From assembly GCA_903933115.1 (NCBI GenBank), contig CAIZIT010000093.1, positions 1-64,000 on the forward strand: 64,000 nt of DNA. The letters run 5' to 3'. The position numbers were made by a program, and so were the translations under genes. The stretch comes from an uncultured Burkholderiales bacterium (GTDB lineage: Bacteria > Pseudomonadota > Gammaproteobacteria > Burkholderiales > Burkholderiaceae_C). The notes under the pieces are model-generated. The model was not told the origin of the DNA. It made no database searches and saw nothing but the letters and a program-made list of their open reading frames with translations. This document shows, piece by piece, positions 1 through 64,000 of this stretch (position 1 is its first letter; each line of letters starts with the position of its first letter).

Positions 1-216
1 GGGCAAAAAAGACGCGTGGCCTTGGCCAAGCTCTTTGTCCATGAAGCGAAGTTGTGGATTTTGGACGAGCCCTTTGTTGCACTCGATCCCGAGGGACTTC
101 AAGTTTTGATCCAAGCCATTGAGGCGCATTTGAGGGCTCAGGGCTTGTTGGTCTACACCAGCCACCAAAGGGTGGACATCGATGCGCCTGGCCAAGAAGT
201 GAGTCTCGAGTCATGA
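1..216 (+). CDS. ccmA: Cytochrome c biogenesis ATP-binding protein CcmA, C-terminal part
   Basis: This is the last 71 residues of an ABC ATPase, open at the left edge of the window. Frame 1 begins inside the signature motif (GQKRRVALAKL), followed by Walker B (LWILDEPFVALD) and an H-loop (LLVYTSHQ). CcmA and CcmB form the ATP-driven part of the system I machine that releases holo-CcmE for haem delivery to apocytochrome c. The identity rests on its position directly before ccmB, with a 4-base ATGA overlap. The start and Walker A lie outside the window. Confidence 0.9.
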   Translation, partial: GQKRRVALAKLFVHEAKLWILDEPFVALDPEGLQVLIQAIEAHLRAQGLLVYTSHQRVDIDAPGQEVSLES

Positions 217-878
217 GCGTTTTTTGGAGCCTCGTGCAAAGAGACCTGTTGCTCGCCTTGAGGCGACGCACAGAGGTCTTGACGGGCCTTTTCTTCATGA
301 TCATTGTGGCCAGTTTGTTTCCTCTGGCCATGGGGCCAGAGTTGAGCTTTTTGCGCAGAATGGCGCCCGGTATTTTATGGATAGGGGCCTTGTTGAGCAC
401 ACTGCTCAGTTTGCCCAGGCTCTTCGAGAACGATTATGGAGATGGTTCTTTGGAACAATTGGTGCTGATGCCTTCGAGTTTGTGGGTGAAGGTGGGCGCG
501 AAGATGCTGGCGCACTGGCTCTTGAGCGGTCTGCCCTTGGTCGTTTTGGCGCCTCTTTTGGGGGTGCAGTTCGATTTGAGCCCTGAGTTGCTCATGAGTT
601 TGATGTTCACCTTGCTTTTGGGAACCCCCACCTTGACGGCAATCGGCGCCATTGGTGCAGCACTCACTTTGGGGGTGAGGGGGGGCAGTGTTTTGCTCTC
701 TTTGTTGGTGTTACCCTTGATGGTGCCGGTGTTGGTTTTCGGTGCAGGGGCCTTGGAGGCCCAAATGGGGGGCTTGGGCATACAAGCCCATGTGTCTTTG
801 TTGCTCGCCATGATGCTGGGCAGTTTATTATTGAGCCCCTTTGCTTGTGCGATGGCCATCCAATTGGCGGTGGAGTAA
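213..878 (+). CDS. ccmB: Haem exporter permease CcmB
   Basis: The 221-residue product is strongly hydrophobic with about six membrane segments, the usual length and shape of CcmB. The family is the membrane subunit paired with CcmA, working with CcmC to load and release haem-bound CcmE at the outer face of the inner membrane. Its ATG overlaps the ccmA stop codon, so the two are translationally coupled, and ccmC follows after 44 bases. TTG is the main leucine codon here, as elsewhere in the window. Confidence 0.93.
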   Translation: MSVFWSLVQRDLLLALRRRTEVLTGLFFMIIVASLFPLAMGPELSFLRRMAPGILWIGALLSTLLSLPRLFENDYGDGSLEQLVLMPSSLWVKVGAKMLAHWLLSGLPLVVLAPLLGVQFDLSPELLMSLMFTLLLGTPTLTAIGAIGAALTLGVRGGSVLLSLLVLPLMVPVLVFGAGALEAQMGGLGIQAHVSLLLAMMLGSLLLSPFACAMAIQLAVE

Positions 879-922
879 GGGCGCGATGAGGGTCCAATTT
901 TTCTTTACGAAAACATAAAACG

Positions 923-1690
923 ATGGCTTCAAGAATTCACTGGTTTTATTACGCGGCGCCCCAAAATTTCTTTGACCTGTGTGCAAAGTGTTGGCCATGG
1001 TGCGCGGTGTTGGCCGCAGCTCTAGCGCTGATGGGCCTGTGGCTTGGTCTGGGCGTGGCGCCCATCGATGCCCAGCAAGGCGAGGGCTACCGCATTATTT
1101 TTGTTCATGTGCCTGCCTCTTGGATGTCGATGGTGATTTATTTGGCCATGGGCTTTTGGAGTGTGATGGGCTTGACCTTCAAGACGCGTTTGTCGGGCAT
1201 GATGACCCAAGCCTTGGCACCAACGGGCGCCATTTTTGCAGTCCTTTCTCTTTGGACGGGTGCTTTGTGGGGCAAGCCCATGTGGGGGACTTGGTGGGTC
1301 TGGGATGCAAGACTCACCTCCGAATTGATTTTGTTGTTTCTCTATGTGGGTTTTATGGCCCTCACGTCTGCCATTGACGATGTCAAGCGTGCAGACCGAG
1401 CAGGTGCAGTGATCGCAATCGTGGGGTGCATCAATGTCCCGGTTATTTATTTTTCTGTGAAGTGGTGGAACACCTTGCACCAAGGTGCTAGCGTGTCCAT
1501 CACGCAATCGCCCTCGATGGCGAGATTGATGCTGCTGGCCATGATGCTGATGGCCATTGCCTTTTGGCTCTACACCTTTGCCATTGTTTTTTATCGCATG
1601 AGAACTTTGATTTTGCAAAGGGAGCGTGAGAGCCATTGGCTCAAGCTGTGGTTTGAGAAACATCAAACGCTTCAAAGAAGTGGGGTATAA
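923..1690 (+). CDS. ccmC: Haem transporter CcmC
   Basis: The 255-residue membrane protein carries the tryptophan-rich haem-handling motif WGTWWVWD at residues 121-128. Two flanking periplasmic histidines, H62 (FVHVPASW) and H186 (WWNTLHQG), match the axial haem ligands known in this family. CcmC presents haem to CcmE and promotes covalent attachment to the CcmE histidine. About six membrane segments are visible. ccmD begins one base after the stop codon, as expected for the CcmCDE complex. Confidence 0.96.
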   Translation: MASRIHWFYYAAPQNFFDLCAKCWPWCAVLAAALALMGLWLGLGVAPIDAQQGEGYRIIFVHVPASWMSMVIYLAMGFWSVMGLTFKTRLSGMMTQALAPTGAIFAVLSLWTGALWGKPMWGTWWVWDARLTSELILLFLYVGFMALTSAIDDVKRADRAGAVIAIVGCINVPVIYFSVKWWNTLHQGASVSITQSPSMARLMLLAMMLMAIAFWLYTFAIVFYRMRTLILQRERESHWLKLWFEKHQTLQRSGV

Positions 1691-1691
1691 G

Positions 1692-1913
1692 ATGGATATG
1701 AGTTTTTTGACTTTGCATTGGGCCACTTGGGATGAATTTTTTGCCATGGGTGGCTATGCCTTGTTTGTTTGGGGGAGCTTTGGTGCATGCGTGCTGCTGC
1801 TATTGATGGAAAGCCTCCAAGCCCGGGGTGCTTGGGGCAAAGAGTTGGAAGATCTACGTCAAGCCTATGAGCTCGATGCCGACTTGGCGCAAAGAAGAGG
1901 AGGCAGAGCATGA
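1692..1913 (+). CDS. ccmD: Haem exporter protein CcmD
   Basis: The 73-residue protein has one N-terminal membrane segment (about residues 17-36, GGYALFVWGSFGACVLLLL) and a charged cytoplasmic tail, the CcmD pattern. CcmD stabilises the CcmC-CcmE complex and helps release holo-CcmE. I use the ATG at 1692. The frame is open upstream to 1626, but that extension lies inside ccmC, and the aromatic segment W-x-x-W-D-E-F-F-A-M-G-G-Y sits near the N-terminus only with the later start. The end overlaps the ccmE ATG by 4 bases. Confidence 0.9.
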   Translation: MDMSFLTLHWATWDEFFAMGGYALFVWGSFGACVLLLLMESLQARGAWGKELEDLRQAYELDADLAQRRGGRA

Positions 1914-2359
1914 GCAAACGCGGCCAGCGGTTTTTGGTGATCGCCATTGGCGTGGTGATTTTGGCCCTCATCGTGACTTTGGTGCTCAATGCATTCAAAA
2001 GCAATTTGGTGTTCTTCTTCACACCCACACAAGTCTCCTTAGGCGAGTCGCCCAAAGGACAAGCCTTTAGGGTTGGTGGCATGGTGAAAATGGGAAGTCT
2101 CAAGCAAGTGGATTTGAGCCATGAATTTGTGGTCACGGACAATGAGCGTGAAGTTCAGGTGATTTATAAAGGCCTCTTGCCCGATTTGTTCAAGGAAGGC
2201 AAAGGCGTTGTGGCCCAGGGCAGTATGGGCGAGGATGGTGTCTTTGTGGCTTCTCAGGTCTTGGCCAAGCATGATGAAAATTACATGCCGCCAGAGGCCA
2301 AGGCGGCCATGGATCAGGCAGCTATCAGAAAGGCTGCGCAAAGTGTGAAGTCTCCTTGA
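1910..2359 (+). CDS. ccmE: Cytochrome c maturation haem chaperone CcmE
   Basis: The 149-residue protein has one N-terminal membrane anchor (residues about 8-27) and a periplasmic OB-fold domain. The haem-binding motif is present: H121 in LAKHDENYMPPE binds haem covalently in this family, with Y125 as the likely axial ligand. CcmE carries haem from CcmC to the CcmF/H lyase. It overlaps ccmD by 4 bases. A gap of about 160 bases to ccmF follows and contains a short hairpin with a T run. Confidence 0.97.
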   Translation: MSKRGQRFLVIAIGVVILALIVTLVLNAFKSNLVFFFTPTQVSLGESPKGQAFRVGGMVKMGSLKQVDLSHEFVVTDNEREVQVIYKGLLPDLFKEGKGVVAQGSMGEDGVFVASQVLAKHDENYMPPEAKAAMDQAAIRKAAQSVKSP

Positions 2360-2372
2360 TGCGTATGGACGC

Positions 2373-2390
2373 GCACAGGAGTGCTTTTTT
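2373..2390 (+). terminator. Weak intra-operon hairpin with T6 run
   Basis: GCAC-AGGA-GTGC forms a four-base-pair stem with a tetraloop, directly followed by TTTTTT. The stem is short, so it may only pause transcription or reduce it between ccmE and ccmF. It is the only clear gap in the operon, and no promoter is evident after it. Confidence 0.3.
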
Positions 2391-2520
2391 AAGAGCGATG
2401 GTTTAAAAATAAGCTGTGCTTCAAGATTTCGCTTTGATGGATGGATCCAGAGATGAGCCGTCCATTCAATGCGATTGAATGCATGGTGTGTTGGCGGAAT
2501 TGACCGCAAAAGGATGTGAT

Positions 2521-4440
2521 ATGTTGGTTGAATTGGGTCATTTTGCTTTGATCTTGGCATTTTTAGTGGCCATCGTTCAAGGCGTGTTGCCTTTGCTTGG
2601 TGCGGCCCAAGGGCGTGAGACGCTTCAAGCCTTGGCCAGACCCAGTGCCTATGTGCAATGGGCTTTGATTGGGTTGTCCTTCATGTGCTTGGAGTGGGCC
2701 TTTTTAAACAACGATTTTTCTGTGGCCTATGTGGCCGAGCACTCCAACCGTCTTTTGCCAAAGCCTTATCAGTTTGCTGCGCTTTGGGGGGGGCATGAGG
2801 GCTCCTTGTTGCTCTGGGTGTTTTTGCTTGGGTTTTGGGCCTGTGCGGTGTCTCTCTTCTCCAAATCCTTGCCTCTGGCCATGGTGGCCCGTGTCTTGGG
2901 GGTGATGGGCCTCATTTCCACTGGATTTTTGGCCTTCATTTTGTTCACCTCCAACCCCTTTTTGCGCATGTTGCCCGCTGCCGCAGAGGGGCGCGACTTG
3001 AACCCCTTGCTGCAAGACCCTGGTTTGGTCATTCACCCGCCCATGCTCTACATGGGCTATGTCGGGATGTCCGTGGCCTTCAGTTTTGCCATTGCCGCTT
3101 TACTGGCTGGGCGTTTGGATGCAGCCTGGGCAAGGTGGTCCAGGCCATGGACCGTGATTGCGTGGACATTTTTGAGCTTAGGCATTGGCCTGGGTTCTTG
3201 GTGGGCTTATTACGAGTTGGGTTGGGGGGGGTGGTGGTTTTGGGATCCTGTGGAGAACGCCTCCTTCATGCCTTGGTTGGTCGGGACCGCTTTGATTCAC
3301 TCACTGATGGTGACTGAAAAAAGAGGGGTCTTCAAAGCATGGACCGTGTTGCTCGCGATTGCGGCCTTTTCTCTCTCGCTCTTGGGGACCTTTTTGGTAC
3401 GCTCTGGCGTGTTGACGTCCGTGCATGCGTTTGCGTCGGATCCGACCCGAGGAGTTTTTGTATTGATATTTTTAGCCCTTGTGGTGGGTTCGTCTTTGAC
3501 GCTTTTTGCTTGGCGTGCACAAGCCGTGACGGAGCAAGCCAGCATGGGCTTGCTCTCAAGAGAGACGTTTTTGCTGGTCAACAGCGTGCTCATGAGTGTT
3601 GCGACCTTAGCCGTTTTACTGGGAACCTTGTACCCCTTGATTGTGGACGCTTTGCAACTGGGCAAGCTCTCTGTAGGCCCACCCTATTTTGATGTGGTCT
3701 TTGCACCCTTGATGGTGCCTCTTGTCTTTATCATGGTGCCAGGCAGTTTGGTGCGTTGGAGGCAAGCGCAAATGCGCGACTTGTGGCCTCAACTGATCGC
3801 GCCCTTGGTGTTGGGCTGGGTGTTTGCCGTGGCCCTGTCTTGGTGGATGGGGCGTTTCTCACCCGGGGTGATGTTGGGTTTCTTTTTGGGCGGTTGGGTT
3901 GGATCTGCGGGATTCATTCAGATGTTCAAAAGACTTCATTTGCCAGGTCGAATCGGAGGCTCTTTTTGGGGGATGCAACTTGCACATTTGGGTTTGGCCA
4001 TCATCGTTGTGGGGATCACGGGGGTGAAGTCCTTTGAAATCGAGAAAGATGTCCGCATGGGTGTTGGAGATGAGGTGACGCTCGATGCCTATGTCTTCAA
4101 GTTGATCGGGATGAGCGAGGTCAACGGACCCAACTACCGAGCGATTCGAGCGCAAGTTCAAGTCCTTAAAAATGGCGCTGAATTCAAGACCCTTTATCCT
4201 GAGAAAAGGCATTACCTCTCCTCAGCCATGCCCATGACAGAGGCTGCTATTGATTCCAGTGTGATGCAAGACTTGTATGTGTCCTTGGGGGATGCTTTGG
4301 CAGGTGCCACACCTCAATGGAGCATGCGAGTTTATTTCAAACCCTTTGTGCCTTGGCTGTGGGCGGGCGTCTTGGTGATGGTTTTGGGTGGCTTTTTGGC
4401 TGCACTGGATAAGCGATACCGAGCAATGTCCTCCCAGTGA
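2521..4440 (+). CDS. ccmF: Haem lyase CcmF
   Basis: The 639-residue multi-spanning protein carries the WWD motif (WGGWWFWDPVEN, residues about 235-246). It also has conserved histidines in WGGHEGS (about H92) and IHPPMLYMGY (about H172), as in CcmF haem lyases. CcmF joins haem from CcmE to the CXXCH motif of apocytochrome c together with CcmH. I choose ATG 2521 (MLVELGHFALILAF) because an AAAGGA ribosome site precedes it and the family begins this way. The frame is open to 2479, but that start has no such support. About 15 membrane segments are expected. Confidence 0.96.
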   Translation: MLVELGHFALILAFLVAIVQGVLPLLGAAQGRETLQALARPSAYVQWALIGLSFMCLEWAFLNNDFSVAYVAEHSNRLLPKPYQFAALWGGHEGSLLLWVFLLGFWACAVSLFSKSLPLAMVARVLGVMGLISTGFLAFILFTSNPFLRMLPAAAEGRDLNPLLQDPGLVIHPPMLYMGYVGMSVAFSFAIAALLAGRLDAAWARWSRPWTVIAWTFLSLGIGLGSWWAYYELGWGGWWFWDPVENASFMPWLVGTALIHSLMVTEKRGVFKAWTVLLAIAAFSLSLLGTFLVRSGVLTSVHAFASDPTRGVFVLIFLALVVGSSLTLFAWRAQAVTEQASMGLLSRETFLLVNSVLMSVATLAVLLGTLYPLIVDALQLGKLSVGPPYFDVVFAPLMVPLVFIMVPGSLVRWRQAQMRDLWPQLIAPLVLGWVFAVALSWWMGRFSPGVMLGFFLGGWVGSAGFIQMFKRLHLPGRIGGSFWGMQLAHLGLAIIVVGITGVKSFEIEKDVRMGVGDEVTLDAYVFKLIGMSEVNGPNYRAIRAQVQVLKNGAEFKTLYPEKRHYLSSAMPMTEAAIDSSVMQDLYVSLGDALAGATPQWSMRVYFKPFVPWLWAGVLVMVLGGFLAALDKRYRAMSSQ

Positions 4441-4485
4441 AGTTGTCAATGGCGGGTGCGAAAAAAAAGTGTATGGAGTGAAGTC

Positions 4486-5076
4486 ATGGGTCGTAAAAAA
4501 TTTTTAATTCCATTGGTTCTCTTTTTGGGACTTGTTGTCTTTTTGGCCATCGGGTTGAGAAAGGACCCTCGAGAGATTCCATCGCCATTGATCGACAAGG
4601 CGGCCCCTTCATTTGAGTTGCCAACGCTCAAAGGGACTCAAAATTTTTCACCGAAAGATTTTGAGGGCAAGGTCTGGATGTTCAACGTCTGGGCGACTTG
4701 GTGTGTGGCATGTCGAGATGAGCATCCCGTGTTGGTGGCCTTTGCGCAAAGAACGGGTGTGCCGATCGTGGGACTGAGTTACAAAGAAATACAGCCCCAA
4801 GATGAAGAAAAAGGTGCTTTGTCTTTGGAGGACAAATTGAGTCTGGCCAGAAAGAGAAGCGAGGTGTGGCTCAAACGCCATGGCGACCCTTATCAACTGT
4901 CCGTGTTCGACTTGGATGGTCGGGTGGGCATTGACTATGGTGTTTATGGTGTGCCCGAGACCTATGTGATTGACGCAAAGGGCGTGATTCGTTACAAGCA
5001 TGTCGGTGCGATGACGGCGGAGCTGTTGGCCAACCAAGTGATGCCTTTGATCCAGTCGTTGACGCCAGCGTCTTGA
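4486..5076 (+). CDS. ccmG: Periplasmic thioredoxin-like protein CcmG/DsbE
   Basis: This 196-residue protein has one N-terminal anchor (residues about 6-24) and a thioredoxin fold with active site WCVAC (C73, C76). A cis-proline loop (YGVPETYVID) follows. CcmG keeps the CXXCH cysteines of apocytochromes reduced for haem attachment. ATG 4486 follows a GGAG site; the open frame back to a GTG at 4456 lacks one. It sits between ccmF and ccmH, which is the standard order. Confidence 0.95.
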   Translation: MGRKKFLIPLVLFLGLVVFLAIGLRKDPREIPSPLIDKAAPSFELPTLKGTQNFSPKDFEGKVWMFNVWATWCVACRDEHPVLVAFAQRTGVPIVGLSYKEIQPQDEEKGALSLEDKLSLARKRSEVWLKRHGDPYQLSVFDLDGRVGIDYGVYGVPETYVIDAKGVIRYKHVGAMTAELLANQVMPLIQSLTPAS

Positions 5077-5096
5077 AGGTTTTGAAAGTCTGCAGT

Positions 5097-5582
5097 ATGA
5101 ATTGGATTCGTTCTTTGAGTTTTATGTTTTGCAAAAGTGCGCTTTGCGTGAGTTGGGTCTTGTCCTGTGCGTTGACCTGGGCGATGGAGGCGCAGCCTTT
5201 GGCCGAGGATCCTGTGGTGGAGGCCAGACTGGTGGAGATTGCACAAGAACTTCGCTGCTTGGTCTGTCAAAACGAGTCTTTGGCCTCCTCGCGTGCTGAA
5301 CTTGCGGAGGACTTGCGCAAAGAGGTTCGTGTCCTCATCAAAAAGGGCAACAGCGATGAGGAAATCAAAGCGTTCTTGGTCTCTCGTTATGGCGATTTTG
5401 TTTTGTACCGACCCCAGGTCAAGCCTTTGACTTGGGGACTTTGGTTTGGGCCTGCGCTTGCACTTTTGTTGGCCCTTTGGTTTTTGATTGGACATATCAG
5501 GCAACGCCTGAACCAGGCGCCTGTTTCTAAGCGCTTGAGTGCAGAGGAGCAAGAGCGCTTGAACAAGATATTGAAGGATTGA
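5097..5582 (+). CDS. ccmH: Cytochrome c maturation protein CcmH (CycL type)
   Basis: The 161-residue product has a signal or anchor segment, the redox motif LRCLVCQ (C54, C57), an amphipathic helical domain and a C-terminal membrane helix (LTWGLWFGPALALLLALW). It reduces apocytochrome haem-binding cysteines and works with CcmF. The frame is open back to a TTG at 5073 that overlaps the ccmG stop, so the true start is 5073 or 5097. ATG is preferred. The C-terminal TPR part found in E. coli CcmH is encoded separately by the next gene. Confidence 0.93.
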   Translation: MNWIRSLSFMFCKSALCVSWVLSCALTWAMEAQPLAEDPVVEARLVEIAQELRCLVCQNESLASSRAELAEDLRKEVRVLIKKGNSDEEIKAFLVSRYGDFVLYRPQVKPLTWGLWFGPALALLLALWFLIGHIRQRLNQAPVSKRLSAEEQERLNKILKD

Positions 5583-5583
5583 T

Positions 5584-6981
5584 GTGAGCTCAAATTTAAT
5601 TTACTTTATGTTGACGGTTTTGGTCTTGGTCCTGTTGGTGATCTTGATTTTTTACTGGCGTGAGCGTCAATTCAGCAGAGATCAAAAACTCAAAGAGGAC
5701 GCCCTCTCTGAGCAAAGGGACCCCAAGGACATGCCTGCTCCTAGTGCACCCAACAAAGAACTTGTTTTGGCCCAAGCCCAAGTCTTTAAAGCGCAACTGG
5801 CGGATCTGGAGTTGGAGCGCTCGAGGGGCTTGATCACGGAGGAAGAATTTGCGCAGGCGCACGATGAGCTCGCGAGACGTTTGCTCGAAGACACCGCGGG
5901 TGCTCAAATCGATGCCCCAGTCGAGCCCCACTCGCTCCAGAGCTCTGGTGCGGTGAGCGGCAAGCAAGCGCTCGCATCCCCTTCACGTCCTCAACGCTAC
6001 AAGTGGCTCATGGTCTCCTTGTCGGTGTTTTTATTTGTGGCGTCTTTGGGCCTTTATTTGACGATTGGTCAACCTGCTGCGCTGGACCCTCAAGCTCTGG
6101 TGGACGGGGCCTCCGATGGGGCTGACTTCAATGCAGCAGAACACGCTCGCTCGCCTGAGATGCTTGAAAAGATGGCCAAAGAAATGCAAGAACGCGTGAG
6201 CCAAGAGCCCAACTCGGTGGAGGCTTGGACCATGCTCGCCCGGGTCGAGAGGGCGCGAGAGCATTTCACTGAGGCCAACGAGGCCTTCAAGAAGTCCTTG
6301 TCTTTGAGTCGCAACGACGATGTGGCGATTGAACGTGCTGAGGTGCTGGCCATGCTCAATCAAGGTCGCTTTGAAGGCGAGAGCATGCAAATCATTGAGT
6401 CTGTTCTAAAGGCGGATCCGGATCAAGCAAACGCGTTGCTGCTCGCTGGCAGTGCAGCCTTTTCTCAAGGCAAGTACCAATTGGCACTCGAACACTGGAG
6501 TCGTGTCAGAAAGCAACTTGACCCCAACTCCTCCGAGGCGAAGAGTGTTGATCAGGTGATTGCCTTGTCGCAAGAAAAGTTAGGGATCAAATCCACCCCG
6601 AAAGCCCCTGAAAAATCCAAGGGAGCGGTCTCTTCTGTGATCAAGGGACAGGTTGTCTTGTCAGAGGCTTTGGCCTCAAAAGTTGAAAAAACCGATAGTG
6701 TCTTGGTTTATGCCACTGACCCCCAAGGCTCTCGCATGCCCATTGCCATCTTGAAAACCAAGGCAACGGCTTTCCCCATGAGCTTTGAGTTGAACGACGA
6801 TTTGGCCATGTCAGCGGATCGAAAATTATCACAATTTTCACAAGTGTTGATCCATGTTCGCATCTCCAAAACGGGTCAAGCCATACCGGATCCTCTGGAC
6901 TTGGGACTCACCACTGGGCCCATCACACTGGGTGCTCAAAACTTGCAATTGAAGATTGAGGGCTTGTACAAAGCCAAGTGA
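5584..6981 (+). CDS. ccmI: Cytochrome c biogenesis TPR protein CcmI (CycH)
   Basis: The 465-residue protein has a first membrane helix (residues about 5-23), a cytoplasmic loop with a leucine-rich coiled stretch, and a second helix (about 139-160). A periplasmic TPR region (about 200-330) and a C-terminal domain typical of CycH follow. CcmI binds apocytochrome C-termini and delivers them to CcmF/H. The start is GTG 5584 because the ATG two bases earlier reads straight into a stop. It is the last gene of the ccm operon and is followed by a strong hairpin. Confidence 0.9.
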   Translation: MSSNLIYFMLTVLVLVLLVILIFYWRERQFSRDQKLKEDALSEQRDPKDMPAPSAPNKELVLAQAQVFKAQLADLELERSRGLITEEEFAQAHDELARRLLEDTAGAQIDAPVEPHSLQSSGAVSGKQALASPSRPQRYKWLMVSLSVFLFVASLGLYLTIGQPAALDPQALVDGASDGADFNAAEHARSPEMLEKMAKEMQERVSQEPNSVEAWTMLARVERAREHFTEANEAFKKSLSLSRNDDVAIERAEVLAMLNQGRFEGESMQIIESVLKADPDQANALLLAGSAAFSQGKYQLALEHWSRVRKQLDPNSSEAKSVDQVIALSQEKLGIKSTPKAPEKSKGAVSSVIKGQVVLSEALASKVEKTDSVLVYATDPQGSRMPIAILKTKATAFPMSFELNDDLAMSADRKLSQFSQVLIHVRISKTGQAIPDPLDLGLTTGPITLGAQNLQLKIEGLYKAK

Positions 6982-7095
6982 CCTGGCTTTTCTTCAGTTC
7001 CCTGATTTGAAGTCCATGTCCCCCATGACCCCCATGAGCTTGATGGTGCATGGGGTTCATGAGATGAGCGTCTTTGGGTTTCATCAGGCGCAAAA

Positions 7096-7124
7096 AAAAG
7101 CGAGGATGGGATGTCCTCGCTTTT
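7096..7124. terminator. Bidirectional rho-independent terminator
   Basis: An 11-bp perfect inverted repeat (AAAAGCGAGGA and TCCTCGCTTTT, 7-base loop) lies between convergent genes: ccmI on plus, the response regulator on minus. The outer A/T runs give a T tail in both directions, so it should end both transcripts. Confidence 0.85.
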
Positions 7125-7190
7125 GGGGTGAGCTTTGAAGTTGGGCTTGATGGACTCAAGCTTCAAAATCCCGTTCCAATAAGAGCGGGA

Positions 7191-7805
7191 TCAGCTCATT
7201 AAAAAGCCATGCATTCTGGCAAAGTGCAAAGTTTGAGTCCTGCTTTTGACCCCTAGGCGCCTAAAGAGTCTCCAAAGATGCACCTTCACCGTGTGTTCGC
7301 TGATGTTGAGCTCGCTGGCGATGTCTCGGTTGGAGAGGCCTCTGTCAAGCATCAAGATCAATTGCTTTTGGCGCTTCGACAGTTTCGTGTCACTGCCCGC
7401 AGTGGCAGGCATGTCCTCGTCGTCGTCTTCGCTGGTTTTTTCCTCGGTGAACAGACCCGCGATCGCACTGGAGATGTCGCTGGCTGGCAAGGACTTCTCA
7501 ATGAACAAGTCTGCGCCCGCTTCTAGACAAGTTTCCTCAGCCTCACCAGAGGGCATGGCCGAGATGACCACCAAGGGCGTCTCGGGATACATGGCCTTGA
7601 TGTCGGTGATGGCACTCACGCCCTTGACCCCGGGGAGCAAGAGATCGAGCACGAACAATTCAGGAGCCCCGTTTTTAATGATGGCAGCTTGCAGTTCGCT
7701 CAACTTTTCAAGCTCCACCACTTTGGATGCGGGTTTGATTCTGCGTAAAAGCATGCCCAAGGCTTGTCTGAGCAAGGGGTGGTCGTCAATGACATAAAGA
7801 CTCAT
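7191..7805 (-). CDS. LuxR/NarL-family response regulator, orphan
   Basis: The 204-residue protein has a receiver domain with acidic D7/D8, phosphoacceptor D54 (LFVLDLLLPG) and the conserved lysine in FIEKS. A C-terminal helix-turn-helix (KLSKRQKQLILMLDRGLSNRDIASELNISEH, broken here as two pieces: KLSKRQKQLILMLDRG and LSNRDIASELNISEH) is of the LuxR type. It probably binds DNA after phosphorylation. No histidine kinase lies next to it, so its partner and targets are unknown. It is followed by the terminator shared with ccmI, and trpS lies 15 bases upstream. Confidence 0.88.
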   Translation of the reverse strand: MSLYVIDDHPLLRQALGMLLRRIKPASKVVELEKLSELQAAIIKNGAPELFVLDLLLPGVKGVSAITDIKAMYPETPLVVISAMPSGEAEETCLEAGADLFIEKSLPASDISSAIAGLFTEEKTSEDDDEDMPATAGSDTKLSKRQKQLILMLDRGLSNRDIASELNISEHTVKVHLWRLFRRLGVKSRTQTLHFARMHGFLMS

Positions 7806-7820
7806 GATTCAACTTCCTAA

Positions 7821-9017
7821 TCAATAATTCAGGCCCATGGCCTGACGAACATCCTTCATGGTTTCTTGAGCAGTTTGACGGGCTCTTTGAGTTCCCGCGT
7901 CCACTATCTCTCTCACCAATTTGGGTTGGGTTAAGAACCGTTCTGCACGCTCTAACATGGGTGCTTGCTCGATCAAAACTTGTTCAATAATGGGTTGTTT
8001 GCATTCTAAACACCCAATACTTGCATTTTGACAACCTTTTTGTACCCAAGACTTGGTGTTTTCATCAGAATAAATTTGATGAAATTGCCAGACAGGACAT
8101 TTTTCAGGGTTGCCAGGATCTGTCCTTTTGATTCGGGCGGGATCGGTTGGCATTTTTCGGATTTTTTGTTCAAGACTCGCTTTATCTTCTCGGATGGCTA
8201 TGGAGTTGTTGTAACTCTTGCTCATTTTTGCGCCGTCGAGGCCCGGTAATTTGCTGGCCTGGGTCAGTAAAACCTGGGGTTCAGGCAATATCGCTGAGCC
8301 CGTTCCTTTGAAGTAGCCCTCAAGACGCTCTTTGTCTTTGGCATTGAGCAAAGGCTCGTTGTGAACAAAGCCTAGAGCGCCCTCTAAAGACTTCTGATCC
8401 CCGGTTTCTTGGAATTTCTTTCTCGACTTTTCAAAGCGTTTGACCGCTTCGGGATTGAGTTTATTGAAGGTTTCAAGCAACTTTTCCTCAAAGTTGATCT
8501 CTTTACCGTACAGGTGATTGAAACGCCTGGCCGCTTCACGCGTCAATTCCACATGCGAGGCCTGGTCCTCACCAACAGGTACATACTTGGCTTTGTAGAT
8601 CAAGATGTCGGCGGCTTGTAAAAGAGGGTAGCCAAGAAAGCCATAGGTGGACAAATCTTTGTCCTTGAGTTTCTCTTGCTGGTCCTTGTAGGTGGGTACT
8701 CGCTCTAGCCATCCCAAGGGGGTTCCCATGGCCAATAAGGTGAAAAGTTCAGCGTGTTCGGGAATGCGACTTTGTAAAAAAATCGTACATTTTTCGGGGT
8801 CGAGTCCTGCAGCAAGCCAGTCGATGACCATCTCATAGACGTTTTTTTCTATGATTTCACGGCTTTCGTAGTGGGTGGTGAGCGCGTGCCAATCGGCAAC
8901 AAAGTAAAAGCAATCCATTTCGGACTGAAGTCGCACCCAATTTTTTAAGGCACCATGGTAGTGGCCCAGATGCAGCGCGCCCGTGGGGCGCATGCCGGAT
9001 AAAACACGTTCTTTCAT
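7821..9017 (-). CDS. trpS: Tryptophanyl-tRNA synthetase
   Basis: The 398-residue class I synthetase charges tRNA-Trp. The HIGH-type motif is GALHLGHYHG (residues about 13-22) and the KMSKS loop is at residues 264-268 (GAKMSKS). It is about 65 residues longer than the E. coli enzyme. The extra length lies mainly at residues about 175-245, a charged insertion between the Rossmann halves that I believe is shared by other Burkholderiales. The start overlaps the stop of the upstream M50 protease gene by 4 bases. Confidence 0.96.
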   Translation of the reverse strand: MKERVLSGMRPTGALHLGHYHGALKNWVRLQSEMDCFYFVADWHALTTHYESREIIEKNVYEMVIDWLAAGLDPEKCTIFLQSRIPEHAELFTLLAMGTPLGWLERVPTYKDQQEKLKDKDLSTYGFLGYPLLQAADILIYKAKYVPVGEDQASHVELTREAARRFNHLYGKEINFEEKLLETFNKLNPEAVKRFEKSRKKFQETGDQKSLEGALGFVHNEPLLNAKDKERLEGYFKGTGSAILPEPQVLLTQASKLPGLDGAKMSKSYNNSIAIREDKASLEQKIRKMPTDPARIKRTDPGNPEKCPVWQFHQIYSDENTKSWVQKGCQNASIGCLECKQPIIEQVLIEQAPMLERAERFLTQPKLVREIVDAGTQRARQTAQETMKDVRQAMGLNY

Positions 9018-9691
9018 ATGACTACTTGAAACATCAAATCGAGTGGGCTAAGCAACCAAGCGACCATTTGGTAGGTCAAACCCATCAAAGGTTGCATCCA
9101 AATCTTGTTGATGGCCCCAATCATGACCAAAAACATGACCACAAAGAACCCATAAGGCTCAATGCGAGAGAATTCCATCGCTGCTTTCCAGGGCAGCAGA
9201 CCAACCACAATCCGACCCCCGTCCAAAGGGGGAATGGGAAAGAGGTTGAAGACAAACATCACCACGTTGACCAACACACCGGCTTGACACATGGAGAGAA
9301 AGAAGCGCTCTTGAACCCCTAGGTTGCCCAAAACAAAGAGCAGCGCGCCCCATACAAGAGCTTGAAAAAAATTAATGGCTGGACCCGCCAATGCCACCCA
9401 GACCATGTCTCTCTTGGGATGCTTCAAGTGACCAAAGCGAACGGGCACGGGTTTGGCATATCCAAACAGCAAAGCCCCAGAGGTGGCAAAGTAAAGCATC
9501 AATGGCATCACAATGGTGCCAATCAAATCGATGTGGTTCATGGGGTTCAGGGTCACTCGACCTTGCATCCAAGCTGTATCGTCGCCAAAAAATTTGGCGG
9601 CGTAACCATGCGCTGCTTCATGCAATGTGATTGCAAATAAAACAGGCAATGCAAAGATCAGAACGGTTTGGATGAGCTCATTGTTTTCCAC
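9014..9691 (-). CDS. Site-2 protease family (M50) membrane metalloprotease
   Basis: The 225-residue membrane protein carries the zinc motif HEAAH at residues 24-28 and the second motif NLFPIPPLDGG (149-159, with D157 as third ligand). It matches the small M50 family without PDZ domain (YwhC/Rip-like). Substrates are unknown. The start is a GTG at 9691. The gene overlaps trpS by 4 bases, an arrangement I recall from other Burkholderiales. Confidence 0.9.
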   Translation of the reverse strand: MENNELIQTVLIFALPVLFAITLHEAAHGYAAKFFGDDTAWMQGRVTLNPMNHIDLIGTIVMPLMLYFATSGALLFGYAKPVPVRFGHLKHPKRDMVWVALAGPAINFFQALVWGALLFVLGNLGVQERFFLSMCQAGVLVNVVMFVFNLFPIPPLDGGRIVVGLLPWKAAMEFSRIEPYGFFVVMFLVMIGAINKIWMQPLMGLTYQMVAWLLSPLDLMFQVVI

Positions 9692-9788
9692 TCCGACATT
9701 GTGCCATCAGGTATGCGATTTGTAACCAAAAGTTACATCTAACGGTCAAAAAGAGCGTTAAATTAACCTTTTTTTAGTTATTTTTTAC

Positions 9789-10490
9789 TTAATTTGCATG
9801 TAAAGAAATACCTAAAAGCGACAAATCTCCGCCGCCTTGGCGGATCAGTATGGGCTCACCCGAGTGGTTCATGGGGGTGAGATCCAGCACCGTCGTGGGC
9901 TCTTGGGACACCGCTCCCGCATCCATCAGCCCTTCAATTTGATGGCCCAACCTTGTTCGAATTTCATCAGGGTCGTTCAACGCAGCGTCCTCCCCCGGCA
10001 AAATCAAAGTCGTGCAAAGCAAGGCTTGTTCATGAAGACGCAACAAGCCTTGAACAACAGGGTGGTTCGGTACACGCAGGCCAATGGTTTTTCTTTGTGG
10101 GTGACTCACTCTTTTGGGAACTTCCTTGGTGGCGTCCAAGATGAAGGTGAATGCCCCTGGTGTGGCCGCCTTCAAGAGCCTGTATTGTCGATTGTCCACT
10201 TTGGCGTAACTCGCCAACTGCGTCAAGTCCCTACAAAGCAGCGTCAACAGGTGGCGTTCATCGATGCCTCGGATTTGTCGCATCCTTTGAACCGCCTTGG
10301 GGTCATCCAGTTGGCAAACCAAGGCATAACTGGAATCGGTGGGAATGGCGAAAACAGCACCCTTTGAAAGCATCAAGGCGCTTGCACTCAAAAGTCTTTC
10401 TTGGGGATGGGTCGGATGAATTTCGAAGTATTGCACGGCTTTAGGCGTCAGGGTGTTGATGGGATCGTTTCCGAGGTCCTCTATTATCAT
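9789..10490 (-). CDS. Sua5/YciO/YrdC family protein, YciO type
   Basis: The 233-residue single-domain protein has the YrdC fold signatures KGAVFAIPTDSSYAL and HPQRKTIGLRVPNHP. The KRKTIGLRVP form is characteristic of the YciO branch. The family as a whole makes threonylcarbamoyl-AMP for tRNA t6A37. TsaC/Sua5 members do this in vivo, while the role of YciO is less certain. A separate TsaC may exist outside the window. The gene is divergent from the decarboxylase-like gene at 10553. Confidence 0.85.
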   Translation of the reverse strand: MIIEDLGNDPINTLTPKAVQYFEIHPTHPQERLLSASALMLSKGAVFAIPTDSSYALVCQLDDPKAVQRMRQIRGIDERHLLTLLCRDLTQLASYAKVDNRQYRLLKAATPGAFTFILDATKEVPKRVSHPQRKTIGLRVPNHPVVQGLLRLHEQALLCTTLILPGEDAALNDPDEIRTRLGHQIEGLMDAGAVSQEPTTVLDLTPMNHSGEPILIRQGGGDLSLLGISLHAN

Positions 10491-10552
10491 TGAAGCTCTT
10501 GAGTCTTGAATTGAGCTACATTAATCAGCCATGTCCACTGCGGAGTAATATT

Positions 10553-11419
10553 TTGAATTGTCAAATCAGAAGGTCTCACTTGAGGGCTGTCCTGCAGCAA
10601 GATGCTTGTCTATTTCCAGCCTCTGTTTTCGATCCCTTGTCTGCGCGCATGGCCGAGCATTTGGGCTTTGAGTTGGGCATGCTGGCGGGCTCAGTGGCCT
10701 CTTGGCATGTTCTTGGAGCGCCTGACCAAGTGGTGTTGACGCTCACTGAGTTGGCGGAAACCGCACATCGAATTGGTCGTGCCAGCTCCCTTTCTTTGCT
10801 TGTTGACGCCGACCACGGCTTTGGCAACGCTTTGAATGTGAGAAGAACCATTGCAGAGCTCGAGGACGCAGGTGTGAGTGGTTTGACCATTGAAGACACC
10901 GAGTTGCCGCAACCTTTTGCCAAGCCTGCCAAGGGTTTGATTGACGCTGCGGAGGCGATGGGAAAATTTCAGGCCGCTGTGGATGCCAGAACCGATCCTT
11001 TGTTGTGTGTGTTTGCCAGAACCACTGCATTGAGCAACTTGCCGATGCGTGAGGCTCTTGAGAGAATTGCGCTTTACAACACGGCAAAAGTCGATGGTCT
11101 TTTTTTGGTGGGCGTACAAAACTGGGAGCAACTGAAGGCCATCCGATCGGTCACAAGCTTACCGCTTTTGCTGGGCAGCACACCCAAGGAGTTGAAAGAC
11201 GCCAGACAATTGGCGCAATTGAACGTAAAAGTTGCCTTAGAAGGTCATTCGCCGTTCAATGAAGCACTTCGCGCGACCTTTGAGGAGCTTCAAAGACTGC
11301 GTGCTCGCGTGTCACCCAACATGGGGCCGCCCATCGCAAAAGACCTTTTGTTGAAAACCTTGACCCAAGAGGCTGAGTACAAGCAATGGATCAAAACGTA
11401 CCTCAACCCTCCCCAATGA
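10553..11419 (+). CDS. Isocitrate lyase/PEP mutase superfamily, oxaloacetate decarboxylase-like
   Basis: The 288-residue protein resembles the Pseudomonas oxaloacetate decarboxylase group: ASVFDPLSAR, GSVASWHVLGAPD, DADHGFGNALNV (metal and substrate site) and TIEDTELP. The likely reaction is oxaloacetate to pyruvate and CO2. I prefer the TTG start at 10553, which has a GGAG site seven bases upstream and gives MNCQIRRSHLRAVL. The same frame is open to a TTG at 10490 that collides with the start of the divergent gene. The end overlaps the following Bug gene, suggesting shared use of a carboxylate. Confidence 0.82.
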   Translation: MNCQIRRSHLRAVLQQDACLFPASVFDPLSARMAEHLGFELGMLAGSVASWHVLGAPDQVVLTLTELAETAHRIGRASSLSLLVDADHGFGNALNVRRTIAELEDAGVSGLTIEDTELPQPFAKPAKGLIDAAEAMGKFQAAVDARTDPLLCVFARTTALSNLPMREALERIALYNTAKVDGLFLVGVQNWEQLKAIRSVTSLPLLLGSTPKELKDARQLAQLNVKVALEGHSPFNEALRATFEELQRLRARVSPNMGPPIAKDLLLKTLTQEAEYKQWIKTYLNPPQ

Positions 11420-12402
11420 GACAAAACATCATGATGAACCTTCGACTCTACGGTGCTGGGGCTTTACTTGTCCTTCAAAGCCTCATCCCCGCAGCGGCTC
11501 AAACATGGCCTTCCGCTCCCATTCATTTGATCGTTCCCTTTCAGGCTGGAGGTTCGACGGACTTCTTGGCCAGAACCCTCGCTCAGCGTTTGTCTGAGCG
11601 TGTTCAACAAGCTGTTATCGTGGAGAATAAACCCGGTGCCAATGGCACAGTGGGTGCGGCCTATGTGGGGAAATCTTTGGGAGATGGTTTGAATTTGTTG
11701 TTGGTTCAAGCTGGATTTGCATCCAATGCCAGTTTGTACAAGAGCAATACCTTCGATCCCGTGAAGGACTTGACCCCCACTTCCTTGTTGGCCTCAGGTC
11801 CTTTGGTGCTCACCGTGAATGTGAACTTGCCCGTTAAAAATGTCAAAGAGTTGATCGCCTTGGCCAAAGCCAAGCCAGGAGAGATCAATTTTGGTTCTGC
11901 GGGTACGGGCTCTTTACCGCACCTCGCTCCCGAATTGTTCAACTTGATGGCGGGAACCAAGATGACCCATATTCCCTACAAAGGATCGGGTCCAGCCCTA
12001 AACGATGTGATGGCCGGCCAAGTCCCTGTTTACTACATGAATTTGGTGTTGAGCATGCCTTACTTAAAAGCGGGGAAGTTAAAGGCCTTGGCCGTGACCA
12101 GCCCAACGCGCTCGAGCATCGCACCCGATATCCCAACGCTCTCTGAGTCGGGATTGGCAGGGTATGACATGTCAACATGGTACGGTATATTGGTGTCGTC
12201 CAAAACCCCCAAGATCCTGGTCAACAAGATCAGTCAAGAGGTGGCCCATGTTCTTCATGAGCCTGCGATGACAGAGAAGTTTTATTCTGACGGGGTGTCG
12301 GTGGTGGCCAGTACACCGGAGCAGTTTCACGATTTTTTGTCTCAAGAGACCGTCAAATTTGCCAAAATCATTCAGTCAGCCGGCATCAAAGCCAGTGACT
12401 AG
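11416..12402 (+). CDS. Bug-family (TctC) periplasmic solute-binding protein
   Basis: The 328-residue product has a signal peptide ending about AAAQTWP, then the Bug signatures PIHLIVPFQAGGSTDFLAR, VENKPGANGTVGAAYVG and HIPYKGSGPALNDVMAG. These proteins bind carboxylates in the periplasm, sometimes for TctAB transporters and often as orphans. ATG 11416 overlaps the previous stop (ATGA). Later ATGs at 11431/11434 are possible. No tctA or tctB is adjacent. Coupling to an oxaloacetate-decarboxylase-like gene suggests a C4-dicarboxylate or related ligand (inference). Confidence 0.9.
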   Translation: MRQNIMMNLRLYGAGALLVLQSLIPAAAQTWPSAPIHLIVPFQAGGSTDFLARTLAQRLSERVQQAVIVENKPGANGTVGAAYVGKSLGDGLNLLLVQAGFASNASLYKSNTFDPVKDLTPTSLLASGPLVLTVNVNLPVKNVKELIALAKAKPGEINFGSAGTGSLPHLAPELFNLMAGTKMTHIPYKGSGPALNDVMAGQVPVYYMNLVLSMPYLKAGKLKALAVTSPTRSSIAPDIPTLSESGLAGYDMSTWYGILVSSKTPKILVNKISQEVAHVLHEPAMTEKFYSDGVSVVASTPEQFHDFLSQETVKFAKIIQSAGIKASD

Positions 12403-12461
12403 AGTCCAGCGAATGGACGCATTTACGAAGCGCTCCGAAGCCGATCAGGATCGTCAAGCCT

Positions 12462-13346
12462 TCATGTGCTGGTCTTGGGCGAGCTGCCTAAATGCTGATT
12501 CAAGACTTTTCTCAGGTAGACCGTCAATTCGCTAGGCGTCATGCCAATGGGCCCCAGGCCTTCTTCAAGCATCATGTCTGCAGCACGGGCATGAAGCTCA
12601 ACGCCTAGACAAGTGGCTTGCCAAAGATCAAGTCCGTGATGGAGGCCTTGGGCTGCAAGTGCTGCAATACAACCCGTCAAGACATCTCCCATGCCGCCAA
12701 CGGCCATGCCTGCATTGCCAGACATGCATTCATGAATATCGAGACCTACAGACATGATCAAACTGCGGTGACCCTTCAGCACCACATGGCATTGAGTCAG
12801 CTGGGTCAATTTTGAAATCGCCTCTGCTCGATCGCATTGAACCGCCTCAGCGGTGCATGAGAGCAGTCGAGCGGCTTCACCTGGATGAGGCGTCAGTGTG
12901 GTGGGGTGTGAACGGGTTCGAAGGATGTTCAACAGTTCACCCTTGCTGGCCAAGATGTTCAAGCCATCGGCATCAATGATCAAAGGCCCTTGCCAATGAA
13001 GGGCGGCAAGAAGCCACTCTTGAGCCAATGGGCCCTGTCCCATCCCTGGGCCTATGGCCATGACATCGGGCTGAATGGCCTGGAGTGCTTCATGGGGTGA
13101 CATGAGGTGAGCGTCATGAACCATCAACTCAGGCTGATCACTCACCAAGTGTGCGCTGGCGGCATCGAACATCATCAAGATCGTCCATCCCGCACCGCTG
13201 TAAAGCGATGCCTTTGCAGCCAGGACCAAAGCGCCCGCCATGCTCGCTGCTCCGCCGATCAACAAAACCTTCCCGTTGTCTCCTTTGTGTGCAGTCTCTG
13301 CACGCTTTAGCGAGTCAATGAGTTTTAGTGCATCAAGCGTTTGCAT
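12462..13346 (-). CDS. nnrD: ADP-dependent NAD(P)H-hydrate dehydratase
   Basis: The 294-residue ribokinase-like enzyme repairs damaged NAD(P)H hydrates. Visible signatures are KGDNGKVLLIGG, AIGPGMGQGP, TPHPGEAARLL and GNAGMAVGGMGDVLTG, the last containing the catalytic aspartate. Only the dehydratase is encoded. The NnrE epimerase half that is fused in E. coli YjeF is absent here. An alpha/beta hydrolase gene lies 16 bases upstream on the same strand. Confidence 0.92.
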   Translation of the reverse strand: MQTLDALKLIDSLKRAETAHKGDNGKVLLIGGAASMAGALVLAAKASLYSGAGWTILMMFDAASAHLVSDQPELMVHDAHLMSPHEALQAIQPDVMAIGPGMGQGPLAQEWLLAALHWQGPLIIDADGLNILASKGELLNILRTRSHPTTLTPHPGEAARLLSCTAEAVQCDRAEAISKLTQLTQCHVVLKGHRSLIMSVGLDIHECMSGNAGMAVGGMGDVLTGCIAALAAQGLHHGLDLWQATCLGVELHARAADMMLEEGLGPIGMTPSELTVYLRKVLNQHLGSSPKTST

Positions 13347-13362
13347 GGAGTAGGACGACTTG

Positions 13363-14223
13363 TTATTTTTCCAATTGGGCTTTGAAGTTCAGCACTTGCT
13401 CCAGGGTGTTTTCCCCTGTTTGATCGGGTGGGAAGACAGACCAAAGTTCTGAGTGGGGAAGGAGCTCTCTCAGAGCCCAAGAGGCTGAGCGTGTGTGGCG
13501 CGTGTCTGCTCCAGACATGATCAGTGAGGGGGTTTGAATGCCCATCAACTGCTCGCCCGTTGCGCCGCAGGGCATGGTGTCTGTGAAGATGTTGTCTCGG
13601 CTTTGCTCGCAAATGGAGATGTACTCATCGGTGTCCATCGCTAAAAGGGATTGGACAAGCTCAGGATCATGGACAGATGGCGATCCCCATGGACCGATTT
13701 CTGGGTCCATCCAAAAATTTTCTCCTTTGGGAGCTCGGTCTATCACCGCTTGCATGCCATGGGATTTCACAAAGTCGATGTGGCGCTGAAAAAACGTGGT
13801 CCCTTTTCTTTTCCACAAAAAACCACCAACAGGCCAATGGAGCAAAAGCCCTTTGCAAGCCTCTGGATGGCGAGTGGCGAATGCTGTGGCCAAAGATGCG
13901 CCCATGCAGCAGCCCAAAATATAGGCCTTCTCAAAGCCGGCCAAATCGAGCATCGCTTTGGCCTCTTTGACATACAAGTCCCAAGAGAGTGCCTCCACTC
14001 GACCACCTGATAAACCCGACTCTCGTCTATCGTACGCAATGGTGGTGAAATGTTGAGACAGGGTGGCCAAGCCGTCCATTTCCTTCCAAGCCTCTTTGCC
14101 ACCAGCCGCGGTCCATCTGGACATGACCGATCTCCATCCTCCGGGCGCAAACATCAGCAGGGCAGGACCTTGTCCTTGGATTTGATAGTTGACTGAAATT
14201 CCATTGATGTTTGCAAAAGGCAC
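13363..14223 (-). CDS. Alpha/beta-hydrolase fold protein with Cys at the nucleophile position
   Basis: The 286-residue protein has the oxyanion-region segment MFAPGGWRS, a YDRRESGLSGG turn and the nucleophile elbow GCCMG at residues 104-108. C106 therefore stands where Ser is usual. An acid candidate lies in SGADTRHT. No histidine is evident at the usual C-terminal position (PPDQTGENTLEQ). Function is unknown: it could be a Cys-dependent hydrolase, as in dienelactone hydrolases, or a non-hydrolytic member. GTG 14223 has a GGAG site seven bases upstream. Confidence 0.8.
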   Translation of the reverse strand: MPFANINGISVNYQIQGQGPALLMFAPGGWRSVMSRWTAAGGKEAWKEMDGLATLSQHFTTIAYDRRESGLSGGRVEALSWDLYVKEAKAMLDLAGFEKAYILGCCMGASLATAFATRHPEACKGLLLHWPVGGFLWKRKGTTFFQRHIDFVKSHGMQAVIDRAPKGENFWMDPEIGPWGSPSVHDPELVQSLLAMDTDEYISICEQSRDNIFTDTMPCGATGEQLMGIQTPSLIMSGADTRHTRSASWALRELLPHSELWSVFPPDQTGENTLEQVLNFKAQLEK

Positions 14224-14334
14224 TTGTAATCTCCAAAAAATAAGGAATTGAGAAAGTCATTTTAATCGTCTGCTTTGCGCCGTTGAGATCCATCCCCTTG
14301 ACGCACTCATATCAGCCGCCAGGGTCACGGTCCA

Positions 14335-15195
14335 TCATTTGCTGTGGTAATTGGACCAAGCGCACCCAATGCCGCAAAGAGCGATGAGTGCAATGCCAAG
14401 GCTTGCGATCAAATCGGGGATGTGTTGAAACACCGTCCAGCCCAAGAGGGTGGCAAAGGCGATTCCGCTGTAGAGGTAGGGGGTGATGCTTGAGGCCGGT
14501 GCACGGGCGTAGGCCAAGATCAAGAGATAGTGTCCCAAGGTGCCACAAAGACCCACCAGCACCATCAAGCTCCAATCGTAGGGGCTGATGTCGGTGGTCC
14601 AAGCGCCCAGGACCAAAAGGCTTGCAAAAGCAGTTCCAATCCAGCCCGTGAAAAAGTGCATGCTCAGTGGACTTTCGGTCCTGGCCATGTAACTCGTCAA
14701 AATTTGAAAAAACGCGTACAAAACGACCATGCATATGGGATAGATGGCTGCATGCATGGGTACAGACCCACCGGGTCGCACGATCAGCACCGCGCCTGTG
14801 AGACCGCCTAAAATCAAGATCCAGCGCATCAACGTCACTTGTTCATCCATGAAAAACTGAGCCAATACCGTCACAAGAAGTGGCGTCAGCATACCAATGG
14901 CGGTGAATTCAGCGACAGGCACATGCTCCAAACTTTTGAATCCGAAAAAACTGCATCCAAAAAGAAGGAGGCCTCGAATCAATTGAAGTGAAAATTTCTG
15001 GGTTTTGAACAACCCCCAGCCCTCTTTGGGCAACAAGAAGGCCGTGGTTGCCAAAGCCTGGAAAGCATATCTGAACCAAAGAACCATCAGCAAGGGGACG
15101 GTGGTCAAAACCACCTTGTTGGTGGTGTCTAGCCCTGCAATGCAGCCCATGGCCAAAATGGCAAAGATGATGCTCAAGGGGTTGCTTTTTTGCAT
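14335..15195 (-). CDS. DMT-superfamily exporter, EamA type
   Basis: The 286-residue protein has about ten membrane helices in two EamA repeats, with characteristic segments such as EFTAIGMLTPLLV and ASSITPYLYSGIAFATLLGW. Members export amino acids, purines or other metabolites, and the substrate cannot be read from sequence. It lies upstream of the alpha/beta hydrolase on the same strand across a 111-base gap. A second EamA gene at 26140 is of a different subgroup. Confidence 0.87.
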   Translation of the reverse strand: MQKSNPLSIIFAILAMGCIAGLDTTNKVVLTTVPLLMVLWFRYAFQALATTAFLLPKEGWGLFKTQKFSLQLIRGLLLFGCSFFGFKSLEHVPVAEFTAIGMLTPLLVTVLAQFFMDEQVTLMRWILILGGLTGAVLIVRPGGSVPMHAAIYPICMVVLYAFFQILTSYMARTESPLSMHFFTGWIGTAFASLLVLGAWTTDISPYDWSLMVLVGLCGTLGHYLLILAYARAPASSITPYLYSGIAFATLLGWTVFQHIPDLIASLGIALIALCGIGCAWSNYHSK

Positions 15196-15246
15196 GATGC
15201 AGATGGGGGATGGCGTTAGTTCAATTCGTGAACGAATTTCATTCGT

Positions 15247-16101
15247 TCATTGAATTCGGTCTTCAAGTTGCTCCCAGATCGGTTGGAGTTTGCCAGACAA
15301 CCATGGCAAAGCCCCCAGGTCGATGCGACTCTCGGTAGGGCTGTGGAAATCACTGCCTCTAGAGGCAAAAAAATCAAACTCCATGGCCACGTCTGCGTAT
15401 TTGACAAACTCGTCCGGTGTATGACTGCCCGTGACCACCTCAATGCCTTGGCCGCCATGGGCTTTGAATTCCGATAAAAATGCAAACTCTTCTGTGGGTG
15501 TAAAGGGGTACCTGCCCGGGTGCGCAATGACAGCCATGCCTTTGCAGTCTCTGATCCAAGTCACCGCATCTTTCAAGCTGGCCCATTTGTGTTCAACAAA
15601 TCCTGGTTTGCCTTCGGTCAAAAAGCGTCTAAAAACTTCGTTGGTGTCTTGACAGACACCACTTTCAACCAAAAACCTTGCAAAGTGCGTTCTGGAGATG
15701 AGCTCTAGGTTGCCCGCATACTGAAGAGCTCCTTCAAAGGCACCCACAATGCCCACTTTCTCAAGCTGTGCTGACATCTCCCGAGCGCGCTCTTCTCGAC
15801 CGCCTCGGGTGGCTTTCAAACCTTCTTGGATCAAAGGCTCAGACGCATCAAAACCCAGGCCCACAATGTGCACGGTTTTTTGAGCAAAAGTGACAGAGAT
15901 TTCAACGCCTGTGAGGTAATTCATACCCAGGGATTGAGCGGCTTCGAGCGCACTGTCTTGGCCACCGATCTCATCGTGGTCGGTCAACGCCCACAATTCC
16001 ACGCCATTGGATTTTGCCCTTTGAGCCAAAGCCGCTGGTGTGAGCGTGCCATCTGATACAACAGAGTGGCAATGAAGGTCTGCGTTGAGAATTGATTTCA
16101 C
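15247..16101 (-). CDS. PHP-domain phosphoesterase, RNase AM/YciV type
   Basis: The PHP metal sites are visible: ADLHCHSVVSDG, LTDHDEIGG, a later HPGRYPFTPTE loop and SRGSDFHSPTE near the end. The E. coli homologue YciV/RNase AM is a 5'-3' exoribonuclease and 3',5'-nucleoside bisphosphatase. I start at GTG 16101 (MKSILNADLHCHS, 284 residues). The frame is open to 16284, but that stretch runs over a GC-rich hairpin and into recJ and has no PHP homology. It lies directly downstream of recJ. Confidence 0.85.
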   Translation of the reverse strand: MKSILNADLHCHSVVSDGTLTPAALAQRAKSNGVELWALTDHDEIGGQDSALEAAQSLGMNYLTGVEISVTFAQKTVHIVGLGFDASEPLIQEGLKATRGGREERAREMSAQLEKVGIVGAFEGALQYAGNLELISRTHFARFLVESGVCQDTNEVFRRFLTEGKPGFVEHKWASLKDAVTWIRDCKGMAVIAHPGRYPFTPTEEFAFLSEFKAHGGQGIEVVTGSHTPDEFVKYADVAMEFDFFASRGSDFHSPTESRIDLGALPWLSGKLQPIWEQLEDRIQ

Positions 16102-16143
16102 TGGATCATTGTAAACGGCTTTGGTGAAAAAGGCACCCTGAAC

Positions 16144-16166
16144 GGGCCCCTTTGGGGGCCCTTTTT
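16144..16166. repeat. GC-rich inverted repeat between recJ and the PHP gene
   Basis: GGGCCCC, a TTTG loop and GGGGCCC form a perfect 7-bp stem followed on plus by TTTTT. Both flanking genes are on minus, where no T run follows. It could block antisense transcription from the plus strand or shape the recJ-PHP messenger. Confidence 0.5.
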
Positions 16167-16195
16167 GCGGTGTCATTGATAGGGTATGGAGGCGT

Positions 16196-17908
16196 CTAAG
16201 CCAGACAATGGATGAAGAGTTTGAGCTTTTCGGCACCTCGCCATGTGTCAACTTCGAGTTTGTAGGCCAAAGTGGATTTGGCACTCAGGCGCTCATTGCG
16301 ACCAAACCAAATGCCGTCAACGAGGAGCTGGCCCAGCTTTAGCTTCAGTGACAAGTGCTGTTCACCAAGAACGCGTTGCTCGAGCACTTCAAACTCGTCG
16401 ACAAAAAGGGGTGCTAAAAATCCTTGGCCCCAAACGGTCGATTTGATCCTCTTGGCTGTGTCCACATGACAGTGGGCTTGCCCAAGTGGACCATCGACCA
16501 AAACGACTTGGGTCAGATCTTCGGTGCTCAAGAGCTCGATCGCCGTTTCTTCAAAGGCAGACTCAAACAGTGCGAGTTGATCTTCTTCAATCGAGCAACC
16601 CGCTGCCATGGCGTGTCCCCCAAATTGAACAATCAAATCGGGGTAACGTTTGCTCATCAAATCCAAGGCGTCTCGCAAGTGAAAGCCCGCAATGGAGCGT
16701 CCTGAACCTTTCAGTAAATGTGACTTGTCTTTGGCTGTGGTGTTGGCAAAAACAAAGGTGGGTCGGTGATAAAGTTCCTTCACCCGAGAGGCCACAATGC
16801 CGATCACACCTTCATGGAAATCGGGATCAAAAATGCAAAGGGCGGCCGGCGCTGCTTCTTGCTCATCCATCAAAGACATGGCAATTTCAAGGGCTTGTTC
16901 TTTCATCTCGAGTTCGATGTTTTTTCTGTCTTTATTGATTTGATCCAGCGTTTGAGCGAGCAACTGTGCTTTCTTCATGTCTTTGGTGATCAGGCATTCA
17001 ATCCCCAAAGTCATGTCGGACAGCCGGCCAGCAGCATTGATTCTGGGTCCTATGGAAAAACCCAAGTCTTGGGAGCAAAGGCTCGTAGGGTCTTTGGCGC
17101 AAACCTCAATCAGTGCTTTCAGTCCCATGGGCATGATGCCTTTTTTGATCCTCTCGAGGCCTTGATGGATGAGGCGTCGGTTGTTCACATCAAGACTCAC
17201 CACATCGGCCACACTTCCAAGAGCGACCAAGGGCAAGAGCTGATCCAATTTGGGCTCTTGGAGTTGATGTTTGACAAAATATCCCCTGGTCCTCAACTCA
17301 GCTCTGAGGGCCAATAAAACATAGAACATCACTCCAACACCTGCCAAACTTTTGCTCTCAAAAGTGCAGCCCTTTTGGTTGGGGTTCACAATCACATCGG
17401 CATTGGGGGTTGAGGGGCCCGGTAAATGGTGATCGGTGATGATCACCTCTAAGCCCAAATCCTTGGCCACTTGCACGCCCTCGATGCTGGCAATGCCGTT
17501 GTCCACGGTGATCAAAATTTGAGCTTGGGTATCTTTGACTCGTTGTGAGATTTTGGGCGTCAAGCCATATCCATCATGAACCCGGTCGGGGACCAAGAAG
17601 TGAACATTTTTAGCGCCTAGCAATTCAAGCCCAGAAAGTGCAACAGCACACGCTGTGGCGCCGTCACAGTCGTAGTCCGCCACAATGCAAATTTGCTTTT
17701 GTGATTCGATCGCGTCGGCGAGCAGCTGACCGGCTTGCTCGTTGCCCTTCAAATGAGAGGGGGGGATCAAGTGCTTTAAGGATAAATCCAAGTCCATGGC
17801 ATCGCTCACCCCTCTTGAGGCAAACAGTTGCGAGAGCAAGGGGTGCTCGCCAGCTTCAGTCAGGGCTTGGGCTGCGGCGGTGTGGGTGGGTCTGGGGACG
17901 AGTTTCAT
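16196..17908 (-). CDS. recJ: Single-strand-specific 5'-3' DNA exonuclease RecJ
   Basis: The 570-residue DHH-family nuclease has the metal motifs CIVADYDCDGATA, TVDNGIAS and ITDHHLPG in order. The DHHA1 part follows (GSGRSIAGFHLRDAL, FGGHAMAAGCSIEE), then the C-terminal OB-type domain. RecJ degrades single-stranded DNA in mismatch repair and RecFOR recombination. Length matches the family. The start overlaps the stop of the RpfE-like gene by 4 bases, and the PHP gene follows. Confidence 0.96.
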   Translation of the reverse strand: MKLVPRPTHTAAAQALTEAGEHPLLSQLFASRGVSDAMDLDLSLKHLIPPSHLKGNEQAGQLLADAIESQKQICIVADYDCDGATACAVALSGLELLGAKNVHFLVPDRVHDGYGLTPKISQRVKDTQAQILITVDNGIASIEGVQVAKDLGLEVIITDHHLPGPSTPNADVIVNPNQKGCTFESKSLAGVGVMFYVLLALRAELRTRGYFVKHQLQEPKLDQLLPLVALGSVADVVSLDVNNRRLIHQGLERIKKGIMPMGLKALIEVCAKDPTSLCSQDLGFSIGPRINAAGRLSDMTLGIECLITKDMKKAQLLAQTLDQINKDRKNIELEMKEQALEIAMSLMDEQEAAPAALCIFDPDFHEGVIGIVASRVKELYHRPTFVFANTTAKDKSHLLKGSGRSIAGFHLRDALDLMSKRYPDLIVQFGGHAMAAGCSIEEDQLALFESAFEETAIELLSTEDLTQVVLVDGPLGQAHCHVDTAKRIKSTVWGQGFLAPLFVDEFEVLEQRVLGEQHLSLKLKLGQLLVDGIWFGRNERLSAKSTLAYKLEVDTWRGAEKLKLFIHCLA

Positions 17909-19023
17909 GAAAGAAGTTGGAGTGAGTTGCCCACGCCCAAAAATTGATGCTTCAGGGCGTTCAAGCTTTTTTGAATCCAGGAGGTTTTTTCAATGCTCCA
18001 GCGCTTAACTTGATGTCGGCCGCAAAGCACCACTTGCAGTGTGGGTGTTTGATGAAGGGGCTCAAAAATCAAGTGGTCCATCTCTTTGAGCATTTCAAGC
18101 CAAGAGGCGAAGTCCAGGCGCTCAAGGGCTTGGGTGAGTCCGTGAAGGCACAGCACTTGAGTGTTATTTTTGGTCAAGAGCGTGATGTCTTGAGACGCCA
18201 AGGGGCTCAGCAATTGAATGGCATCCCACGCCTTTGGCGCTGTTCCCGTTCCGGAAAACCAAATCGAATTCACGCTCCCAAACGTCGGGGCAGAGGCGTG
18301 CTGGTCGTAGAGAAACATTTGTATTTCGCTTTGTAATCGGCGAAGCGTTTGAATGCTGGGCTCTTTCAGTGCATCCGTGTTGCGCTCGTTTTGTTCGGGT
18401 ACGCCAATGAGCCAAGGCAGAACGTCTTCGTTCATCACTTTGTTCAAGCTCGCACTGGGTAAGTCTAAAAAGTGCTTGGACCTGGCGATCCAAGTATCGT
18501 GTCTAAAGTCAAAGAGCTCGATGCCTTCGCTCTCAAACAGAGGCTCTAGCTTCATTCGAAGTGCCTTACTGCTCTGGGCATCGAGTCCTTGGGCTTTTTG
18601 CATCATCACATGCCCGCCGCCCACTCGCCAGTGGCATAAATGAATCAGTGCGTATCCCAACTCTTGGATTGGGGACGCGTTGACCTTGTGGTCTGGAGTG
18701 CTTTGCCGGAGATGGGTGATGTGATAGGCCAATTCCCCTTGGGCCGTCAAACCGTCTGTGTGTGGAGTGCTCAGCGCTTGGGCAAAGGCCGCATCAAATG
18801 GGGTGCTCAAAGCGCTTTCTTTGAACGTTTCAACGGACGCTCGGTTGGCCAAACGCACCATTTTCTTCAGTCCAGAAAGTTCGACACCTTGGAGCGCCTT
18901 GGCCAGATGGGCGTTTTGTAACATCTGAGGAGGAATGAGGGCGTCATCCACTAAAATGATCAGCCTGTCCTTGTTGATTTGAGGCATCACATTGGAAATT
19001 GAAGTTTTTAGCGCAATATTCAT
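17905..19023 (-). CDS. RpfE-like conserved protein (COG4255 type)
   Basis: The 372-residue protein matches the conserved family found upstream of recJ in betaproteobacteria and xanthomonads. It has the segments LCHWRVGGGHV, DLPSASLNKVM, RRLQSEIQMFLYDQ and VNSIWFSGTGT. Some databases label it RpfE or phosphoglycerate-mutase-related; the molecular function is unknown. No signal peptide or membrane segment is visible, so it is probably cytoplasmic. It overlaps recJ by 4 bases and is divergent from lolC/E, with only about 24 bases between starts. Confidence 0.75.
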   Translation of the reverse strand: MNIALKTSISNVMPQINKDRLIILVDDALIPPQMLQNAHLAKALQGVELSGLKKMVRLANRASVETFKESALSTPFDAAFAQALSTPHTDGLTAQGELAYHITHLRQSTPDHKVNASPIQELGYALIHLCHWRVGGGHVMMQKAQGLDAQSSKALRMKLEPLFESEGIELFDFRHDTWIARSKHFLDLPSASLNKVMNEDVLPWLIGVPEQNERNTDALKEPSIQTLRRLQSEIQMFLYDQHASAPTFGSVNSIWFSGTGTAPKAWDAIQLLSPLASQDITLLTKNNTQVLCLHGLTQALERLDFASWLEMLKEMDHLIFEPLHQTPTLQVVLCGRHQVKRWSIEKTSWIQKSLNALKHQFLGVGNSLQLLS

Positions 19024-19047
19024 CTCGCTATTGTGAACGATGAGACA

Positions 19048-20331
19048 ATGGACTTTATCAATATGTTCAAAATATCCTCCATTCCCTATGAATACCGTCT
19101 GGGTTGGCGTTACACGCGGGCCAGAAAGGGCTCGCGAAAGAACACGTTCATTTCCTTCATTTCAGGGGTTTCCATGTTTGGAATTGCCCTGGGTGTGGCG
19201 GCGTTGATCATTGTGCTGAGCGTGATGAATGGCTTTCAAAAGGAAGTCAGGGACCGAATGTTGGCTGTGGTCTCGCACATTGAAATCACCTCTACCTTGG
19301 ACTCCTCTTTAGACAATTGGTCTGAACTTCAGTCCGTTTTGTCTCGAAACGAGTCGATTTCGGGGTCTGCACCCTATGTCAGTGAGCAGGCCTTGTTGGT
19401 CAAGGGCGAGATGATGCGAGGGGCGATGATCAGGGGTATCGATCCCGCACAAGAAGGGCGTGTGGCTGAATTTGCAACCCAGTTGCCCGAGGAGATGACG
19501 TCACAACTCCAGCCCGGTCGCTTTGGCGTCATTTTGGGAGAAGAGTTGGCGCATGCCATGAACATTCAAGTGGGCGAGTCGGTCGTCATTCTCTCGCCTG
19601 GCGGGCAGTTTTCACCTGCTGGCATGCTTCCTCGAATGAAACAATTGCGCGTGATGGGGTTGTTCAGATCTGGGCATTACGAGTTTGATGCCTCTTTGGT
19701 GCTTTTGCACATTGAAGACGCCAAAGTTTTATTTCGCCTCAGTGGCCCCAGTGGACTTCGCGTTAAATTGCACCAGCCACAAGAGGCCAAATACCTCTCG
19801 AACGTGCTGCAGTCGCAACTCGGGCGTGCTTACACCGTGAGCGACTGGACTCAGCAAAACAAGACTTGGTTTGCAGCTGTGCAAGTCGAGAAAAGAATGA
19901 TGTTCATCATATTGACGCTCATTGTTGCTGTGGCCGCTTTCAATTTGGTCAGCACCTTGGTGATGACAGTGACCGATAAATTGGCCGACATCGCCATCTT
20001 GCGAACGTTGGGCGCGACCCCCCTGTCGATCATGTTGATCTTCATGTTGCAAGGCTCATTGGTGGGTGTCTTGGGGACCTTTTTAGGATTTGCTGGAGGC
20101 ACTGTTGTTGCGCTCAACATCGATGTGATCGTGCCTTTCATCGAAAACATGTTGGGGGCCCACTTTTTACCCAAAGACATTTACTTCATCTCCAGCATGC
20201 CCAGCGATCCTCAGGTGGGTGATATCGCTCCAATCGTTTTGATCTCTCTTTGTTTGTCCTTTTTGGCAACGCTTTATCCAAGTTGGAGAGCCAGCCGTGT
20301 CAATCCTGCTGAGGCTCTAAGATATGAGTAA
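19048..20331 (+). CDS. lolC: Lipoprotein-releasing ABC transporter permease LolC/LolE
   Basis: This roughly 427-residue permease has an N-terminal helix after YEYRLGWRYTRARKG, a large periplasmic MacB-like domain (about 70-280) and three C-terminal helices ending TLYPSWRASRVNPAEALRYE. With LolD it extracts outer-membrane lipoproteins and passes them to LolA. Only one permease gene is present, so a single protein probably serves both LolC and LolE roles. Starts at GTG 19033, ATG 19048 or ATG 19063 are all possible; none has a strong ribosome site. Confidence 0.92.
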   Translation: MDFINMFKISSIPYEYRLGWRYTRARKGSRKNTFISFISGVSMFGIALGVAALIIVLSVMNGFQKEVRDRMLAVVSHIEITSTLDSSLDNWSELQSVLSRNESISGSAPYVSEQALLVKGEMMRGAMIRGIDPAQEGRVAEFATQLPEEMTSQLQPGRFGVILGEELAHAMNIQVGESVVILSPGGQFSPAGMLPRMKQLRVMGLFRSGHYEFDASLVLLHIEDAKVLFRLSGPSGLRVKLHQPQEAKYLSNVLQSQLGRAYTVSDWTQQNKTWFAAVQVEKRMMFIILTLIVAVAAFNLVSTLVMTVTDKLADIAILRTLGATPLSIMLIFMLQGSLVGVLGTFLGFAGGTVVALNIDVIVPFIENMLGAHFLPKDIYFISSMPSDPQVGDIAPIVLISLCLSFLATLYPSWRASRVNPAEALRYE

Positions 20332-21061
20332 CCGTATAAGTAACCGTATAGGTAACGGTATGCGTGGTGAAGCGGATCCGGTTCTCCAGGCCCATGCACT
20401 CTCCAAGCACTTTAGCGACGGGGTCTCGCAAGTTCGAGTCTTGGAACAAATCAACTTGAGCTTAAAAAGAGGAGAGAGTCTTGCCATTGTCGGCGCATCG
20501 GGTTCCGGCAAGAGCACCTTGCTCCATATCCTGGGGGGATTGGACCGTGCCAGCCAGGGTGAGGTGACCTTGATGGGGCAGTCCTTGTCTGCACTAGGTC
20601 CGGCTCAGCTCGGTCAGCTTAGAAATCAACACTTGGGTTTTGTGTATCAATTTCACCATTTGTTGCCAGAATTGAACGCTTGGGAAAATGTGGCCATGCC
20701 CTTATGGATCCGGCGCGACAGCAACAAAAGCAGCGAAGAAGAGGCGAAGACACTTTTGTCGAGGCTTGGACTGTCCAGTCGCTTGACGCATCGCCCCTCA
20801 GAGCTCTCCGGTGGTGAGCGTCAGCGCGTGGCCATTGCCAGGGCATTGATCACCAAGCCCGCCTGTGTGTTGGCCGACGAACCCACGGGAAACTTGGATC
20901 GGCAAACGGCCAAAGAGGTTTTTGAGCTGATGCTGTCGATGTCAAAATCCATTGAAACCTCTTTTATTGTGGTCACTCATGACCCTGAGTTGGCTGCACT
21001 GTGTGATCGAGTGATGCACTTAAAGCTGGGCTTCTTGAGCGACGACGACAGTCTCTCATGA
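20324..21061 (+). CDS. lolD: Lipoprotein-releasing system ATP-binding protein LolD
   Basis: The 245-residue ABC ATPase has Walker A GASGSGKST, signature LSGGERQRVAIARAL, Walker B CVLADEPTGNLD and the H-loop VVTHD. It powers lipoprotein release with LolC/E. The ATG overlaps the permease stop by 8 bases. The N-terminus SNRI-SNRI-GNGM comes from a 12-bp tandem duplication that also contains the permease stop codon. The conserved domain begins only about residue 20 (VLQAHALSKHF). Confidence 0.95.
   Translation: MSNRISNRIGNGMRGEADPVLQAHALSKHFSDGVSQVRVLEQINLSLKRGESLAIVGASGSGKSTLLHILGGLDRASQGEVTLMGQSLSALGPAQLGQLRNQHLGFVYQFHHLLPELNAWENVAMPLWIRRDSNKSSEEEAKTLLSRLGLSSRLTHRPSELSGGERQRVAIARALITKPACVLADEPTGNLDRQTAKEVFELMLSMSKSIETSFIVVTHDPELAALCDRVMHLKLGFLSDDDSLS
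20327..20362 (+). repeat. 12-bp tandem repeat at the lolC/lolD junction
   Basis: AGTAACCGTATA occurs twice in perfect copies and once degenerate (GGTAACGGTATG). The array spans the permease stop codon and encodes the variable N-terminus of LolD. Confidence 0.9.
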
Positions 21062-21085
21062 GTTTTTCGCTCTGATCGAAGACCC

Positions 21086-21916
21086 ATGAATTGGATTGAT
21101 TCTCACTGCCACTTGGATGCTTTGGAGTTTGAGCGCGATCGACTTCAGGTGCGTGATGCGGCGAGACAAGCGGGTGTCGTTTCTTGTGTGATCCCTGCCG
21201 TGGAGGTGTCCAATTTTAAGGCGGTAAGGGATCTGGCTCATCAAACCCATGATTTTTATGCTTTGGGCATTCATCCCCTTTACACGGCCCAAGCCCATGA
21301 GAGCGATTTGGATGTTTTGGATGCGGAGTTGACACAGCGAATCGCACTGGGAGACACAAGACTGGTAGCGGTCGGTGAAATAGGACTCGACGGCTGGGTT
21401 GAACATTTGAATTGGGACACGCAAATGCAATACTACAAAGCCCAATTGAAAATAGCCAGGCGCTTGTCCTTGCCCGTTATTTTGCATGTTCGTCAATCGG
21501 CCGATGAGCTCCTAAAGGGGTTGCGACAAATACCGGTCAATGGGGGTATTGCTCACGCTTTCACAGGCAGTTTTCAGCAGGCTCAGCAATTCATGGACAT
21601 GGGCTTTTGTTTGGGTTTTGGGGGCGCTGTGAGCTTTGACAGGGCTTTGCGCTTGAGGCGTTTACTCAAAGCTTTGCCCATGAGTGCAATCGTCTTGGAA
21701 ACCGATTCGCCTGATATTGCGCCCAAATGGATTTATGTCCAAGCCCATGAGCGTGCCAGTGGACGCTTGCAAGCGCGCAACGACCCCTCTCAGCTCCTTC
21801 CGATCGCGCAAGTGGTGGCCGATATCAAGGGCGTGAGCTTGGAGGAGTTGTCCACTCACAGCACGGCCAATGTGAGGCGAGTTTTCCCCAAAATGTTGTT
21901 GAGTAAAAGCGCTTGA
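21086..21916 (+). CDS. tatD: TatD-family metal-dependent deoxyribonuclease
   Basis: The 276-residue TIM-barrel hydrolase has the metal motifs DSHCHLDA, GIHPLY, VGEIGLDG, LHVRQSADE, HAFTGS and LETDSPDIAP. TatD-type enzymes act as 3'-5' exonucleases or DNases. It starts 24 bases after lolD. The LolD-TatD-like order is common in betaproteobacteria, so this member could equally be named YcfH-like. Confidence 0.92.
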   Translation: MNWIDSHCHLDALEFERDRLQVRDAARQAGVVSCVIPAVEVSNFKAVRDLAHQTHDFYALGIHPLYTAQAHESDLDVLDAELTQRIALGDTRLVAVGEIGLDGWVEHLNWDTQMQYYKAQLKIARRLSLPVILHVRQSADELLKGLRQIPVNGGIAHAFTGSFQQAQQFMDMGFCLGFGGAVSFDRALRLRRLLKALPMSAIVLETDSPDIAPKWIYVQAHERASGRLQARNDPSQLLPIAQVVADIKGVSLEELSTHSTANVRRVFPKMLLSKSA

Positions 21917-21974
21917 AGTGAAGTCTCATGGGCTCATTGTTGATCAGCAGAAATTAAAAAAATAAGGATCTGTT

Positions 21975-22721
21975 TTGAAGAAAAAATCCGTTTTGCCAGA
22001 TGTCAACTTCTCCGAATATGGGGGCGTTCGATACCTTCATTTGGGCAGTGAGTGGGTTCAAGGCTCAATGCGCCTTGACAGCCCCTTTGATATTCATTTG
22101 GAGTATGTACAGCGAATGATGGCTTGGCTGCTGTTGATGGAGCCGTCCTCTCTCGCATCGCGTCACAGCATGCAGCTCGGCTTGGGTGCGGGTGCATTGA
22201 CGAAATTTTGTTTTAAAAAAATGAAGTTGAAAACCACTGCGATTGAAATCAATCCCCAAGTGGTTGCTGCTTGCAAATTGTGGTTCAAAGTGCCCAACGA
22301 CACCAAGCTTTTATCGGTGATTTTGGGTGACGCTCAAGAGGTGGTTGCTCATGAGTTGTGGAGAGGGCAAATTGATGCCCTGCAAGTCGATTTGTACGAC
22401 CAAGAGGCCGCTGCGCCGGTCTTGGATACCTACGATTTTTATGCCAACTGTAGAAGTTTACTCACCGAGGACGGTGTCATGAGTGTCAACCTCTTTGGCA
22501 AGGACAGCCATTTTGACAAGAGCTTGTCCAAGATTCAAGAGGCCTTTTCGGGGGGTGGTGTTTGGTGCTTTAAACCCACCAAGGAGGGCAACACCGTGAT
22601 CATGGCACAAAAGACTCGCATTCAACACAGCAAAGAAGAGTTGATCGAAAGAGCAGAATTCATTCGAGCTCAATGGGGTTTGCCTGCAAACAAGTGGTTG
22701 AAAGTTCTGAGTCAGTTGTGA
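21975..22721 (+). CDS. Spermidine-synthase-like Rossmann-fold protein
   Basis: The 248-residue protein resembles the catalytic half of polyamine aminopropyltransferases. It has a nucleotide-binding loop LGLGAGAL, an acidic residue after strand 2 (TAIEINPQ) and DALQVDLYDQEA at the active-site region. The N-terminal tetramer domain of SpeE is short or missing. Whether it makes spermidine or is a different methyltransferase is unclear. The TTG start at 21975 has AAGGA seven bases upstream. No speD lies nearby. Confidence 0.75.
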   Translation: MKKKSVLPDVNFSEYGGVRYLHLGSEWVQGSMRLDSPFDIHLEYVQRMMAWLLLMEPSSLASRHSMQLGLGAGALTKFCFKKMKLKTTAIEINPQVVAACKLWFKVPNDTKLLSVILGDAQEVVAHELWRGQIDALQVDLYDQEAAAPVLDTYDFYANCRSLLTEDGVMSVNLFGKDSHFDKSLSKIQEAFSGGGVWCFKPTKEGNTVIMAQKTRIQHSKEELIERAEFIRAQWGLPANKWLKVLSQL

Positions 22722-22807
22722 TGGGTGAGAACCCTAGGTTTGAATTTATAGTGGATAATATAGAGGTAAATAGTGCTTCATTAAGGGTAATCCATTAGTG
22801 AAGTTAT

Positions 22808-22821
22808 TGAGCCTTGGCTCA
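22808..22821. promoter_or_regulatory. Inverted repeat upstream of tctB, possible operator
   Basis: TGAGCC-TT-GGCTCA is a perfect 6-bp palindrome with a two-base spacer, 38 bases before the tctB start. The surrounding AT-rich stretch (22740-22800) probably holds the promoter. The binding regulator is unknown. Confidence 0.35.
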
Positions 22822-22859
22822 CAATTCGCCATCCGTAAGATTTGTCTAGGAGAATTTTT

Positions 22860-23348
22860 GTGAATATTAAGAGTCAGAAAGACTTTTTCTCAGGACTTAT
22901 GTTCCTGGTTGTTGGTGGAGGGTTCGCGCTCGGTGCGACCTCTTATTCTGTCGGAACCGCCGCGAGGATGGGTCCTGGCTATTTTCCATTGCTCCTTGGT
23001 GTGATCTTGGCGATCCTTGGTGCATTTGTATTGTTTTTCTCGCTCGTCGTAGAAAGACCTGATCACGACCCAGTCGGATCTTTTGCGTGGAAGCCCATCA
23101 TTTATGTTTTGGGTGCCAACATTTCATTTGGTGTGATGCTCGTGGGTTTGCCAAGCATTGGCTTGCCTTCATCAGGCATGATTGCTTCAATTTTCACTTT
23201 GACCATCATTGCCAGCAAAGCGGGTGAAAAATTCGTACTTCGCGAAGTATTGATTTTGAGCACAGTTTTGTCTGTCATTTGCTACTTGGCTTTCATCTTG
23301 TTGCTCAAGTTGCAAATGCCTGTGTGGCCTGTCTATATCACTGGTTGA
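22860..23348 (+). CDS. tctB: Tripartite tricarboxylate transporter small subunit TctB
   Basis: The 162-residue membrane protein has about four helices and the family segment RMGPGYFPLLLGVILAILG. TctB forms the small membrane subunit with TctA. I start at GTG 22860, which has AGGAG seven bases upstream; the open frame to 22842 contains that ribosome site and cannot be coding from there. tctA follows 13 bases later. Confidence 0.9.
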   Translation: MNIKSQKDFFSGLMFLVVGGGFALGATSYSVGTAARMGPGYFPLLLGVILAILGAFVLFFSLVVERPDHDPVGSFAWKPIIYVLGANISFGVMLVGLPSIGLPSSGMIASIFTLTIIASKAGEKFVLREVLILSTVLSVICYLAFILLLKLQMPVWPVYITG

Positions 23349-23361
23349 GGAGTAGGAAAGA

Positions 23362-24873
23362 ATGGATTTATTTTCAAACCTTGCACTAGGTTTTGGTGTT
23401 GCTGTAACTCCTCTTAATTTGGTTTACTGCTTTATTGGTTGTTTGTTGGGTACATTGATTGGCGTTTTGCCAGGCGTTGGACCCGTTGCGACCATTGCGA
23501 TGTTGTTGCCTGCGACTTATGCGCTCCCACCTGTGGCTGCGTTGATCATGTTGGCTGGTATTTACTATGGCGCCCAGTACGGTGGTTCAACCACTGCGAT
23601 TTTGGTGAACTTGCCCGGTGAAGCCTCTTCGGTGGTGACCACCATTGACGGCTACCAAATGGCCAGAAGAGGTCGTGCAGGTCCAGCGCTCGCTGCTGCT
23701 GGCTTGGGCTCCTTCTTTGCAGGTTGTGTCGGCACTTTGATTTTGGCGGCTTTTGCACCTCCTTTGACCGAATTGGCCTTCAAATTTGGTCCTGCTGAGT
23801 ACTTCTCATTGATGGTCTTGGGTTTGATTGGTGCGGTGGTCTTGGCTTCAGGCTCTTTGATCAAAGCGATTGCCATGATCATCTTGGGTCTTTTGATGGG
23901 CTTGATCGGCACGGACGTGAACTCCGGTGTTGCACGCTTTAGCTTTGACATTCCTGAGTTGACCGACGGCGTTGGCTTTGTCGTGATTGCGATGGGTGTG
24001 TTTGGTTACGGCGAGATCATTGCAAACTTGTCCTTGCCTGAAGACGAACGCGAAGTGTTCACTTCTGGTGTGACGGGTTTATTCCCCACAGCAGAAGACT
24101 TCAGAAACATGTTGCCCGCAGTTTTGAGGGGTACGGCATTGGGTTCAATTCTTGGTGTGTTGCCTGGTGGTGGCGCCTTGTTGGCCGCTTTTGCAGCGTA
24201 CACGGTTGAGAAGAAAACCAAATTGCGTCCTGGTGAAGTGCCCTTCGGTCAGGGTAACATCCGCGGTGTTGCAGCGCCTGAGTCTGCCAACAATGCTGGT
24301 GCTCAAACCTCTTTCATCCCCTTGTTGACTTTGGGTATTCCTCCCAATGCGGTGATGGCGTTGATGGTGGGTGCGATGACCATTCATAACGTTCAACCTG
24401 GTCCCCAGGTCATGACCAGCAATCCAGAATTGTTCTGGGGCTTGATTGCCTCCATGTGGGTGGGTAACTTGATGCTGATCATTTTGAACTTGCCTTTGAT
24501 TGGCATGTGGATCAAGTTGCTAACGGTTCCCTATCGTTTCTTGTTCCCTGCGATCATTTTGTTCTGTGCGGTCGGTGTTTATTCCACCAACAACAACTCA
24601 TTCGATATTTGGATGGTGGCTGTATTTGGTTTCATCGGTTACTTGTTCGTCAAACTCGGTTGCGAGCCACAGCCGCTCTTGCTCGGTTTCATCTTGGGCC
24701 CCATGATGGAAGAGAACCTTCGCCGTGCATTGCTGTTGTCTAGAGGTGACTGGTCTGTGTTCGTGACCCGTCCCTTGTCTGGTAGCTTGCTCTTTGTGGC
24801 ATTGATCCTCTTGGTGATTGTTTTATTGCCATCGGTCAAGTCCAAGCGTGAAGAGGCCTTCGTAGAAGAGTAA
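23362..24873 (+). CDS. tctA: Tripartite tricarboxylate transporter large subunit TctA
   Basis: The 503-residue protein has about 12 helices and the repeated TctA signatures GVLPGVGPVATIAMLLP and AGIYYGAQYGGSTTAILVNLPGE, with LGVLPGGGALLAAFAAY in the second half. TctA is the transport channel for carboxylates delivered by a TctC/Bug protein. A clear ribosome site (GAGGAGTAGGAAAG) precedes ATG 23362. A terminator follows, and the cognate binding protein probably lies just beyond it. Confidence 0.95.
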   Translation: MDLFSNLALGFGVAVTPLNLVYCFIGCLLGTLIGVLPGVGPVATIAMLLPATYALPPVAALIMLAGIYYGAQYGGSTTAILVNLPGEASSVVTTIDGYQMARRGRAGPALAAAGLGSFFAGCVGTLILAAFAPPLTELAFKFGPAEYFSLMVLGLIGAVVLASGSLIKAIAMIILGLLMGLIGTDVNSGVARFSFDIPELTDGVGFVVIAMGVFGYGEIIANLSLPEDEREVFTSGVTGLFPTAEDFRNMLPAVLRGTALGSILGVLPGGGALLAAFAAYTVEKKTKLRPGEVPFGQGNIRGVAAPESANNAGAQTSFIPLLTLGIPPNAVMALMVGAMTIHNVQPGPQVMTSNPELFWGLIASMWVGNLMLIILNLPLIGMWIKLLTVPYRFLFPAIILFCAVGVYSTNNNSFDIWMVAVFGFIGYLFVKLGCEPQPLLLGFILGPMMEENLRRALLLSRGDWSVFVTRPLSGSLLFVALILLVIVLLPSVKSKREEAFVEE

Positions 24874-24945
24874 AGACTTGAAGACCTTAGAATTGATGGT
24901 CATTCTTTACGGAAACCGCTCCATCAATTCGTTCATTTGAAAATG

Positions 24946-24977
24946 ACCCACTCTTTCAAAAGAAGAGTGGGTTTTTT
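24946..24977 (+). terminator. Rho-independent terminator after tctA
   Basis: CCCACTCTT and AAGAGTGGG form a 9-bp stem followed by TTTTTT. It separates tctBA from the downstream binding-protein gene, which could let the binding protein be expressed at a different level. Confidence 0.85.
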
Positions 24978-25009
24978 GTTGGTTCAATATTAAGTTAAGC
25001 GGTATTTAG

Positions 25010-25987
25010 ATGATCCAAGTTATCAAATCCCTGTTGGTGACGTCTGCTTTTTTAACAGTTGCTGTGAGCAGTGCTGTCGCCCAAAGTGCTTATCCCAATA
25101 AGCCCATCAACTTCATCGTCCCCTATGGGGCGGGTGGAGGAGCAGATTCTCGTAGCCGACAAATCGCGCAAGGCATGAGCTTGATTTTGAAGCAACCCAT
25201 TGTGGTCGAGAACAAAGCGGGTGCCGGTGGCAACATTGGAACCGAATTCATTGCACATGCGCCACCCGACGGATACGTCATTGGCATGGGCAATTTTGCT
25301 CCCTTGGCTGTCAATAAAACTTTATTTGGCAACTTGAGGTACGACCCCGAGACCGATCTCACCCCAGTGGTGTTGATTGAAAAGGGGCCTTTGGTTCTCT
25401 CCGTCAACCCCAGTTCGAGTTTTAAAACGGTGCAAGACATCATTTCAGCAGCCAAAGCAAAACCCGGTGTGTTGACCTTTGCATCGGGTGGCATCGGTGG
25501 ATCGCATCAACTCTCTGCTGAGTTGTTCAAGCAAAGCACTGACATTGACATGATCCACGTGCCCTATAAAAGCGGATCTGCGGGGTTGATGGATTTGATG
25601 GCAGGCAATGTCAACATGATGTTTGATCAAATGTACTCTGCCATGCCCAGTATCAAGTCCGGCAAACTTCGTCCTATCGCGATCACCAGTGAGAAGCGTT
25701 CACCCTTGTTGCCTGATGTTCCCAGTTTTGCGGAGATTGGGCTGCCTAAGGTGAAGGTTTTGAATTGGCAAGGTTTGGTCGCACCCAAAGGCACGCCCAA
25801 AGCGATTGTTGAGAAGTTGAATGCCGCTGCGAATGAGGTCTTGAAAGACCCCAAGCTGAGGGCTCTGATGCTCGAGCAAGGCAATGAGATGGGTGGAGGA
25901 ACACCAGAGGAGTTCGCCGCTTTGATCAAGTCCGAAGCCGCCAAGTGGAGTGTTGTGGTGAAAACGGCCAACATCAAACCAGAATAA
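25010..25987 (+). CDS. tctC: Bug-family (TctC) substrate-binding protein of the TctBA transporter
   Basis: The 325-residue protein has a signal peptide ending about SSAVAQSAYP, then PINFIVPYGAGGGADSRSR, VENKAGAGGNIGTEF and HVPYKSGSAGLMDLMAG. It is the periplasmic binding component. Its position 136 bases after tctA makes it the probable partner. The order B-A-C differs from the classical C-B-A order, with a terminator before C. The ligand is unknown. Confidence 0.9.
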   Translation: MIQVIKSLLVTSAFLTVAVSSAVAQSAYPNKPINFIVPYGAGGGADSRSRQIAQGMSLILKQPIVVENKAGAGGNIGTEFIAHAPPDGYVIGMGNFAPLAVNKTLFGNLRYDPETDLTPVVLIEKGPLVLSVNPSSSFKTVQDIISAAKAKPGVLTFASGGIGGSHQLSAELFKQSTDIDMIHVPYKSGSAGLMDLMAGNVNMMFDQMYSAMPSIKSGKLRPIAITSEKRSPLLPDVPSFAEIGLPKVKVLNWQGLVAPKGTPKAIVEKLNAAANEVLKDPKLRALMLEQGNEMGGGTPEEFAALIKSEAAKWSVVVKTANIKPE

Positions 25988-26055
25988 TTCCCACCCCAAA
26001 GGGCCTCTTGGCGCCTGGGGATAAAATGAGCCCTTGAGACCGACAGGTTTGAAGG

Positions 26056-26086
26056 GTTCTTTTTTTGGAGTGCTTGAAAAAAGAAC
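26056..26086. repeat. Inverted repeat before the EamA gene
   Basis: GTTCTTTTTT and AAAAAAGAAC form a perfect 10-bp stem around an 11-base loop. It may end tctC transcription or influence the exporter leader. It has no separate T tail. Confidence 0.4.
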
Positions 26087-26092
26087 TCGCTA

Positions 26093-26109
26093 CCCCCCCC
26101 CAAAAAAAA
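26093..26109 (+). repeat. C9-A8 homopolymer tract upstream of an exporter start
   Basis: Nine C and then eight A residues end 30 bases before the ATG at 26140. Tracts of this length can change size by slippage, which would alter the leader or promoter spacing but not the reading frame. Confidence 0.8.
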
Positions 26110-26139
26110 TAGCGAAGTAAAGCGTTCTCTGGTCCATCC

Positions 26140-27036
26140 ATGATTCAACTCAACACCGGTTATGTTTATGCCGTGCTCGGGGCCATTGCCTTCAGTGGCA
26201 AAGGCATTTTGATCAAGCTCAGCTATTTGTACAAGGTCGACGCGATGACCTTGATCATGTACCGAATGCTTTTTGCCCTGCCGTTCTTTTTGGGCATGGC
26301 CTTTTATGCGGAGAGGCGAGCGAGGAAAAAAGGCCTCTTCTTGACGCGACGAGATGCTTTGGGGGTCATGGCCTTGGGCTTCATAGGCTACTATTTTTCA
26401 AGCTACTTGGACTTCTTGGGTCTGCAGTATGTCTCAGTGAGCCTTGAGCGGCTCATCCTTTACTTGAATCCCACCATGGTCTTGTTGCTGGGCTGGATTT
26501 TGTACAAGCGGCAAGTGACCATGAGGCGAATTTTGGCCATGACCGTCAGTTATTCTGGCGTGTTGTTGGTCTTTGGTTTTGAGATGAGCTCAGCGGGCCC
26601 CGATGTGTTGAAGGGTTCGGTTTTGGTCTTTTTAAGCGCCTTGACCTACGCGTGTTATTTGGTTTTCAGTGAGCACATGCTCAAAAAGATGGATTCCTTG
26701 CGATTGGTCGGCTGGGCCAGTACCGTGGCGTGTTTGTGCTGCATTGCTCAGTTTTTAATTTTGCGGCCCATTGAGATGATGCAAGTGGACCCTGCAGTGT
26801 TGAGTTATTCGGTGATGAACGCACTTCTTTGCACCGTGGCACCCATCTTGTTTGTGATGCGCGCGATTGAGCGTTTGGGGCCTTCCCTTGCCTCACAAAT
26901 CGGTATGATTGGTCCCATGTCGACCATGTTGATGGGTTACTGGTTTTTGAATGAGCCCCTTCATGCAATGATAGGATTGGGCACCCTCTTGGTGATGGGG
27001 GGTGTATTTATGGTTTCAAAGTTAGGAGTTAAATGA
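26140..27036 (+). CDS. DMT-superfamily exporter, EamA type
   Basis: The 298-residue protein has ten hydrophobic helices in two EamA repeats, with the segments YRMLFALPFFLGM and SLERLILYLNPTMVLLLGWILY. Substrate unknown. It overlaps the next gene by 4 bases (ATGA), so it is coupled with an unusual SDR protein. A C9A8 tract and an inverted repeat lie in its leader. It differs from the exporter at 14335, so the pair is not a recent duplication. Confidence 0.85.
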   Translation: MIQLNTGYVYAVLGAIAFSGKGILIKLSYLYKVDAMTLIMYRMLFALPFFLGMAFYAERRARKKGLFLTRRDALGVMALGFIGYYFSSYLDFLGLQYVSVSLERLILYLNPTMVLLLGWILYKRQVTMRRILAMTVSYSGVLLVFGFEMSSAGPDVLKGSVLVFLSALTYACYLVFSEHMLKKMDSLRLVGWASTVACLCCIAQFLILRPIEMMQVDPAVLSYSVMNALLCTVAPILFVMRAIERLGPSLASQIGMIGPMSTMLMGYWFLNEPLHAMIGLGTLLVMGGVFMVSKLGVK

Positions 27037-27836
27037 TGGATTTAGGTCTCAAAGGCAAGTGGGCGTTGGTGGGTGGCGCGTCTAAGGGTTTGGGTTACGG
27101 TTGCGCCAAAGCGTTGGTCTTGGAGGGCGTGAATGTGTGCATCGTGGCCAGAAACGCAGGTCCTTTGCAAGAGGCCATGGCCTCACTCAAGGCTTTGAAC
27201 CCAGGGGTGAGCGTGCTGGGTGTTGCTGCAGACATCACCACCGAAGAGGGGCGAGAGGCGGTGTGGAGCGTCTCCTCAGGACCGGGCAAGGATTACGATA
27301 TTGTGGTGACCAATGCAGGGGGGCCACCTCCAGGGGACTTCAGAAATTGGAGCCGAGAGGATTGGGTCAAGGCCTTGGATGCCAATATGTTGACGCCCAT
27401 TGAATTGATCAAAGCCACGGTTGACAAAATGGCTGAACGAGGATTTGGTCGCATCATCAACATCACCTCAGGCTCGGTCAAAGCACCTATCGACAATTTG
27501 GGCCTCTCCAATGGAGCGAGAAGCGGTTTGACGGGCTTTGTGGCGGGTCTGGCCAGAACGGAGAAGATGGCGGGCAACAACGTCACCATCAACAATTTGT
27601 TGCCCGGTGCGTTCGATACCGATCGCATCCGAGAAACCATGAAAGGCATGGTCCAAAAAACAGGCAAATCGATGGAAGAGGTGGCTCAAATGCGTGTCAA
27701 AACCATACCGAGTGGTCGATTTGGCAATACAGATGAGTTTGGCTCCACGTGCGCCTTTTTATGCAGCCAACATGCCAGTTACATCACGGGTCAAAACATC
27801 TTGATCGATGGCGGTGCTTACAAGGGAACGCATTGA
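27033..27836 (+). CDS. Divergent SDR-family protein lacking the Tyr-x3-Lys motif
   Basis: The 267-residue Rossmann protein has a glycine motif variant GGASKGLG (residues 14-21), NAGG at 94-97 and S146 in NITSGSVK. At the catalytic Tyr/Lys positions it has S159 and R163 (LSNGAR). It resembles the subgroup described as BKR-like SDR-like, which lacks perfect cofactor and catalytic motifs. Activity is therefore uncertain. AGGAG precedes ATG 27033, and the gene is coupled to the exporter upstream. Confidence 0.85.
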   Translation: MMDLGLKGKWALVGGASKGLGYGCAKALVLEGVNVCIVARNAGPLQEAMASLKALNPGVSVLGVAADITTEEGREAVWSVSSGPGKDYDIVVTNAGGPPPGDFRNWSREDWVKALDANMLTPIELIKATVDKMAERGFGRIINITSGSVKAPIDNLGLSNGARSGLTGFVAGLARTEKMAGNNVTINNLLPGAFDTDRIRETMKGMVQKTGKSMEEVAQMRVKTIPSGRFGNTDEFGSTCAFLCSQHASYITGQNILIDGGAYKGTH

Positions 27837-27977
27837 GGCCAAAGATGTGCATCAAAGGTGAGCATCCAAGAGAGGTGGGAGCAACGCAATGGTGGTGTGC
27901 CCTTGCCTTCAAACCTTGCTCACCTTGAGGTTGGATTAAGATTTCTCATTCAAATTTAGTACACAGGAGTGAAACTC

Positions 27978-28970
27978 ATGAGCAGAACCGTCAAAGCCAT
28001 TCGCATCCACCAGCACGGTGGACCTGAGCAGTTGAGGCTCGATGATGTGCCGATTGGAGAGCCAGGCCCAGGTGAGATTCGCATCAAGCACAAAGCGATT
28101 GGGCTCAACTACATTGATGTTTATCAGCGTGTGGGTTTGTATCCGATGCAAATGCCCCTCAGCATGGGCATGGAGGCCTCCGGCATCGTGCAAGCCGTGG
28201 GTGAGGGTGTCATGCACTTGAAGGTGGGTGACCGTGCGGCCTATGCCAGCCAACCACCCGGCAGCTACTGCGAGGAGCGCGTCATGCCCGCCAAGTGCGT
28301 TTGTAAACTGCCCGATGAGATTGATTTTGAGACGGGAGCTGCCATGATGCTCAAAGGCTTGACGGCGCAGTATTTGCTCAACCGAACCTTGCCTCAAGGG
28401 GGCTTGAACAAGGGCGACTTTATTTTGTTTCATGCCGCAGCAGGTGGGGTGGGTCTCATCGTGTGCCAATGGGCCAAGGCTTTGGGCTTACAGATGATCG
28501 GTACAGCAGGTACCGAGCAAAAATGTCAGTTGGCCAAGGAGCTCGGAGCGTCTTACATGATCAACTACGCCAAAGAGGACTTTGCCGCTCGCGTCAAAGA
28601 GATCACTCAGGGCAAAGGTGTCAAAGTGGTTTACGACTCGGTCGGCAAAGACACCTGGGAGAAATCCTTGGACTGTTTGGCGCCCTTTGGATTGATGGCC
28701 AGTTTTGGCAACTCTTCGGGGCCAGTGCCCGATTTTTCACCAGGCATTTTGGCCGGCAAGGGCTCGCTTTATGTCACGCGTCAAACCTTGTTCACCCACA
28801 TCAGTTCTCGTGAGAGCACGCAGGCCATGGCCGATGATTTGTTTGACAAAGTGATCTCCGGCGCTGTGCACATCAGAATAGATCAGCGCTATCCCTTGGC
28901 TGAAATTCAAGCCGCCCACAAAGACTTGGAAGCCAGAAAGACCACGGGTTGTACCATCTTGACGCTTTGA
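27978..28970 (+). CDS. Zinc-independent quinone oxidoreductase-like MDR protein
   Basis: The 330-residue medium-chain reductase resembles NADPH:quinone oxidoreductase (QOR). It has GLNYIDVYQRVG, GMEASGIVQAVG, the NADPH loop AAAGGVGLIVCQWAK and VVYDSVGKDTW. The zinc-ligand cysteine region is absent, as in QOR. I start at ATG 27978, eight bases after AGGAG. The in-frame GTG at 27969 overlaps that site. A small inverted repeat at 28988-29018 lies in the convergent gap that follows. Confidence 0.9.
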   Translation: MSRTVKAIRIHQHGGPEQLRLDDVPIGEPGPGEIRIKHKAIGLNYIDVYQRVGLYPMQMPLSMGMEASGIVQAVGEGVMHLKVGDRAAYASQPPGSYCEERVMPAKCVCKLPDEIDFETGAAMMLKGLTAQYLLNRTLPQGGLNKGDFILFHAAAGGVGLIVCQWAKALGLQMIGTAGTEQKCQLAKELGASYMINYAKEDFAARVKEITQGKGVKVVYDSVGKDTWEKSLDCLAPFGLMASFGNSSGPVPDFSPGILAGKGSLYVTRQTLFTHISSRESTQAMADDLFDKVISGAVHIRIDQRYPLAEIQAAHKDLEARKTTGCTILTL

Positions 28971-28987
28971 GTCTCCAAAGCCTTTGA

Positions 28988-29018
28988 GTGCTGCTGATCT
29001 CTAAAACGGTTGCAGCAC
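28988..29018. repeat. Inverted repeat in the convergent gap
   Basis: GTGCTGC and GCAGCAC form a 7-bp stem around a 17-base loop between the quinone reductase and lspA. No T run follows, so any terminator role is doubtful. Confidence 0.3.
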
Positions 29019-29063
29019 CTTGGGCGGCTTACAGCACACCTGGCGATCAACAGCCCTTTCTAG

Positions 29064-29090
29064 AGCAATGAGGAGCAATGAGGATCAATC
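29064..29090. repeat. 10-bp tandem repeat, 2.7 copies
   Basis: AGCAATGAGG occurs twice exactly and a third time partly (ATCAATC), in the gap before the lspA stop. Confidence 0.8.
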
Positions 29091-29139
29091 GAGCAGAGCA
29101 AAGCAATGCATATCGATTTTGATCTTTAGAGATGGGCGC

Positions 29140-29676
29140 TTAAGGTGTCTCTTTGCTCGCCTTGGACAGCTCGCGACTTCTGAGCACCTCATAAACCACC
29201 AAAAGTGTGGCTCCCAAGGTGATCGCAGCATCGGCCAAGTTAAAGGCTGCAAAATGCCAGTTTTGCCAGTAAAAGTCTAGGAAGTCGACCACATACCCAT
29301 GGAGCAAGCGGTCAAGCACGTTGCCCAATGCACCCCCAGAGATCAGCGCCAAAGCCCAGCAAAAAAGGGGCTGATCTTTGTTCAAGTAAATCAATCGGTA
29401 CATCAAAAAACTGGCGCCAACCCCAAGCGTTGTGAAGAACCACCTTTGCCAACCCGCGTCTGAGGCCAGAAATGAAAAAGCCACTCCTGTGTTGTGCACG
29501 CGCACCAAGTTGAAAAACGGCAGGACCGGCTCGCTTTCGGCGTAGACGAAATGCGCCAAGATGGAGAACTTGCTCCATTGATCCAAAAGGATGACCAGCG
29601 AGCTCAGTCCCATGCATTTCCATGCATGGGGTGCGAGGAGGCTTTTGAGGTCGAAGCGCTCTGGAAAGGCGTTCAT
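29140..29676 (-). CDS. lspA: Lipoprotein signal peptidase
   Basis: The 178-residue aspartic protease has four membrane helices and the two catalytic blocks [20 protein letters not shown] and [11 protein letters not shown], each with a conserved aspartate. It cleaves prolipoprotein signal peptides after lipidation. It overlaps ileS by 4 bases, the common ileS-lspA pairing. Confidence 0.97.
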
Positions 29677-32549
29677 GCGAACTGTCTGCTTTCTCCACTG
29701 CCAAACAAATTGCTAAAGCACCTGGAGCACAGTCCGGGGTGTTCTGCATGGTTGCCGACATCGCTTTGATAGTGCCAGCAGCGCTCGCACTTTAATTTTT
29801 GGCTCGCTTTGGGTGAGACCTTCAGCTCGCTGCCCTCATGCAACTGAACGCTCGAGGTGATCATGACGAATTTGAGGTCCTCGCCCAAGGCGCTCAGCAG
29901 TTGGAAGTCGTCCTTGTTCAAACTCAAGTCCACCTCGGCTTGCAAGGAGGCTCCGACCTCACCGTTGGCTCTGAGGGTTTCAATTTCTTTGTTCACCGCA
30001 TCTCTGATCTCACGAATTCGACCCCATTTGGCCAAGAGCGAGTCGCTGGCATCCATGGGAGAAAACGTTTGAATGAAGATGCTGTCTTGATGACCCAAGA
30101 GCCCCCAAGCTTCCTCTGCGGTGAAGCTCAAAAAAGGCGCCATCAATCGCAGCAAGGCTTGCGTGATGTGCCAAAGTGCGGTTTGAGCACTGCGTCTTGC
30201 GTGTGAATTTTGAGCGGTCGTGTAAAGCCTGTCTTTGAGGATGTCCAAGTAAAAGGCGCCCAACTCCTCAGAGCAGTACACCTGTAATTTGCTCACCACG
30301 GGGTGGAACTCGTATTCGCCAAAGAGACCGCCTTCAAAGACACCTTTGGTTTCATTGAAGGTGCCAGTGATCTCTCGCTGCAGTTGGGACAAACGCTCCA
30401 GGGCGTAGCGATCTATTTCCAGCAATTGGTCCTTCGGTACGCTTTGTGTTGGGGCGTCAAAGTCACTGATGTTGGCCATCAAAAATCTGAGGGTGTTTCG
30501 GATGCGACGGTAGGCGTCCACCACTCGGGCCAAAATTTTGTCATCGATGTTCAGGTCACCCGAGTAGTCGGTGGAGGCGACCCAAAGGCGAACAATTTCA
30601 GCGCCCAATTTGTCCGTCACCTCCTGGGGGATCACCACATTGCCAAGGGATTTGCTCATTTTGCGACCCTGTCCATCGGTGGCAAAACCATGGGTCAACA
30701 AGCCCTTGTAAGGTGCTCGGCCATAGAGCGCACAGCCAAGGAGCAAGGAGCTGTGGAACCAACCCCGGTGCTGATCGTGACCTTCCAGGTACAAGTCCGC
30801 CTCAGGACCCGAGTCGTGATAAGGGGCGCGGTCGTAGGCTTTGGCATGGGAGCCTCTGAGCACATGCTCGAAGGTGGAACCCGAGTCGAACCACACTTCC
30901 AAAATATCGGTGCTCTTGGTGTAGTGTTCACCTTCTGTCGCACCCAAGATATCGGTGTTGCTCAAACGACTCCAGGCCTCAATGCCACCGGCCTCAATCA
31001 CATCGGCAGCTTGATCCAAAATATCGAGCGTTCGAGGATGCAACTCATTGGTTTCTTTATGTATCAAAAAGGGCAATGGCACCCCCCAACTGCGCTGCCT
31101 GGAGATGCACCAATCGGGGCGATTGGCAATCATGTCCCTCAGGCGTGTTTTGCCATTGGCGGGGTAAAAGGTGGTCTGCTCAATCGCTTGGAGGGCCAAA
31201 GCGCGAAGGGTGAGGGGGGATTTGTTTTTGGTGAAAATGCCCTCGCCCTCATCCATTCGGATGAACCATTGGGCCGCTGCACGGTAGATCACCGGTGTTT
31301 TGTGGCGCCAGCAATGGGGATAGCTGTGGGTGATGCCGTGGGTGGACATCAAGCGCCCCGCGTTCTTCAGTGTTTCAAGAATGCCAGGTATGGCTTTCCA
31401 AATGTGCTGGCCGCCAAAAAGAGGAAAATCGGATGCGTACACGCCGTTGGCTTGCACAGGGTTCAAGATGTCGTCATAGCTCATGCCATGGGCCTTGCAG
31501 CTGTTGAAGTCGTCCACGCCATAGGCCGGTGCCGAGTGCACAATGCCCGTGCCTTCGCTGGCCGTGGCATAGTCGGCCAAATAAACGGGTGAGCGTCTCT
31601 TGAAGCCTTCATGCACATGGGCCAAGGGGTGATCAAACTCAATGCCTGCCAAGGCCTCACCTTGCGTTCTCGCAAGCACTTGACCCTTCAAGGCCCAGCG
31701 CTCAAGGGATTTGTCCACCAAATCACTGGCCACCATCATCAGGCCTTTTTCGGTCTCGATCAAAGCGTATTCAAGCTCTGCATTCAAATTCAAGGCTTGG
31801 TTGGCTGGGATGGTCCAAGCCGTCGTGGTCCAAATCACTGCGAAGGCGGGTTGACTCAGCTCAGCAAGACCAAAGGCTTTGGCAAGCCGCTCGGGTTGAG
31901 CGCACAGGAAAGCCACATCCAAGGTGTCGCTTTTTTTGTCGGCGTACTCGATTTCGAATTCGGCGAGTGAGGAGGCGCAGTCAAAGCACCAATAAACGGG
32001 CTTGAGCCCTCGGTAAACAAAACCATTTTCGATCACCCGCTTGAAGGCCCTCAGCTGTCCCGCTTCGTTGGCGGGATCCATGGTTCTGTAGGGGCGCTTC
32101 CAGTCGCCAAGGACACCCAGGCGTTGAAAGTCCTCGCGCTGTTGATCGATTTGCTCATTGGCGTAGGCGCGGCTCTTGCTCTGCATGTCATCTCGACTGA
32201 GTTGACGCCCGTGAAGTTTTTCGATCGCATTCTCAATGGGTAAACCGTGGCAATCCCAGCCAGGAATGTACTGTGCATCAAAGCCCGCGAGTTGCTTGGA
32301 TTTGACGATCATGTCTTTGAGCACCTTGTTCAAGGCGTGTCCAATGTGCAGTTTGCCATTGGCATAGGGGGGGCCGTCGTGTAAAACGAACAAGGGCGCA
32401 CCGTGTCTGGCCACGCGCAGCTTTTGGTAAGTGCCCTCAGTGGCCCAATTTTTGACCCAAGCGGGCTCACGCTTTGGCAAGTCCCCTCTCATGGGAAAAG
32501 GGGTGTCGGGCAAATTGAGCGTTTTTCTGTAATCGGTGGTTGGAGTCAT
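29673..32549 (-). CDS. ileS: Isoleucyl-tRNA synthetase
   Basis: The 958-residue class I synthetase has the HIGH motif LHIGHALNK near residue 68, the KMSKS loop in [12 protein letters not shown] (about 633), an editing domain between them and a C-terminal zinc site ([15 protein letters not shown]). It charges tRNA-Ile and edits valine. Length matches the bacterial type with the zinc tail. It is coupled to lspA, and ribF lies 90 bases upstream. Confidence 0.98.
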
Positions 32550-32639
32550 GAAAGAGGAATCAAAAGAAGGATAGAGGTCGAAAAGTCAATCGCCCTTGTG
32601 CACGCTGAGCGCCATCAAGGAGGGGTGCCATCAAACGGG

Positions 32640-33671
32640 TTAAAGGTTCGCGTGGCTTTGAAACCACTCGCGTGCACGATCGCAATCGGCTTGAATGCCC
32701 TTTTGCAAAGCATCCAAGCTGTCGTATTTCAATTCGTCGTGCAATTTATGGAGCAGTTCAATTTTGATGATTTTACCGTAGCCACCATCCAATGAGAGCC
32801 CCGAAGGCCAATCCAAGCAATGGGTTTCTAGCAAGATTTGGCCCCCATTGACATCATGGGGGTCCAAGGTGGGGCGAACGCCAAAGTTGGCCACGCCGTG
32901 CAGGGCTTTGGGGGAGAGGCCGTGGACCAAAACCACAAAAATACCGCCTGTGGCCGAACTTTGGGCCTTAAAGCGTATGTTCAGGGTTCGGGCGTTCAAA
33001 CTTCTGCCCAGTTGACGTCCATACACCACGTGTCCAGAAATCGCGTAGGGCCTGCCCAGCAGTTGAGCGACTTCATCCATTTCACCTTTGCTCAGTGCTT
33101 GGCGCACGGCCGAGCTCGAGACCCTCAAGGGCTCTTGGGCGGGCGAGCTCGGGGATTGGGGGGCGTGGGCACGCCGGGGCAAAGAGATCTCGTAGCTGTT
33201 CATCTTGCCCACATCCAGACCCCACTGTTCACCCATTTGGGTGAGCATGTGGTGGTCTCCTGTTCTTTGCTTTCCGAATCTGAAGTCATCCCCTACCAAG
33301 ATGTATTTGGCCCCGAGCCCATGGATCAAGACGTCTTCGACAAAGGATTGAGGAGATTGATTGGCCAAGCGGTCCTCAAACCGAAGCACGACACACTGAT
33401 CCACCCCGCAGCGTCTCAACTCATCGAGTTTGTCCCTCAAATTCGCCACTCTGGGAGGGGCCAAGGAGGGGTTGCCCGAAAATTTTGCAAAAAACTCTCT
33501 GGGGTGAGGCTCAAAGGTCATCACGCAACTGGGTAAGCCTCGGTGCCGAGCTTCAGAGTTCAGCAAAGCCAGCATGGCTTGATGCCCACGGTGAACCCCA
33601 TCAAAATTACCAATGGTCAAAGCACAATGCTTGGCCAAATCGGGGTGTTGAAATCCTCTGAAAATTCTCAT
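32640..33671 (-). CDS. ribF: Bifunctional riboflavin kinase/FAD synthetase
   Basis: The 343-residue protein joins an N-terminal FMN adenylyltransferase (TIGNFDGVHRGHQAML, then ILVGDDFRFGKQRTGD) to a C-terminal riboflavin kinase (RPYAISGHVVYGRQLGR, GVANFGVRPTLD). It makes FMN and FAD. I start at ATG 33671 (MRIFRGFQHPDL). The open frame to 33800 adds 43 residues with no family similarity. The order ribF-ileS-lspA is standard in proteobacteria. Confidence 0.95.
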   Translation of the reverse strand: MRIFRGFQHPDLAKHCALTIGNFDGVHRGHQAMLALLNSEARHRGLPSCVMTFEPHPREFFAKFSGNPSLAPPRVANLRDKLDELRRCGVDQCVVLRFEDRLANQSPQSFVEDVLIHGLGAKYILVGDDFRFGKQRTGDHHMLTQMGEQWGLDVGKMNSYEISLPRRAHAPQSPSSPAQEPLRVSSSAVRQALSKGEMDEVAQLLGRPYAISGHVVYGRQLGRSLNARTLNIRFKAQSSATGGIFVVLVHGLSPKALHGVANFGVRPTLDPHDVNGGQILLETHCLDWPSGLSLDGGYGKIIKIELLHKLHDELKYDSLDALQKGIQADCDRAREWFQSHANL

Positions 33672-33882
33672 GGTGGAGCTGGGTGGGTTCAAAGATATAT
33701 GTTTGTCACGAAAAGAAGGTATATTGTCTATGCAAAGTAGAGTTTGAGCCCACTTTGGGGTGTTTCTTTTGATGAATTTTGCCACTGCCAGGGCCGTCAA
33801 CGGTTCTCTGGGTAGAGCACTTGATCTTCGGGCTTAGGCGCAATGGGTAGTCGTTTGGGTTTTTCTCAAAGGGAGGCGATCA

Positions 33883-34455
33883 TTGAAAGTTTTGAAGTTA
33901 TCCGCACAAGGTCTTCCACAATCATGGATCACGCTCGAGCAAGCGGTGATTCATTACGCGGCCGATGATGTGCGTTGGGAGGCGGGTGCACAAATCGCGG
34001 TCTTTCGAGGCGGGCACAATGCGCGCACGGGGCTTCAATCGATCATCAAGGTCAACAGCATCATTGGCACGAGGGGCGTTCCCAATATCAGTCCCTTTTC
34101 CTTAAAGCCTGGATTGACCAACGCCAAGTTGTTCTCAAGAGACAGAAATCTGTGTGCCTATTGTGGGGGCTTGTTCAGTGGATTGGAGTTGACAAGAGAG
34201 CACATCATCCCCTTTGCCCAGCAAGGGGTGGACACGTGGATGAATGTGGTCACCGCTTGCCGTTCTTGCAACCACAGGAAAAGCAGTCGAACCCCAGAGC
34301 AAGCTCGCATGCCCCTTTTGTACGCGCCTTATGTGCCCTCATTGTGGGAAGATTTCATCTTGCGCAATCGAACCATTTTGGCCGATCAAATGGAGTTTTT
34401 GACGGCGCATTTGCCCAAAAACTCCAGGCTCATTGAGCACCTAGAGGTGCAGTAG
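33883..34455 (+). CDS. HNH endonuclease family protein
   Basis: The 190-residue protein has an N-terminal segment common to stand-alone bacterial HNH proteins and a central ββα-metal motif. CAYC and CRSC hold a structural zinc (C91, C94, C126, C129), with H107 (REHIIP), N121 and H131 (NHRK). It may be a DNA nuclease; the biological role is unknown. The TTG start at 33883 follows a strong GGGAGG site. The last 15 bases overlap the 3' end of convergent purN. Confidence 0.88.
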   Translation: MKVLKLSAQGLPQSWITLEQAVIHYAADDVRWEAGAQIAVFRGGHNARTGLQSIIKVNSIIGTRGVPNISPFSLKPGLTNAKLFSRDRNLCAYCGGLFSGLELTREHIIPFAQQGVDTWMNVVTACRSCNHRKSSRTPEQARMPLLYAPYVPSLWEDFILRNRTILADQMEFLTAHLPKNSRLIEHLEVQ

Positions 34456-35052
34456 TCCACTGGCGCTCATCAACCAATTCTCAATCACCCTGGGGTAGAG
34501 CAAGTGCTCTTGGGTGAGCACCCGAGAGGCCAAGTCGCTGGCTTGGTCGCCAGGCAATATGGGCACCACAGCTTGGTCAATGATGCGCCCCGCATCGAGC
34601 TCTTGACTGACCCAGTGAACGCTCGCACCGGCAAATTTCACGCCCGCATCAAGTGCTCTTTGGTGGGTGTGTAAGCCCGTAAATGCCGGTAGCAAAGAGG
34701 GGTGAATGTTCATCATCTTGCCCTCATAGTGGCCCACAAAGTGAGGGCTCAAGATGCGCATAAAACCGGCCAACACGAGCAAGTCGGGTTGGTGGGGTTC
34801 TAGGGCTTTGATCAACTCGCGCTCAAAGGACAATCTCGGTTCGGGTGCGTGTTGGTGCAGTTTGTGGTCCACAACCAGGGTCTTGAGGCCTTGCTGCTTA
34901 GCCCACTGAATGCCTGAAGCATGGGGGTCGTTCGACACGATCAAAGCGATTTGTGCGAGGTGCTTTTCTCGCCACTGGCCACGTCGAGCTCGCTCGACAA
35001 TGCTCTTCATGTTGGAGCCTCCTCCAGAGATCAAGATGACGATGTTTTTCAT
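34441..35052 (-). CDS. purN: Phosphoribosylglycinamide formyltransferase
   Basis: The 203-residue enzyme uses formyl-tetrahydrofolate to formylate GAR in purine synthesis. It shows ISGGGSNMKSI, VLAGFMRIL, the catalytic block NIHPSLLPAFTG and HWVSQELDAGRIIDQ. Length fits the family. The 3' end overlaps the HNH gene on the other strand by 15 bases. Confidence 0.96.
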   Translation of the reverse strand: MKNIVILISGGGSNMKSIVERARRGQWREKHLAQIALIVSNDPHASGIQWAKQQGLKTLVVDHKLHQHAPEPRLSFERELIKALEPHQPDLLVLAGFMRILSPHFVGHYEGKMMNIHPSLLPAFTGLHTHQRALDAGVKFAGASVHWVSQELDAGRIIDQAVVPILPGDQASDLASRVLTQEHLLYPRVIENWLMSASGLLHL

Positions 35053-35180
35053 GGGATGGAAGTTGAGAACGTTGAAAGTTTAAAGCTGGCCAAGCTGCTC
35101 ACTTGACCCCGTGAGGGGGGTGAGGCAAGGCGTGGGCTTCACGTTGTTGTTTTTCTGAAAGAAATCAAAGGCTCGAAAGT

Positions 35181-35210
35181 GGACTCAAGGGGACTCAAGG
35201 GGACTCAAGG
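35181..35210. repeat. 10-bp tandem repeat, three perfect copies
   Basis: GGACTCAAGG is repeated three times without change. The DUF1653 stop codon (35195-35197) lies inside the array, so copy-number change would alter the 3' end or untranslated region. Confidence 0.95.
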
Positions 35211-35437
35211 GCCTTGAACCTGGGGATGGATTGTCCGTTGACTTCAACGTTTTCCAAGAACATCTTTGCTGGCCGAACCCAATTGAGACCGGCTTGGTAC
35301 AAGGCTTCGTAAATCACCATGGTCTCCAGCGTTTCGCTGTGAAGGGCCATGGCAATGACTTTGTAGAGTCCGCCCTTGTAGTGTTGATAGGTGCCGGGGG
35401 CGATAAAAATGCTGGGTTTTGGAATTGTGTCGCTCAT
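35195..35437 (-). CDS. DUF1653 family protein
   Basis: The 80-residue protein matches the short DUF1653 family: PGTYQHYKGGLYKVI, then TMVIYEALYQ and WVRPAKMFLENV. Its function is unknown. It is divergent from the rsmB-like gene, with only 20 bases between the two start codons. The final residues ESP and the stop come from a 10-bp tandem repeat. Confidence 0.88.
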   Translation of the reverse strand: MSDTIPKPSIFIAPGTYQHYKGGLYKVIAMALHSETLETMVIYEALYQAGLNWVRPAKMFLENVEVNGQSIPRFKALESP

Positions 35438-35457
35438 GAGTGAGAGAATACACCCTT

Positions 35458-36879
35458 ATGCACCCAAAATTACTTCTCCAAGCTTGTAGCGATCTCGTTC
35501 GTGCTGTTGTTCAATTCGATCATCCCGCAGACGCTGTCGTTTCTAAATTCTTTCGTGACCACCGCAAAACCTACGCCCTAGGCCAAAGGGAGCGTTCTTT
35601 GTTGGCCGAGACGGTCTACAACGTTTTGCGCTTCAAGTTGCGCTACGACCACTTCGCACCCTCGGGCTCCGGCCCCAAAGAGCGCCGCTTGGCCATTCTG
35701 GGCTTTGCGCAGTACCTTTTGGACCAGTCTCCTACTGGAGCGCCCAAAATGAGTCTGAGGCCTTCTGAGGTGCCCAGGAAAAATCCAAGCAAAGAGGCCC
35801 AACGCTACAAAGCACAAGAGGCGGCTCAAAAGACTCGGCATTCTCCAAAGGAGGAGGGGCCGATCGAGTTCTTGAAGGCGGCCTTGACGGAGCCTGAGAT
35901 CCGATGGATCGAGGACTGTTTGAAGATTCAGACGTCTGACCTTTTGGATCGACATCGCCACAATTTGCCGGAGTGGCTGGTCGAGCCCTTGAAGGCCCAA
36001 TTGGGGGGGGAGTTTTGGGATTTGGTGGATGCCATGAATGCATCGGCACCACTCGACTTGAGGGTCAATACCTATGTGGCCAAGCGTGAGGATGTACAAG
36101 CCCAGTTAAAGCTCGATGGCATCAAGGCCGTGCCCACACCCTTTAGCCCTTGGGGTTTGCGAATTGCAGGCAAGCCGTCCTTGACGGATTTGGCTAGTTT
36201 TAAAAATGGCTCCATCGAAGTGCAAGATGAGGGCTCTCAGTTGTTGGCCCTCTTGCTCGATGCCAAGAGGGGCGAGATGGTCGTTGATTTTTGTGCTGGG
36301 GCGGGAGGTAAAACCTTGGCCATTGGTGCGGGCATGCGCAACACGGGTCGCTTGTATGCCTTTGACACCTCTGCGCATCGACTTGATGCCTTAAAACCCA
36401 GGCTCGCCAGGAGTCAACTCTCCAACGTGCACCCCGCTGTGATCGCCCATGAAAGAGATGAGCGAGTGAAAAGGTTGAGTGGAAAAATTGACCGGGTGTT
36501 GGTCGATTCTCCATGTTCGGGTTTGGGGACTTTGAGGAGAAATCCGGACTTGAAATGGAGGCAGTCCCCTGAGGGGATTGAGCAACTCTTGGTCAAGCAA
36601 AAGGACATCCTCACGAGTGCGGCCAAATTGCTCAAGACGGGGGGGCGGTTGGTCTATGCCACTTGCAGTTTGCTCAGAGAGGAAAATGAAAGCATTGCGC
36701 AAGCTTTTTCCTTGGCCCATCCGGGCTTTAAGCCCTTGAGCGCCCTTGAGGTGCTTGAGCACCTCAAAATTGAAAATGCCAAAGACTTGTGTTCCGAGGA
36801 GGGTTTGTTTTTGCGCTTGTGGCCACACCGCCACCATTGTGATGGATTCTTTGCAGCCATTTGGGAGCGGGTGTCGTAA
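35458..36879 (+). CDS. RsmB/NOP-family rRNA cytosine-C5 methyltransferase
   Basis: The 473-residue protein has an N-terminal NusB-like region and a C-terminal SAM-dependent methyltransferase with VVDFCAGAGGKTLAIG, AFDTSAHRLDAL, DRVLVDSPCSGLGTLRRNPD and the catalytic VYATCSL. Two cysteines in the PCSG and TCSL motifs are the family's catalytic pair. The target is probably 16S rRNA, but the site is not certain because a separate rsmB may lie elsewhere. A charged linker (about residues 95-140) is low complexity. ATG 35458 is chosen over GTG 35440. Confidence 0.9.
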   Translation: MHPKLLLQACSDLVRAVVQFDHPADAVVSKFFRDHRKTYALGQRERSLLAETVYNVLRFKLRYDHFAPSGSGPKERRLAILGFAQYLLDQSPTGAPKMSLRPSEVPRKNPSKEAQRYKAQEAAQKTRHSPKEEGPIEFLKAALTEPEIRWIEDCLKIQTSDLLDRHRHNLPEWLVEPLKAQLGGEFWDLVDAMNASAPLDLRVNTYVAKREDVQAQLKLDGIKAVPTPFSPWGLRIAGKPSLTDLASFKNGSIEVQDEGSQLLALLLDAKRGEMVVDFCAGAGGKTLAIGAGMRNTGRLYAFDTSAHRLDALKPRLARSQLSNVHPAVIAHERDERVKRLSGKIDRVLVDSPCSGLGTLRRNPDLKWRQSPEGIEQLLVKQKDILTSAAKLLKTGGRLVYATCSLLREENESIAQAFSLAHPGFKPLSALEVLEHLKIENAKDLCSEEGLFLRLWPHRHHCDGFFAAIWERVS

Positions 36880-36999
36880 GGGGGTGCTGGCCCTACCAAT
36901 GGGCAGGAAAGCCTTAGAAATCGATTGGAATCGCCATTCAACTGCCTGTGAGCGCTAAAATGGAGCGATCCAGATTTATTTGAGGGCGTTGACGGATTT

Positions 37000-38211
37000 A
37001 TGACTTTCTTTGCAAACCCACTGGCCTATGCGCTGCTGACTTGGGCCGACCAAGGGCTTTTGAATTGGAGCGCTTGGGCGTTGGTGTGCGTGACTTTGGT
37101 GTTCACGCACATCACCATTGCAGCCGTCACCATATATTTGCATCGTCACCAAGCTCACCGGGCCTTGGATTTGCATCCTTCGGTGGCGCATTTTTTCAGG
37201 TTTTGGCTGTGGCTCACCACGGGCATGCAAACGAAGGCCTGGGCTGCGATTCACAGAAAACATCACGCCAAGTGTGAAACACCAGAAGACCCCCACAGTC
37301 CACAAACCCGTGGGCTCAAGACGGTGTTTTGGAGAGGTGCGGAGTTGTACCGTGCCGAGGCCAAGAACCTTGAAACGCTTGACAAATATGGGCACGCCAC
37401 CCCCAACGATTGGATCGAGCATCATTTGTACAGCCGCTTTGCCTGGCAGGGCTTGGGTCTCATGCTCATCATTGATTTGGCGCTTTTTGGGGTGGTGGGT
37501 CTGAGCATTTGGGCCATTCAAATGCTTTGGATTCCAGTAACCGCTGCGGGCATCATCAATGGCGTGGGCCATGTGTGGGGTTACCGCAATTTTGAGGCGT
37601 CTGATGCCAGCACGAACATTGTGCCTTGGGGCATTTTGATTGGTGGAGAGGAGTTGCACAACAACCACCACACCTATCCCACCTCGGCCAAGCTCTCCAT
37701 CAAGCCTTATGAGTTTGACATTGGCTTTGTCTACATCCGTTTGCTGTCCTTTTTGGGCTTGGCCAAGATCAAGAAAGTGCCGCCCAAACTCTTCAAAGGA
37801 GAGCTCAAGCCCGTGGCAGATGCCAAAACCTTAGAGGCTTTGATTGCAAACCGCTATGAGGTGATGGCCAAATACGCTCTGAAGATGAAAAGTGTCTATC
37901 AGCAAGAGATCAAGGCTTTGAGCCGTCAATTGGACAACTCGGTGCAAAGGACGGCCAAGCGGTGGGTGCACCGTGATTTGGAGAAAGTGCCCGAGTCGGC
38001 GCTCAAGGCCATACAAGCTGCCCGTGAGGTCATGCCAAGAATTGACACCATGATCCGCATGAGAGAGGAGTTGCGTGCCCTTTGGTTGAGCACCACCTTG
38101 TCCACGGAGCAGTTGACCCAAGAGCTCCAAGCTTGGTGCAACAAGGCTGAACAAAGTGGTATTTTGGCCTTGAGGGAATTCTCTGCCGTTTTGAGGTCGG
38201 CTCGCGCGTGA
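37000..38211 (+). CDS. Membrane fatty-acid/acyl-CoA desaturase
   Basis: The 403-residue di-iron enzyme has the three histidine boxes: HRHQAHR (about residues 48-54), HRKHH (about 86-90) and HNNHH (about 221-225). Hydrophobic hairpins lie between them, and a cytoplasmic C-terminal extension of about 120 residues follows. It probably introduces a cis double bond into acyl chains (delta-9 type). It stands alone between the methyltransferase and the ribosomal protein genes. Confidence 0.9.
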   Translation: MTFFANPLAYALLTWADQGLLNWSAWALVCVTLVFTHITIAAVTIYLHRHQAHRALDLHPSVAHFFRFWLWLTTGMQTKAWAAIHRKHHAKCETPEDPHSPQTRGLKTVFWRGAELYRAEAKNLETLDKYGHATPNDWIEHHLYSRFAWQGLGLMLIIDLALFGVVGLSIWAIQMLWIPVTAAGIINGVGHVWGYRNFEASDASTNIVPWGILIGGEELHNNHHTYPTSAKLSIKPYEFDIGFVYIRLLSFLGLAKIKKVPPKLFKGELKPVADAKTLEALIANRYEVMAKYALKMKSVYQQEIKALSRQLDNSVQRTAKRWVHRDLEKVPESALKAIQAAREVMPRIDTMIRMREELRALWLSTTLSTEQLTQELQAWCNKAEQSGILALREFSAVLRSARA

Positions 38212-38327
38212 GGTGAGTCTTTTGATGCGTATCGACTTGATACAGCTTTTGTGTCATGGGTCAATTGATTTTTATGCTTAGGCTGGGATTGATCCCCTAA
38301 GCATTCGGTGATGAATGCTTGTGCACA

Positions 38328-38365
38328 TAAAAAAAACTCTTGATCTCAGTTTGAGCTCAAGAGTT
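38328..38365 (-). terminator. Second terminator of the rpmB-rpmG operon
   Basis: AACTCTTGA and TCAAGAGTT form a 9-bp stem on minus followed by a T run (the plus-strand A run at 38329-38336). It lies about 60 bases beyond the first terminator. Both are flanked by the same GCACATAAAAAAA sequence. Confidence 0.8.
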
Positions 38366-38395
38366 CATTCGAAGTGCTTCATCAACAAAGCACAT

Positions 38396-38421
38396 AAAAA
38401 AACCCTGCATCGTGCAGGGTT
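38396..38421 (-). terminator. First terminator after rpmG
   Basis: AACCCTGCA, a three-base loop and TGCAGGGTT form a 9-bp stem six bases after the rpmG stop, followed on minus by seven T residues. This is a strong rho-independent terminator. Confidence 0.9.
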
Positions 38422-38426
38422 CGAGA

Positions 38427-38597
38427 TCACTTCAGTTTGGTCTCTTTGTATTCCACGTGTTTGCGTGCTTTGGGATCAAATTTCATGATCGCCATTTTCT
38501 CAGGCATGGTCTTTTTGTTTTTACTGGTGGTGTAAAAGTGACCGGTGCCTGCAGTTGATTCGAGTTTGATTTTCTCGCGTCCGCCTTTAGAAGCCAT
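38427..38597 (-). CDS. rpmG: 50S ribosomal protein L33
   Basis: Translating the minus strand gives 56 residues beginning [20 protein letters not shown] and ending [10 protein letters not shown], the cysteine-free form of L33. It lies in the large subunit near the E site. It is the second gene of the rpmB-rpmG pair, 26 bases after rpmB, and is followed by two terminators. Absence of the CxxC pairs means it needs no zinc. Confidence 0.96.
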
Positions 38598-38623
38598 GAT
38601 GTCGTCCTTTCAATGGGGGTTGA

Positions 38624-38857
38624 TCAAGCTTGACCACGAGCGCGCAAATCTGCGAGCACGGTATCAATGCCTTTTTTGTCGATTAAGCGAAGTGCTGCGC
38701 TTGAAACGCGCAAACGAACCCAACGGTTCTCACTTTCAACCCAGAAACGACGGTACTGTAAATTGGGTAAAAATCTACGCTTGGTTTTGTTGTTGGCGTG
38801 GGATACGTTGTTCCCCACCATTGGGCCTTTGCCCGTTACTTCACATACACGTGCCAT
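38624..38857 (-). CDS. rpmB: 50S ribosomal protein L28
   Basis: The 77-residue protein begins [20 protein letters not shown], with [13 protein letters not shown] and [15 protein letters not shown] following, typical of L28. The frame is open three codons further, but the family starts at this ATG. It forms an operon with rpmG. Its promoter probably lies in 38858-39060. Confidence 0.97.
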
Positions 38858-39067
38858 TTTGGTCACTCCTAAAACGGTTGTTGCCGACGCAAGAACCTCA
38901 CCTCGCCAAGTAGGGGGGCGGTATCCCCATGAATTGGCTCACTCAGTTCAAAACATTGAAAAAAGTTGCCAAGCCCATGATTATAGCTTGAGAAAACCAC
39001 AGCTGTAAAGTTGGGTGGAATTCCCAAGTTGGCTGAGCAAAACCGTTTTTTGATTAATTCAAAAGAA

Positions 39068-40333
<1,266 letters not shown>

Positions 40334-42706
40334 ATGACCTACTCTTTAAATACCTTGCGAAACGAAGCGCCCGAGCCCGATCAAATGACGGGTTTTAGGC
40401 GTTTTACACAAGAAATCGCACTCACTGTCGGATTTGTGTTTTTGGTGTTTTGGTTGATCTCGATGGTCTCCCATCAGGCACAAGATCCGGCTTGGACCAC
40501 GTCTGGTGCGGTGAACAAAACACTCAACTGGGGCGGCAAAATTGGCGCTTGGCTCAGTGACATGAGCTTCTTTCTTTTTGGCTACTCCATTGTTTGGGGT
40601 TATTTGGCCGGCGTCTCCACATGGGCTCAGGCGCTCATTGGTCGTATCCATGCAGAGCACTTGGGTGAGACGGGCGAAGGGGACGCAAGGCGGGAGGGCG
40701 CTACTGCCAGGGTTGCACATCGCTGGCTCGATACGCCTTGGTCCTTTTGGAGTGGTTTGGTCCTTTTGATGGTCTCCAGCACAGGTCTGGAGTGGACTCG
40801 GCTCTACCGGTTTGATACCCATTTGCCGGGTCATTATGCGGGCGGTGTTTTGGGTTTTGTGACGGGCTCTTTTGGCGTGAAATGGTTGGGCTTTAACGGC
40901 TCGGGCTTGATTTTTATCATTTTCATGATCGTGGGCTGCTCATGGGTCTTTAAGTTTTCTTGGGTCCAATTGGCTGAAGAATTGGGTTCACAAATTGATG
41001 AGTGGGTACACGCCATGAAGGAAAAGCGTGAAATCGCTCAAGACTTGGCCATGGGGCAGGCTGCTGCCAAGGAGCGTGAGGAGGTCTCGGTCGTGGAGCG
41101 CATTGAGGCCATTGAGCACCCCCACGTGACCAAACTGGTTTATGAGCCCGAGGTGCTCGAAGTGCCCAAGAGCACCCGCATCGCTAGAGAAAGACAAAAG
41201 CCCTTGTTCACCGATTTGCCCGATTCGAACTTGCCCCAGGTGGATTTGCTGGACAGCTCAGCGGTCAAGCAAGACACCGTTTCTCCTGAGACGCTTGAGA
41301 TGACGAGTCGCCTCATTGAGAAGAAGTTGAAAGACTTTGGTGTAGAGGTGCGAGTGGTGGCTGCAGCCCCAGGACCCGTGATCACTCGCTACGAGATCGA
41401 GCCGGCCACTGGCGTCAAGGGCTCACAAATTGTCAACTTGGCCAAAGATTTGGCCAGGTCTTTGAGCTTGGTGTCCATCCGCGTGGTGGAGACCATACCG
41501 GGTAAAAATTTCATGGCTTTGGAGTTGCCCAATGCAAGAAGGCAGTCCATCAAGTTGAGTGAGATTTTAGGCTCCAACATCTACAACGAAGCCAAGTCGA
41601 TGTTGACCATTGGCCTGGGCAAGGACATTGTGGGCAATCCGGTTGTGGCCGATTTGGGCAAAATGCCCCATGTGCTGGTTGCAGGAACCACGGGCTCGGG
41701 CAAGTCGGTGGGAATCAACGCCATGATCTTGTCGCTTTTGTACAAGGCAGAGGCCAGAGATGTGCGCTTATTGATGATCGACCCCAAAATGCTCGAGATG
41801 AGTGTTTATGAAGGCATCCCGCACTTGTTGGCGCCTGTGGTGACCGACATGCGTCAAGCCGCGCACGCTCTCAACTGGTGTGTCATTGAGATGGAGCGTC
41901 GCTACAAATTGATGAGCAAGTTGGGTGTGAGAAATTTGGCCGGTTACAACAGCAAAATCGATGATGCTTCCGCTGAGGGCAACTTCATCTACAACCCCTT
42001 CAGTCTGACACCCGATTCTCCTGAGCCCCTCACCCGACTGCCCCATGTGGTGGTGGTCATCGATGAGTTGGCCGATTTGATGATGGTGGTGGGCAAGAAA
42101 ATTGAAGAGCTGATTGCACGTTTGGCTCAAAAGGCGAGAGCGGCTGGCATTCATTTGATTTTGGCCACCCAAAGACCGAGCGTGGACGTGATCACGGGCT
42201 TGATCAAAGCGAACATTCCCACGCGGATTGCTTTTCAAGTGAGCAGCAAAATTGACTCCAGAACCATCTTGGATCAAATGGGGGCTGAGGCCTTGCTGGG
42301 CATGGGCGATATGCTCTACATGCCCAGTGGAACGGGTTTTCCCGTTCGTGTGCATGGCGCCTTTGTAAGCGACGAGGAAGTGCACCGAGTGGTGAGCTAC
42401 TTGAAGACACAGGGTGCGCCCGATTATGTGGAGGGTATTTTGGAGGGCGGTGTCGTTGATGCAGAGACCGGTGAGATGGATCTCTTTGGCGACAGTGGTG
42501 GAGAGAAAGACCCCTTGTACGATCAGGCCGTAGAGATCGTCTTGAAAAACAGAAAAGCCAGCATCTCTTTGGTGCAAAGGCATTTGAAGATTGGCTACAA
42601 CCGGGCGGCCCGTTTGGTGGAAGACATGGAGCGTGCCGGGATGGTGAGCGCCATGAGCAGCAGCGGGCACAGGGAGATCTTGGTTCCTGCAGGAAAAGAC
42701 GCGTGA
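40334..42706 (+). CDS. ftsK: DNA translocase FtsK
   Basis: The 790-residue protein has four N-terminal membrane helices (residues about 30-200), a short charged linker and the RecA-like motor. Walker A GTTGSGKS lies at about residue 450-457 and Walker [14 protein letters not shown] at about 572. A C-terminal winged-helix gamma domain (about 720-785) reads KOPS sites. It pumps DNA at the septum and activates XerCD. The linker is much shorter than in E. coli. lolA overlaps its stop. Confidence 0.97.
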
Positions 42707-43458
42707 GAGTCATCGCTCCTTCATTCCATGCCCCTATGCGTTTGGAGAGGGGCTTGTCAAAGACGAGGCCGCTCTTTAGGGGGGTGATGGGTTGCGGCAC
42801 GATGCTTGGCGCATGGATTCTTGGTGGTTTTGCATTGACTTTTGGGGTGGTCTTTGGTGCTCACGCCGATGCATTGCAAACGCTCAATGTGTTTTTGAAA
42901 ACCACTCAAAGCGCGCAAGCCGCTTTCACCCAAACGGTCACCTCCGCTCAGCGAGAAGGTCAACTCGCCAAACGCAAAGTCTCCAAAGGCAGTTTTGAGT
43001 TCATTCGACCCCATCAATTTCGATTTGACTACTCGAGCCCCTACGCACAAATGATTTTGGCCGATGGACAGACCCTTTGGGTCTACGACAAAGACATTGC
43101 CCAAGTCAGTGCCAAGCCACAAGCCCAAGCCATGGGCAACACCCCTGCAGCGCTCATTGCATTTGCAAGCGACATCTCGGTCATTCAAAAGGATTTTTTG
43201 CTCGAGAACCAAGCCCCCTCGGACGGCTTGGAGTGGGTCAAGGGCACGCCCAAAAAACCCGATGGACCTTTGATGTGGGTGCGTTTTGGGTTGAGGACGA
43301 CCGAGCAAGGTGTCTCGCTCGAGCGCTTGGAGATGAGGGATGCTTTTAACCAAGAGTCCTCTTTGAGTTTTGTGGACTTTAAGATCAACCCCAAGACCCT
43401 TCAAGCGGAGCGTTTCAATTTCAAGCCCCCCGCGGGCGTCGAGGTGATACGTCAGTGA
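42703..43458 (+). CDS. lolA: Outer-membrane lipoprotein carrier protein LolA
   Basis: The periplasmic chaperone carries lipoproteins from LolCDE to LolB. After a hydrophobic signal peptide ending about GAHADALQ come the LolA hallmarks [30 protein letters not shown] (given as two motifs, [10 protein letters not shown] and FRFDYSSPY) and [13 protein letters not shown]. The GTG at 42703 has an AGGA site and overlaps ftsK by 4 bases. It gives an unusually long n-region, so ATG 42736 or 42787 may be the real start. rarA overlaps the end. Confidence 0.92.
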
Positions 43459-44858
43459 CCGAGCAGCTCTTTGATGCACGCCCCATGATGCACGAACCCT
43501 TGGCTGAGCGCATGCGACCCCAAACCCTTGATGAAGTCACGGGACAAGAGCACTTGCTCTCCAAGGGCATGGCGCTCAGGCTGGCCTTTGAGTCCGGTGT
43601 GCCCCACAGTTGTATCTTTTGGGGTCCACCGGGTGTGGGCAAGACCACGCTTGCTCGTTTGATGGCCCACGCCTTTGATGCGCAATTCATCATGATCAGT
43701 GCGGTTTTGGGCGGCGTTAAAGAAATTCGCGAAGCGGTGGAGATGGCAAAAGCACATCAGCAAACGCACCCTGGTCACAGGACCCTGGTTTTTGTGGATG
43801 AAGTGCATCGCTTTAACAAGTCTCAGCAAGATGCATTTTTACCCCACGTCGAGTCTGGGCTTTTGACCTTCATTGGGGCCACGACCGAGAACCCTTCCTT
43901 TGAGGTCAATTCGGCCTTGCTCTCCAGGGCACAGGTCTATGTGCTGAAGCCTTTGGGCGAGGAGAGCCTTCGCCGCTTGATCGATAAAGCCCGCACAGTG
44001 CTCCATTTGCCGGTGCTCGACGAGGATGCAACCGAGCGCTTGCTCAGCTTTGCAGATGGGGACGCCAGGCGCTTGCTGAACACCTTGGAGATGCTCAGCT
44101 TGGTCGATCAGGCCACAACTCAAGACAGCGTTGTTGCAACCCCTGAACCCCAAGCCCAGAGCGGCAAAGAGGTTAGAGATGTTGCCTGGTTGGAGCGTGT
44201 CTTGGGTGAGCAGTTGAGAAGGCACGACAAAGGGGGGGAGCATTTTTACGACACCATCAGCGCCCTTCACAAGTCCGTGCGAGGCTCCGACCCCGATGCT
44301 GCACTCTACTGGATGGTTCGCATGCTCGACGGCGGGGTGGATCCGCAGTACATCGGCCGCAGGCTCATCCGAATGGCCAGTGAGGACATCGGCTTGGCGG
44401 ACCCGCGAGCGCTCACTTTGGCGTTGGATGCGATGCAAACGATGGAGCGACTGGGTTCTCCAGAAGGAGAGTTGGCCTTGGCACAGTGCGTGGTCTACCT
44501 GAGCGTCGCACCCAAATCCAATGCGGTTTACAAGGCCTTCAAAGCCGCGCGACAATTCGTCAAAGCCGATCGCACTCGAGAAGTGCCCCTGAGACTCAGA
44601 AATGCGCCAACTGCGCTCATGAAAGATTTAGACTACGGCAAAGCTTATCGTTATGCTCATGATGAGCCAGATGCCTTTGCCGCAGGTGAGCACTATTTCC
44701 CAGATGACTTGGTGGCGCCCACATTTTATGAACCCTCTCCCAGGGGGCTTGAGATCAAAATTGCAGAAAAACTCAAACATCTCAAAAATTTGAATCAAAG
44801 TGCAAAACGCCCTCAAGAGCTCAAAGCGTCCCCCTCACCCAAGCCTTCAGTTGAATGA
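43455..44858 (+). CDS. rarA: Replication-associated recombination protein RarA (MgsA)
   Basis: The 467-residue AAA+ ATPase has Walker [13 protein letters not shown], Walker [11 protein letters not shown], sensor 1 [10 protein letters not shown] and the C-terminal tetramerisation region with [22 protein letters not shown]. It acts at stalled replication forks together with SSB. GTG 43455 overlaps lolA. The ftsK-lolA-rarA order is conserved in betaproteobacteria. serS, which I would expect next, is replaced here by liv genes. Confidence 0.95.
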
Positions 44859-44899
44859 GCCTGTTGAGCATTTAAACAAGAAAAAGAACTTCACCCCTT

Positions 44900-45829
44900 A
44901 TGGACGTCCTCATACAACAAATCATCAACGGATTGGTGCTCGGGAGCATGTATGCTTTGGTGGCATTGGGCTACACCATGGTGTACGGCATCATCAATTT
45001 GATCAATTTTGCACACGGTGAGGTGCTCATGGTCGGGGCTTTGACCAGTTGGAGTGTGATGACCTATGGGGCTGAGTTTTTCCCCTCGGTGCCACCAGGT
45101 CTGGTTTTCACGCTCTCCTTGGTCTTGGCGTGTTTGGCCTGTGCGGTGCTGAATTTTTTGATTGAAAAAATAGCTTATCGCCCTTTACGGAGTGCACCAA
45201 AATTGGCGCCCTTGATCACCGCCATTGGCTTGTCGATTTTGCTTCAGACTTTGGCCATGATCGTTTGGAAGCCCAATTACAAATCTTACGCCACCCCCTT
45301 TAGCAGCACGCCCATTGAGCTTTTCGGTGCAGTGATCACGCCCACGCAAGTGATGATCTTGTGTCTGACGGCATTTCTTTTGGTGGCTCTCATGGTGTTG
45401 GTCAACATGACCAAATTGGGACGCGCCATGCGAGCGACGTCGGAGAACGCCGCCATGGCCAGTCTGATGGGGGTCAAGCCCGATCAGGTGATCTCACTCA
45501 CCTTTGTCATTGGTGCTGTGTTGGCGGGTGTGGCCGGTGTCATGTGGGCGGCCAACTTTGGCACTGTCCACCATGCGATGGGTTTTTTACCCGGTCTGAA
45601 GGCTTTCACTGCCGCAGTGCTTGGGGGCATTGGCAATTTGCCCGGAGCGGTGGTGGGGGGACTTTGCTTGGGGCTCATCGAGTCCATTGGTTCGGGCTAT
45701 TTGGGCGAAGTCACTGGGGGCGTATTGGGCAGTCAATACGCCGATATTTTTGCCTTCATGGTGCTCATTTTGATGCTCACCTTGCGCCCCTCCGGGCTCT
45801 TGGGTGAGAAACTCGCTGAAAGAGCTTGA
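44900..45829 (+). CDS. livH: Branched-chain amino acid ABC transporter permease LivH
   Basis: The 309-residue permease has about eight helices and the family start QQIINGLVLGSMYALVALGY, with NLINFAHGE. Together with LivM it forms the membrane channel for Leu/Ile/Val or related amides. Four liv genes follow tightly. No binding protein gene is found in the cluster. Confidence 0.93.
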   Translation: MDVLIQQIINGLVLGSMYALVALGYTMVYGIINLINFAHGEVLMVGALTSWSVMTYGAEFFPSVPPGLVFTLSLVLACLACAVLNFLIEKIAYRPLRSAPKLAPLITAIGLSILLQTLAMIVWKPNYKSYATPFSSTPIELFGAVITPTQVMILCLTAFLLVALMVLVNMTKLGRAMRATSENAAMASLMGVKPDQVISLTFVIGAVLAGVAGVMWAANFGTVHHAMGFLPGLKAFTAAVLGGIGNLPGAVVGGLCLGLIESIGSGYLGEVTGGVLGSQYADIFAFMVLILMLTLRPSGLLGEKLAERA

Positions 45830-45838
45830 GGGGTGGGG

Positions 45839-46957
45839 ATGCTGCACACGACATTTTTCTCCAAGGCCTTGAGATCTCAAAACACCGCCTTGAATCGATG
45901 GGTCTTGGGCTTTGCGCTGTTGATGTTGCCGCTCTTGCTCCAGCCCTTTGGCAATGCTTGGGTGAGAATCTTGGACATGGCCTTGATCTACACCATGCTC
46001 GCTTTGGGGCTCAACATTGTCGTGGGCTTTGCGGGACTTCTTGATTTGGGTTATGTGGCTTTTTTCGCATTGGGTGCTTACTTGTACGCGCTTTTGGCCT
46101 CCCCTCAGTTGCTGGAACTGTTGAGCGCATGGCCCAGCTTGGCCCCTTACTTGAGCACAGGCCTGCACACGCCTTGGTGGCTCGTGATGCCCTTGGCCGC
46201 CGTTTTGGCGGCCTTCATGGGGGTGCTGCTGGGTGCACCCACGTTGAAGCTCAGGGGGGATTATTTGGCCATTGTGACTTTGGGGTTTGGTGAGATCATT
46301 CGCGTCTTTTTGAACAACTTGGATCAGCCTTGGAACATCACCAACGGTCCGCGTGGCTTGGGCTCGATCGATCCGATTCAAATCGCTGGTCACCCTTTAT
46401 CGAAGAAATTAAGTCTGGGTCCTTTGGAGTTGGCAGGGGTCACGCAGTACTACTACTTGATGCTGATTTTGGTGGCTTTCAGTGTTTTGTGGTGTTCTCG
46501 CCTGGAGCGCTCAAGAATCGGTCGTGCCTGGGTGGCTATCCGGGAGGATGAAATCGCTGCGCGTTCGATGGGACTCAACACGCGCAATTTGAAACTGTTG
46601 GCCTTTGCGCTGGGCGCGACTTTTGGCGGTGTCTCTGGGGTGCTGTTCGCAGCCTTTCAAACCTTCATCTCACCCGAGTCGTTCGGACTTGGGGAGTCGG
46701 TGATGATTGTGGCGATGGTGGTTTTGGGCGGATTGGGTCATTTGCCTGGGGTGGTGTTGGGGGCGATGCTGTTGGCCACCCTGCCAGAGCTTTTGCGCTA
46801 CGTGGCAACACCCCTTCAAGATTTGACAGGGGGGCGCATTGATGCGGCGATATTGCGTCAATTGCTGATTGCGTTGACGATGGTGGTGGTGATGCTGCTC
46901 AGGCCCCAGGGATTGTGGCCAGCCCCCGATCAAAGCGCTGAAGGGGATGCGCCATGA
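45839..46957 (+). CDS. livM: Branched-chain amino acid ABC transporter permease LivM
   Basis: This 372-residue permease has about ten helices, with LGLNIVVGFAGLLDLGYVAFFALGAY (as LGLNIVVGFAGLLDLGYVAF) and LKLRGDYLAIVTLGFGEIIR, the hallmark of LivM. I prefer ATG 45839, which is preceded by GGGGTGGGG; the in-frame GTG at 45833 sits inside that purine stretch. It overlaps livG by 4 bases. Confidence 0.93.
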   Translation: MLHTTFFSKALRSQNTALNRWVLGFALLMLPLLLQPFGNAWVRILDMALIYTMLALGLNIVVGFAGLLDLGYVAFFALGAYLYALLASPQLLELLSAWPSLAPYLSTGLHTPWWLVMPLAAVLAAFMGVLLGAPTLKLRGDYLAIVTLGFGEIIRVFLNNLDQPWNITNGPRGLGSIDPIQIAGHPLSKKLSLGPLELAGVTQYYYLMLILVAFSVLWCSRLERSRIGRAWVAIREDEIAARSMGLNTRNLKLLAFALGATFGGVSGVLFAAFQTFISPESFGLGESVMIVAMVVLGGLGHLPGVVLGAMLLATLPELLRYVATPLQDLTGGRIDAAILRQLLIALTMVVVMLLRPQGLWPAPDQSAEGDAP

Positions 46958-47739
46958 GAGACTTGAAGGCCATTCTAGAGGTCCAAGGCGCCAGCAAGCG
47001 TTTTGGGGGCTTGCAAGCCCTACAAAATGTTCACCTGAGGGTTGCGCCAGGTGAGGTTTATGGATTGATTGGCCCCAACGGTGCGGGCAAGACCACTTTT
47101 TTCAACGTCATCACGGGTCTTTACAAAGCCGATCAAGGCGACTTTTTCATTGGTCAAAAGAGGTACGAGCCCAGTGCCGTTGATCAAGTGGCCAAGGCGG
47201 GTATTGCCAGAACGTTTCAAAACATTCGGCTCTTCAAAGAGATGACGGTGCTTGAGAACGTGATGGTCGCGCAGCACATCAAAACCCATGTGGGCGTTTG
47301 GGGAGCGCTTTTACAAAGCGCGGCTTTCAAAGCGGAGGAGCGAGCCATCAAGGAGAGAGCTTTGTCGCTTTTGAGCTATGTGGGCATTGAGCACTTTGCG
47401 CATCAAAGGGCGAGAACTTTGAGCTATGGCGACCAGCGACGACTTGAGATTGCTCGCGCATTGGCCACCGAACCTTTGGTCTTGGCCCTTGATGAGCCCG
47501 CTGCTGGGATGAATGCCACAGAGAAGTTGGGCCTTCGAGATTTGATCCAAAAGATTCGTTCAAGCGGAGTGAGTGTGTTGTTGATCGAGCACGATGTCAA
47601 GTTGGTCATGGGCTTGTGTGACCGTGTGAGCGTTCTTGATGAGGGACATTTGATTTGTGAAGGTGCACCGGAGGAGGTTCAAAGCAACCCCAAAGTGATC
47701 CAAGCGTATTTGGGACTGGGGGCAGCGTCTGATGCATAA
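46954..47739 (+). CDS. livG: Branched-chain amino acid ABC transporter ATPase LivG
   Basis: The 261-residue ABC ATPase has Walker A GPNGAGKTTFFN, the LivG motif ARTFQNIRLF, signature LSYGDQRRLEIARAL, Walker B LVLALDEPAAGMN and the H-loop LLIEHD. It pairs with LivF. ATGA overlap with livM and an 8-base overlap with livF indicate one transcript. Confidence 0.95.
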   Translation: MRDLKAILEVQGASKRFGGLQALQNVHLRVAPGEVYGLIGPNGAGKTTFFNVITGLYKADQGDFFIGQKRYEPSAVDQVAKAGIARTFQNIRLFKEMTVLENVMVAQHIKTHVGVWGALLQSAAFKAEERAIKERALSLLSYVGIEHFAHQRARTLSYGDQRRLEIARALATEPLVLALDEPAAGMNATEKLGLRDLIQKIRSSGVSVLLIEHDVKLVMGLCDRVSVLDEGHLICEGAPEEVQSNPKVIQAYLGLGAASDA

Positions 47740-48451
47740 AGCACCTCTTTTAACGGTCAAGGACCTATGTGTGAGTTACGCCGGTATTCATGCCGTCAAA
47801 TCGATCTCGTTTGAGGTGAGAGAGGGCGAATGCGTGTGTTTGATTGGCTCCAATGGGGCTGGCAAGACCACCACGCTCAAAGCATTGACCCGTTTGTTAT
47901 CGATTGAGCGCGGTGAGATGGCGTTCGATGGCGAGAGCTTGGTGAAATTGTCGCCCTGGCAATTGGTCACCAAGGGTGTGGTGATGGTGCCCGAGGGACG
48001 GGGGATTTTCACACGCATGAGTGTGCAAGAGAACTTGAAGATGGGGGCCTACCTGAGGCGCAACGCCGAGGAGGTGGCCAAGGATGAGGAGAGGATGTTT
48101 ACAATCTTTCCCCGCTTGAAGGAGAGGAGACATCACCTGGGTGGTCATCTGTCTGGAGGAGAGCAGCAAATGCTCGCCATGGCTCGTGCCTTGATGGCTG
48201 CGCCCAGGCTGTTGATCTTGGATGAGCCCTCCATGGGCTTGTCGCCCATCATGGTGGAGAAGATATTTGAAGTGATTCGCCAACTGTCTCAAGAAGGCAT
48301 GACCATTTTGCTGGTCGAGCAAAACGCGACACAGGCTCTGCGTTTGGCCAAGCGTGCTTATGTGATCGAGTCGGGTGAGGTGGCTTTGAGTGGTGAGGCG
48401 CAAGCCTTGTTGCATGACCCCATGGTGAGGCAGGCCTATTTGGGGGCTTGA
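47732..48451 (+). CDS. livF: Branched-chain amino acid ABC transporter ATPase LivF
   Basis: The 239-residue ABC ATPase has Walker A GSNGAGKTTTLK, signature LSGGEQQMLAMARAL, Walker B LLILDEPSMGLSP and the H-loop LLVEQN typical of LivF. Its last 16 bases overlap the 3' end of the convergent flavoprotein gene. There is no room for a terminator between the two. Confidence 0.95.
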   Translation: MHKAPLLTVKDLCVSYAGIHAVKSISFEVREGECVCLIGSNGAGKTTTLKALTRLLSIERGEMAFDGESLVKLSPWQLVTKGVVMVPEGRGIFTRMSVQENLKMGAYLRRNAEEVAKDEERMFTIFPRLKERRHHLGGHLSGGEQQMLAMARALMAAPRLLILDEPSMGLSPIMVEKIFEVIRQLSQEGMTILLVEQNATQALRLAKRAYVIESGEVALSGEAQALLHDPMVRQAYLGA

Positions 48452-49515
48452 GAGACCGAATCGGCCAAGGACACAAAAGCGTCTGCAAAAAACTCATCCG
48501 TTGGCAGTCCGCCCAACAGAGCAAAGTCTTTTTTGGCCGCTTCCACCATCAAGGGTGAGCCACAGGCGTAGACTTGATGAGCTGACAAATCGGGGTGGTC
48601 TTGCAGCACCGCTTGGTGTACCCAGCCGGTTCGACCCTGCCAAGCATCTTCTTTGGTGGGTTCAGACAAGACGGGAATGTACTTCAAAGCGGGCCATCGT
48701 TGGACGACTTCTTGGACCCAGTGGTGCATGTACAAGTCGCTCAAGGTGCGAGCGCCCCAGTAAAGAGACAGGGGCTGACTTTGTAGTGAGGGGTCCTCAG
48801 AGCTCATGATGTGTTCAATGAGTGCTTTGATGGGCGCAAAGCCTGTGCCTGAGGCCAAGAAGATCATGGGCTTGTTGTTTGCACGCAAGAAAAAACCACC
48901 CATGGGTCCTTCAATTCTGAAGATCTCTTTGTCTTTGAGGCTCTTGAAGACGTGGTCTGTGAAAAGGCCACCTGGCATATGACGCAGGTGCAGCTCGATG
49001 CACTGAACCGCAACGTCTGAGTTGGACTGCGATTGGAGCGTCAAGGGCACGGCGTTGGCAATCGAGTAGCTGCGCTTTTGACCGTCTTTGAGTAAGAAAT
49101 CAATGAACTGACCCGCTTTGTATTCAAAGGTCTCGGTTTGAGGCAGTTGAAGTCTCAAGAGCATCACATCAGGCGCCAGTCTTTCTGAGGACATCAAACG
49201 CACGGGTAACTTTTTCACCACCGGCATGCCCACGTCAAGCACTTGTTTGGACTCCAAGACGATGTCGCTTTGCGCGGTTGCGCAGCACGTCAAGATGAAG
49301 CCATTGGCCACGTCTTCAGCGCTCAGGGCCCTCGCTTGGTGCTCGCCTTGGAGCACCTCGCCGCTTAGTTTTTTGCAACGACATGAGCCACATGCCCCAT
49401 CTTTGCATCCATAGGGCAAGGCCACGCCCGCTTGAATGCCTGCGAGCAAAATGTTGCCGCCTTCGGGAACAGTGAATTGGCGAGCGCTGGGCTCAATGGT
49501 GACGGTAAAACTCAT
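48436..49515 (-). CDS. [2Fe-2S] ferredoxin-NAD(P)H oxidoreductase, CDP-6-deoxy-glucoseen reductase-like
   Basis: The 359-residue protein joins an N-terminal plant-type [2Fe-2S] domain (C37, C42, C45 in CKDGACGSCRC and C77 in LTCCAT) to FAD (RSYSIANA) and NAD(P) domains (IFLASGTGFAPIKALIEH, ACGSPLMVEAAKKDF). It passes electrons from NAD(P)H to an acceptor. The AscD-like name is usual in databases. No deoxysugar genes are nearby, so the partner is probably an oxygenase or another acceptor elsewhere. Confidence 0.85.
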   Translation of the reverse strand: MSFTVTIEPSARQFTVPEGGNILLAGIQAGVALPYGCKDGACGSCRCKKLSGEVLQGEHQARALSAEDVANGFILTCCATAQSDIVLESKQVLDVGMPVVKKLPVRLMSSERLAPDVMLLRLQLPQTETFEYKAGQFIDFLLKDGQKRSYSIANAVPLTLQSQSNSDVAVQCIELHLRHMPGGLFTDHVFKSLKDKEIFRIEGPMGGFFLRANNKPMIFLASGTGFAPIKALIEHIMSSEDPSLQSQPLSLYWGARTLSDLYMHHWVQEVVQRWPALKYIPVLSEPTKEDAWQGRTGWVHQAVLQDHPDLSAHQVYACGSPLMVEAAKKDFALLGGLPTDEFFADAFVSLADSVSQAPK

Positions 49516-50124
49516 GGTGCTGGAGGTTGGGGTGTCGTGCAGGTCTTCAAGGGTGCAGGGGAGAGGACTTTATTTTAACCGCCACGAGCGCCAATAAGCT
49601 CAGCATCTCATTGAACTTCGGGCTTGAGGGGGGCGCTTATCTGCGTTGATCTGAAGAGGACAAGCACGCATGAGGTCGTCAATATGGAGGGATTCACTGG
49701 ATTGGAGGCTTCAAGCAGGTATTTCAAGCAAAGTTAAATCAAAGTTAAAGCAAAGTTCAAGCAGACCTTTTAAGCAGGTGAGTCAGCGCTCCAACCCCAC
49801 CGTTATCTCCATCGTCTAAGCCAACGTCCACTTCAACGATCACTTCAGCTCGTGTTTTTGAAAAATCAAAGTCCCACCCGTTGTGGTTCATCGGGGAGGG
49901 ACATTAATGTGAGAGAATTTTGAAAAAGGTGTTTGACCGATTTGCATTTTTCGGGTCAAGCGCTTGGAAGTCGTTTTGACAACAAATGGGCCCATGTCCC
50001 CGGTCGGCAACAACTCATATTTGTCTTCAAGGCCTCAGCTTGATGTTTTCAGTTCAAGGGTTTCAGTCTTAACTTCTCAAGTCTCATCACTCACATTTCA
50101 TTATTCACCCCCCATCTCTCACTC
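49516..50124. other. 609-base gap with no recognisable gene
   Basis: I find no coding region with support, no tRNA and no recognised RNA family. It contains a three-copy 11-bp repeat at 49729-49761 and should hold promoters for the divergent genes on both sides. Its size, large for this window, leaves room for a small RNA that I cannot identify. Confidence 0.5.
49729..49761. repeat. 11-bp tandem repeat, three copies
   Basis: CAAAGTTAAAT, CAAAGTTAAAG and CAAAGTTCAAG follow each other without spacing. The unit resembles no known binding site to me. Confidence 0.9.
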
Positions 50125-51054
50125 ATGACCTCACCCCGAACCCCCATGGGCGCATTGCCCGTTCGCTTTAGACGCCCACGAGTCTTGGTGGTGGGCTGTG
50201 GAGATGTGGGCACAAGAGCCTTGCCCTCATTGGTCAAGCACTGCCAAGTGGTGGTGTTGACGAGCAACCCCGAAAAAAAGCTTCCCCTGAGGGAACATGG
50301 GGTGAGGCCCCTACTGGGCAATTTGGACGACCCGATCAGCCTTCGAAGGCTGGCGGGTCTTTCTGAGCGTGTTTTGCATCTCGCGCCTCCAGGTCCCAGA
50401 GGTCTTGAGGACCATCGAACCCGTGCTTTGTTGAGAGCGCTGTCCCTCAGGACCCGGCCTCAAAAGGTGCTTTACGGCTCGACAACGGGTGTGTACGGCA
50501 ACTGCCACGGCGATTGGGTGAAGGAAACGCGAGTGCTCCAGCCCATGAGTGAGCGGGCCATTCGCCGCGTCGATGCGGAGATGCAGTTGAGGGACTGGGT
50601 CAAAGCGGCCGGGGTGCCTATCGGCTTGAACGTGCTCAGAATACCGGGCATTTATGCCTTGGACAGAGAGGGAGGCACCCCCATCGATCGCGTTAAAAAA
50701 GGCATGCCCGTGCTCCAAGAAGAAGAGGACGTGTACACGAATCACATTCATGCCGATGATTTGGCCCGTGCCTGTGTGATCGCTTTGTTCAAAGGCAACC
50801 CTTTGCAAGCCATTCATGTGAGCGATGATGCCCAAATGAAGATGGGAGACTACTACAGCCGTGTCGCAGATTGGTTCAATTTGCCCCCTCCAAAGAGAAT
50901 GTCATTTGAAGAGTTGACGCGCCATTTGAGTCCCATGCAAATGAGCTTTTTATCGGAGTCGAGAAGGCTAGACAACAAGAGAATGAAAGAAAGTTTGGGG
51001 CTGGTGTTGAGGTACCCCAGCCCCAAAGAGGGCTTGGGTGTTGAGCGATCGTAG
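50125..51054 (+). CDS. NAD-dependent epimerase/dehydratase family protein
   Basis: The 309-residue protein has an N-terminal dinucleotide loop VLVVGCGDVGTRAL, an atypical extended-SDR segment YGSTTGVYGNCHGDW and IPGIYALDREGG. The canonical catalytic Tyr-x3-Lys is not clear, which resembles the YeeZ-type atypical group. Substrate unknown. The C-terminal part (LGLVLRYPSPKEGL) is typical of this group. No strong ribosome site precedes ATG 50125. Confidence 0.8.
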   Translation: MTSPRTPMGALPVRFRRPRVLVVGCGDVGTRALPSLVKHCQVVVLTSNPEKKLPLREHGVRPLLGNLDDPISLRRLAGLSERVLHLAPPGPRGLEDHRTRALLRALSLRTRPQKVLYGSTTGVYGNCHGDWVKETRVLQPMSERAIRRVDAEMQLRDWVKAAGVPIGLNVLRIPGIYALDREGGTPIDRVKKGMPVLQEEEDVYTNHIHADDLARACVIALFKGNPLQAIHVSDDAQMKMGDYYSRVADWFNLPPPKRMSFEELTRHLSPMQMSFLSESRRLDNKRMKESLGLVLRYPSPKEGLGVERS

Positions 51055-51089
51055 CGCTTCACGCCACGGATTTCTAACTGGTGCTTGAC

Positions 51090-52211
51090 TCAGCGCTGAA
51101 GGTTCATGGCGCTTGTGAAGATGTGCTGTGCTTGTCTCGGTAAGCACCTCCAATATTGTTTGCTCGCACTCACCTGGGCGTTCAAGCTCGCCGCAGCCTG
51201 CCAAGTCCACCTCGGTTGATAGAGAAAGGCCCTGGCGAGCGCGACCAAATCGGCTTGACCCGAGGAGATGATCTCATTGGCTTGTTGGGCCTCGGTGATC
51301 AGTCCCACAGCGATCGTGGTGAGTGCCGATTGGGCTTTGACTTGCTGAGCAAAACCGACTTGGTAATTGGGCCCCACTTCAACTTTTTGCGCACTGCTCA
51401 CGCCTCCAGAGGAGATGTGAACAAAGTCTGCACCCAAAGCTTTGAGCAGGGTGCTCAATTGAGCGGTCTCTTCGGGCGTCCATCCCCCTTCCACCCAGTC
51501 ATGGGCCGAGATGCGCATGCCCAAAGCGCCCGAGAATTTGGCCCTGACGGCCGTGAACACCTCCAGAGGAAAGCGCACTCGGTTGTCAAAGCTGCCACCG
51601 TATTGATCCGTTCTTTGGTTGGCGATGGGGGAGAGAAATTGATGCAACAAATAGCCATGTGCGGCGTGCAACTCGATCGCGTCGATGCCGATGTGTTGTG
51701 CACGGATGGCCGATTGCACAAAGGCCTCTCTCACCTGTGCCATGCCTTGGGGGTCCAGAGCTTTGGGTTCTCGTTCGTGCGCTTGGTGGGCAATGGCTGA
51801 GGGCCCCACGGTGCTCCAGCCGCCTTTGTCGAGGTCAAGCAAGGCACCCCCATCCCAGGGTGCTGCGCTCGAGGCCTTTCGACCCGCATGGCTCAGTTGA
51901 ATGGCAACAGGCATGTGAGGCGCGAGTCGCCTGGCACGCTGTAGTTTGTCCTCTAAAGCGCTGGCGCTCGCATCGTCCCACAGCCCCAAACAAAACGGGG
52001 TGATGCGCCCCTCTCGCTGCACCGCAGTGGCTTCGAGAATCATCATCGCAGAGCCCGAATTCAGTAAATTGGCCCAATGCATCAAGTGCCAATCGCTGGC
52101 GCATCCCTCTGTCGCAGAGTACTGACACATGGGGGCGATCACCACACGGTTGGCCAATTGCAAGGGGCCGCGGGGTGAGCTCAGTTCGTAGGGTTGGAAT
52201 AAAGAGGTCAT
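51090..52211 (-). CDS. Old yellow enzyme family NADH:flavin oxidoreductase (NamA/YqjM-like)
   Basis: The 373-residue FMN TIM-barrel enzyme has VVIAPMCQYSA, QLSHAGRKAS, the active-site pair HAAHGYLLHQFLSP, the arginine in RISAHDWVEGG and a C-terminal ADLVALARAFLYQPRW. It reduces activated C=C bonds in enones using NAD(P)H. The C-terminus resembles the YqjM class. It is convergent with the epimerase gene, 35 bases apart. Confidence 0.92.
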   Translation of the reverse strand: MTSLFQPYELSSPRGPLQLANRVVIAPMCQYSATEGCASDWHLMHWANLLNSGSAMMILEATAVQREGRITPFCLGLWDDASASALEDKLQRARRLAPHMPVAIQLSHAGRKASSAAPWDGGALLDLDKGGWSTVGPSAIAHQAHEREPKALDPQGMAQVREAFVQSAIRAQHIGIDAIELHAAHGYLLHQFLSPIANQRTDQYGGSFDNRVRFPLEVFTAVRAKFSGALGMRISAHDWVEGGWTPEETAQLSTLLKALGADFVHISSGGVSSAQKVEVGPNYQVGFAQQVKAQSALTTIAVGLITEAQQANEIISSGQADLVALARAFLYQPRWTWQAAASLNAQVSASKQYWRCLPRQAQHIFTSAMNLQR

Positions 52212-52565
52212 GAAAAAATTTTCTAAGATGAAGCAGTGTCAAAAAAACGAGAAACCCTAAGGTTTTGCCGTTCGCTTTAAGGGTGTTGGGGTGCGAGAAA
52301 CGCTATGGGTGTCGCCGCACAGAGGTGAAAGTTTAAGGGCGACAAGCGCTTTTGGAAGCGAGACATGAGGACTTAGGCCTAGAGTCAGGGGGCCATTCTT
52401 TGCGAAATTCATGGCGATATTCACAGCGTCCTTCAAATCGCCATTTAGAGTGCCATTTAAAGCGCCATTTAAAGCGCCATTCAAGGCATTGCTCAAAATC
52501 ATTTCGCTCACAAAAAAGCCACTCGGTTGTTGCACCCCTTTGTCTCGCTTGAAGATGACGTTTCT
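52212..52565. other. 354-base gap with 12-bp repeat array
   Basis: The gap between the OYE gene and the Bug gene has no supported gene. It contains a 12-bp array at 52441-52488. A 92-codon open frame on minus (52257-52535) translates it as tetrads such as ALNG, but I see no ribosome site or homology. Confidence 0.6.
52441..52488. repeat. 12-bp tandem repeat, four clear copies
   Basis: CCATTTAGAGTG, CCATTTAAAGCG (twice) and CCATTCAAGGCA are contiguous. Decayed copies seem to extend to about 52393. The period is a multiple of three, so the minus frame stays open and reads ALNG-like tetrads. Confidence 0.92.
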
Positions 52566-53585
52566 TTATTGAGCCTCAATTTTGGCTTCATGAATGGCTT
52601 TGGCCCACTTGGCCGTTTCCAGTTTGCTTCTCTGTGCAAGCGCCTCAGGCGTGCTCGGATCGGCCTCAAACCCAAGGTCCACAAAGCGCTCTTGGATGTC
52701 TTTGCTGGACGCAGCGTTGTTGGAGGCTTTGTTGAGTTTGGCGATGATGTCTTTGGGGGTGCCTGCGGGTGCAAAGCTTGCAAAGTAAGCGATCAACTCA
52801 TAGCCCTTCAAGCCCAAAGCCTCGTTGACGGTGGGCAACTCAGGGATGGCTTTGGAGCGTTGCGTGGAGGTGACCGCCAAGCCGCGAATCTTACCGGCCT
52901 TGACTTGGGGGAGCATCACTGCAAAGTCGGCTGTGAACATCATCACTTGACCCCCAATCAAATCGGTCATGGCCGTGGGGCCACTTTTATACGGAATGTG
53001 ATTGAGTTCAATGCCCGCCATGCCTGCAAGCATGGCGGTGGAGACCAATTGGGAGGTGGAGGCGCTCGCAAAAGTCACCATGCCTGGTTTTTGTTTGGCC
53101 ATGTTCACCAAATCCTTGAGCGTTTTGACACTCACTTCGTTGTTCACCGCCACGATCAAGGGCACCGAGCCCATGAAGGCGACCGGTGCAAAGGCGGTGT
53201 CTTGATCGTAGGGGAGTTTTTTCATCAAACTCTTCAAAGCCGCATTGGTGCTGTTGGTCCCAAAGAGCAGTGTGTAACCATCTGCTGGCGCTTTGGCGAC
53301 AAAGTCTGCGCCAATCATGCCATTGACCCCCACTTTGTTCTCCACGACCAAGGGTTGCTCCAACTCGTCGGACATTTTGGACGCAAAGGCGCGTCCAATT
53401 TGATCGGTGGCAGAGCCAGCGGCAAAGGGGATGATCACTTTGATGGGTTTGTTGGGATAATTTTGCGCCCAAGCTGAGGTGAGGCTCAGGCCAAGCGACA
53501 GGCATGCGCCAATCATGAGCGTGCTTAAAGAGGTGCTGCGAGTCCATGAATTGGAGGGTGAGGGTGAAGACAGCAAATGGGCCAC
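52566..53585 (-). CDS. Bug-family (TctC) periplasmic solute-binding protein
   Basis: The 339-residue protein has a rather long n-region and a signal peptide ending about TSAWAQNYP. It then has PIKVIIPFAAGSATDQIGR, VENKVGVNGMIGADFV and HIPYKSGPTAMTDLIGG. It is an orphan: no tctAB genes lie beside it. GTG 53585 has AGGAG seven bases upstream. It is probably a carboxylate-binding protein with an unknown ligand. Confidence 0.9.
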   Translation of the reverse strand: MAHLLSSPSPSNSWTRSTSLSTLMIGACLSLGLSLTSAWAQNYPNKPIKVIIPFAAGSATDQIGRAFASKMSDELEQPLVVENKVGVNGMIGADFVAKAPADGYTLLFGTNSTNAALKSLMKKLPYDQDTAFAPVAFMGSVPLIVAVNNEVSVKTLKDLVNMAKQKPGMVTFASASTSQLVSTAMLAGMAGIELNHIPYKSGPTAMTDLIGGQVMMFTADFAVMLPQVKAGKIRGLAVTSTQRSKAIPELPTVNEALGLKGYELIAYFASFAPAGTPKDIIAKLNKASNNAASSKDIQERFVDLGFEADPSTPEALAQRSKLETAKWAKAIHEAKIEAQ

Positions 53586-54006
53586 GGGTTTACTCCTTGA
53601 AGATGGGGTGAGCAGCTTGATGCCAGGCAGGCGTGTGAGGCATGTGAGGCGTGCAGGGATGCACGGCGTGTGCCCAACCCCAGCGAAGGGGTCGCTGAAT
53701 CCGAGCTACCCCACCGAGCTGCTTCTAAGAGATTGTAGGGGTGTGGATGTTTTCGGGCAACTTGGGGTTTCACCCTCAAGGACTGGGAGAAAGAGCCCAG
53801 GAAATTCAAGCCCTCCGTCGTGTCAGTACGTGACGCTCAGGAAGGATCAGTGAAGAGACCGCAAGGGTCATGGAAATGAGAAAGGGGTTGGAGAGTCAAT
53901 GAAGATCGGTTGCGAGAAAGAAATCTCTTTCATCGTGATCCCCAGCATTGGACTCTTTATAATGCATTGCTTGCTCGAGAGAAAAACAATGCGCTGATGA
54001 ATCCAA
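53586..54006. other. 421-base gap before the tRNA-Leu gene
   Basis: No supported gene is visible. It contains a short 9-bp duplication (TGTGAGGCA at 53634-53651) and should hold the promoter of the Bug gene and the 3' end of the tRNA transcript. A long frame running from 53910 into cysM crosses the tRNA and is not coding there. Confidence 0.5.
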
Positions 54007-54094
54007 TGGTGCCGAAGGCCGGAATCGAACCGGCACGGTGTTTTGCACCGGCAGATTTTGAATCTGCTGCGTCTACCTATTTCGCCACTTCGGC
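54007..54094 (-). tRNA. tRNA-Leu (anticodon CAA)
   Basis: On minus the 88 bases fold as a class II tRNA. The acceptor stem GCCGAAG pairs with CTTCGGC. A long variable arm follows an anticodon stem GCAGA/TCTGC with loop TTCAAAA, giving anticodon CAA. The T arm GCCGGTTCGATTCCGGC is intact, and CCA is encoded. It reads TTG, the commonest leucine codon in the window. Its 5' end is only 22 bases from the cysM start. Confidence 0.96.
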
Positions 54095-54113
54095 TAAAGC
54101 GTTGAAGACACGT

Positions 54114-54144
54114 ATTATGACACATTCAAGAACAAAATTTCCAA
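54114..54144 (-). promoter_or_regulatory. Candidate tRNA-Leu promoter inside the cysM start
   Basis: On minus, CATAAT (54114-54119) could be the -10 and TTGGAA (54139-54144) the -35, with a 19-base spacer. A start about seven bases downstream would leave a leader of roughly 12 bases. The -10 overlaps the cysM ATG. Confidence 0.35.
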
Positions 54145-55034
54145 CTTTAGAAGATGCAATCGGTAATACGCCCTTGGTTAGGCTCCAAAGAGTCGAACAA
54201 TCGTCGCTTTTACTCAACGGCAACGTGGTTTTAGGTAAATTGGAGGGCAACAATCCGGCGGGTTCTGTGAAAGATCGGCCCGCGGTCTCGATGATTGCTC
54301 GCGCCGAAGAGCGCGGCGAGATCCAAATGGGGGATGCCTTGATTGAAGCCACTTCTGGCAACACGGGCATCGCCTTGGCCATGGCCGCGGCCATCAAGGG
54401 CTACAAAATGATTTTGATCATGCCCGAGGACCTCTCGATCGAGCGTGTTCAGACCATGAAGGCCTTTGGCGCGGAGTTGATCCTGACCCCGAAGGCTGGG
54501 GGGATGGAGTATGCAAGAGATTTGGCCTTGAAGATGCAGTCTGAGGGCAAGGGTCGCGTGCTGGACCAATTTGGCAACCCCGACAACCCCAGAATTCACT
54601 ATGAAACCACGGGACCTGAGATTTGGAGGGACACGCATGGCGAGATCACGCATTTTGTGAGCGCCATGGGCACAACGGGCACCATCACGGGTGTCTCCAA
54701 ATATTTAAAGGAACAAAACCCCTCCATTCGCATTGTGGGCGCTCAACCCTCTGAGGGCTCCAGGATCCCTGGCATCAGAAAATGGCCCGAAGCGTATTTG
54801 CCCTCCATTTACGACCCCGCGGGCGTGGATGAATTGGTGCTGGTGAGTCAAGCCGATGCGGAGGACATGTGTCGTCGCTTGGCCAAGGAGGAGGGCTTGT
54901 TTGCGGGCATCTCTGCTGCCGGGGCTTGCTGGGTGGCGCTTGAAATTGCCAAAAAAGTCAAGAACGCCACCGTGGTGTTCATCGTTTGTGACCGAGGCGA
55001 TCGGTACTTATCTACCGGTGTTTTTCCAGCATGA
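54117..55034 (+). CDS. cysM: Cysteine synthase B
   Basis: The 305-residue PLP enzyme has the lysine site GNNPAGSVKDRPA, the glycine-rich ATSGNTGIALAMAAA phosphate loop and VSAMGTTGTITGVSKYL. It makes cysteine from O-acetylserine and sulfide or thiosulfate. I start at ATG 54117 (MTHSRTKFPTLEDAIGNTPL); the upstream open frame crosses the tRNA. It overlaps the NUDIX gene by 4 bases. Confidence 0.95.
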   Translation: MTHSRTKFPTLEDAIGNTPLVRLQRVEQSSLLLNGNVVLGKLEGNNPAGSVKDRPAVSMIARAEERGEIQMGDALIEATSGNTGIALAMAAAIKGYKMILIMPEDLSIERVQTMKAFGAELILTPKAGGMEYARDLALKMQSEGKGRVLDQFGNPDNPRIHYETTGPEIWRDTHGEITHFVSAMGTTGTITGVSKYLKEQNPSIRIVGAQPSEGSRIPGIRKWPEAYLPSIYDPAGVDELVLVSQADAEDMCRRLAKEEGLFAGISAAGACWVALEIAKKVKNATVVFIVCDRGDRYLSTGVFPA

Positions 55035-55561
55035 GCGAGTTCAAGTTTTGTCCCCTGTGCAGCGCGAGCTTGTCTTGGGTCAAAAGGCTTGAAGATGAGG
55101 CGCAGGTCACTCGCTTGAGGTGTTCGTCTTGTGCTTGGACGCATTGGAACAATCCAACGCCAGTCTTGGCGGCCATCGTGCAGTGGAAGGGAAAGATCCT
55201 ATTGGCTCGAAATGCAGCTTGGAGCGAAAGGCGCTTTGCCTTGATTGCGGGCTTCATGGAAGCCAATGAGTCACCCCAAGAGGGCGTTGCGCGTGAGGTC
55301 TTTGAAGAGACCCAACTCGAGGTTCGGCAATGGAACTTGGTGGGGGTCTACGATTTCCAAAAGAAAAACCAGATCTTAATCGTCTATCATGTCGTGGCTG
55401 ATGGAGAGGTGCGCTTGAGCAAAGAGTTGCTTGAGTACCAACTCTATGAGCCCCAAGACATCATTTGTTGGCCCACGGGAACTGGATATGCCGTTGCCGA
55501 TTGGCAAAGAAGCCTAGGCATTGAGCCTGTGTTCAAAGCTTGGGAAGACAGGATCGGGTGA
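55031..55561 (+). CDS. NUDIX hydrolase with N-terminal zinc ribbon
   Basis: The 176-residue protein has two Cys pairs (CPLCSASL, CSSCAW) forming a zinc ribbon, then the Nudix box from GFMEANES to REVFEET (about residues 73-92). The Gly near the box end is replaced by Gln. It resembles the NudC-like group that hydrolyses nucleoside diphosphate derivatives, but the full N-terminal domain of NADH pyrophosphatase is missing. It is coupled to cysM. Confidence 0.87.
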   Translation: MSEFKFCPLCSASLSWVKRLEDEAQVTRLRCSSCAWTHWNNPTPVLAAIVQWKGKILLARNAAWSERRFALIAGFMEANESPQEGVAREVFEETQLEVRQWNLVGVYDFQKKNQILIVYHVVADGEVRLSKELLEYQLYEPQDIICWPTGTGYAVADWQRSLGIEPVFKAWEDRIG

Positions 55562-55630
55562 GCTCCATTCATGTGGCCGTCAAGACATGAATTGGCGCTC
55601 CTCCATTCATCATCAAACATCACACACAAC

Positions 55631-55858
55631 ATGAACATCGATCAAGAGTTGGACACCTGCGGGCTCAATTGCCCTTTGCCTATTTTGAAGACCAAAAAAG
55701 CCCTCTCCACCATGCAAAGTGGGCAAGTGCTCCGAGTGCGCTCAACCGATGCGGGCTCCAGTAGGGATTTCCAAGCCTTCTCCAAACAAACGGGTCATGT
55801 GCTCTTGGAACAATCCCAGCAAGATGCAGAGTTTGTTTTTTTGATCCAAAGAAAGTAA
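55631..55858 (+). CDS. TusA-family sulfur carrier protein
   Basis: The 75-residue protein has the TusA motif CGLNCPLPILKTKKAL (C-P-x-P) and the small alpha/beta fold ending EFVFLIQRK. The cysteine carries persulfide sulfur, for tRNA thiolation or other routes. Being next to cysM suggests a link to sulfur supply. ATG 55631 is chosen because homology starts there; the frame is open to 55571. Confidence 0.9.
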   Translation: MNIDQELDTCGLNCPLPILKTKKALSTMQSGQVLRVRSTDAGSSRDFQAFSKQTGHVLLEQSQQDAEFVFLIQRK

Positions 55859-56004
55859 TCCTTGGCGCTGGGTAAGGCCAAAGGGTGAGAGGGGCTTGAA
55901 CTTTGATGGCTCTTGGAGCTTGGAGCCTGGCTTTAAAGGGCGGGTCTTGGTATGCCCTTTTGCACATCAAAGGCGATGATCAAATGCGATGATCAAAGGC
56001 GAGA

Positions 56005-56910
56005 TCACCGGGGATCTGAGGGGAGCCTCAGCTGCGACAAATACGATTTGAACTCATGGGCCACCTCAGGGTGTTTCATCGCCAGCTCCACCGTGGCTTG
56101 TAAAAAGCCAAGCTTTGAGCCGCAGTCAAAGCGTTTGCCCTTGTAGTTGTAAGCGATCACGCCCTCGTGCTTTAAAAGCTCGGAGATGCCATCGGTCAAT
56201 TGAATCTCTCCCAGCGCGCCTTTGCCCGCTCTTTTGATCATGTCAAAGACTTGGGGACTCAAAATGTAACGCCCAGCCACAGCCAAGCGAGAGTCGGTTT
56301 GTTCGGCCCTGGGTTTTTCCACGATGCGTTGGACTTGGGTTTGGTCGCTGTTCAAAAGCGCTCCAGAGACAATGCCGTAGCGGTGAACGTGTTCACTGGG
56401 CACTTCTTGAACTGCCAAGACCGATTGCTGTGTGTCGAGAAAGACTTGGGCCATTTGACTCAAAATACCGGGGCCGTTTTCGGGTCCAATCATCAAATCA
56501 TCGGCCAATAAAACAGCAAAGGGTTCATGGCCGACCAGCTTTTCAGCACAAAGCACCGCATGCCCAAGCCCCAACGCGCGGGGTTGCCGAATGTAGGAGC
56601 AGAGCATGTCTGCGGGTTGCACCTCTCGAATCAAGGCGAGCAAAGAAGACTTGCCCGCCATCTCCAACTCGTTTTCCAATTCATAAGCCGTGTCAAAATG
56701 GTCCTCAATGGCGCGCTTGCTCCTGCCCGTCACAAAGATCATGTGCCTGATGCCCGCCTGGTAGGCCTCCTCCACCGCATACTGGATCAAGGGCTTGTCC
56801 ACAATGGGCAGCATCTCCTTGGGTTGCGCCTTGGTGGCTGGCAAAAATCGCGTGCCAAGACCCGCAACGGGGAACACGGCTTTGGTCAATGGGGCAGGGC
56901 TAGGGTTCAA
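56005..56910 (-). CDS. galU: UTP-glucose-1-phosphate uridylyltransferase
   Basis: The 301-residue enzyme makes UDP-glucose. It has [39 protein letters not shown] and the active-site region [18 protein letters not shown]. The TTG start at 56910 follows TGGAG by eight bases; the nearby ATG at 56915 reads into a stop. valS lies 30 bases upstream, so they may share a transcript. Confidence 0.95.
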
Positions 56911-56940
56911 GTCATGGACTCCAAACGAGTAGGGTTCAAT

Positions 56941-59892
56941 TCAAGAGGCCAAACGTTTCAACTGATCTTGAATTTTGCTCAAAGTTGAGGTGTATTCTTG
57001 GATGCGTTGCTGCTCTTGCTCGATCACCTTGGGTGGGGCCTTGGCAACGAAGGCTTCGTTGTTCAGCTTGGCCTGCGCTTTGCTGAGTTCGGCCTCTAAG
57101 CGAAGGACCTCTTTGCTCAGTCTTGCGGTTTCAGCCGCCTTGTCGATCTCGATGAACAAACACACCCGGGATTGACCCAAAACGGCCACAGGCGCGTTCT
57201 CTGCTGCCGCTTGCCACAACGACTCATCGCTGAAGGTCTTGATGTCTTGGAGCTTGGCCAGGCTTTTGAGCACAGGACCCATGCTGTTGATGAAGGCTTC
57301 TTCGCTCTCATTGCCCACCAAAATATAGAGAGGCACTTTGGTCGCGGGAGAGATGTTCATCTGTCCACGCAAGTTGCGACAACCCTCCACCCAAGTCTTC
57401 AATTGGTGGACCGCGTGCTCGGCCTTTTCGTCAATTTTTCCGGGTTGAGAGGTGGGGTAGTCGCACACGCTCACCGAGGCTTTTTCTACGCCCTTTGGCC
57501 AAAGGCCGGCCACGGGCGCGACCTTTTGCCACAACTCCTCCGTGATGAAGGGGATCAAGGGGTGGCTCAATCTCAAAATGGCCTCCAAGGTGCGGATCAA
57601 GGTGCGCCGGGTCGCACGCGCTTGGTTGGCGCTGCCTTGTTGTATTTGTACTTTTGCAATTTCCAAGTACCAATCACAAAACTCGTTCCAAACAAACTCA
57701 TAAATGGCATTGGCCACCAGGTCCAGTCGGTAGTCCTTGAAGCCTTGTTCGACTTGCGCTTCAACGCGTTGGAGCATCGAGCTCATCCAGCGATCGGCTT
57801 GGCTGAATTGCATGTAGCCATGAAAGGGGCCGCCCGGTGCACACTGCTCTTTGGTGTGATTTTCCAGACCACAGTCTTGGCCTTCACAATTCATCAAAAC
57901 AAAGCGGGTGGCGTTCCATAATTTGTTGCAAAAGTTGCGGTAACCCTCGCATCTCTTGGGATCAAAATTGATGCTCCGGCCGAGCGAGGCAAGTGCTGCA
58001 AAGGTGAACCTGAGGGCATCTGCACCGTAAGCGGGAATGCCGTTGGGGAACTCTTTTTCGGTGTTCTTTCTCACCTGAGGGGCGGTCTCGGGTCTTCTTA
58101 GTCCCGTCGTTCTCTTGGCCAGTAAGGGCTCGATGTCAATGCCATCAATCAAGTCCACAGGGTCCAAAACATTGCCCTCGGATTTGGACATTTTCTTGCC
58201 CTGAGCGTCGCGAACCAGACCGTGAATGTAGACGTCTTTAAAGGGCACTTTGCCCGTGAAGTGGGTGCTCATCATGATCATGCGAGCCACCCAAAAGAAG
58301 ATGATGTCATAGCCCGTGACCAACACGGAGCTGGGCAAGTAGAGATGAAAGTCCTCATCCTCTTTGGGCCAACCCAAAGTCGAGAAGGGCACCAAGGCCG
58401 AGGAGAACCACGTGTCCAAGACATCTTTGTCGCGAGTGAGTGTTTTGCCAGGGCCGGCCAAGGCTTCAGCTTGTTCTTGGGTCTCGGCCACGTAGACCGC
58501 ACCGTCTTGATCGTACCAAGCGGGGATTTGATGTCCCCACCAAAGTTGACGACTGATGCACCAGTCTTGAATGTTTTTCATCCACTGGTTGTAGGTGTTG
58601 ACCCAGTTCTCAGGCACAAAACGCACTTCACCAGACTCCACGGCATGGATCGCTTTTTCTGCAATCGAGCGACCATTGGGGTCCAAATTGCTCTTTTGTG
58701 ACATGGCCACAAACCATTGGTCCGTGAGCATGGGCTCGATGATTTGTCCTGTTCTCTCGCAGCGTGGGACCATGAGGGTGTGGGGTTTCACGTCCACCAA
58801 GAGGCCTGCTGCTTTCAAGTCGTCGACGATTTTTTCCCGGGCCTTGAACCGATCCATGCCTTGGTAGGCTTTTGGGGCTTGATCGTTCACACTCGCATCT
58901 AAGTTGAAAATGTTGATTTGTGGCAACTGATGTCTTTGGCCTACGGCGAAGTCGTTGGCATCGTGGGCAGGGGTGACTTTTACAACGCCTGTGCCGAATT
59001 CTTTGTCCACATACTCGTCAAAAATAATGGGAATGACTCTGTCGCACAAAGGCAAATGCACGCGCTTGCCCTTCAAGTGCTGGTAACGGGCATCTTCGGG
59101 GTTGACCATCACCGCCACGTCACCCAGCAGGGTCTCTGGGCGAGTGGTGGCCACCACCAAACGCTCCTCAGAGCCCTCCAAGGGGTAGGCGATGTGCCAC
59201 ATGAAGCCCTTTTCCTCTTGGCTCTCGACTTCCAAGTCCGATACAGCGGTTTTTAAAATGGGGTCCCAATGCACCAAGCGTTTGCCGCGGTAGATGAGTC
59301 CCTCGTTGAAGAGCTGAACAAAGGCTTTGGTCACCACCTCGCTTCGGGGCTCATCCATGGTGAAGTACTCGCGAGTCCAGTCCACACTGTCACCCATGCG
59401 ACGCATTTGCTGGGTGATGGTTTTGCCACTTTTTTCCTTCCACTCCCAAACTTTAGAGATGAAGTTTTTTCTTGAAATGTCCTCGCTCGGACCCAAGGTG
59501 TGTCTGGACTGGCCTTGCTCTTGGAGTTGTCTCTCCACCACAATTTGAGTGGCAATGCCTGCATGATCAGTGCCTGGGATCCAAGCCGTGTTGGCGCCTG
59601 ACATGCGGTGGTAGCGTGTCAGGCTGTCCATGATGGTTTGGTTAAAGGCGTGCCCCATGTGCAAGGTGCCGGTGACATTGGGAGGGGGGAGCTGGATGGC
59701 GAAGGAGGGCGCATCCTTTTTTGCCACTTGTGTGCCTTTGTAGCCCGCGACGGCATAACCCCTGGCCTCCCACTCTGGCCCCCAGTGGGCCTCAATTTGA
59801 GCGGGTTCAAAAGATTTGGGCAAGCTCTCCAAAGCGGGTTGAAGAGGGGGGGTAGAGGCTGCGCCAGAGGCGTCTTTGGTGACAGAGTTCAT
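56941..59892 (-). CDS. valS: Valyl-tRNA synthetase
   Basis: The 983-residue class I synthetase has the HIGH motif [16 protein letters not shown] (near residue 72), KMSKS in [14 protein letters not shown], an editing domain and a C-terminal coiled coil (about 905-980). It charges tRNA-Val and edits threonine. Length matches the bacterial enzyme. It is followed by galU. Confidence 0.98.
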
Positions 59893-60012
59893 AAGGACCC
59901 AAGAAGGCGAAAAAACAAAGTGAAAGGGGGGACAAATTTTTCAATGGACAGGCCACAGGCATCAAGGGTGGGATGCTTTTGTCTGGCAATCGCTTTATTT
60001 TACTCGGCCTTG

Positions 60013-60036
60013 GGCACTTAGGCACTTAGGCACTTA
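60013..60036. repeat. 8-bp tandem repeat, three perfect copies
   Basis: GGCACTTA repeats three times and continues as GGCG, in the gap between valS and the VOC gene. Confidence 0.92.
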
Positions 60037-60115
60037 GGCGCTGGAGCGTATGGGCATTGGGGTGGTTGGACGGATTCGACTGAAGCCTGAGCCCATTTGG
60101 CCACTGATGCCCGGT

Positions 60116-60736
60116 TTATGAACGAGAGAACTCAGGTCTGTCGTTTCTTTCGGGTTTGAGTTTGACGCTCTCTCCTGATGCCTTTTGCGCTCTCCAGGCC
60201 TCTTTTCTGAGGGTCCACTGCTGGAGTCTTTCATGAGCGGTCAAACTCTCTTTGTGCATGGTCTCTTTGCTGCCTGTTTGAACCGTCAATTCGAGCCGAA
60301 TACCATTCGGGTCAAAGAAATAGATGCTTTTGAACACATGGTGATCGGTCACGCCCAAGACCTCAATGCCGTGGGCTTGCAAACGGATCTTGGCATTCTC
60401 AAGCTCCGCCTCGGTGTCTACTCGAAAGGCGATGTGGTTGACCCAAATCGGGGTGTTGGGGGAGGGAAGAGCGGCTTCATCATCCCCCAAATCGAAAAAT
60501 GCAATGAAGGAGCCGTCCATGAGTCGGAAGAAAAAGTGCGTGTAGGGGCAATATTCTCCTGTGCTTGGCACGTGGTCACTTTGGATAATGTGGTAAAGCG
60601 GCAAGCCCAAAATGTCTTCGTAAAAATGACGCGTCTCTTCTGCATCCTTGGCGCGGTAAGCATAATGGTGCAGTTGCTGGATGGGGGCAGCTTGGGGCAG
60701 GGGGCTCAAGGTGGCCCTTTGAAGGGGTGTGGACAT
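60116..60736 (-). CDS. VOC-family (glyoxalase-like) metalloprotein
   Basis: The 206-residue protein has a glyoxalase/dioxygenase fold: QLHHYAYRAKDAEETRHFYE, ending the first half, and WVNHIAFRVDTEAELENA with FDPNGIRLELTV in the second. Histidines at HHY and NHIAF and the glutamate in RLELT are likely metal ligands. Substrate unknown. I start at ATG 60736; the open frame to 60823 is unlike the family. Confidence 0.85.
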   Translation of the reverse strand: MSTPLQRATLSPLPQAAPIQQLHHYAYRAKDAEETRHFYEDILGLPLYHIIQSDHVPSTGEYCPYTHFFFRLMDGSFIAFFDLGDDEAALPSPNTPIWVNHIAFRVDTEAELENAKIRLQAHGIEVLGVTDHHVFKSIYFFDPNGIRLELTVQTGSKETMHKESLTAHERLQQWTLRKEAWRAQKASGESVKLKPERNDRPEFSRS

Positions 60737-60932
60737 GGCGGTTTTCAATAAAATAATGACTTTGATGCTGAGTGTAAGCGCCAGTCCTTTGACTTGGAAG
60801 AAAAATGCCTCAAAATCCATCAAAACCGATTAAAACCTGGTGTTAATGCTTAGAAAACAGATTGCTTTTTGTTTCAACCTTCACGGAATGAGTTAATCTA
60901 GAAGGGGTCAACGGACGGCAAGAAGAGATGCG

Positions 60933-60958
60933 AAGAAGCACCAAGAAGAAGCACCAAG
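60933..60958. repeat. 13-bp tandem repeat, two perfect copies
   Basis: AAGAAGCACCAAG occurs twice in direct succession in the gap before the rubrerythrin gene. Confidence 0.88.
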
Positions 60959-60983
60959 AAACAGCACTAAAAAAACGCGAAAG

Positions 60984-61020
60984 GTTGAAGCGGAAAGTTG
61001 AAGCGGAATGTTGAAGTGGC
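60984..61020. repeat. 13-bp tandem repeat, nearly three copies
   Basis: GTTGAAGCGGAAA, GTTGAAGCGGAAT and a partial GTTGAAGTGG follow each other, about 190 bases before the rubrerythrin start. Confidence 0.88.
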
Positions 61021-61211
61021 ATGAAGAATCTGTCATCAGAGCCTGGCATCAAAGCCCGGGTATCAGCAACTCCAATGTCCTTGAGCTTTGAAGTGCCAAG
61101 GGCCTCAGGCCATGGTGCTGTTTCCAATCAACTACGCCCCTTCGCTTTTTTGGCTGTCTAGCGCTGTCGCCCATTTGCCTATGCCTCAACACTAAAAAGG
61201 ATGCACCCACC

Positions 61212-61634
61212 ATGTCCTCACTCAAGGGCTCCAAGACCGAGAACAATTTGAAGGAGGCCTTCTCTCAAGAGTCCCAGGCCAACCGTCGTTATTTGTACTT
61301 TGCCAACAAGGCTGATATCGAAGGCTACCAAGATGTGGCTGCTCTCTTTCGTTCAACCGCAGGTGGCGAGACGGGGCACGCCCACGGTCACTTGGAGTGG
61401 CTCGAGCAATGTGCAGATCCGGTGACCGGTTTGCCCATCGGCACCACACGTGAGAACTTGGCGGCAGCTGTGGCTGGTGAAACCCATGAATATGCTGACA
61501 TGTACCCAGGGATGGCCAAAACAGCAAGGGACGAGGGCTTTCATGAGATTGCGGATTGGTTTGAAACCTTGGCCAAGGCAGAGCGCTCACATGCCAAGCG
61601 TTACACCAAAGCCTTGTCGGAGTTGGAAGATTGA
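61212..61634 (+). CDS. Rubrerythrin-like di-iron protein without rubredoxin domain
   Basis: The 140-residue four-helix protein has the di-iron ligands E20, E53-x2-H56, E90, E93 and E124-x2-H127 (ESQANRRY, GETGHAHGH, GETHEY, AERSHAKR). Rubrerythrins reduce hydrogen peroxide, and this form lacks the C-terminal rubredoxin domain, so it needs a separate electron donor. The next gene overlaps by 4 bases. Confidence 0.93.
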   Translation: MSSLKGSKTENNLKEAFSQESQANRRYLYFANKADIEGYQDVAALFRSTAGGETGHAHGHLEWLEQCADPVTGLPIGTTRENLAAAVAGETHEYADMYPGMAKTARDEGFHEIADWFETLAKAERSHAKRYTKALSELED

Positions 61635-62305
61635 GCACTGAGCCCTATCCGGAGATGTCCCTCTTGCCGGTGATGGGACACATCGAGGTGGACAACTTGA
61701 TGACGCTAGAAGCTTACGCCAAATTCAGGCAACGCCATCACCGTCATTTGATCGCTGAGCGACAAAGGAGAGGCGTCAATTTGGGTCAAAACATGCGCTT
61801 ACAGTTTGAGAGCGAGCAGACCCTTCGCTACCAAATCCAAGAAATGCTCAGGATAGAGCGACTCTTTGAAGAGGCCGACATTCGAGCAGAAATTGAGGCC
61901 TTCGCGCCCTTGATGCCCCAAGGGCGCAATTGGTCGGCGACCATGATGCTGCAGTTTGCTGAGCCCGAGGAAAGACGCTTGGCTTTAGAGCGTTTGGTGG
62001 GTGTAGAGGCTTGCGTTTACCTCCAAATTCCACACCATGATCGCGTTTATGCCTTGAGCCAAGATGAACGTCCCACTGAAAATGCACATCCATCAGATGC
62101 ACAAAAAACATCGGCTGTACATTTTGTGACCTTTGAATTCACCCAGAAGATGATCCAGGCCCTCTTGTCAGGCGCTCTTGTCCAATTGGGGTGCGATCAT
62201 GCGCATTACAGCCAGGCGTGTGAGTTGTCGGATGAGATTTTGAGCGTTTTGAAGCAAGATTTGAAGCAAGATTTGAAGCCCCAGGTCGGCGAGTCTTTCA
62301 CCTAA
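61631..62305 (+). CDS. DUF3501 family protein
   Basis: The 224-residue protein matches DUF3501: LMTLEAYAKFR, LRYQIQEMLRIERLFE, LMPQGRNWSATMMLQF and KTSAVHFVTFEFTQKMI. Function unknown. In other proteobacteria, as I recall, it accompanies rubrerythrin and an iron-sulfur heterodisulfide-reductase-like protein; that third gene is absent here. The TTG start overlaps the rubrerythrin stop. The tail LKQDLKQDLK arises from a 12-bp repeat. Confidence 0.85.
   Translation: MSTEPYPEMSLLPVMGHIEVDNLMTLEAYAKFRQRHHRHLIAERQRRGVNLGQNMRLQFESEQTLRYQIQEMLRIERLFEEADIRAEIEAFAPLMPQGRNWSATMMLQFAEPEERRLALERLVGVEACVYLQIPHHDRVYALSQDERPTENAHPSDAQKTSAVHFVTFEFTQKMIQALLSGALVQLGCDHAHYSQACELSDEILSVLKQDLKQDLKPQVGESFT
62249..62280 (+). 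repeat. 12-bp tandem repeat in the DUF3501 3' end
   Basis: TTGAAGCAAGAT is repeated 2.6 times in frame, encoding LKQD-LKQD-LKP near the C-terminus. Confidence 0.9.
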
Positions 62306-62445
62306 GGTTCATTTGGGTTGAAGCCCTTTTTGAGCAATTCACATTAAAATGCTAGCTTTGATCCCAGTCACATCATGACCATCCATCTTGCCATGATGCA
62401 GGGTTGTTGTTGGTGGCGTGCGTGAACTCTTGACGATACTCCAAT

Positions 62446-63234
62446 ATGCTTTTTTTAATCTCGCCTGCCAAAACTCTGGATTTTGAGTCCCCCCTCTCCA
62501 AGCCTGCCCTGCGCTTTGAGCCTGAGGTGCCGGCTTTCATGAATGAGACGCGGTCTTTGGTGAAGCATTTGAAGAAGATGACGCCTGAAGAACTCTCGGC
62601 CTTGATGTCCATCAGCGAGCCCTTGGCGCAACTCAATGCCAAAAGATTCAAGGCCTTCAGCCCGGAGTTTCACGCGCAAAATGCAAGGCCAGCTTTGATG
62701 GCTTTCAATGGCGATGTGTACGAGGGGCTTGATGCACCGTCCCTGGATGTGAAGGGCTTGAGGTTTGCGCAGTCGCATGTGGTGATCTTGAGTGGTCTTT
62801 ACGGCAGCTTAAAACCCATGGATTGGCTCCAAGCCTATCGCTTGGAGATGGGTACCGCTTTGGTTCAAGGGGGCTTTAAAAACCTCTATCAGTTTTGGGG
62901 CGATAAGATAGCTCGGCATTTGAACACTTTGCAGGCCGAGGACAAGTCCCCTACGGTCATCAACTTGGCCTCTCAGGAGTATTTCAAGGCCGTGGACCGC
63001 AAGACCTTGAGAGCCCAGGTGATTGAATGCGTTTTTGAAGATGAGAAAGATCAGCGGTTCAAAGTGATCAGCTTCTTTGCCAAACGGGCTCGAGGCAAAA
63101 TGCTGCGCTTTGCGATCGATCGGCAAGTCAAGACCCCTGAGGGGCTTAAAGCCTTTGATTCTGAGGGGTATCAATTTGCCCCCGAAGCCTCGAGCGCCGA
63201 TCGTTTCGTTTTCAGAAGGCAACAGGTTCGTTGA
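62446..63234 (+). CDS. yaaA: Peroxide stress protein YaaA
   Basis: The 262-residue protein matches YaaA: MLFLISPAKTLDFESPL, LNAKRFKAF, NGDVYEGLDA, LSGLYGSLKPMDWLQAYRLEMG (motif LSGLYGSLKPMD) and INLASQEYFKAV. In E. coli YaaA lowers free iron and limits Fenton damage under hydrogen peroxide. Lying 140 bases after rubrerythrin-DUF3501, it suggests a shared oxidative-stress role. No OxyR or Fur site could be assigned. Confidence 0.94.
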   Translation: MLFLISPAKTLDFESPLSKPALRFEPEVPAFMNETRSLVKHLKKMTPEELSALMSISEPLAQLNAKRFKAFSPEFHAQNARPALMAFNGDVYEGLDAPSLDVKGLRFAQSHVVILSGLYGSLKPMDWLQAYRLEMGTALVQGGFKNLYQFWGDKIARHLNTLQAEDKSPTVINLASQEYFKAVDRKTLRAQVIECVFEDEKDQRFKVISFFAKRARGKMLRFAIDRQVKTPEGLKAFDSEGYQFAPEASSADRFVFRRQQVR

Positions 63235-63405
63235 ATGCTTGGGATGTGCTGGAGTGAGTGAATACGTTCACTCTTTAACCGCTCACCTTTTCACCTGTTG
63301 GTTTTGCATGCATGGGCCCATTGCCTGGTTCTTTTTAAGTTGGAATGAAATGCCAGTGGATCCCCTTTTTGTCAACCTCTTGAGTCCAACCTGAGTCCTA
63401 AAAAA

Positions 63406-64000
63406 ATGAAAGTACATGCCCACGGCATCGAGATTGAATTTGCCGAATATGGCCACCCAGAGCATGAGCCCTTGCTCTTGATCATGGGCTTGGGGTTGCA
63501 GATGATTTCTTGGCCACCACTGTTCATCGAGTTGCTTTTGAAGGCGAATTACAGAGTCATTGTGATGGACAACCGAGACTGTGGACTGTCCAGTGAGTTA
63601 AAGGATGCCGAAACCCCCAATTTGCTTTGGATGGGTTTGAAAGACAAGTTGGGTTTGAGCACCCAAGTGCCCTATACCTTGACGGACATGGCCAAAGACA
63701 GCTTGGCTGTTTTGGATGCCTTGAAGATCAAAAGAGCCCATGTGTTGGGCCTGAGCATGGGCGGCATGATTGCGCAACGCTTGGCCATCCACTTCCCCGA
63801 ACGCGTTCAAAGCTTGATCAGCATCATGAGCTCGAGTGGCGCCTCTGGTCTGCCCAAACCCGATGCCATGCTGCTGCAAAACTTGTACATGCCCAAGATG
63901 GGCGGGCAAGGTTTTGAGTCTTGGGTGAACATGGCCCTCGAGTCGTTGCAGTTGATCACGAGTCCCGCTTTTCAAGACGATGTCTCCGAAGTCCGCGCCA
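63406..64000 (+). CDS. Alpha/beta hydrolase, 3' end outside the window
   Basis: The first 198 codons are visible, beginning MKVHAHGIEIEFAEYGH. It has LLIMGLGLQMISWP, DNRDCGLSS and the normal serine elbow GLSMGG at about residues 119-124. The frame is open at the right edge, so the acid and histidine are not seen. It resembles a large family of uncharacterised esterases or lactonases. It differs from the gene at 13363, which has Cys in the elbow. Confidence 0.88.
   Translation, partial: MKVHAHGIEIEFAEYGHPEHEPLLLIMGLGLQMISWPPLFIELLLKANYRVIVMDNRDCGLSSELKDAETPNLLWMGLKDKLGLSTQVPYTLTDMAKDSLAVLDALKIKRAHVLGLSMGGMIAQRLAIHFPERVQSLISIMSSSGASGLPKPDAMLLQNLYMPKMGGQGFESWVNMALESLQLITSPAFQDDVSEVRA

Follow-up and report, generated by a model that had tools for sequence, protein, structure and literature searches.

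The locus considered here raises the question of what becomes of a rubrerythrin (RBR) and its DUF3501 partner when the Fe-S protein RFO is missing beside them. RBR, DUF3501, and RFO have been described as a co-occurring module (Cardenas et al. 2016, PMC5114695); 185 genomes had all three, and 25 had only RBR and DUF3501. The same source reports RBR and DUF3501 without RFO in Thermoproteales, presents the archaeal form as ancestral, and states that some Deltaproteobacteria are without RFO (PMC5114695). Eukaryotes are reported to have the RBR-RFO-DUF3501 system too, and in Andalucia mitochondrial targeting is predicted (PMC7050145). Nitrosomonas is reported to carry a natural fusion of DUF3501 with RFO. 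The two-gene RBR-DUF3501 form is already known. The example analyzed here lies in a 64,000-nucleotide stretch of DNA (the window) from a genome whose genus is apparently Limnohabitans, the name that we infer for it.

An earlier, sequence-only reading of the window had listed genes for rubrerythrin, DUF3501, and YaaA. Matches to PF02915, PF12007, and PF03883 confirm that all three are real and on the + strand (Table 1). The 4-base overlap claimed for the first two genes exists only if DUF3501 starts at the TTG at 61631, a start without support from homologues. DUF3501 homologues begin ~4 residues before a G-H-I motif, and alignment with them places the start at ATG 61655, GTG 61670, or ATG 61673, which leaves a gap of 20 to 38 bases after rbr. 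The corresponding gap in sister genomes is ~40 bases (G040 and G060) or ~70 bases (G036). The DUF3501 match covers the full length of PF12007 (positions 2 to 187 of 187; 203 bits versus a gathering cutoff of 25). YaaA is a full-length member of its family (351.7 bits to NF002542 versus a cutoff of 278) in which nothing unusual was found. The RBR is of the aerobic type, with PF02915 matching residues 11 to 134 and no rubredoxin match. A promoter pattern scan gave one match, on the - strand, which was not above shuffled sequences, and terminator-like matches numbered 8 versus a shuffled mean of 3.3.

Table 1. Features at the RBR-DUF3501 locus of the window
Feature	Position	Strand	Basis or remark
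VOC/glyoxalase-family gene	60116..60823	-	PF00903 1.1e-16; synteny; divergent, upstream of rbr
RBR, aerobic-type rubrerythrin, 140 aa	61212..61634	+	PF02915 2e-28
RBR codon 19	61266..61268	+	Gln in window, Gly in all RFO+ RBRs compared; adjoins ligand E20
RBR codon 51	61362..61364	+	Gly in window, Glu in all RFO+ RBRs compared; two before ligand E53
RBR codon 71	61422..61424	+	Val in window, Ala in all RFO+ RBRs compared
rbr/DUF3501 junction, site of missing RFO gene	61635..61672	+	RFO here in RFO+ relatives, ~1350 bp; DUF3501 start inside or just past this stretch
DUF3501, maximal ORF from TTG 61631	61631..62305	+	PF12007 4e-60
YaaA, peroxide stress protein	62446..63234	+	PF03883 8e-86; NF002542 above cutoff
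Alpha/beta hydrolase gene, runs past window end	63406..64000	+	PF00561 9e-21; synteny

The block of VOC gene (- strand), rbr, RFO where present, DUF3501, yaaA, and hydrolase recurs, whole or in part, in many genomes of the genus, both with RFO (RFO+) and without it (RFO-less). The VOC/glyoxalase gene occupies the same position upstream of rbr in many of them, and the hydrolase neighbor is likewise common to many.

In the window, RBR and DUF3501 have no Fe-S gene between them. The heterodisulfide-reductase-like Fe-S gene that the sequence-only reading had named as often found with the pair corresponds to RFO (COG0247/CCG; PMC5114695) and was seen in relatives; it is absent from the locus, as that reading had noted, and a genome search did not find it elsewhere. 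The genome searched is a draft of 2.82 Mb in 119 contigs that is 99.3% complete. A profile built from 10 RFO sequences matched nothing in the genome at E ≤ 1e-5, and tblastn with an RFO query gave no match to a remnant at the rbr/DUF3501 junction. Two proteins scored above the cutoff of the CCG model. One is GlcF, which scores 630 bits to the GlcF model, and the other is a 1,299-residue frame with GlcD-like and CCG parts; two more CCG matches were both under the cutoff. Relocation of RFO within the genome was rejected on these results: the profile finds no RFO and the CCG matches above the cutoff are two other proteins, and therefore RFO seems absent rather than moved. The fragmented state of the draft would favor an artifact of assembly or search, or an RFO elsewhere in the genome, but we consider this exceedingly improbable. 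The rbr and DUF3501 genes are contiguous within a 122-kb contig, the profile finds nothing, and rbr lies directly beside DUF3501 in 14 other genomes of the genus and in G295, from another genus. Most of these genomes also show the RBR residue signature described below.

Absence of RFO recurs within the genus. DUF3501 was detected in 53 of 84 genus genomes, most of which are drafts and many incomplete, and RFO (E ≤ 1e-50) was detected in 34 (in one of them, G079, as a fragment at a contig edge). Of 19 genomes with DUF3501 and without RFO, 4 were cut by contig ends and 15 had rbr directly beside DUF3501. With G023, G058, G065, and G077 set aside because contig edges cut their DUF3501 loci, the RFO-less two-gene locus was present in 15 and RFO in 34 of the 49 decidable genomes. 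Among the 15, rbr (G020 and G053) or DUF3501 (G067) runs off the contig on the far side. One further genome, G059 (83% complete), has rbr and yaaA side by side, with no DUF3501 or RFO detected.

Beyond the genus the two-gene locus is rare. In a draw of 250 genomes from the family, at least 3 of them from the genus, DUF3501 was found in 108 and RFO (E ≤ 1e-60) in 107. The genomes with DUF3501 and without RFO were the one studied here, G295 with a clear two-gene locus, G330 with a contig edge, and G137 with a divergent, partial match, which leaves one clear RFO-less case outside the genus. A draw from the phylum had DUF3501 in 25 of 398 genomes, with RFO in the locus in 24 of the 25; the exception was the present genome. 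RFO was also present in 75 of the best 80 named loci, which overlap partly with the genus genomes. Four of the five named loci without it seem to be the same as G040, G033, G295, and G049, and the fifth is at a contig edge.

The locus shares with the RBR-RFO-DUF3501 system the RBR type without a rubredoxin domain, the DUF3501 partner, and adjoining genes, but RFO was found neither with the pair nor elsewhere in the draft genome, DUF3501 is strongly diverged, and RBR patch residues are changed. With RBR adjoining DUF3501 in a genome without RFO, the locus has the same composition as the two-gene form of 25 organisms, Thermoproteales included. Unlike the archaeal two-gene form, which is presented as ancestral (PMC5114695), it is probably derived, by repeated loss inside an RFO+ genus. 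The RFO-less label needs 9 changes on a ValS tree made with a quick method (7 forced by starred branches), 5 on an RBR DNA tree (3 forced), and 4 on a DUF3501 tree (3 forced). In a broader RBR tree (98 rows; L294, with a branch of 5.75, left out), the RFO-less rows form 5 groups when read as loss only. Change counts on trees cannot separate loss from gain, and the number of losses varies by tree. The family and phylum draws, in which almost every DUF3501 locus has RFO, favor loss over gain. If the changes are read as losses, RFO was lost at least 3 times in the genus and probably 5 or more. Transfer of the trio in places is likely and clouds this count; for example, G081 belongs to a ValS group that is otherwise RFO-less, and its locus carries RFO together with a distant RBR (79%).

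It is very unlikely that the RFO-less pair was instead taken up whole from an organism in which RFO was never present, a source for which the Thermoproteales form and the RFO-less Deltaproteobacteria (PMC5114695) would offer precedents. RFO+ relatives have largely the same neighbors at this locus, the window RBR is 73 to 93% identical to other aerobic-type RBRs of the genus, and RFO-less genus rows lie among RFO+ genus rows on RBR and DUF3501 trees, which hold no archaeal or deltaproteobacterial sequences. The RFO-less locus is the same locus at which relatives carry RFO, one of several cases in the genus that are best read as losses.

Most of the RBR sites that change repeatedly where RFO is gone lie near the metal ligands in sequence. 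The diiron ligand positions E20, E53, H56, E90, E93, E124, and H127 are identical in all full-length RBRs aligned, and they align with the ligand residues of sulerythrin. The 84 RFO+ rows are identical in 91 of the 140 columns. Of the 14 RFO-less rows, 12 break 6 to 10 of these columns and the pair G078/G083 breaks 1 or 2; G059 breaks 12. RFO+ clades with depths of 0.3 to 0.5 substitutions per site (n = 7, some nested) average 1.6 breaks, with at most 4, and the deeper RFO-less groups have depths of 0.40 to 0.59. RFO-less branches carry 148 of 443 RBR amino acid changes on 24% of the tree length (p = 2.5e-6). These tests were made without G059, and the tree set was without the second copy from G025.

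Seven sites (19, 21, 51, 71, 91, 119, and 129) have at least 4 changes each and change only on RFO-less branches, versus a simulation mean of 0.10 and maximum of 2 such sites; the reverse, change confined to RFO+ branches, is seen at five other sites. No single site survives correction (best p = 1.4e-3, 44 tests), and the claim rests on the number of sites. The seven sites are uniform in both sets of RFO+ rows compared, with Gly at 19: in 33 of 33 "genus" rows, which include the second copy from G025 and G234 from another genus, and in 60 of 60 others. Sites 19, 21, 51, 91, and 129 are one or two residues from metal ligands and site 119 is five before E124; site 71 is not close to any ligand in sequence. 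In the recent-looking pair G078/G083, site 71 alone of the seven has changed. G059, which was outside the site definition, differs at six of the seven, but it groups with one RFO-less clade on the RBR tree and therefore is no clean independent case.

Like the window RBR, sulerythrin and ferriperoxin are single-domain diiron rubrerythrins, and the solved relatives are 9onm, 4di0, and sulerythrin (1j30). Sulerythrin agrees with the RFO+ RBRs at G19, S21, E51, A71, T91, and T119 and not at 129, whereas of G19, E51, A71, T91, and T119 the window RBR has changed the first three. The bridging ligands of sulerythrin are named as Glu53 and Glu126 (PMC12851003), and a word search of another sulerythrin paper (PMC9589262) gave no mention of Glu51 or Gly19. 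As judged from the alignments, the RBR ligands are kept, and residues mostly beside them in sequence (G19, E51, A71, T91, and T119) change repeatedly after loss of RFO. The dN/dS of RBR did not differ significantly between RFO-less and RFO+ pairs (6 and 14 pairs; p = 0.26). RBR dN relative to that of ValS did differ (p = 0.009), a weaker shift than that of DUF3501, and pairwise dN per branch was similar for the window (~0.03), G036 (0.02), and G040 (0.03).

Purifying selection on DUF3501 is ~5-fold weaker after loss of RFO. DUF3501 dN/dS ranged from 0.085 to 0.252 (median, 0.168) in 6 RFO-less pairs and from 0.019 to 0.073 (median, 0.032) in 14 RFO+ pairs (p = 5e-5). Each genome was used once, separateness of tree paths was checked for part of the pairs, and two saturated RFO+ pairs were left out; the NG86 values are rough where dS is >1. 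DUF3501 dN relative to ValS dN gave the same shift (p = 0.0008). The dN/dS of YaaA (4 and 8 pairs; p = 1) and of ValS (6 and 15 pairs; p = 0.68) showed no shift between RFO-less and RFO+ pairs.

The window DUF3501 is an extreme case. Its median identity to 60 relatives is 49% (best, 52%), versus an overall median of 77% for the set, and it is 55% identical to its nearest RFO-less sister in the alignment. It has the longest terminal branch among RFO-less rows, a 5-residue insert, and a C-terminal tail. Branch lengths are 1.03 for the window genome, 0.67 for G036, and 0.60 for G053; the longest overall, 1.29, belongs to G234, an RFO+ genome with a split DUF3501. Pairwise dN by branch is ~0.28 for the window (the longest), 0.19 for G036, and 0.11 for G040. 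Of 45 columns without variation among 100 RFO+ rows, the window protein breaks 9, other RFO-less rows break 0 to 5, and RFO+ rows left out singly break 0.21 on average and at most 4. Fragmentary or paralogous rows were left out of the DUF3501 tree and column tests. Rows G058, G065, G189a, G285, and G330, whose RFO state is unknown or partial, were left out of the 45-column test and counted as RFO+ in the distant-row residue counts given below.

These long branches and broken columns, together with the rbr-yaaA adjacency in G059, would be expected if DUF3501 had lost its function along with RFO and were degenerating into a pseudogene, with the two-gene operon left over. However, such decay is unlikely. 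All six RFO-less dN/dS values are well under 1, and frames are intact in the old groups G049/G051/G063 and G000/G036/G040/G060. Named RFO+ rows share 84 columns with conservation of at least 97%, and for 64 of them no RFO-less group shows a change in all its members; single members may differ. The fold is also predicted to be intact in the window protein. Its model (pLDDT, 86) matches PDB 3fjv, a DUF3501 of unknown function from a Burkholderia, with TM scores of 0.82 (query) and 0.91 (target) at 43% identity; relative to 3fjv the window protein has the extra insert and C-terminal tail. A Foldseek search with the model returned nothing besides 3fjv at E ≤ 0.001 and thus no fold clue to function.

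In DUF3501, P178 and H180 are often changed, and by eye they are not conserved in distant RFO+ DUF3501s; E97 is missing in ~9% of 23 distant RFO+ rows. Therefore, these three residues need not touch RFO. A simple "HRK" plus "PAH" interface of DUF3501 with RFO was set aside, with the C-terminal residues, by eye, unconserved in distant RFO+ rows and H32 present in 43%. Orphan DUF3501 paralogues were rejected as a clue to function, as their neighbors differ among the loci looked at.

YaaA limits free iron, and the sequence-only reading had grouped it with RBR and DUF3501 as stress genes. As a neighbor YaaA is frequent: of 46 loci (from 45 genus genomes and G295), 37 have it ≤700 bp downstream, 17 of them at a distance of 2 to 11 bp. 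This proximity, the full conservation of DUF3501 H174, and the G-C-D-H motif of this family are consistent with a single peroxide and iron stress operon in which DUF3501 would handle iron for the loading of RBR. That arrangement is quite unlikely. Among the 69 named loci that extend ≥1.5 kb further downstream, YaaA is next in 27, and it occurs in 2 of 23 phylum loci (1.5-kb flanks). It is 140 bp from DUF3501 in the window, 30% of 23 distant DUF3501s have C172, and the selection shift tracks RFO, with none seen in YaaA. YaaA is a frequent neighbor, and nothing tested ties it to loss of RFO.

The reading that we prefer, with a probability of about 0.55, is that RFO would dock on a patch near the RBR diiron site and feed electrons there, that DUF3501 would mainly serve the pair, and that another reductant would take over after loss. 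RBR would act as a diiron peroxidase that reduces H2O2, with the RFO-docking patch around G19, E51, A71, T91, and T119, and DUF3501 would serve RBR and RFO as an adaptor or assembly factor. After loss, a rubredoxin or an NADPH-dependent ferredoxin/flavin reductase might feed RBR. Constraints that face RFO would then relax in both proteins, and selection would still act on the metal site of RBR and on the core of DUF3501, the latter because DUF3501 is proposed to keep an RFO-independent job with RBR. YaaA would be a neighbor that limits free iron separately. We infer the docking patch from sequence position near the ligands. The earlier suggestion that DUF3501 acts in electron supply gains indirect support from the weaker constraint on DUF3501 where RFO is gone.

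Ferriperoxin illustrates a one-domain RBR of this kind; it is described as an NADPH- and FNR-dependent peroxidase, the disruptant of which showed no aerobic growth (PMC3317640). PF00175, a broad domain to which FNR belongs, has seven matches in the present genome, which also has two rubredoxins, one of them beside a second rubrerythrin. The gene for the second rubrerythrin was followed by a rubredoxin gene in all seven loci fetched, and such a second rubrerythrin occurs more often in RFO-less genomes (12 of 15) than in RFO+ genomes (10 of 34; Fisher p = 0.0016). The rubredoxin beside it was rejected as the replacement donor: independent pairs averaged 2.4 for, 0.2 against, and 4.4 with no difference, which is not significant.

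Searches of the openly licensed literature found no description of repeated RFO loss or of the RBR residue signature, and no selection-based link of DUF3501 to RFO. Changes in both remaining proteins after loss hint at where the missing RFO once acted, and repeated losses in close relatives supply named residues and genomes for direct tests. It is tentatively suggested, at somewhat less than even odds, that the repeated losses of RFO amount to a set of natural mutants marking out the face of RBR (G19, S21, E51, A71, T91, and T119) at which RFO binds and electrons enter, and that DUF3501 may be a mostly RFO-dependent adaptor with a smaller RFO-independent role.

The DUF3501 protein of the window ends in a short repeat and a tail that is absent from the other 21 aligned members, and it also has a 5-residue insert after residue 143 (numbering from ATG 61655). 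An rbr gene directly adjoins yaaA in G059, a genome that is 83% complete and in which neither DUF3501 nor RFO, the Fe-S oxidoreductase, was found. The G059 rubrerythrin (RBR) has 12 breaks at columns that are invariant across the sequences from RFO-bearing loci.

A second rubrerythrin was found in 33 of the 84 genus genomes, and a rubredoxin gene adjoined it in all seven loci looked at. In G000, one of these genomes, this protein has 160 amino acids and ca. 40% identity to RBR.

Features of the compared loci
Feature	Location	Strand
Single open frame, DUF3501 domain plus TonB-dependent receptor (plug, barrel)	L080:3457-6492	
Repeat KQDLKQDLK plus tail, DUF3501 C-terminus	window 62252-62305	
rbr directly adjoining yaaA	L105 (G059) 2040-3253	
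Second rubrerythrin-like gene, then rubredoxin gene	G000:C6:9770-10451 (L322:2256-2952)	-

The frame in L080, which has a CbiX-domain gene 3' of it, may represent either a genuine fusion or mere read-through. Additional divergent DUF3501 copies (162 to 178 bits) occur in L078 and L079, with no RBR or RFO found beside them; both genomes also carry a normal DUF3501 and RFO. Two frames share a split DUF3501 adjoining rbr and RFO in L082 (G234, a single-contig genome).

A contig end in G025 (L138, second copy) holds a second rbr and the first 84 residues of RFO. The G081 locus (L137) has a trio that includes RFO and a distant RBR (79%), within a group of the ValS tree that is otherwise RFO-less. 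It is possible that this RFO-bearing trio represents a re-acquisition.
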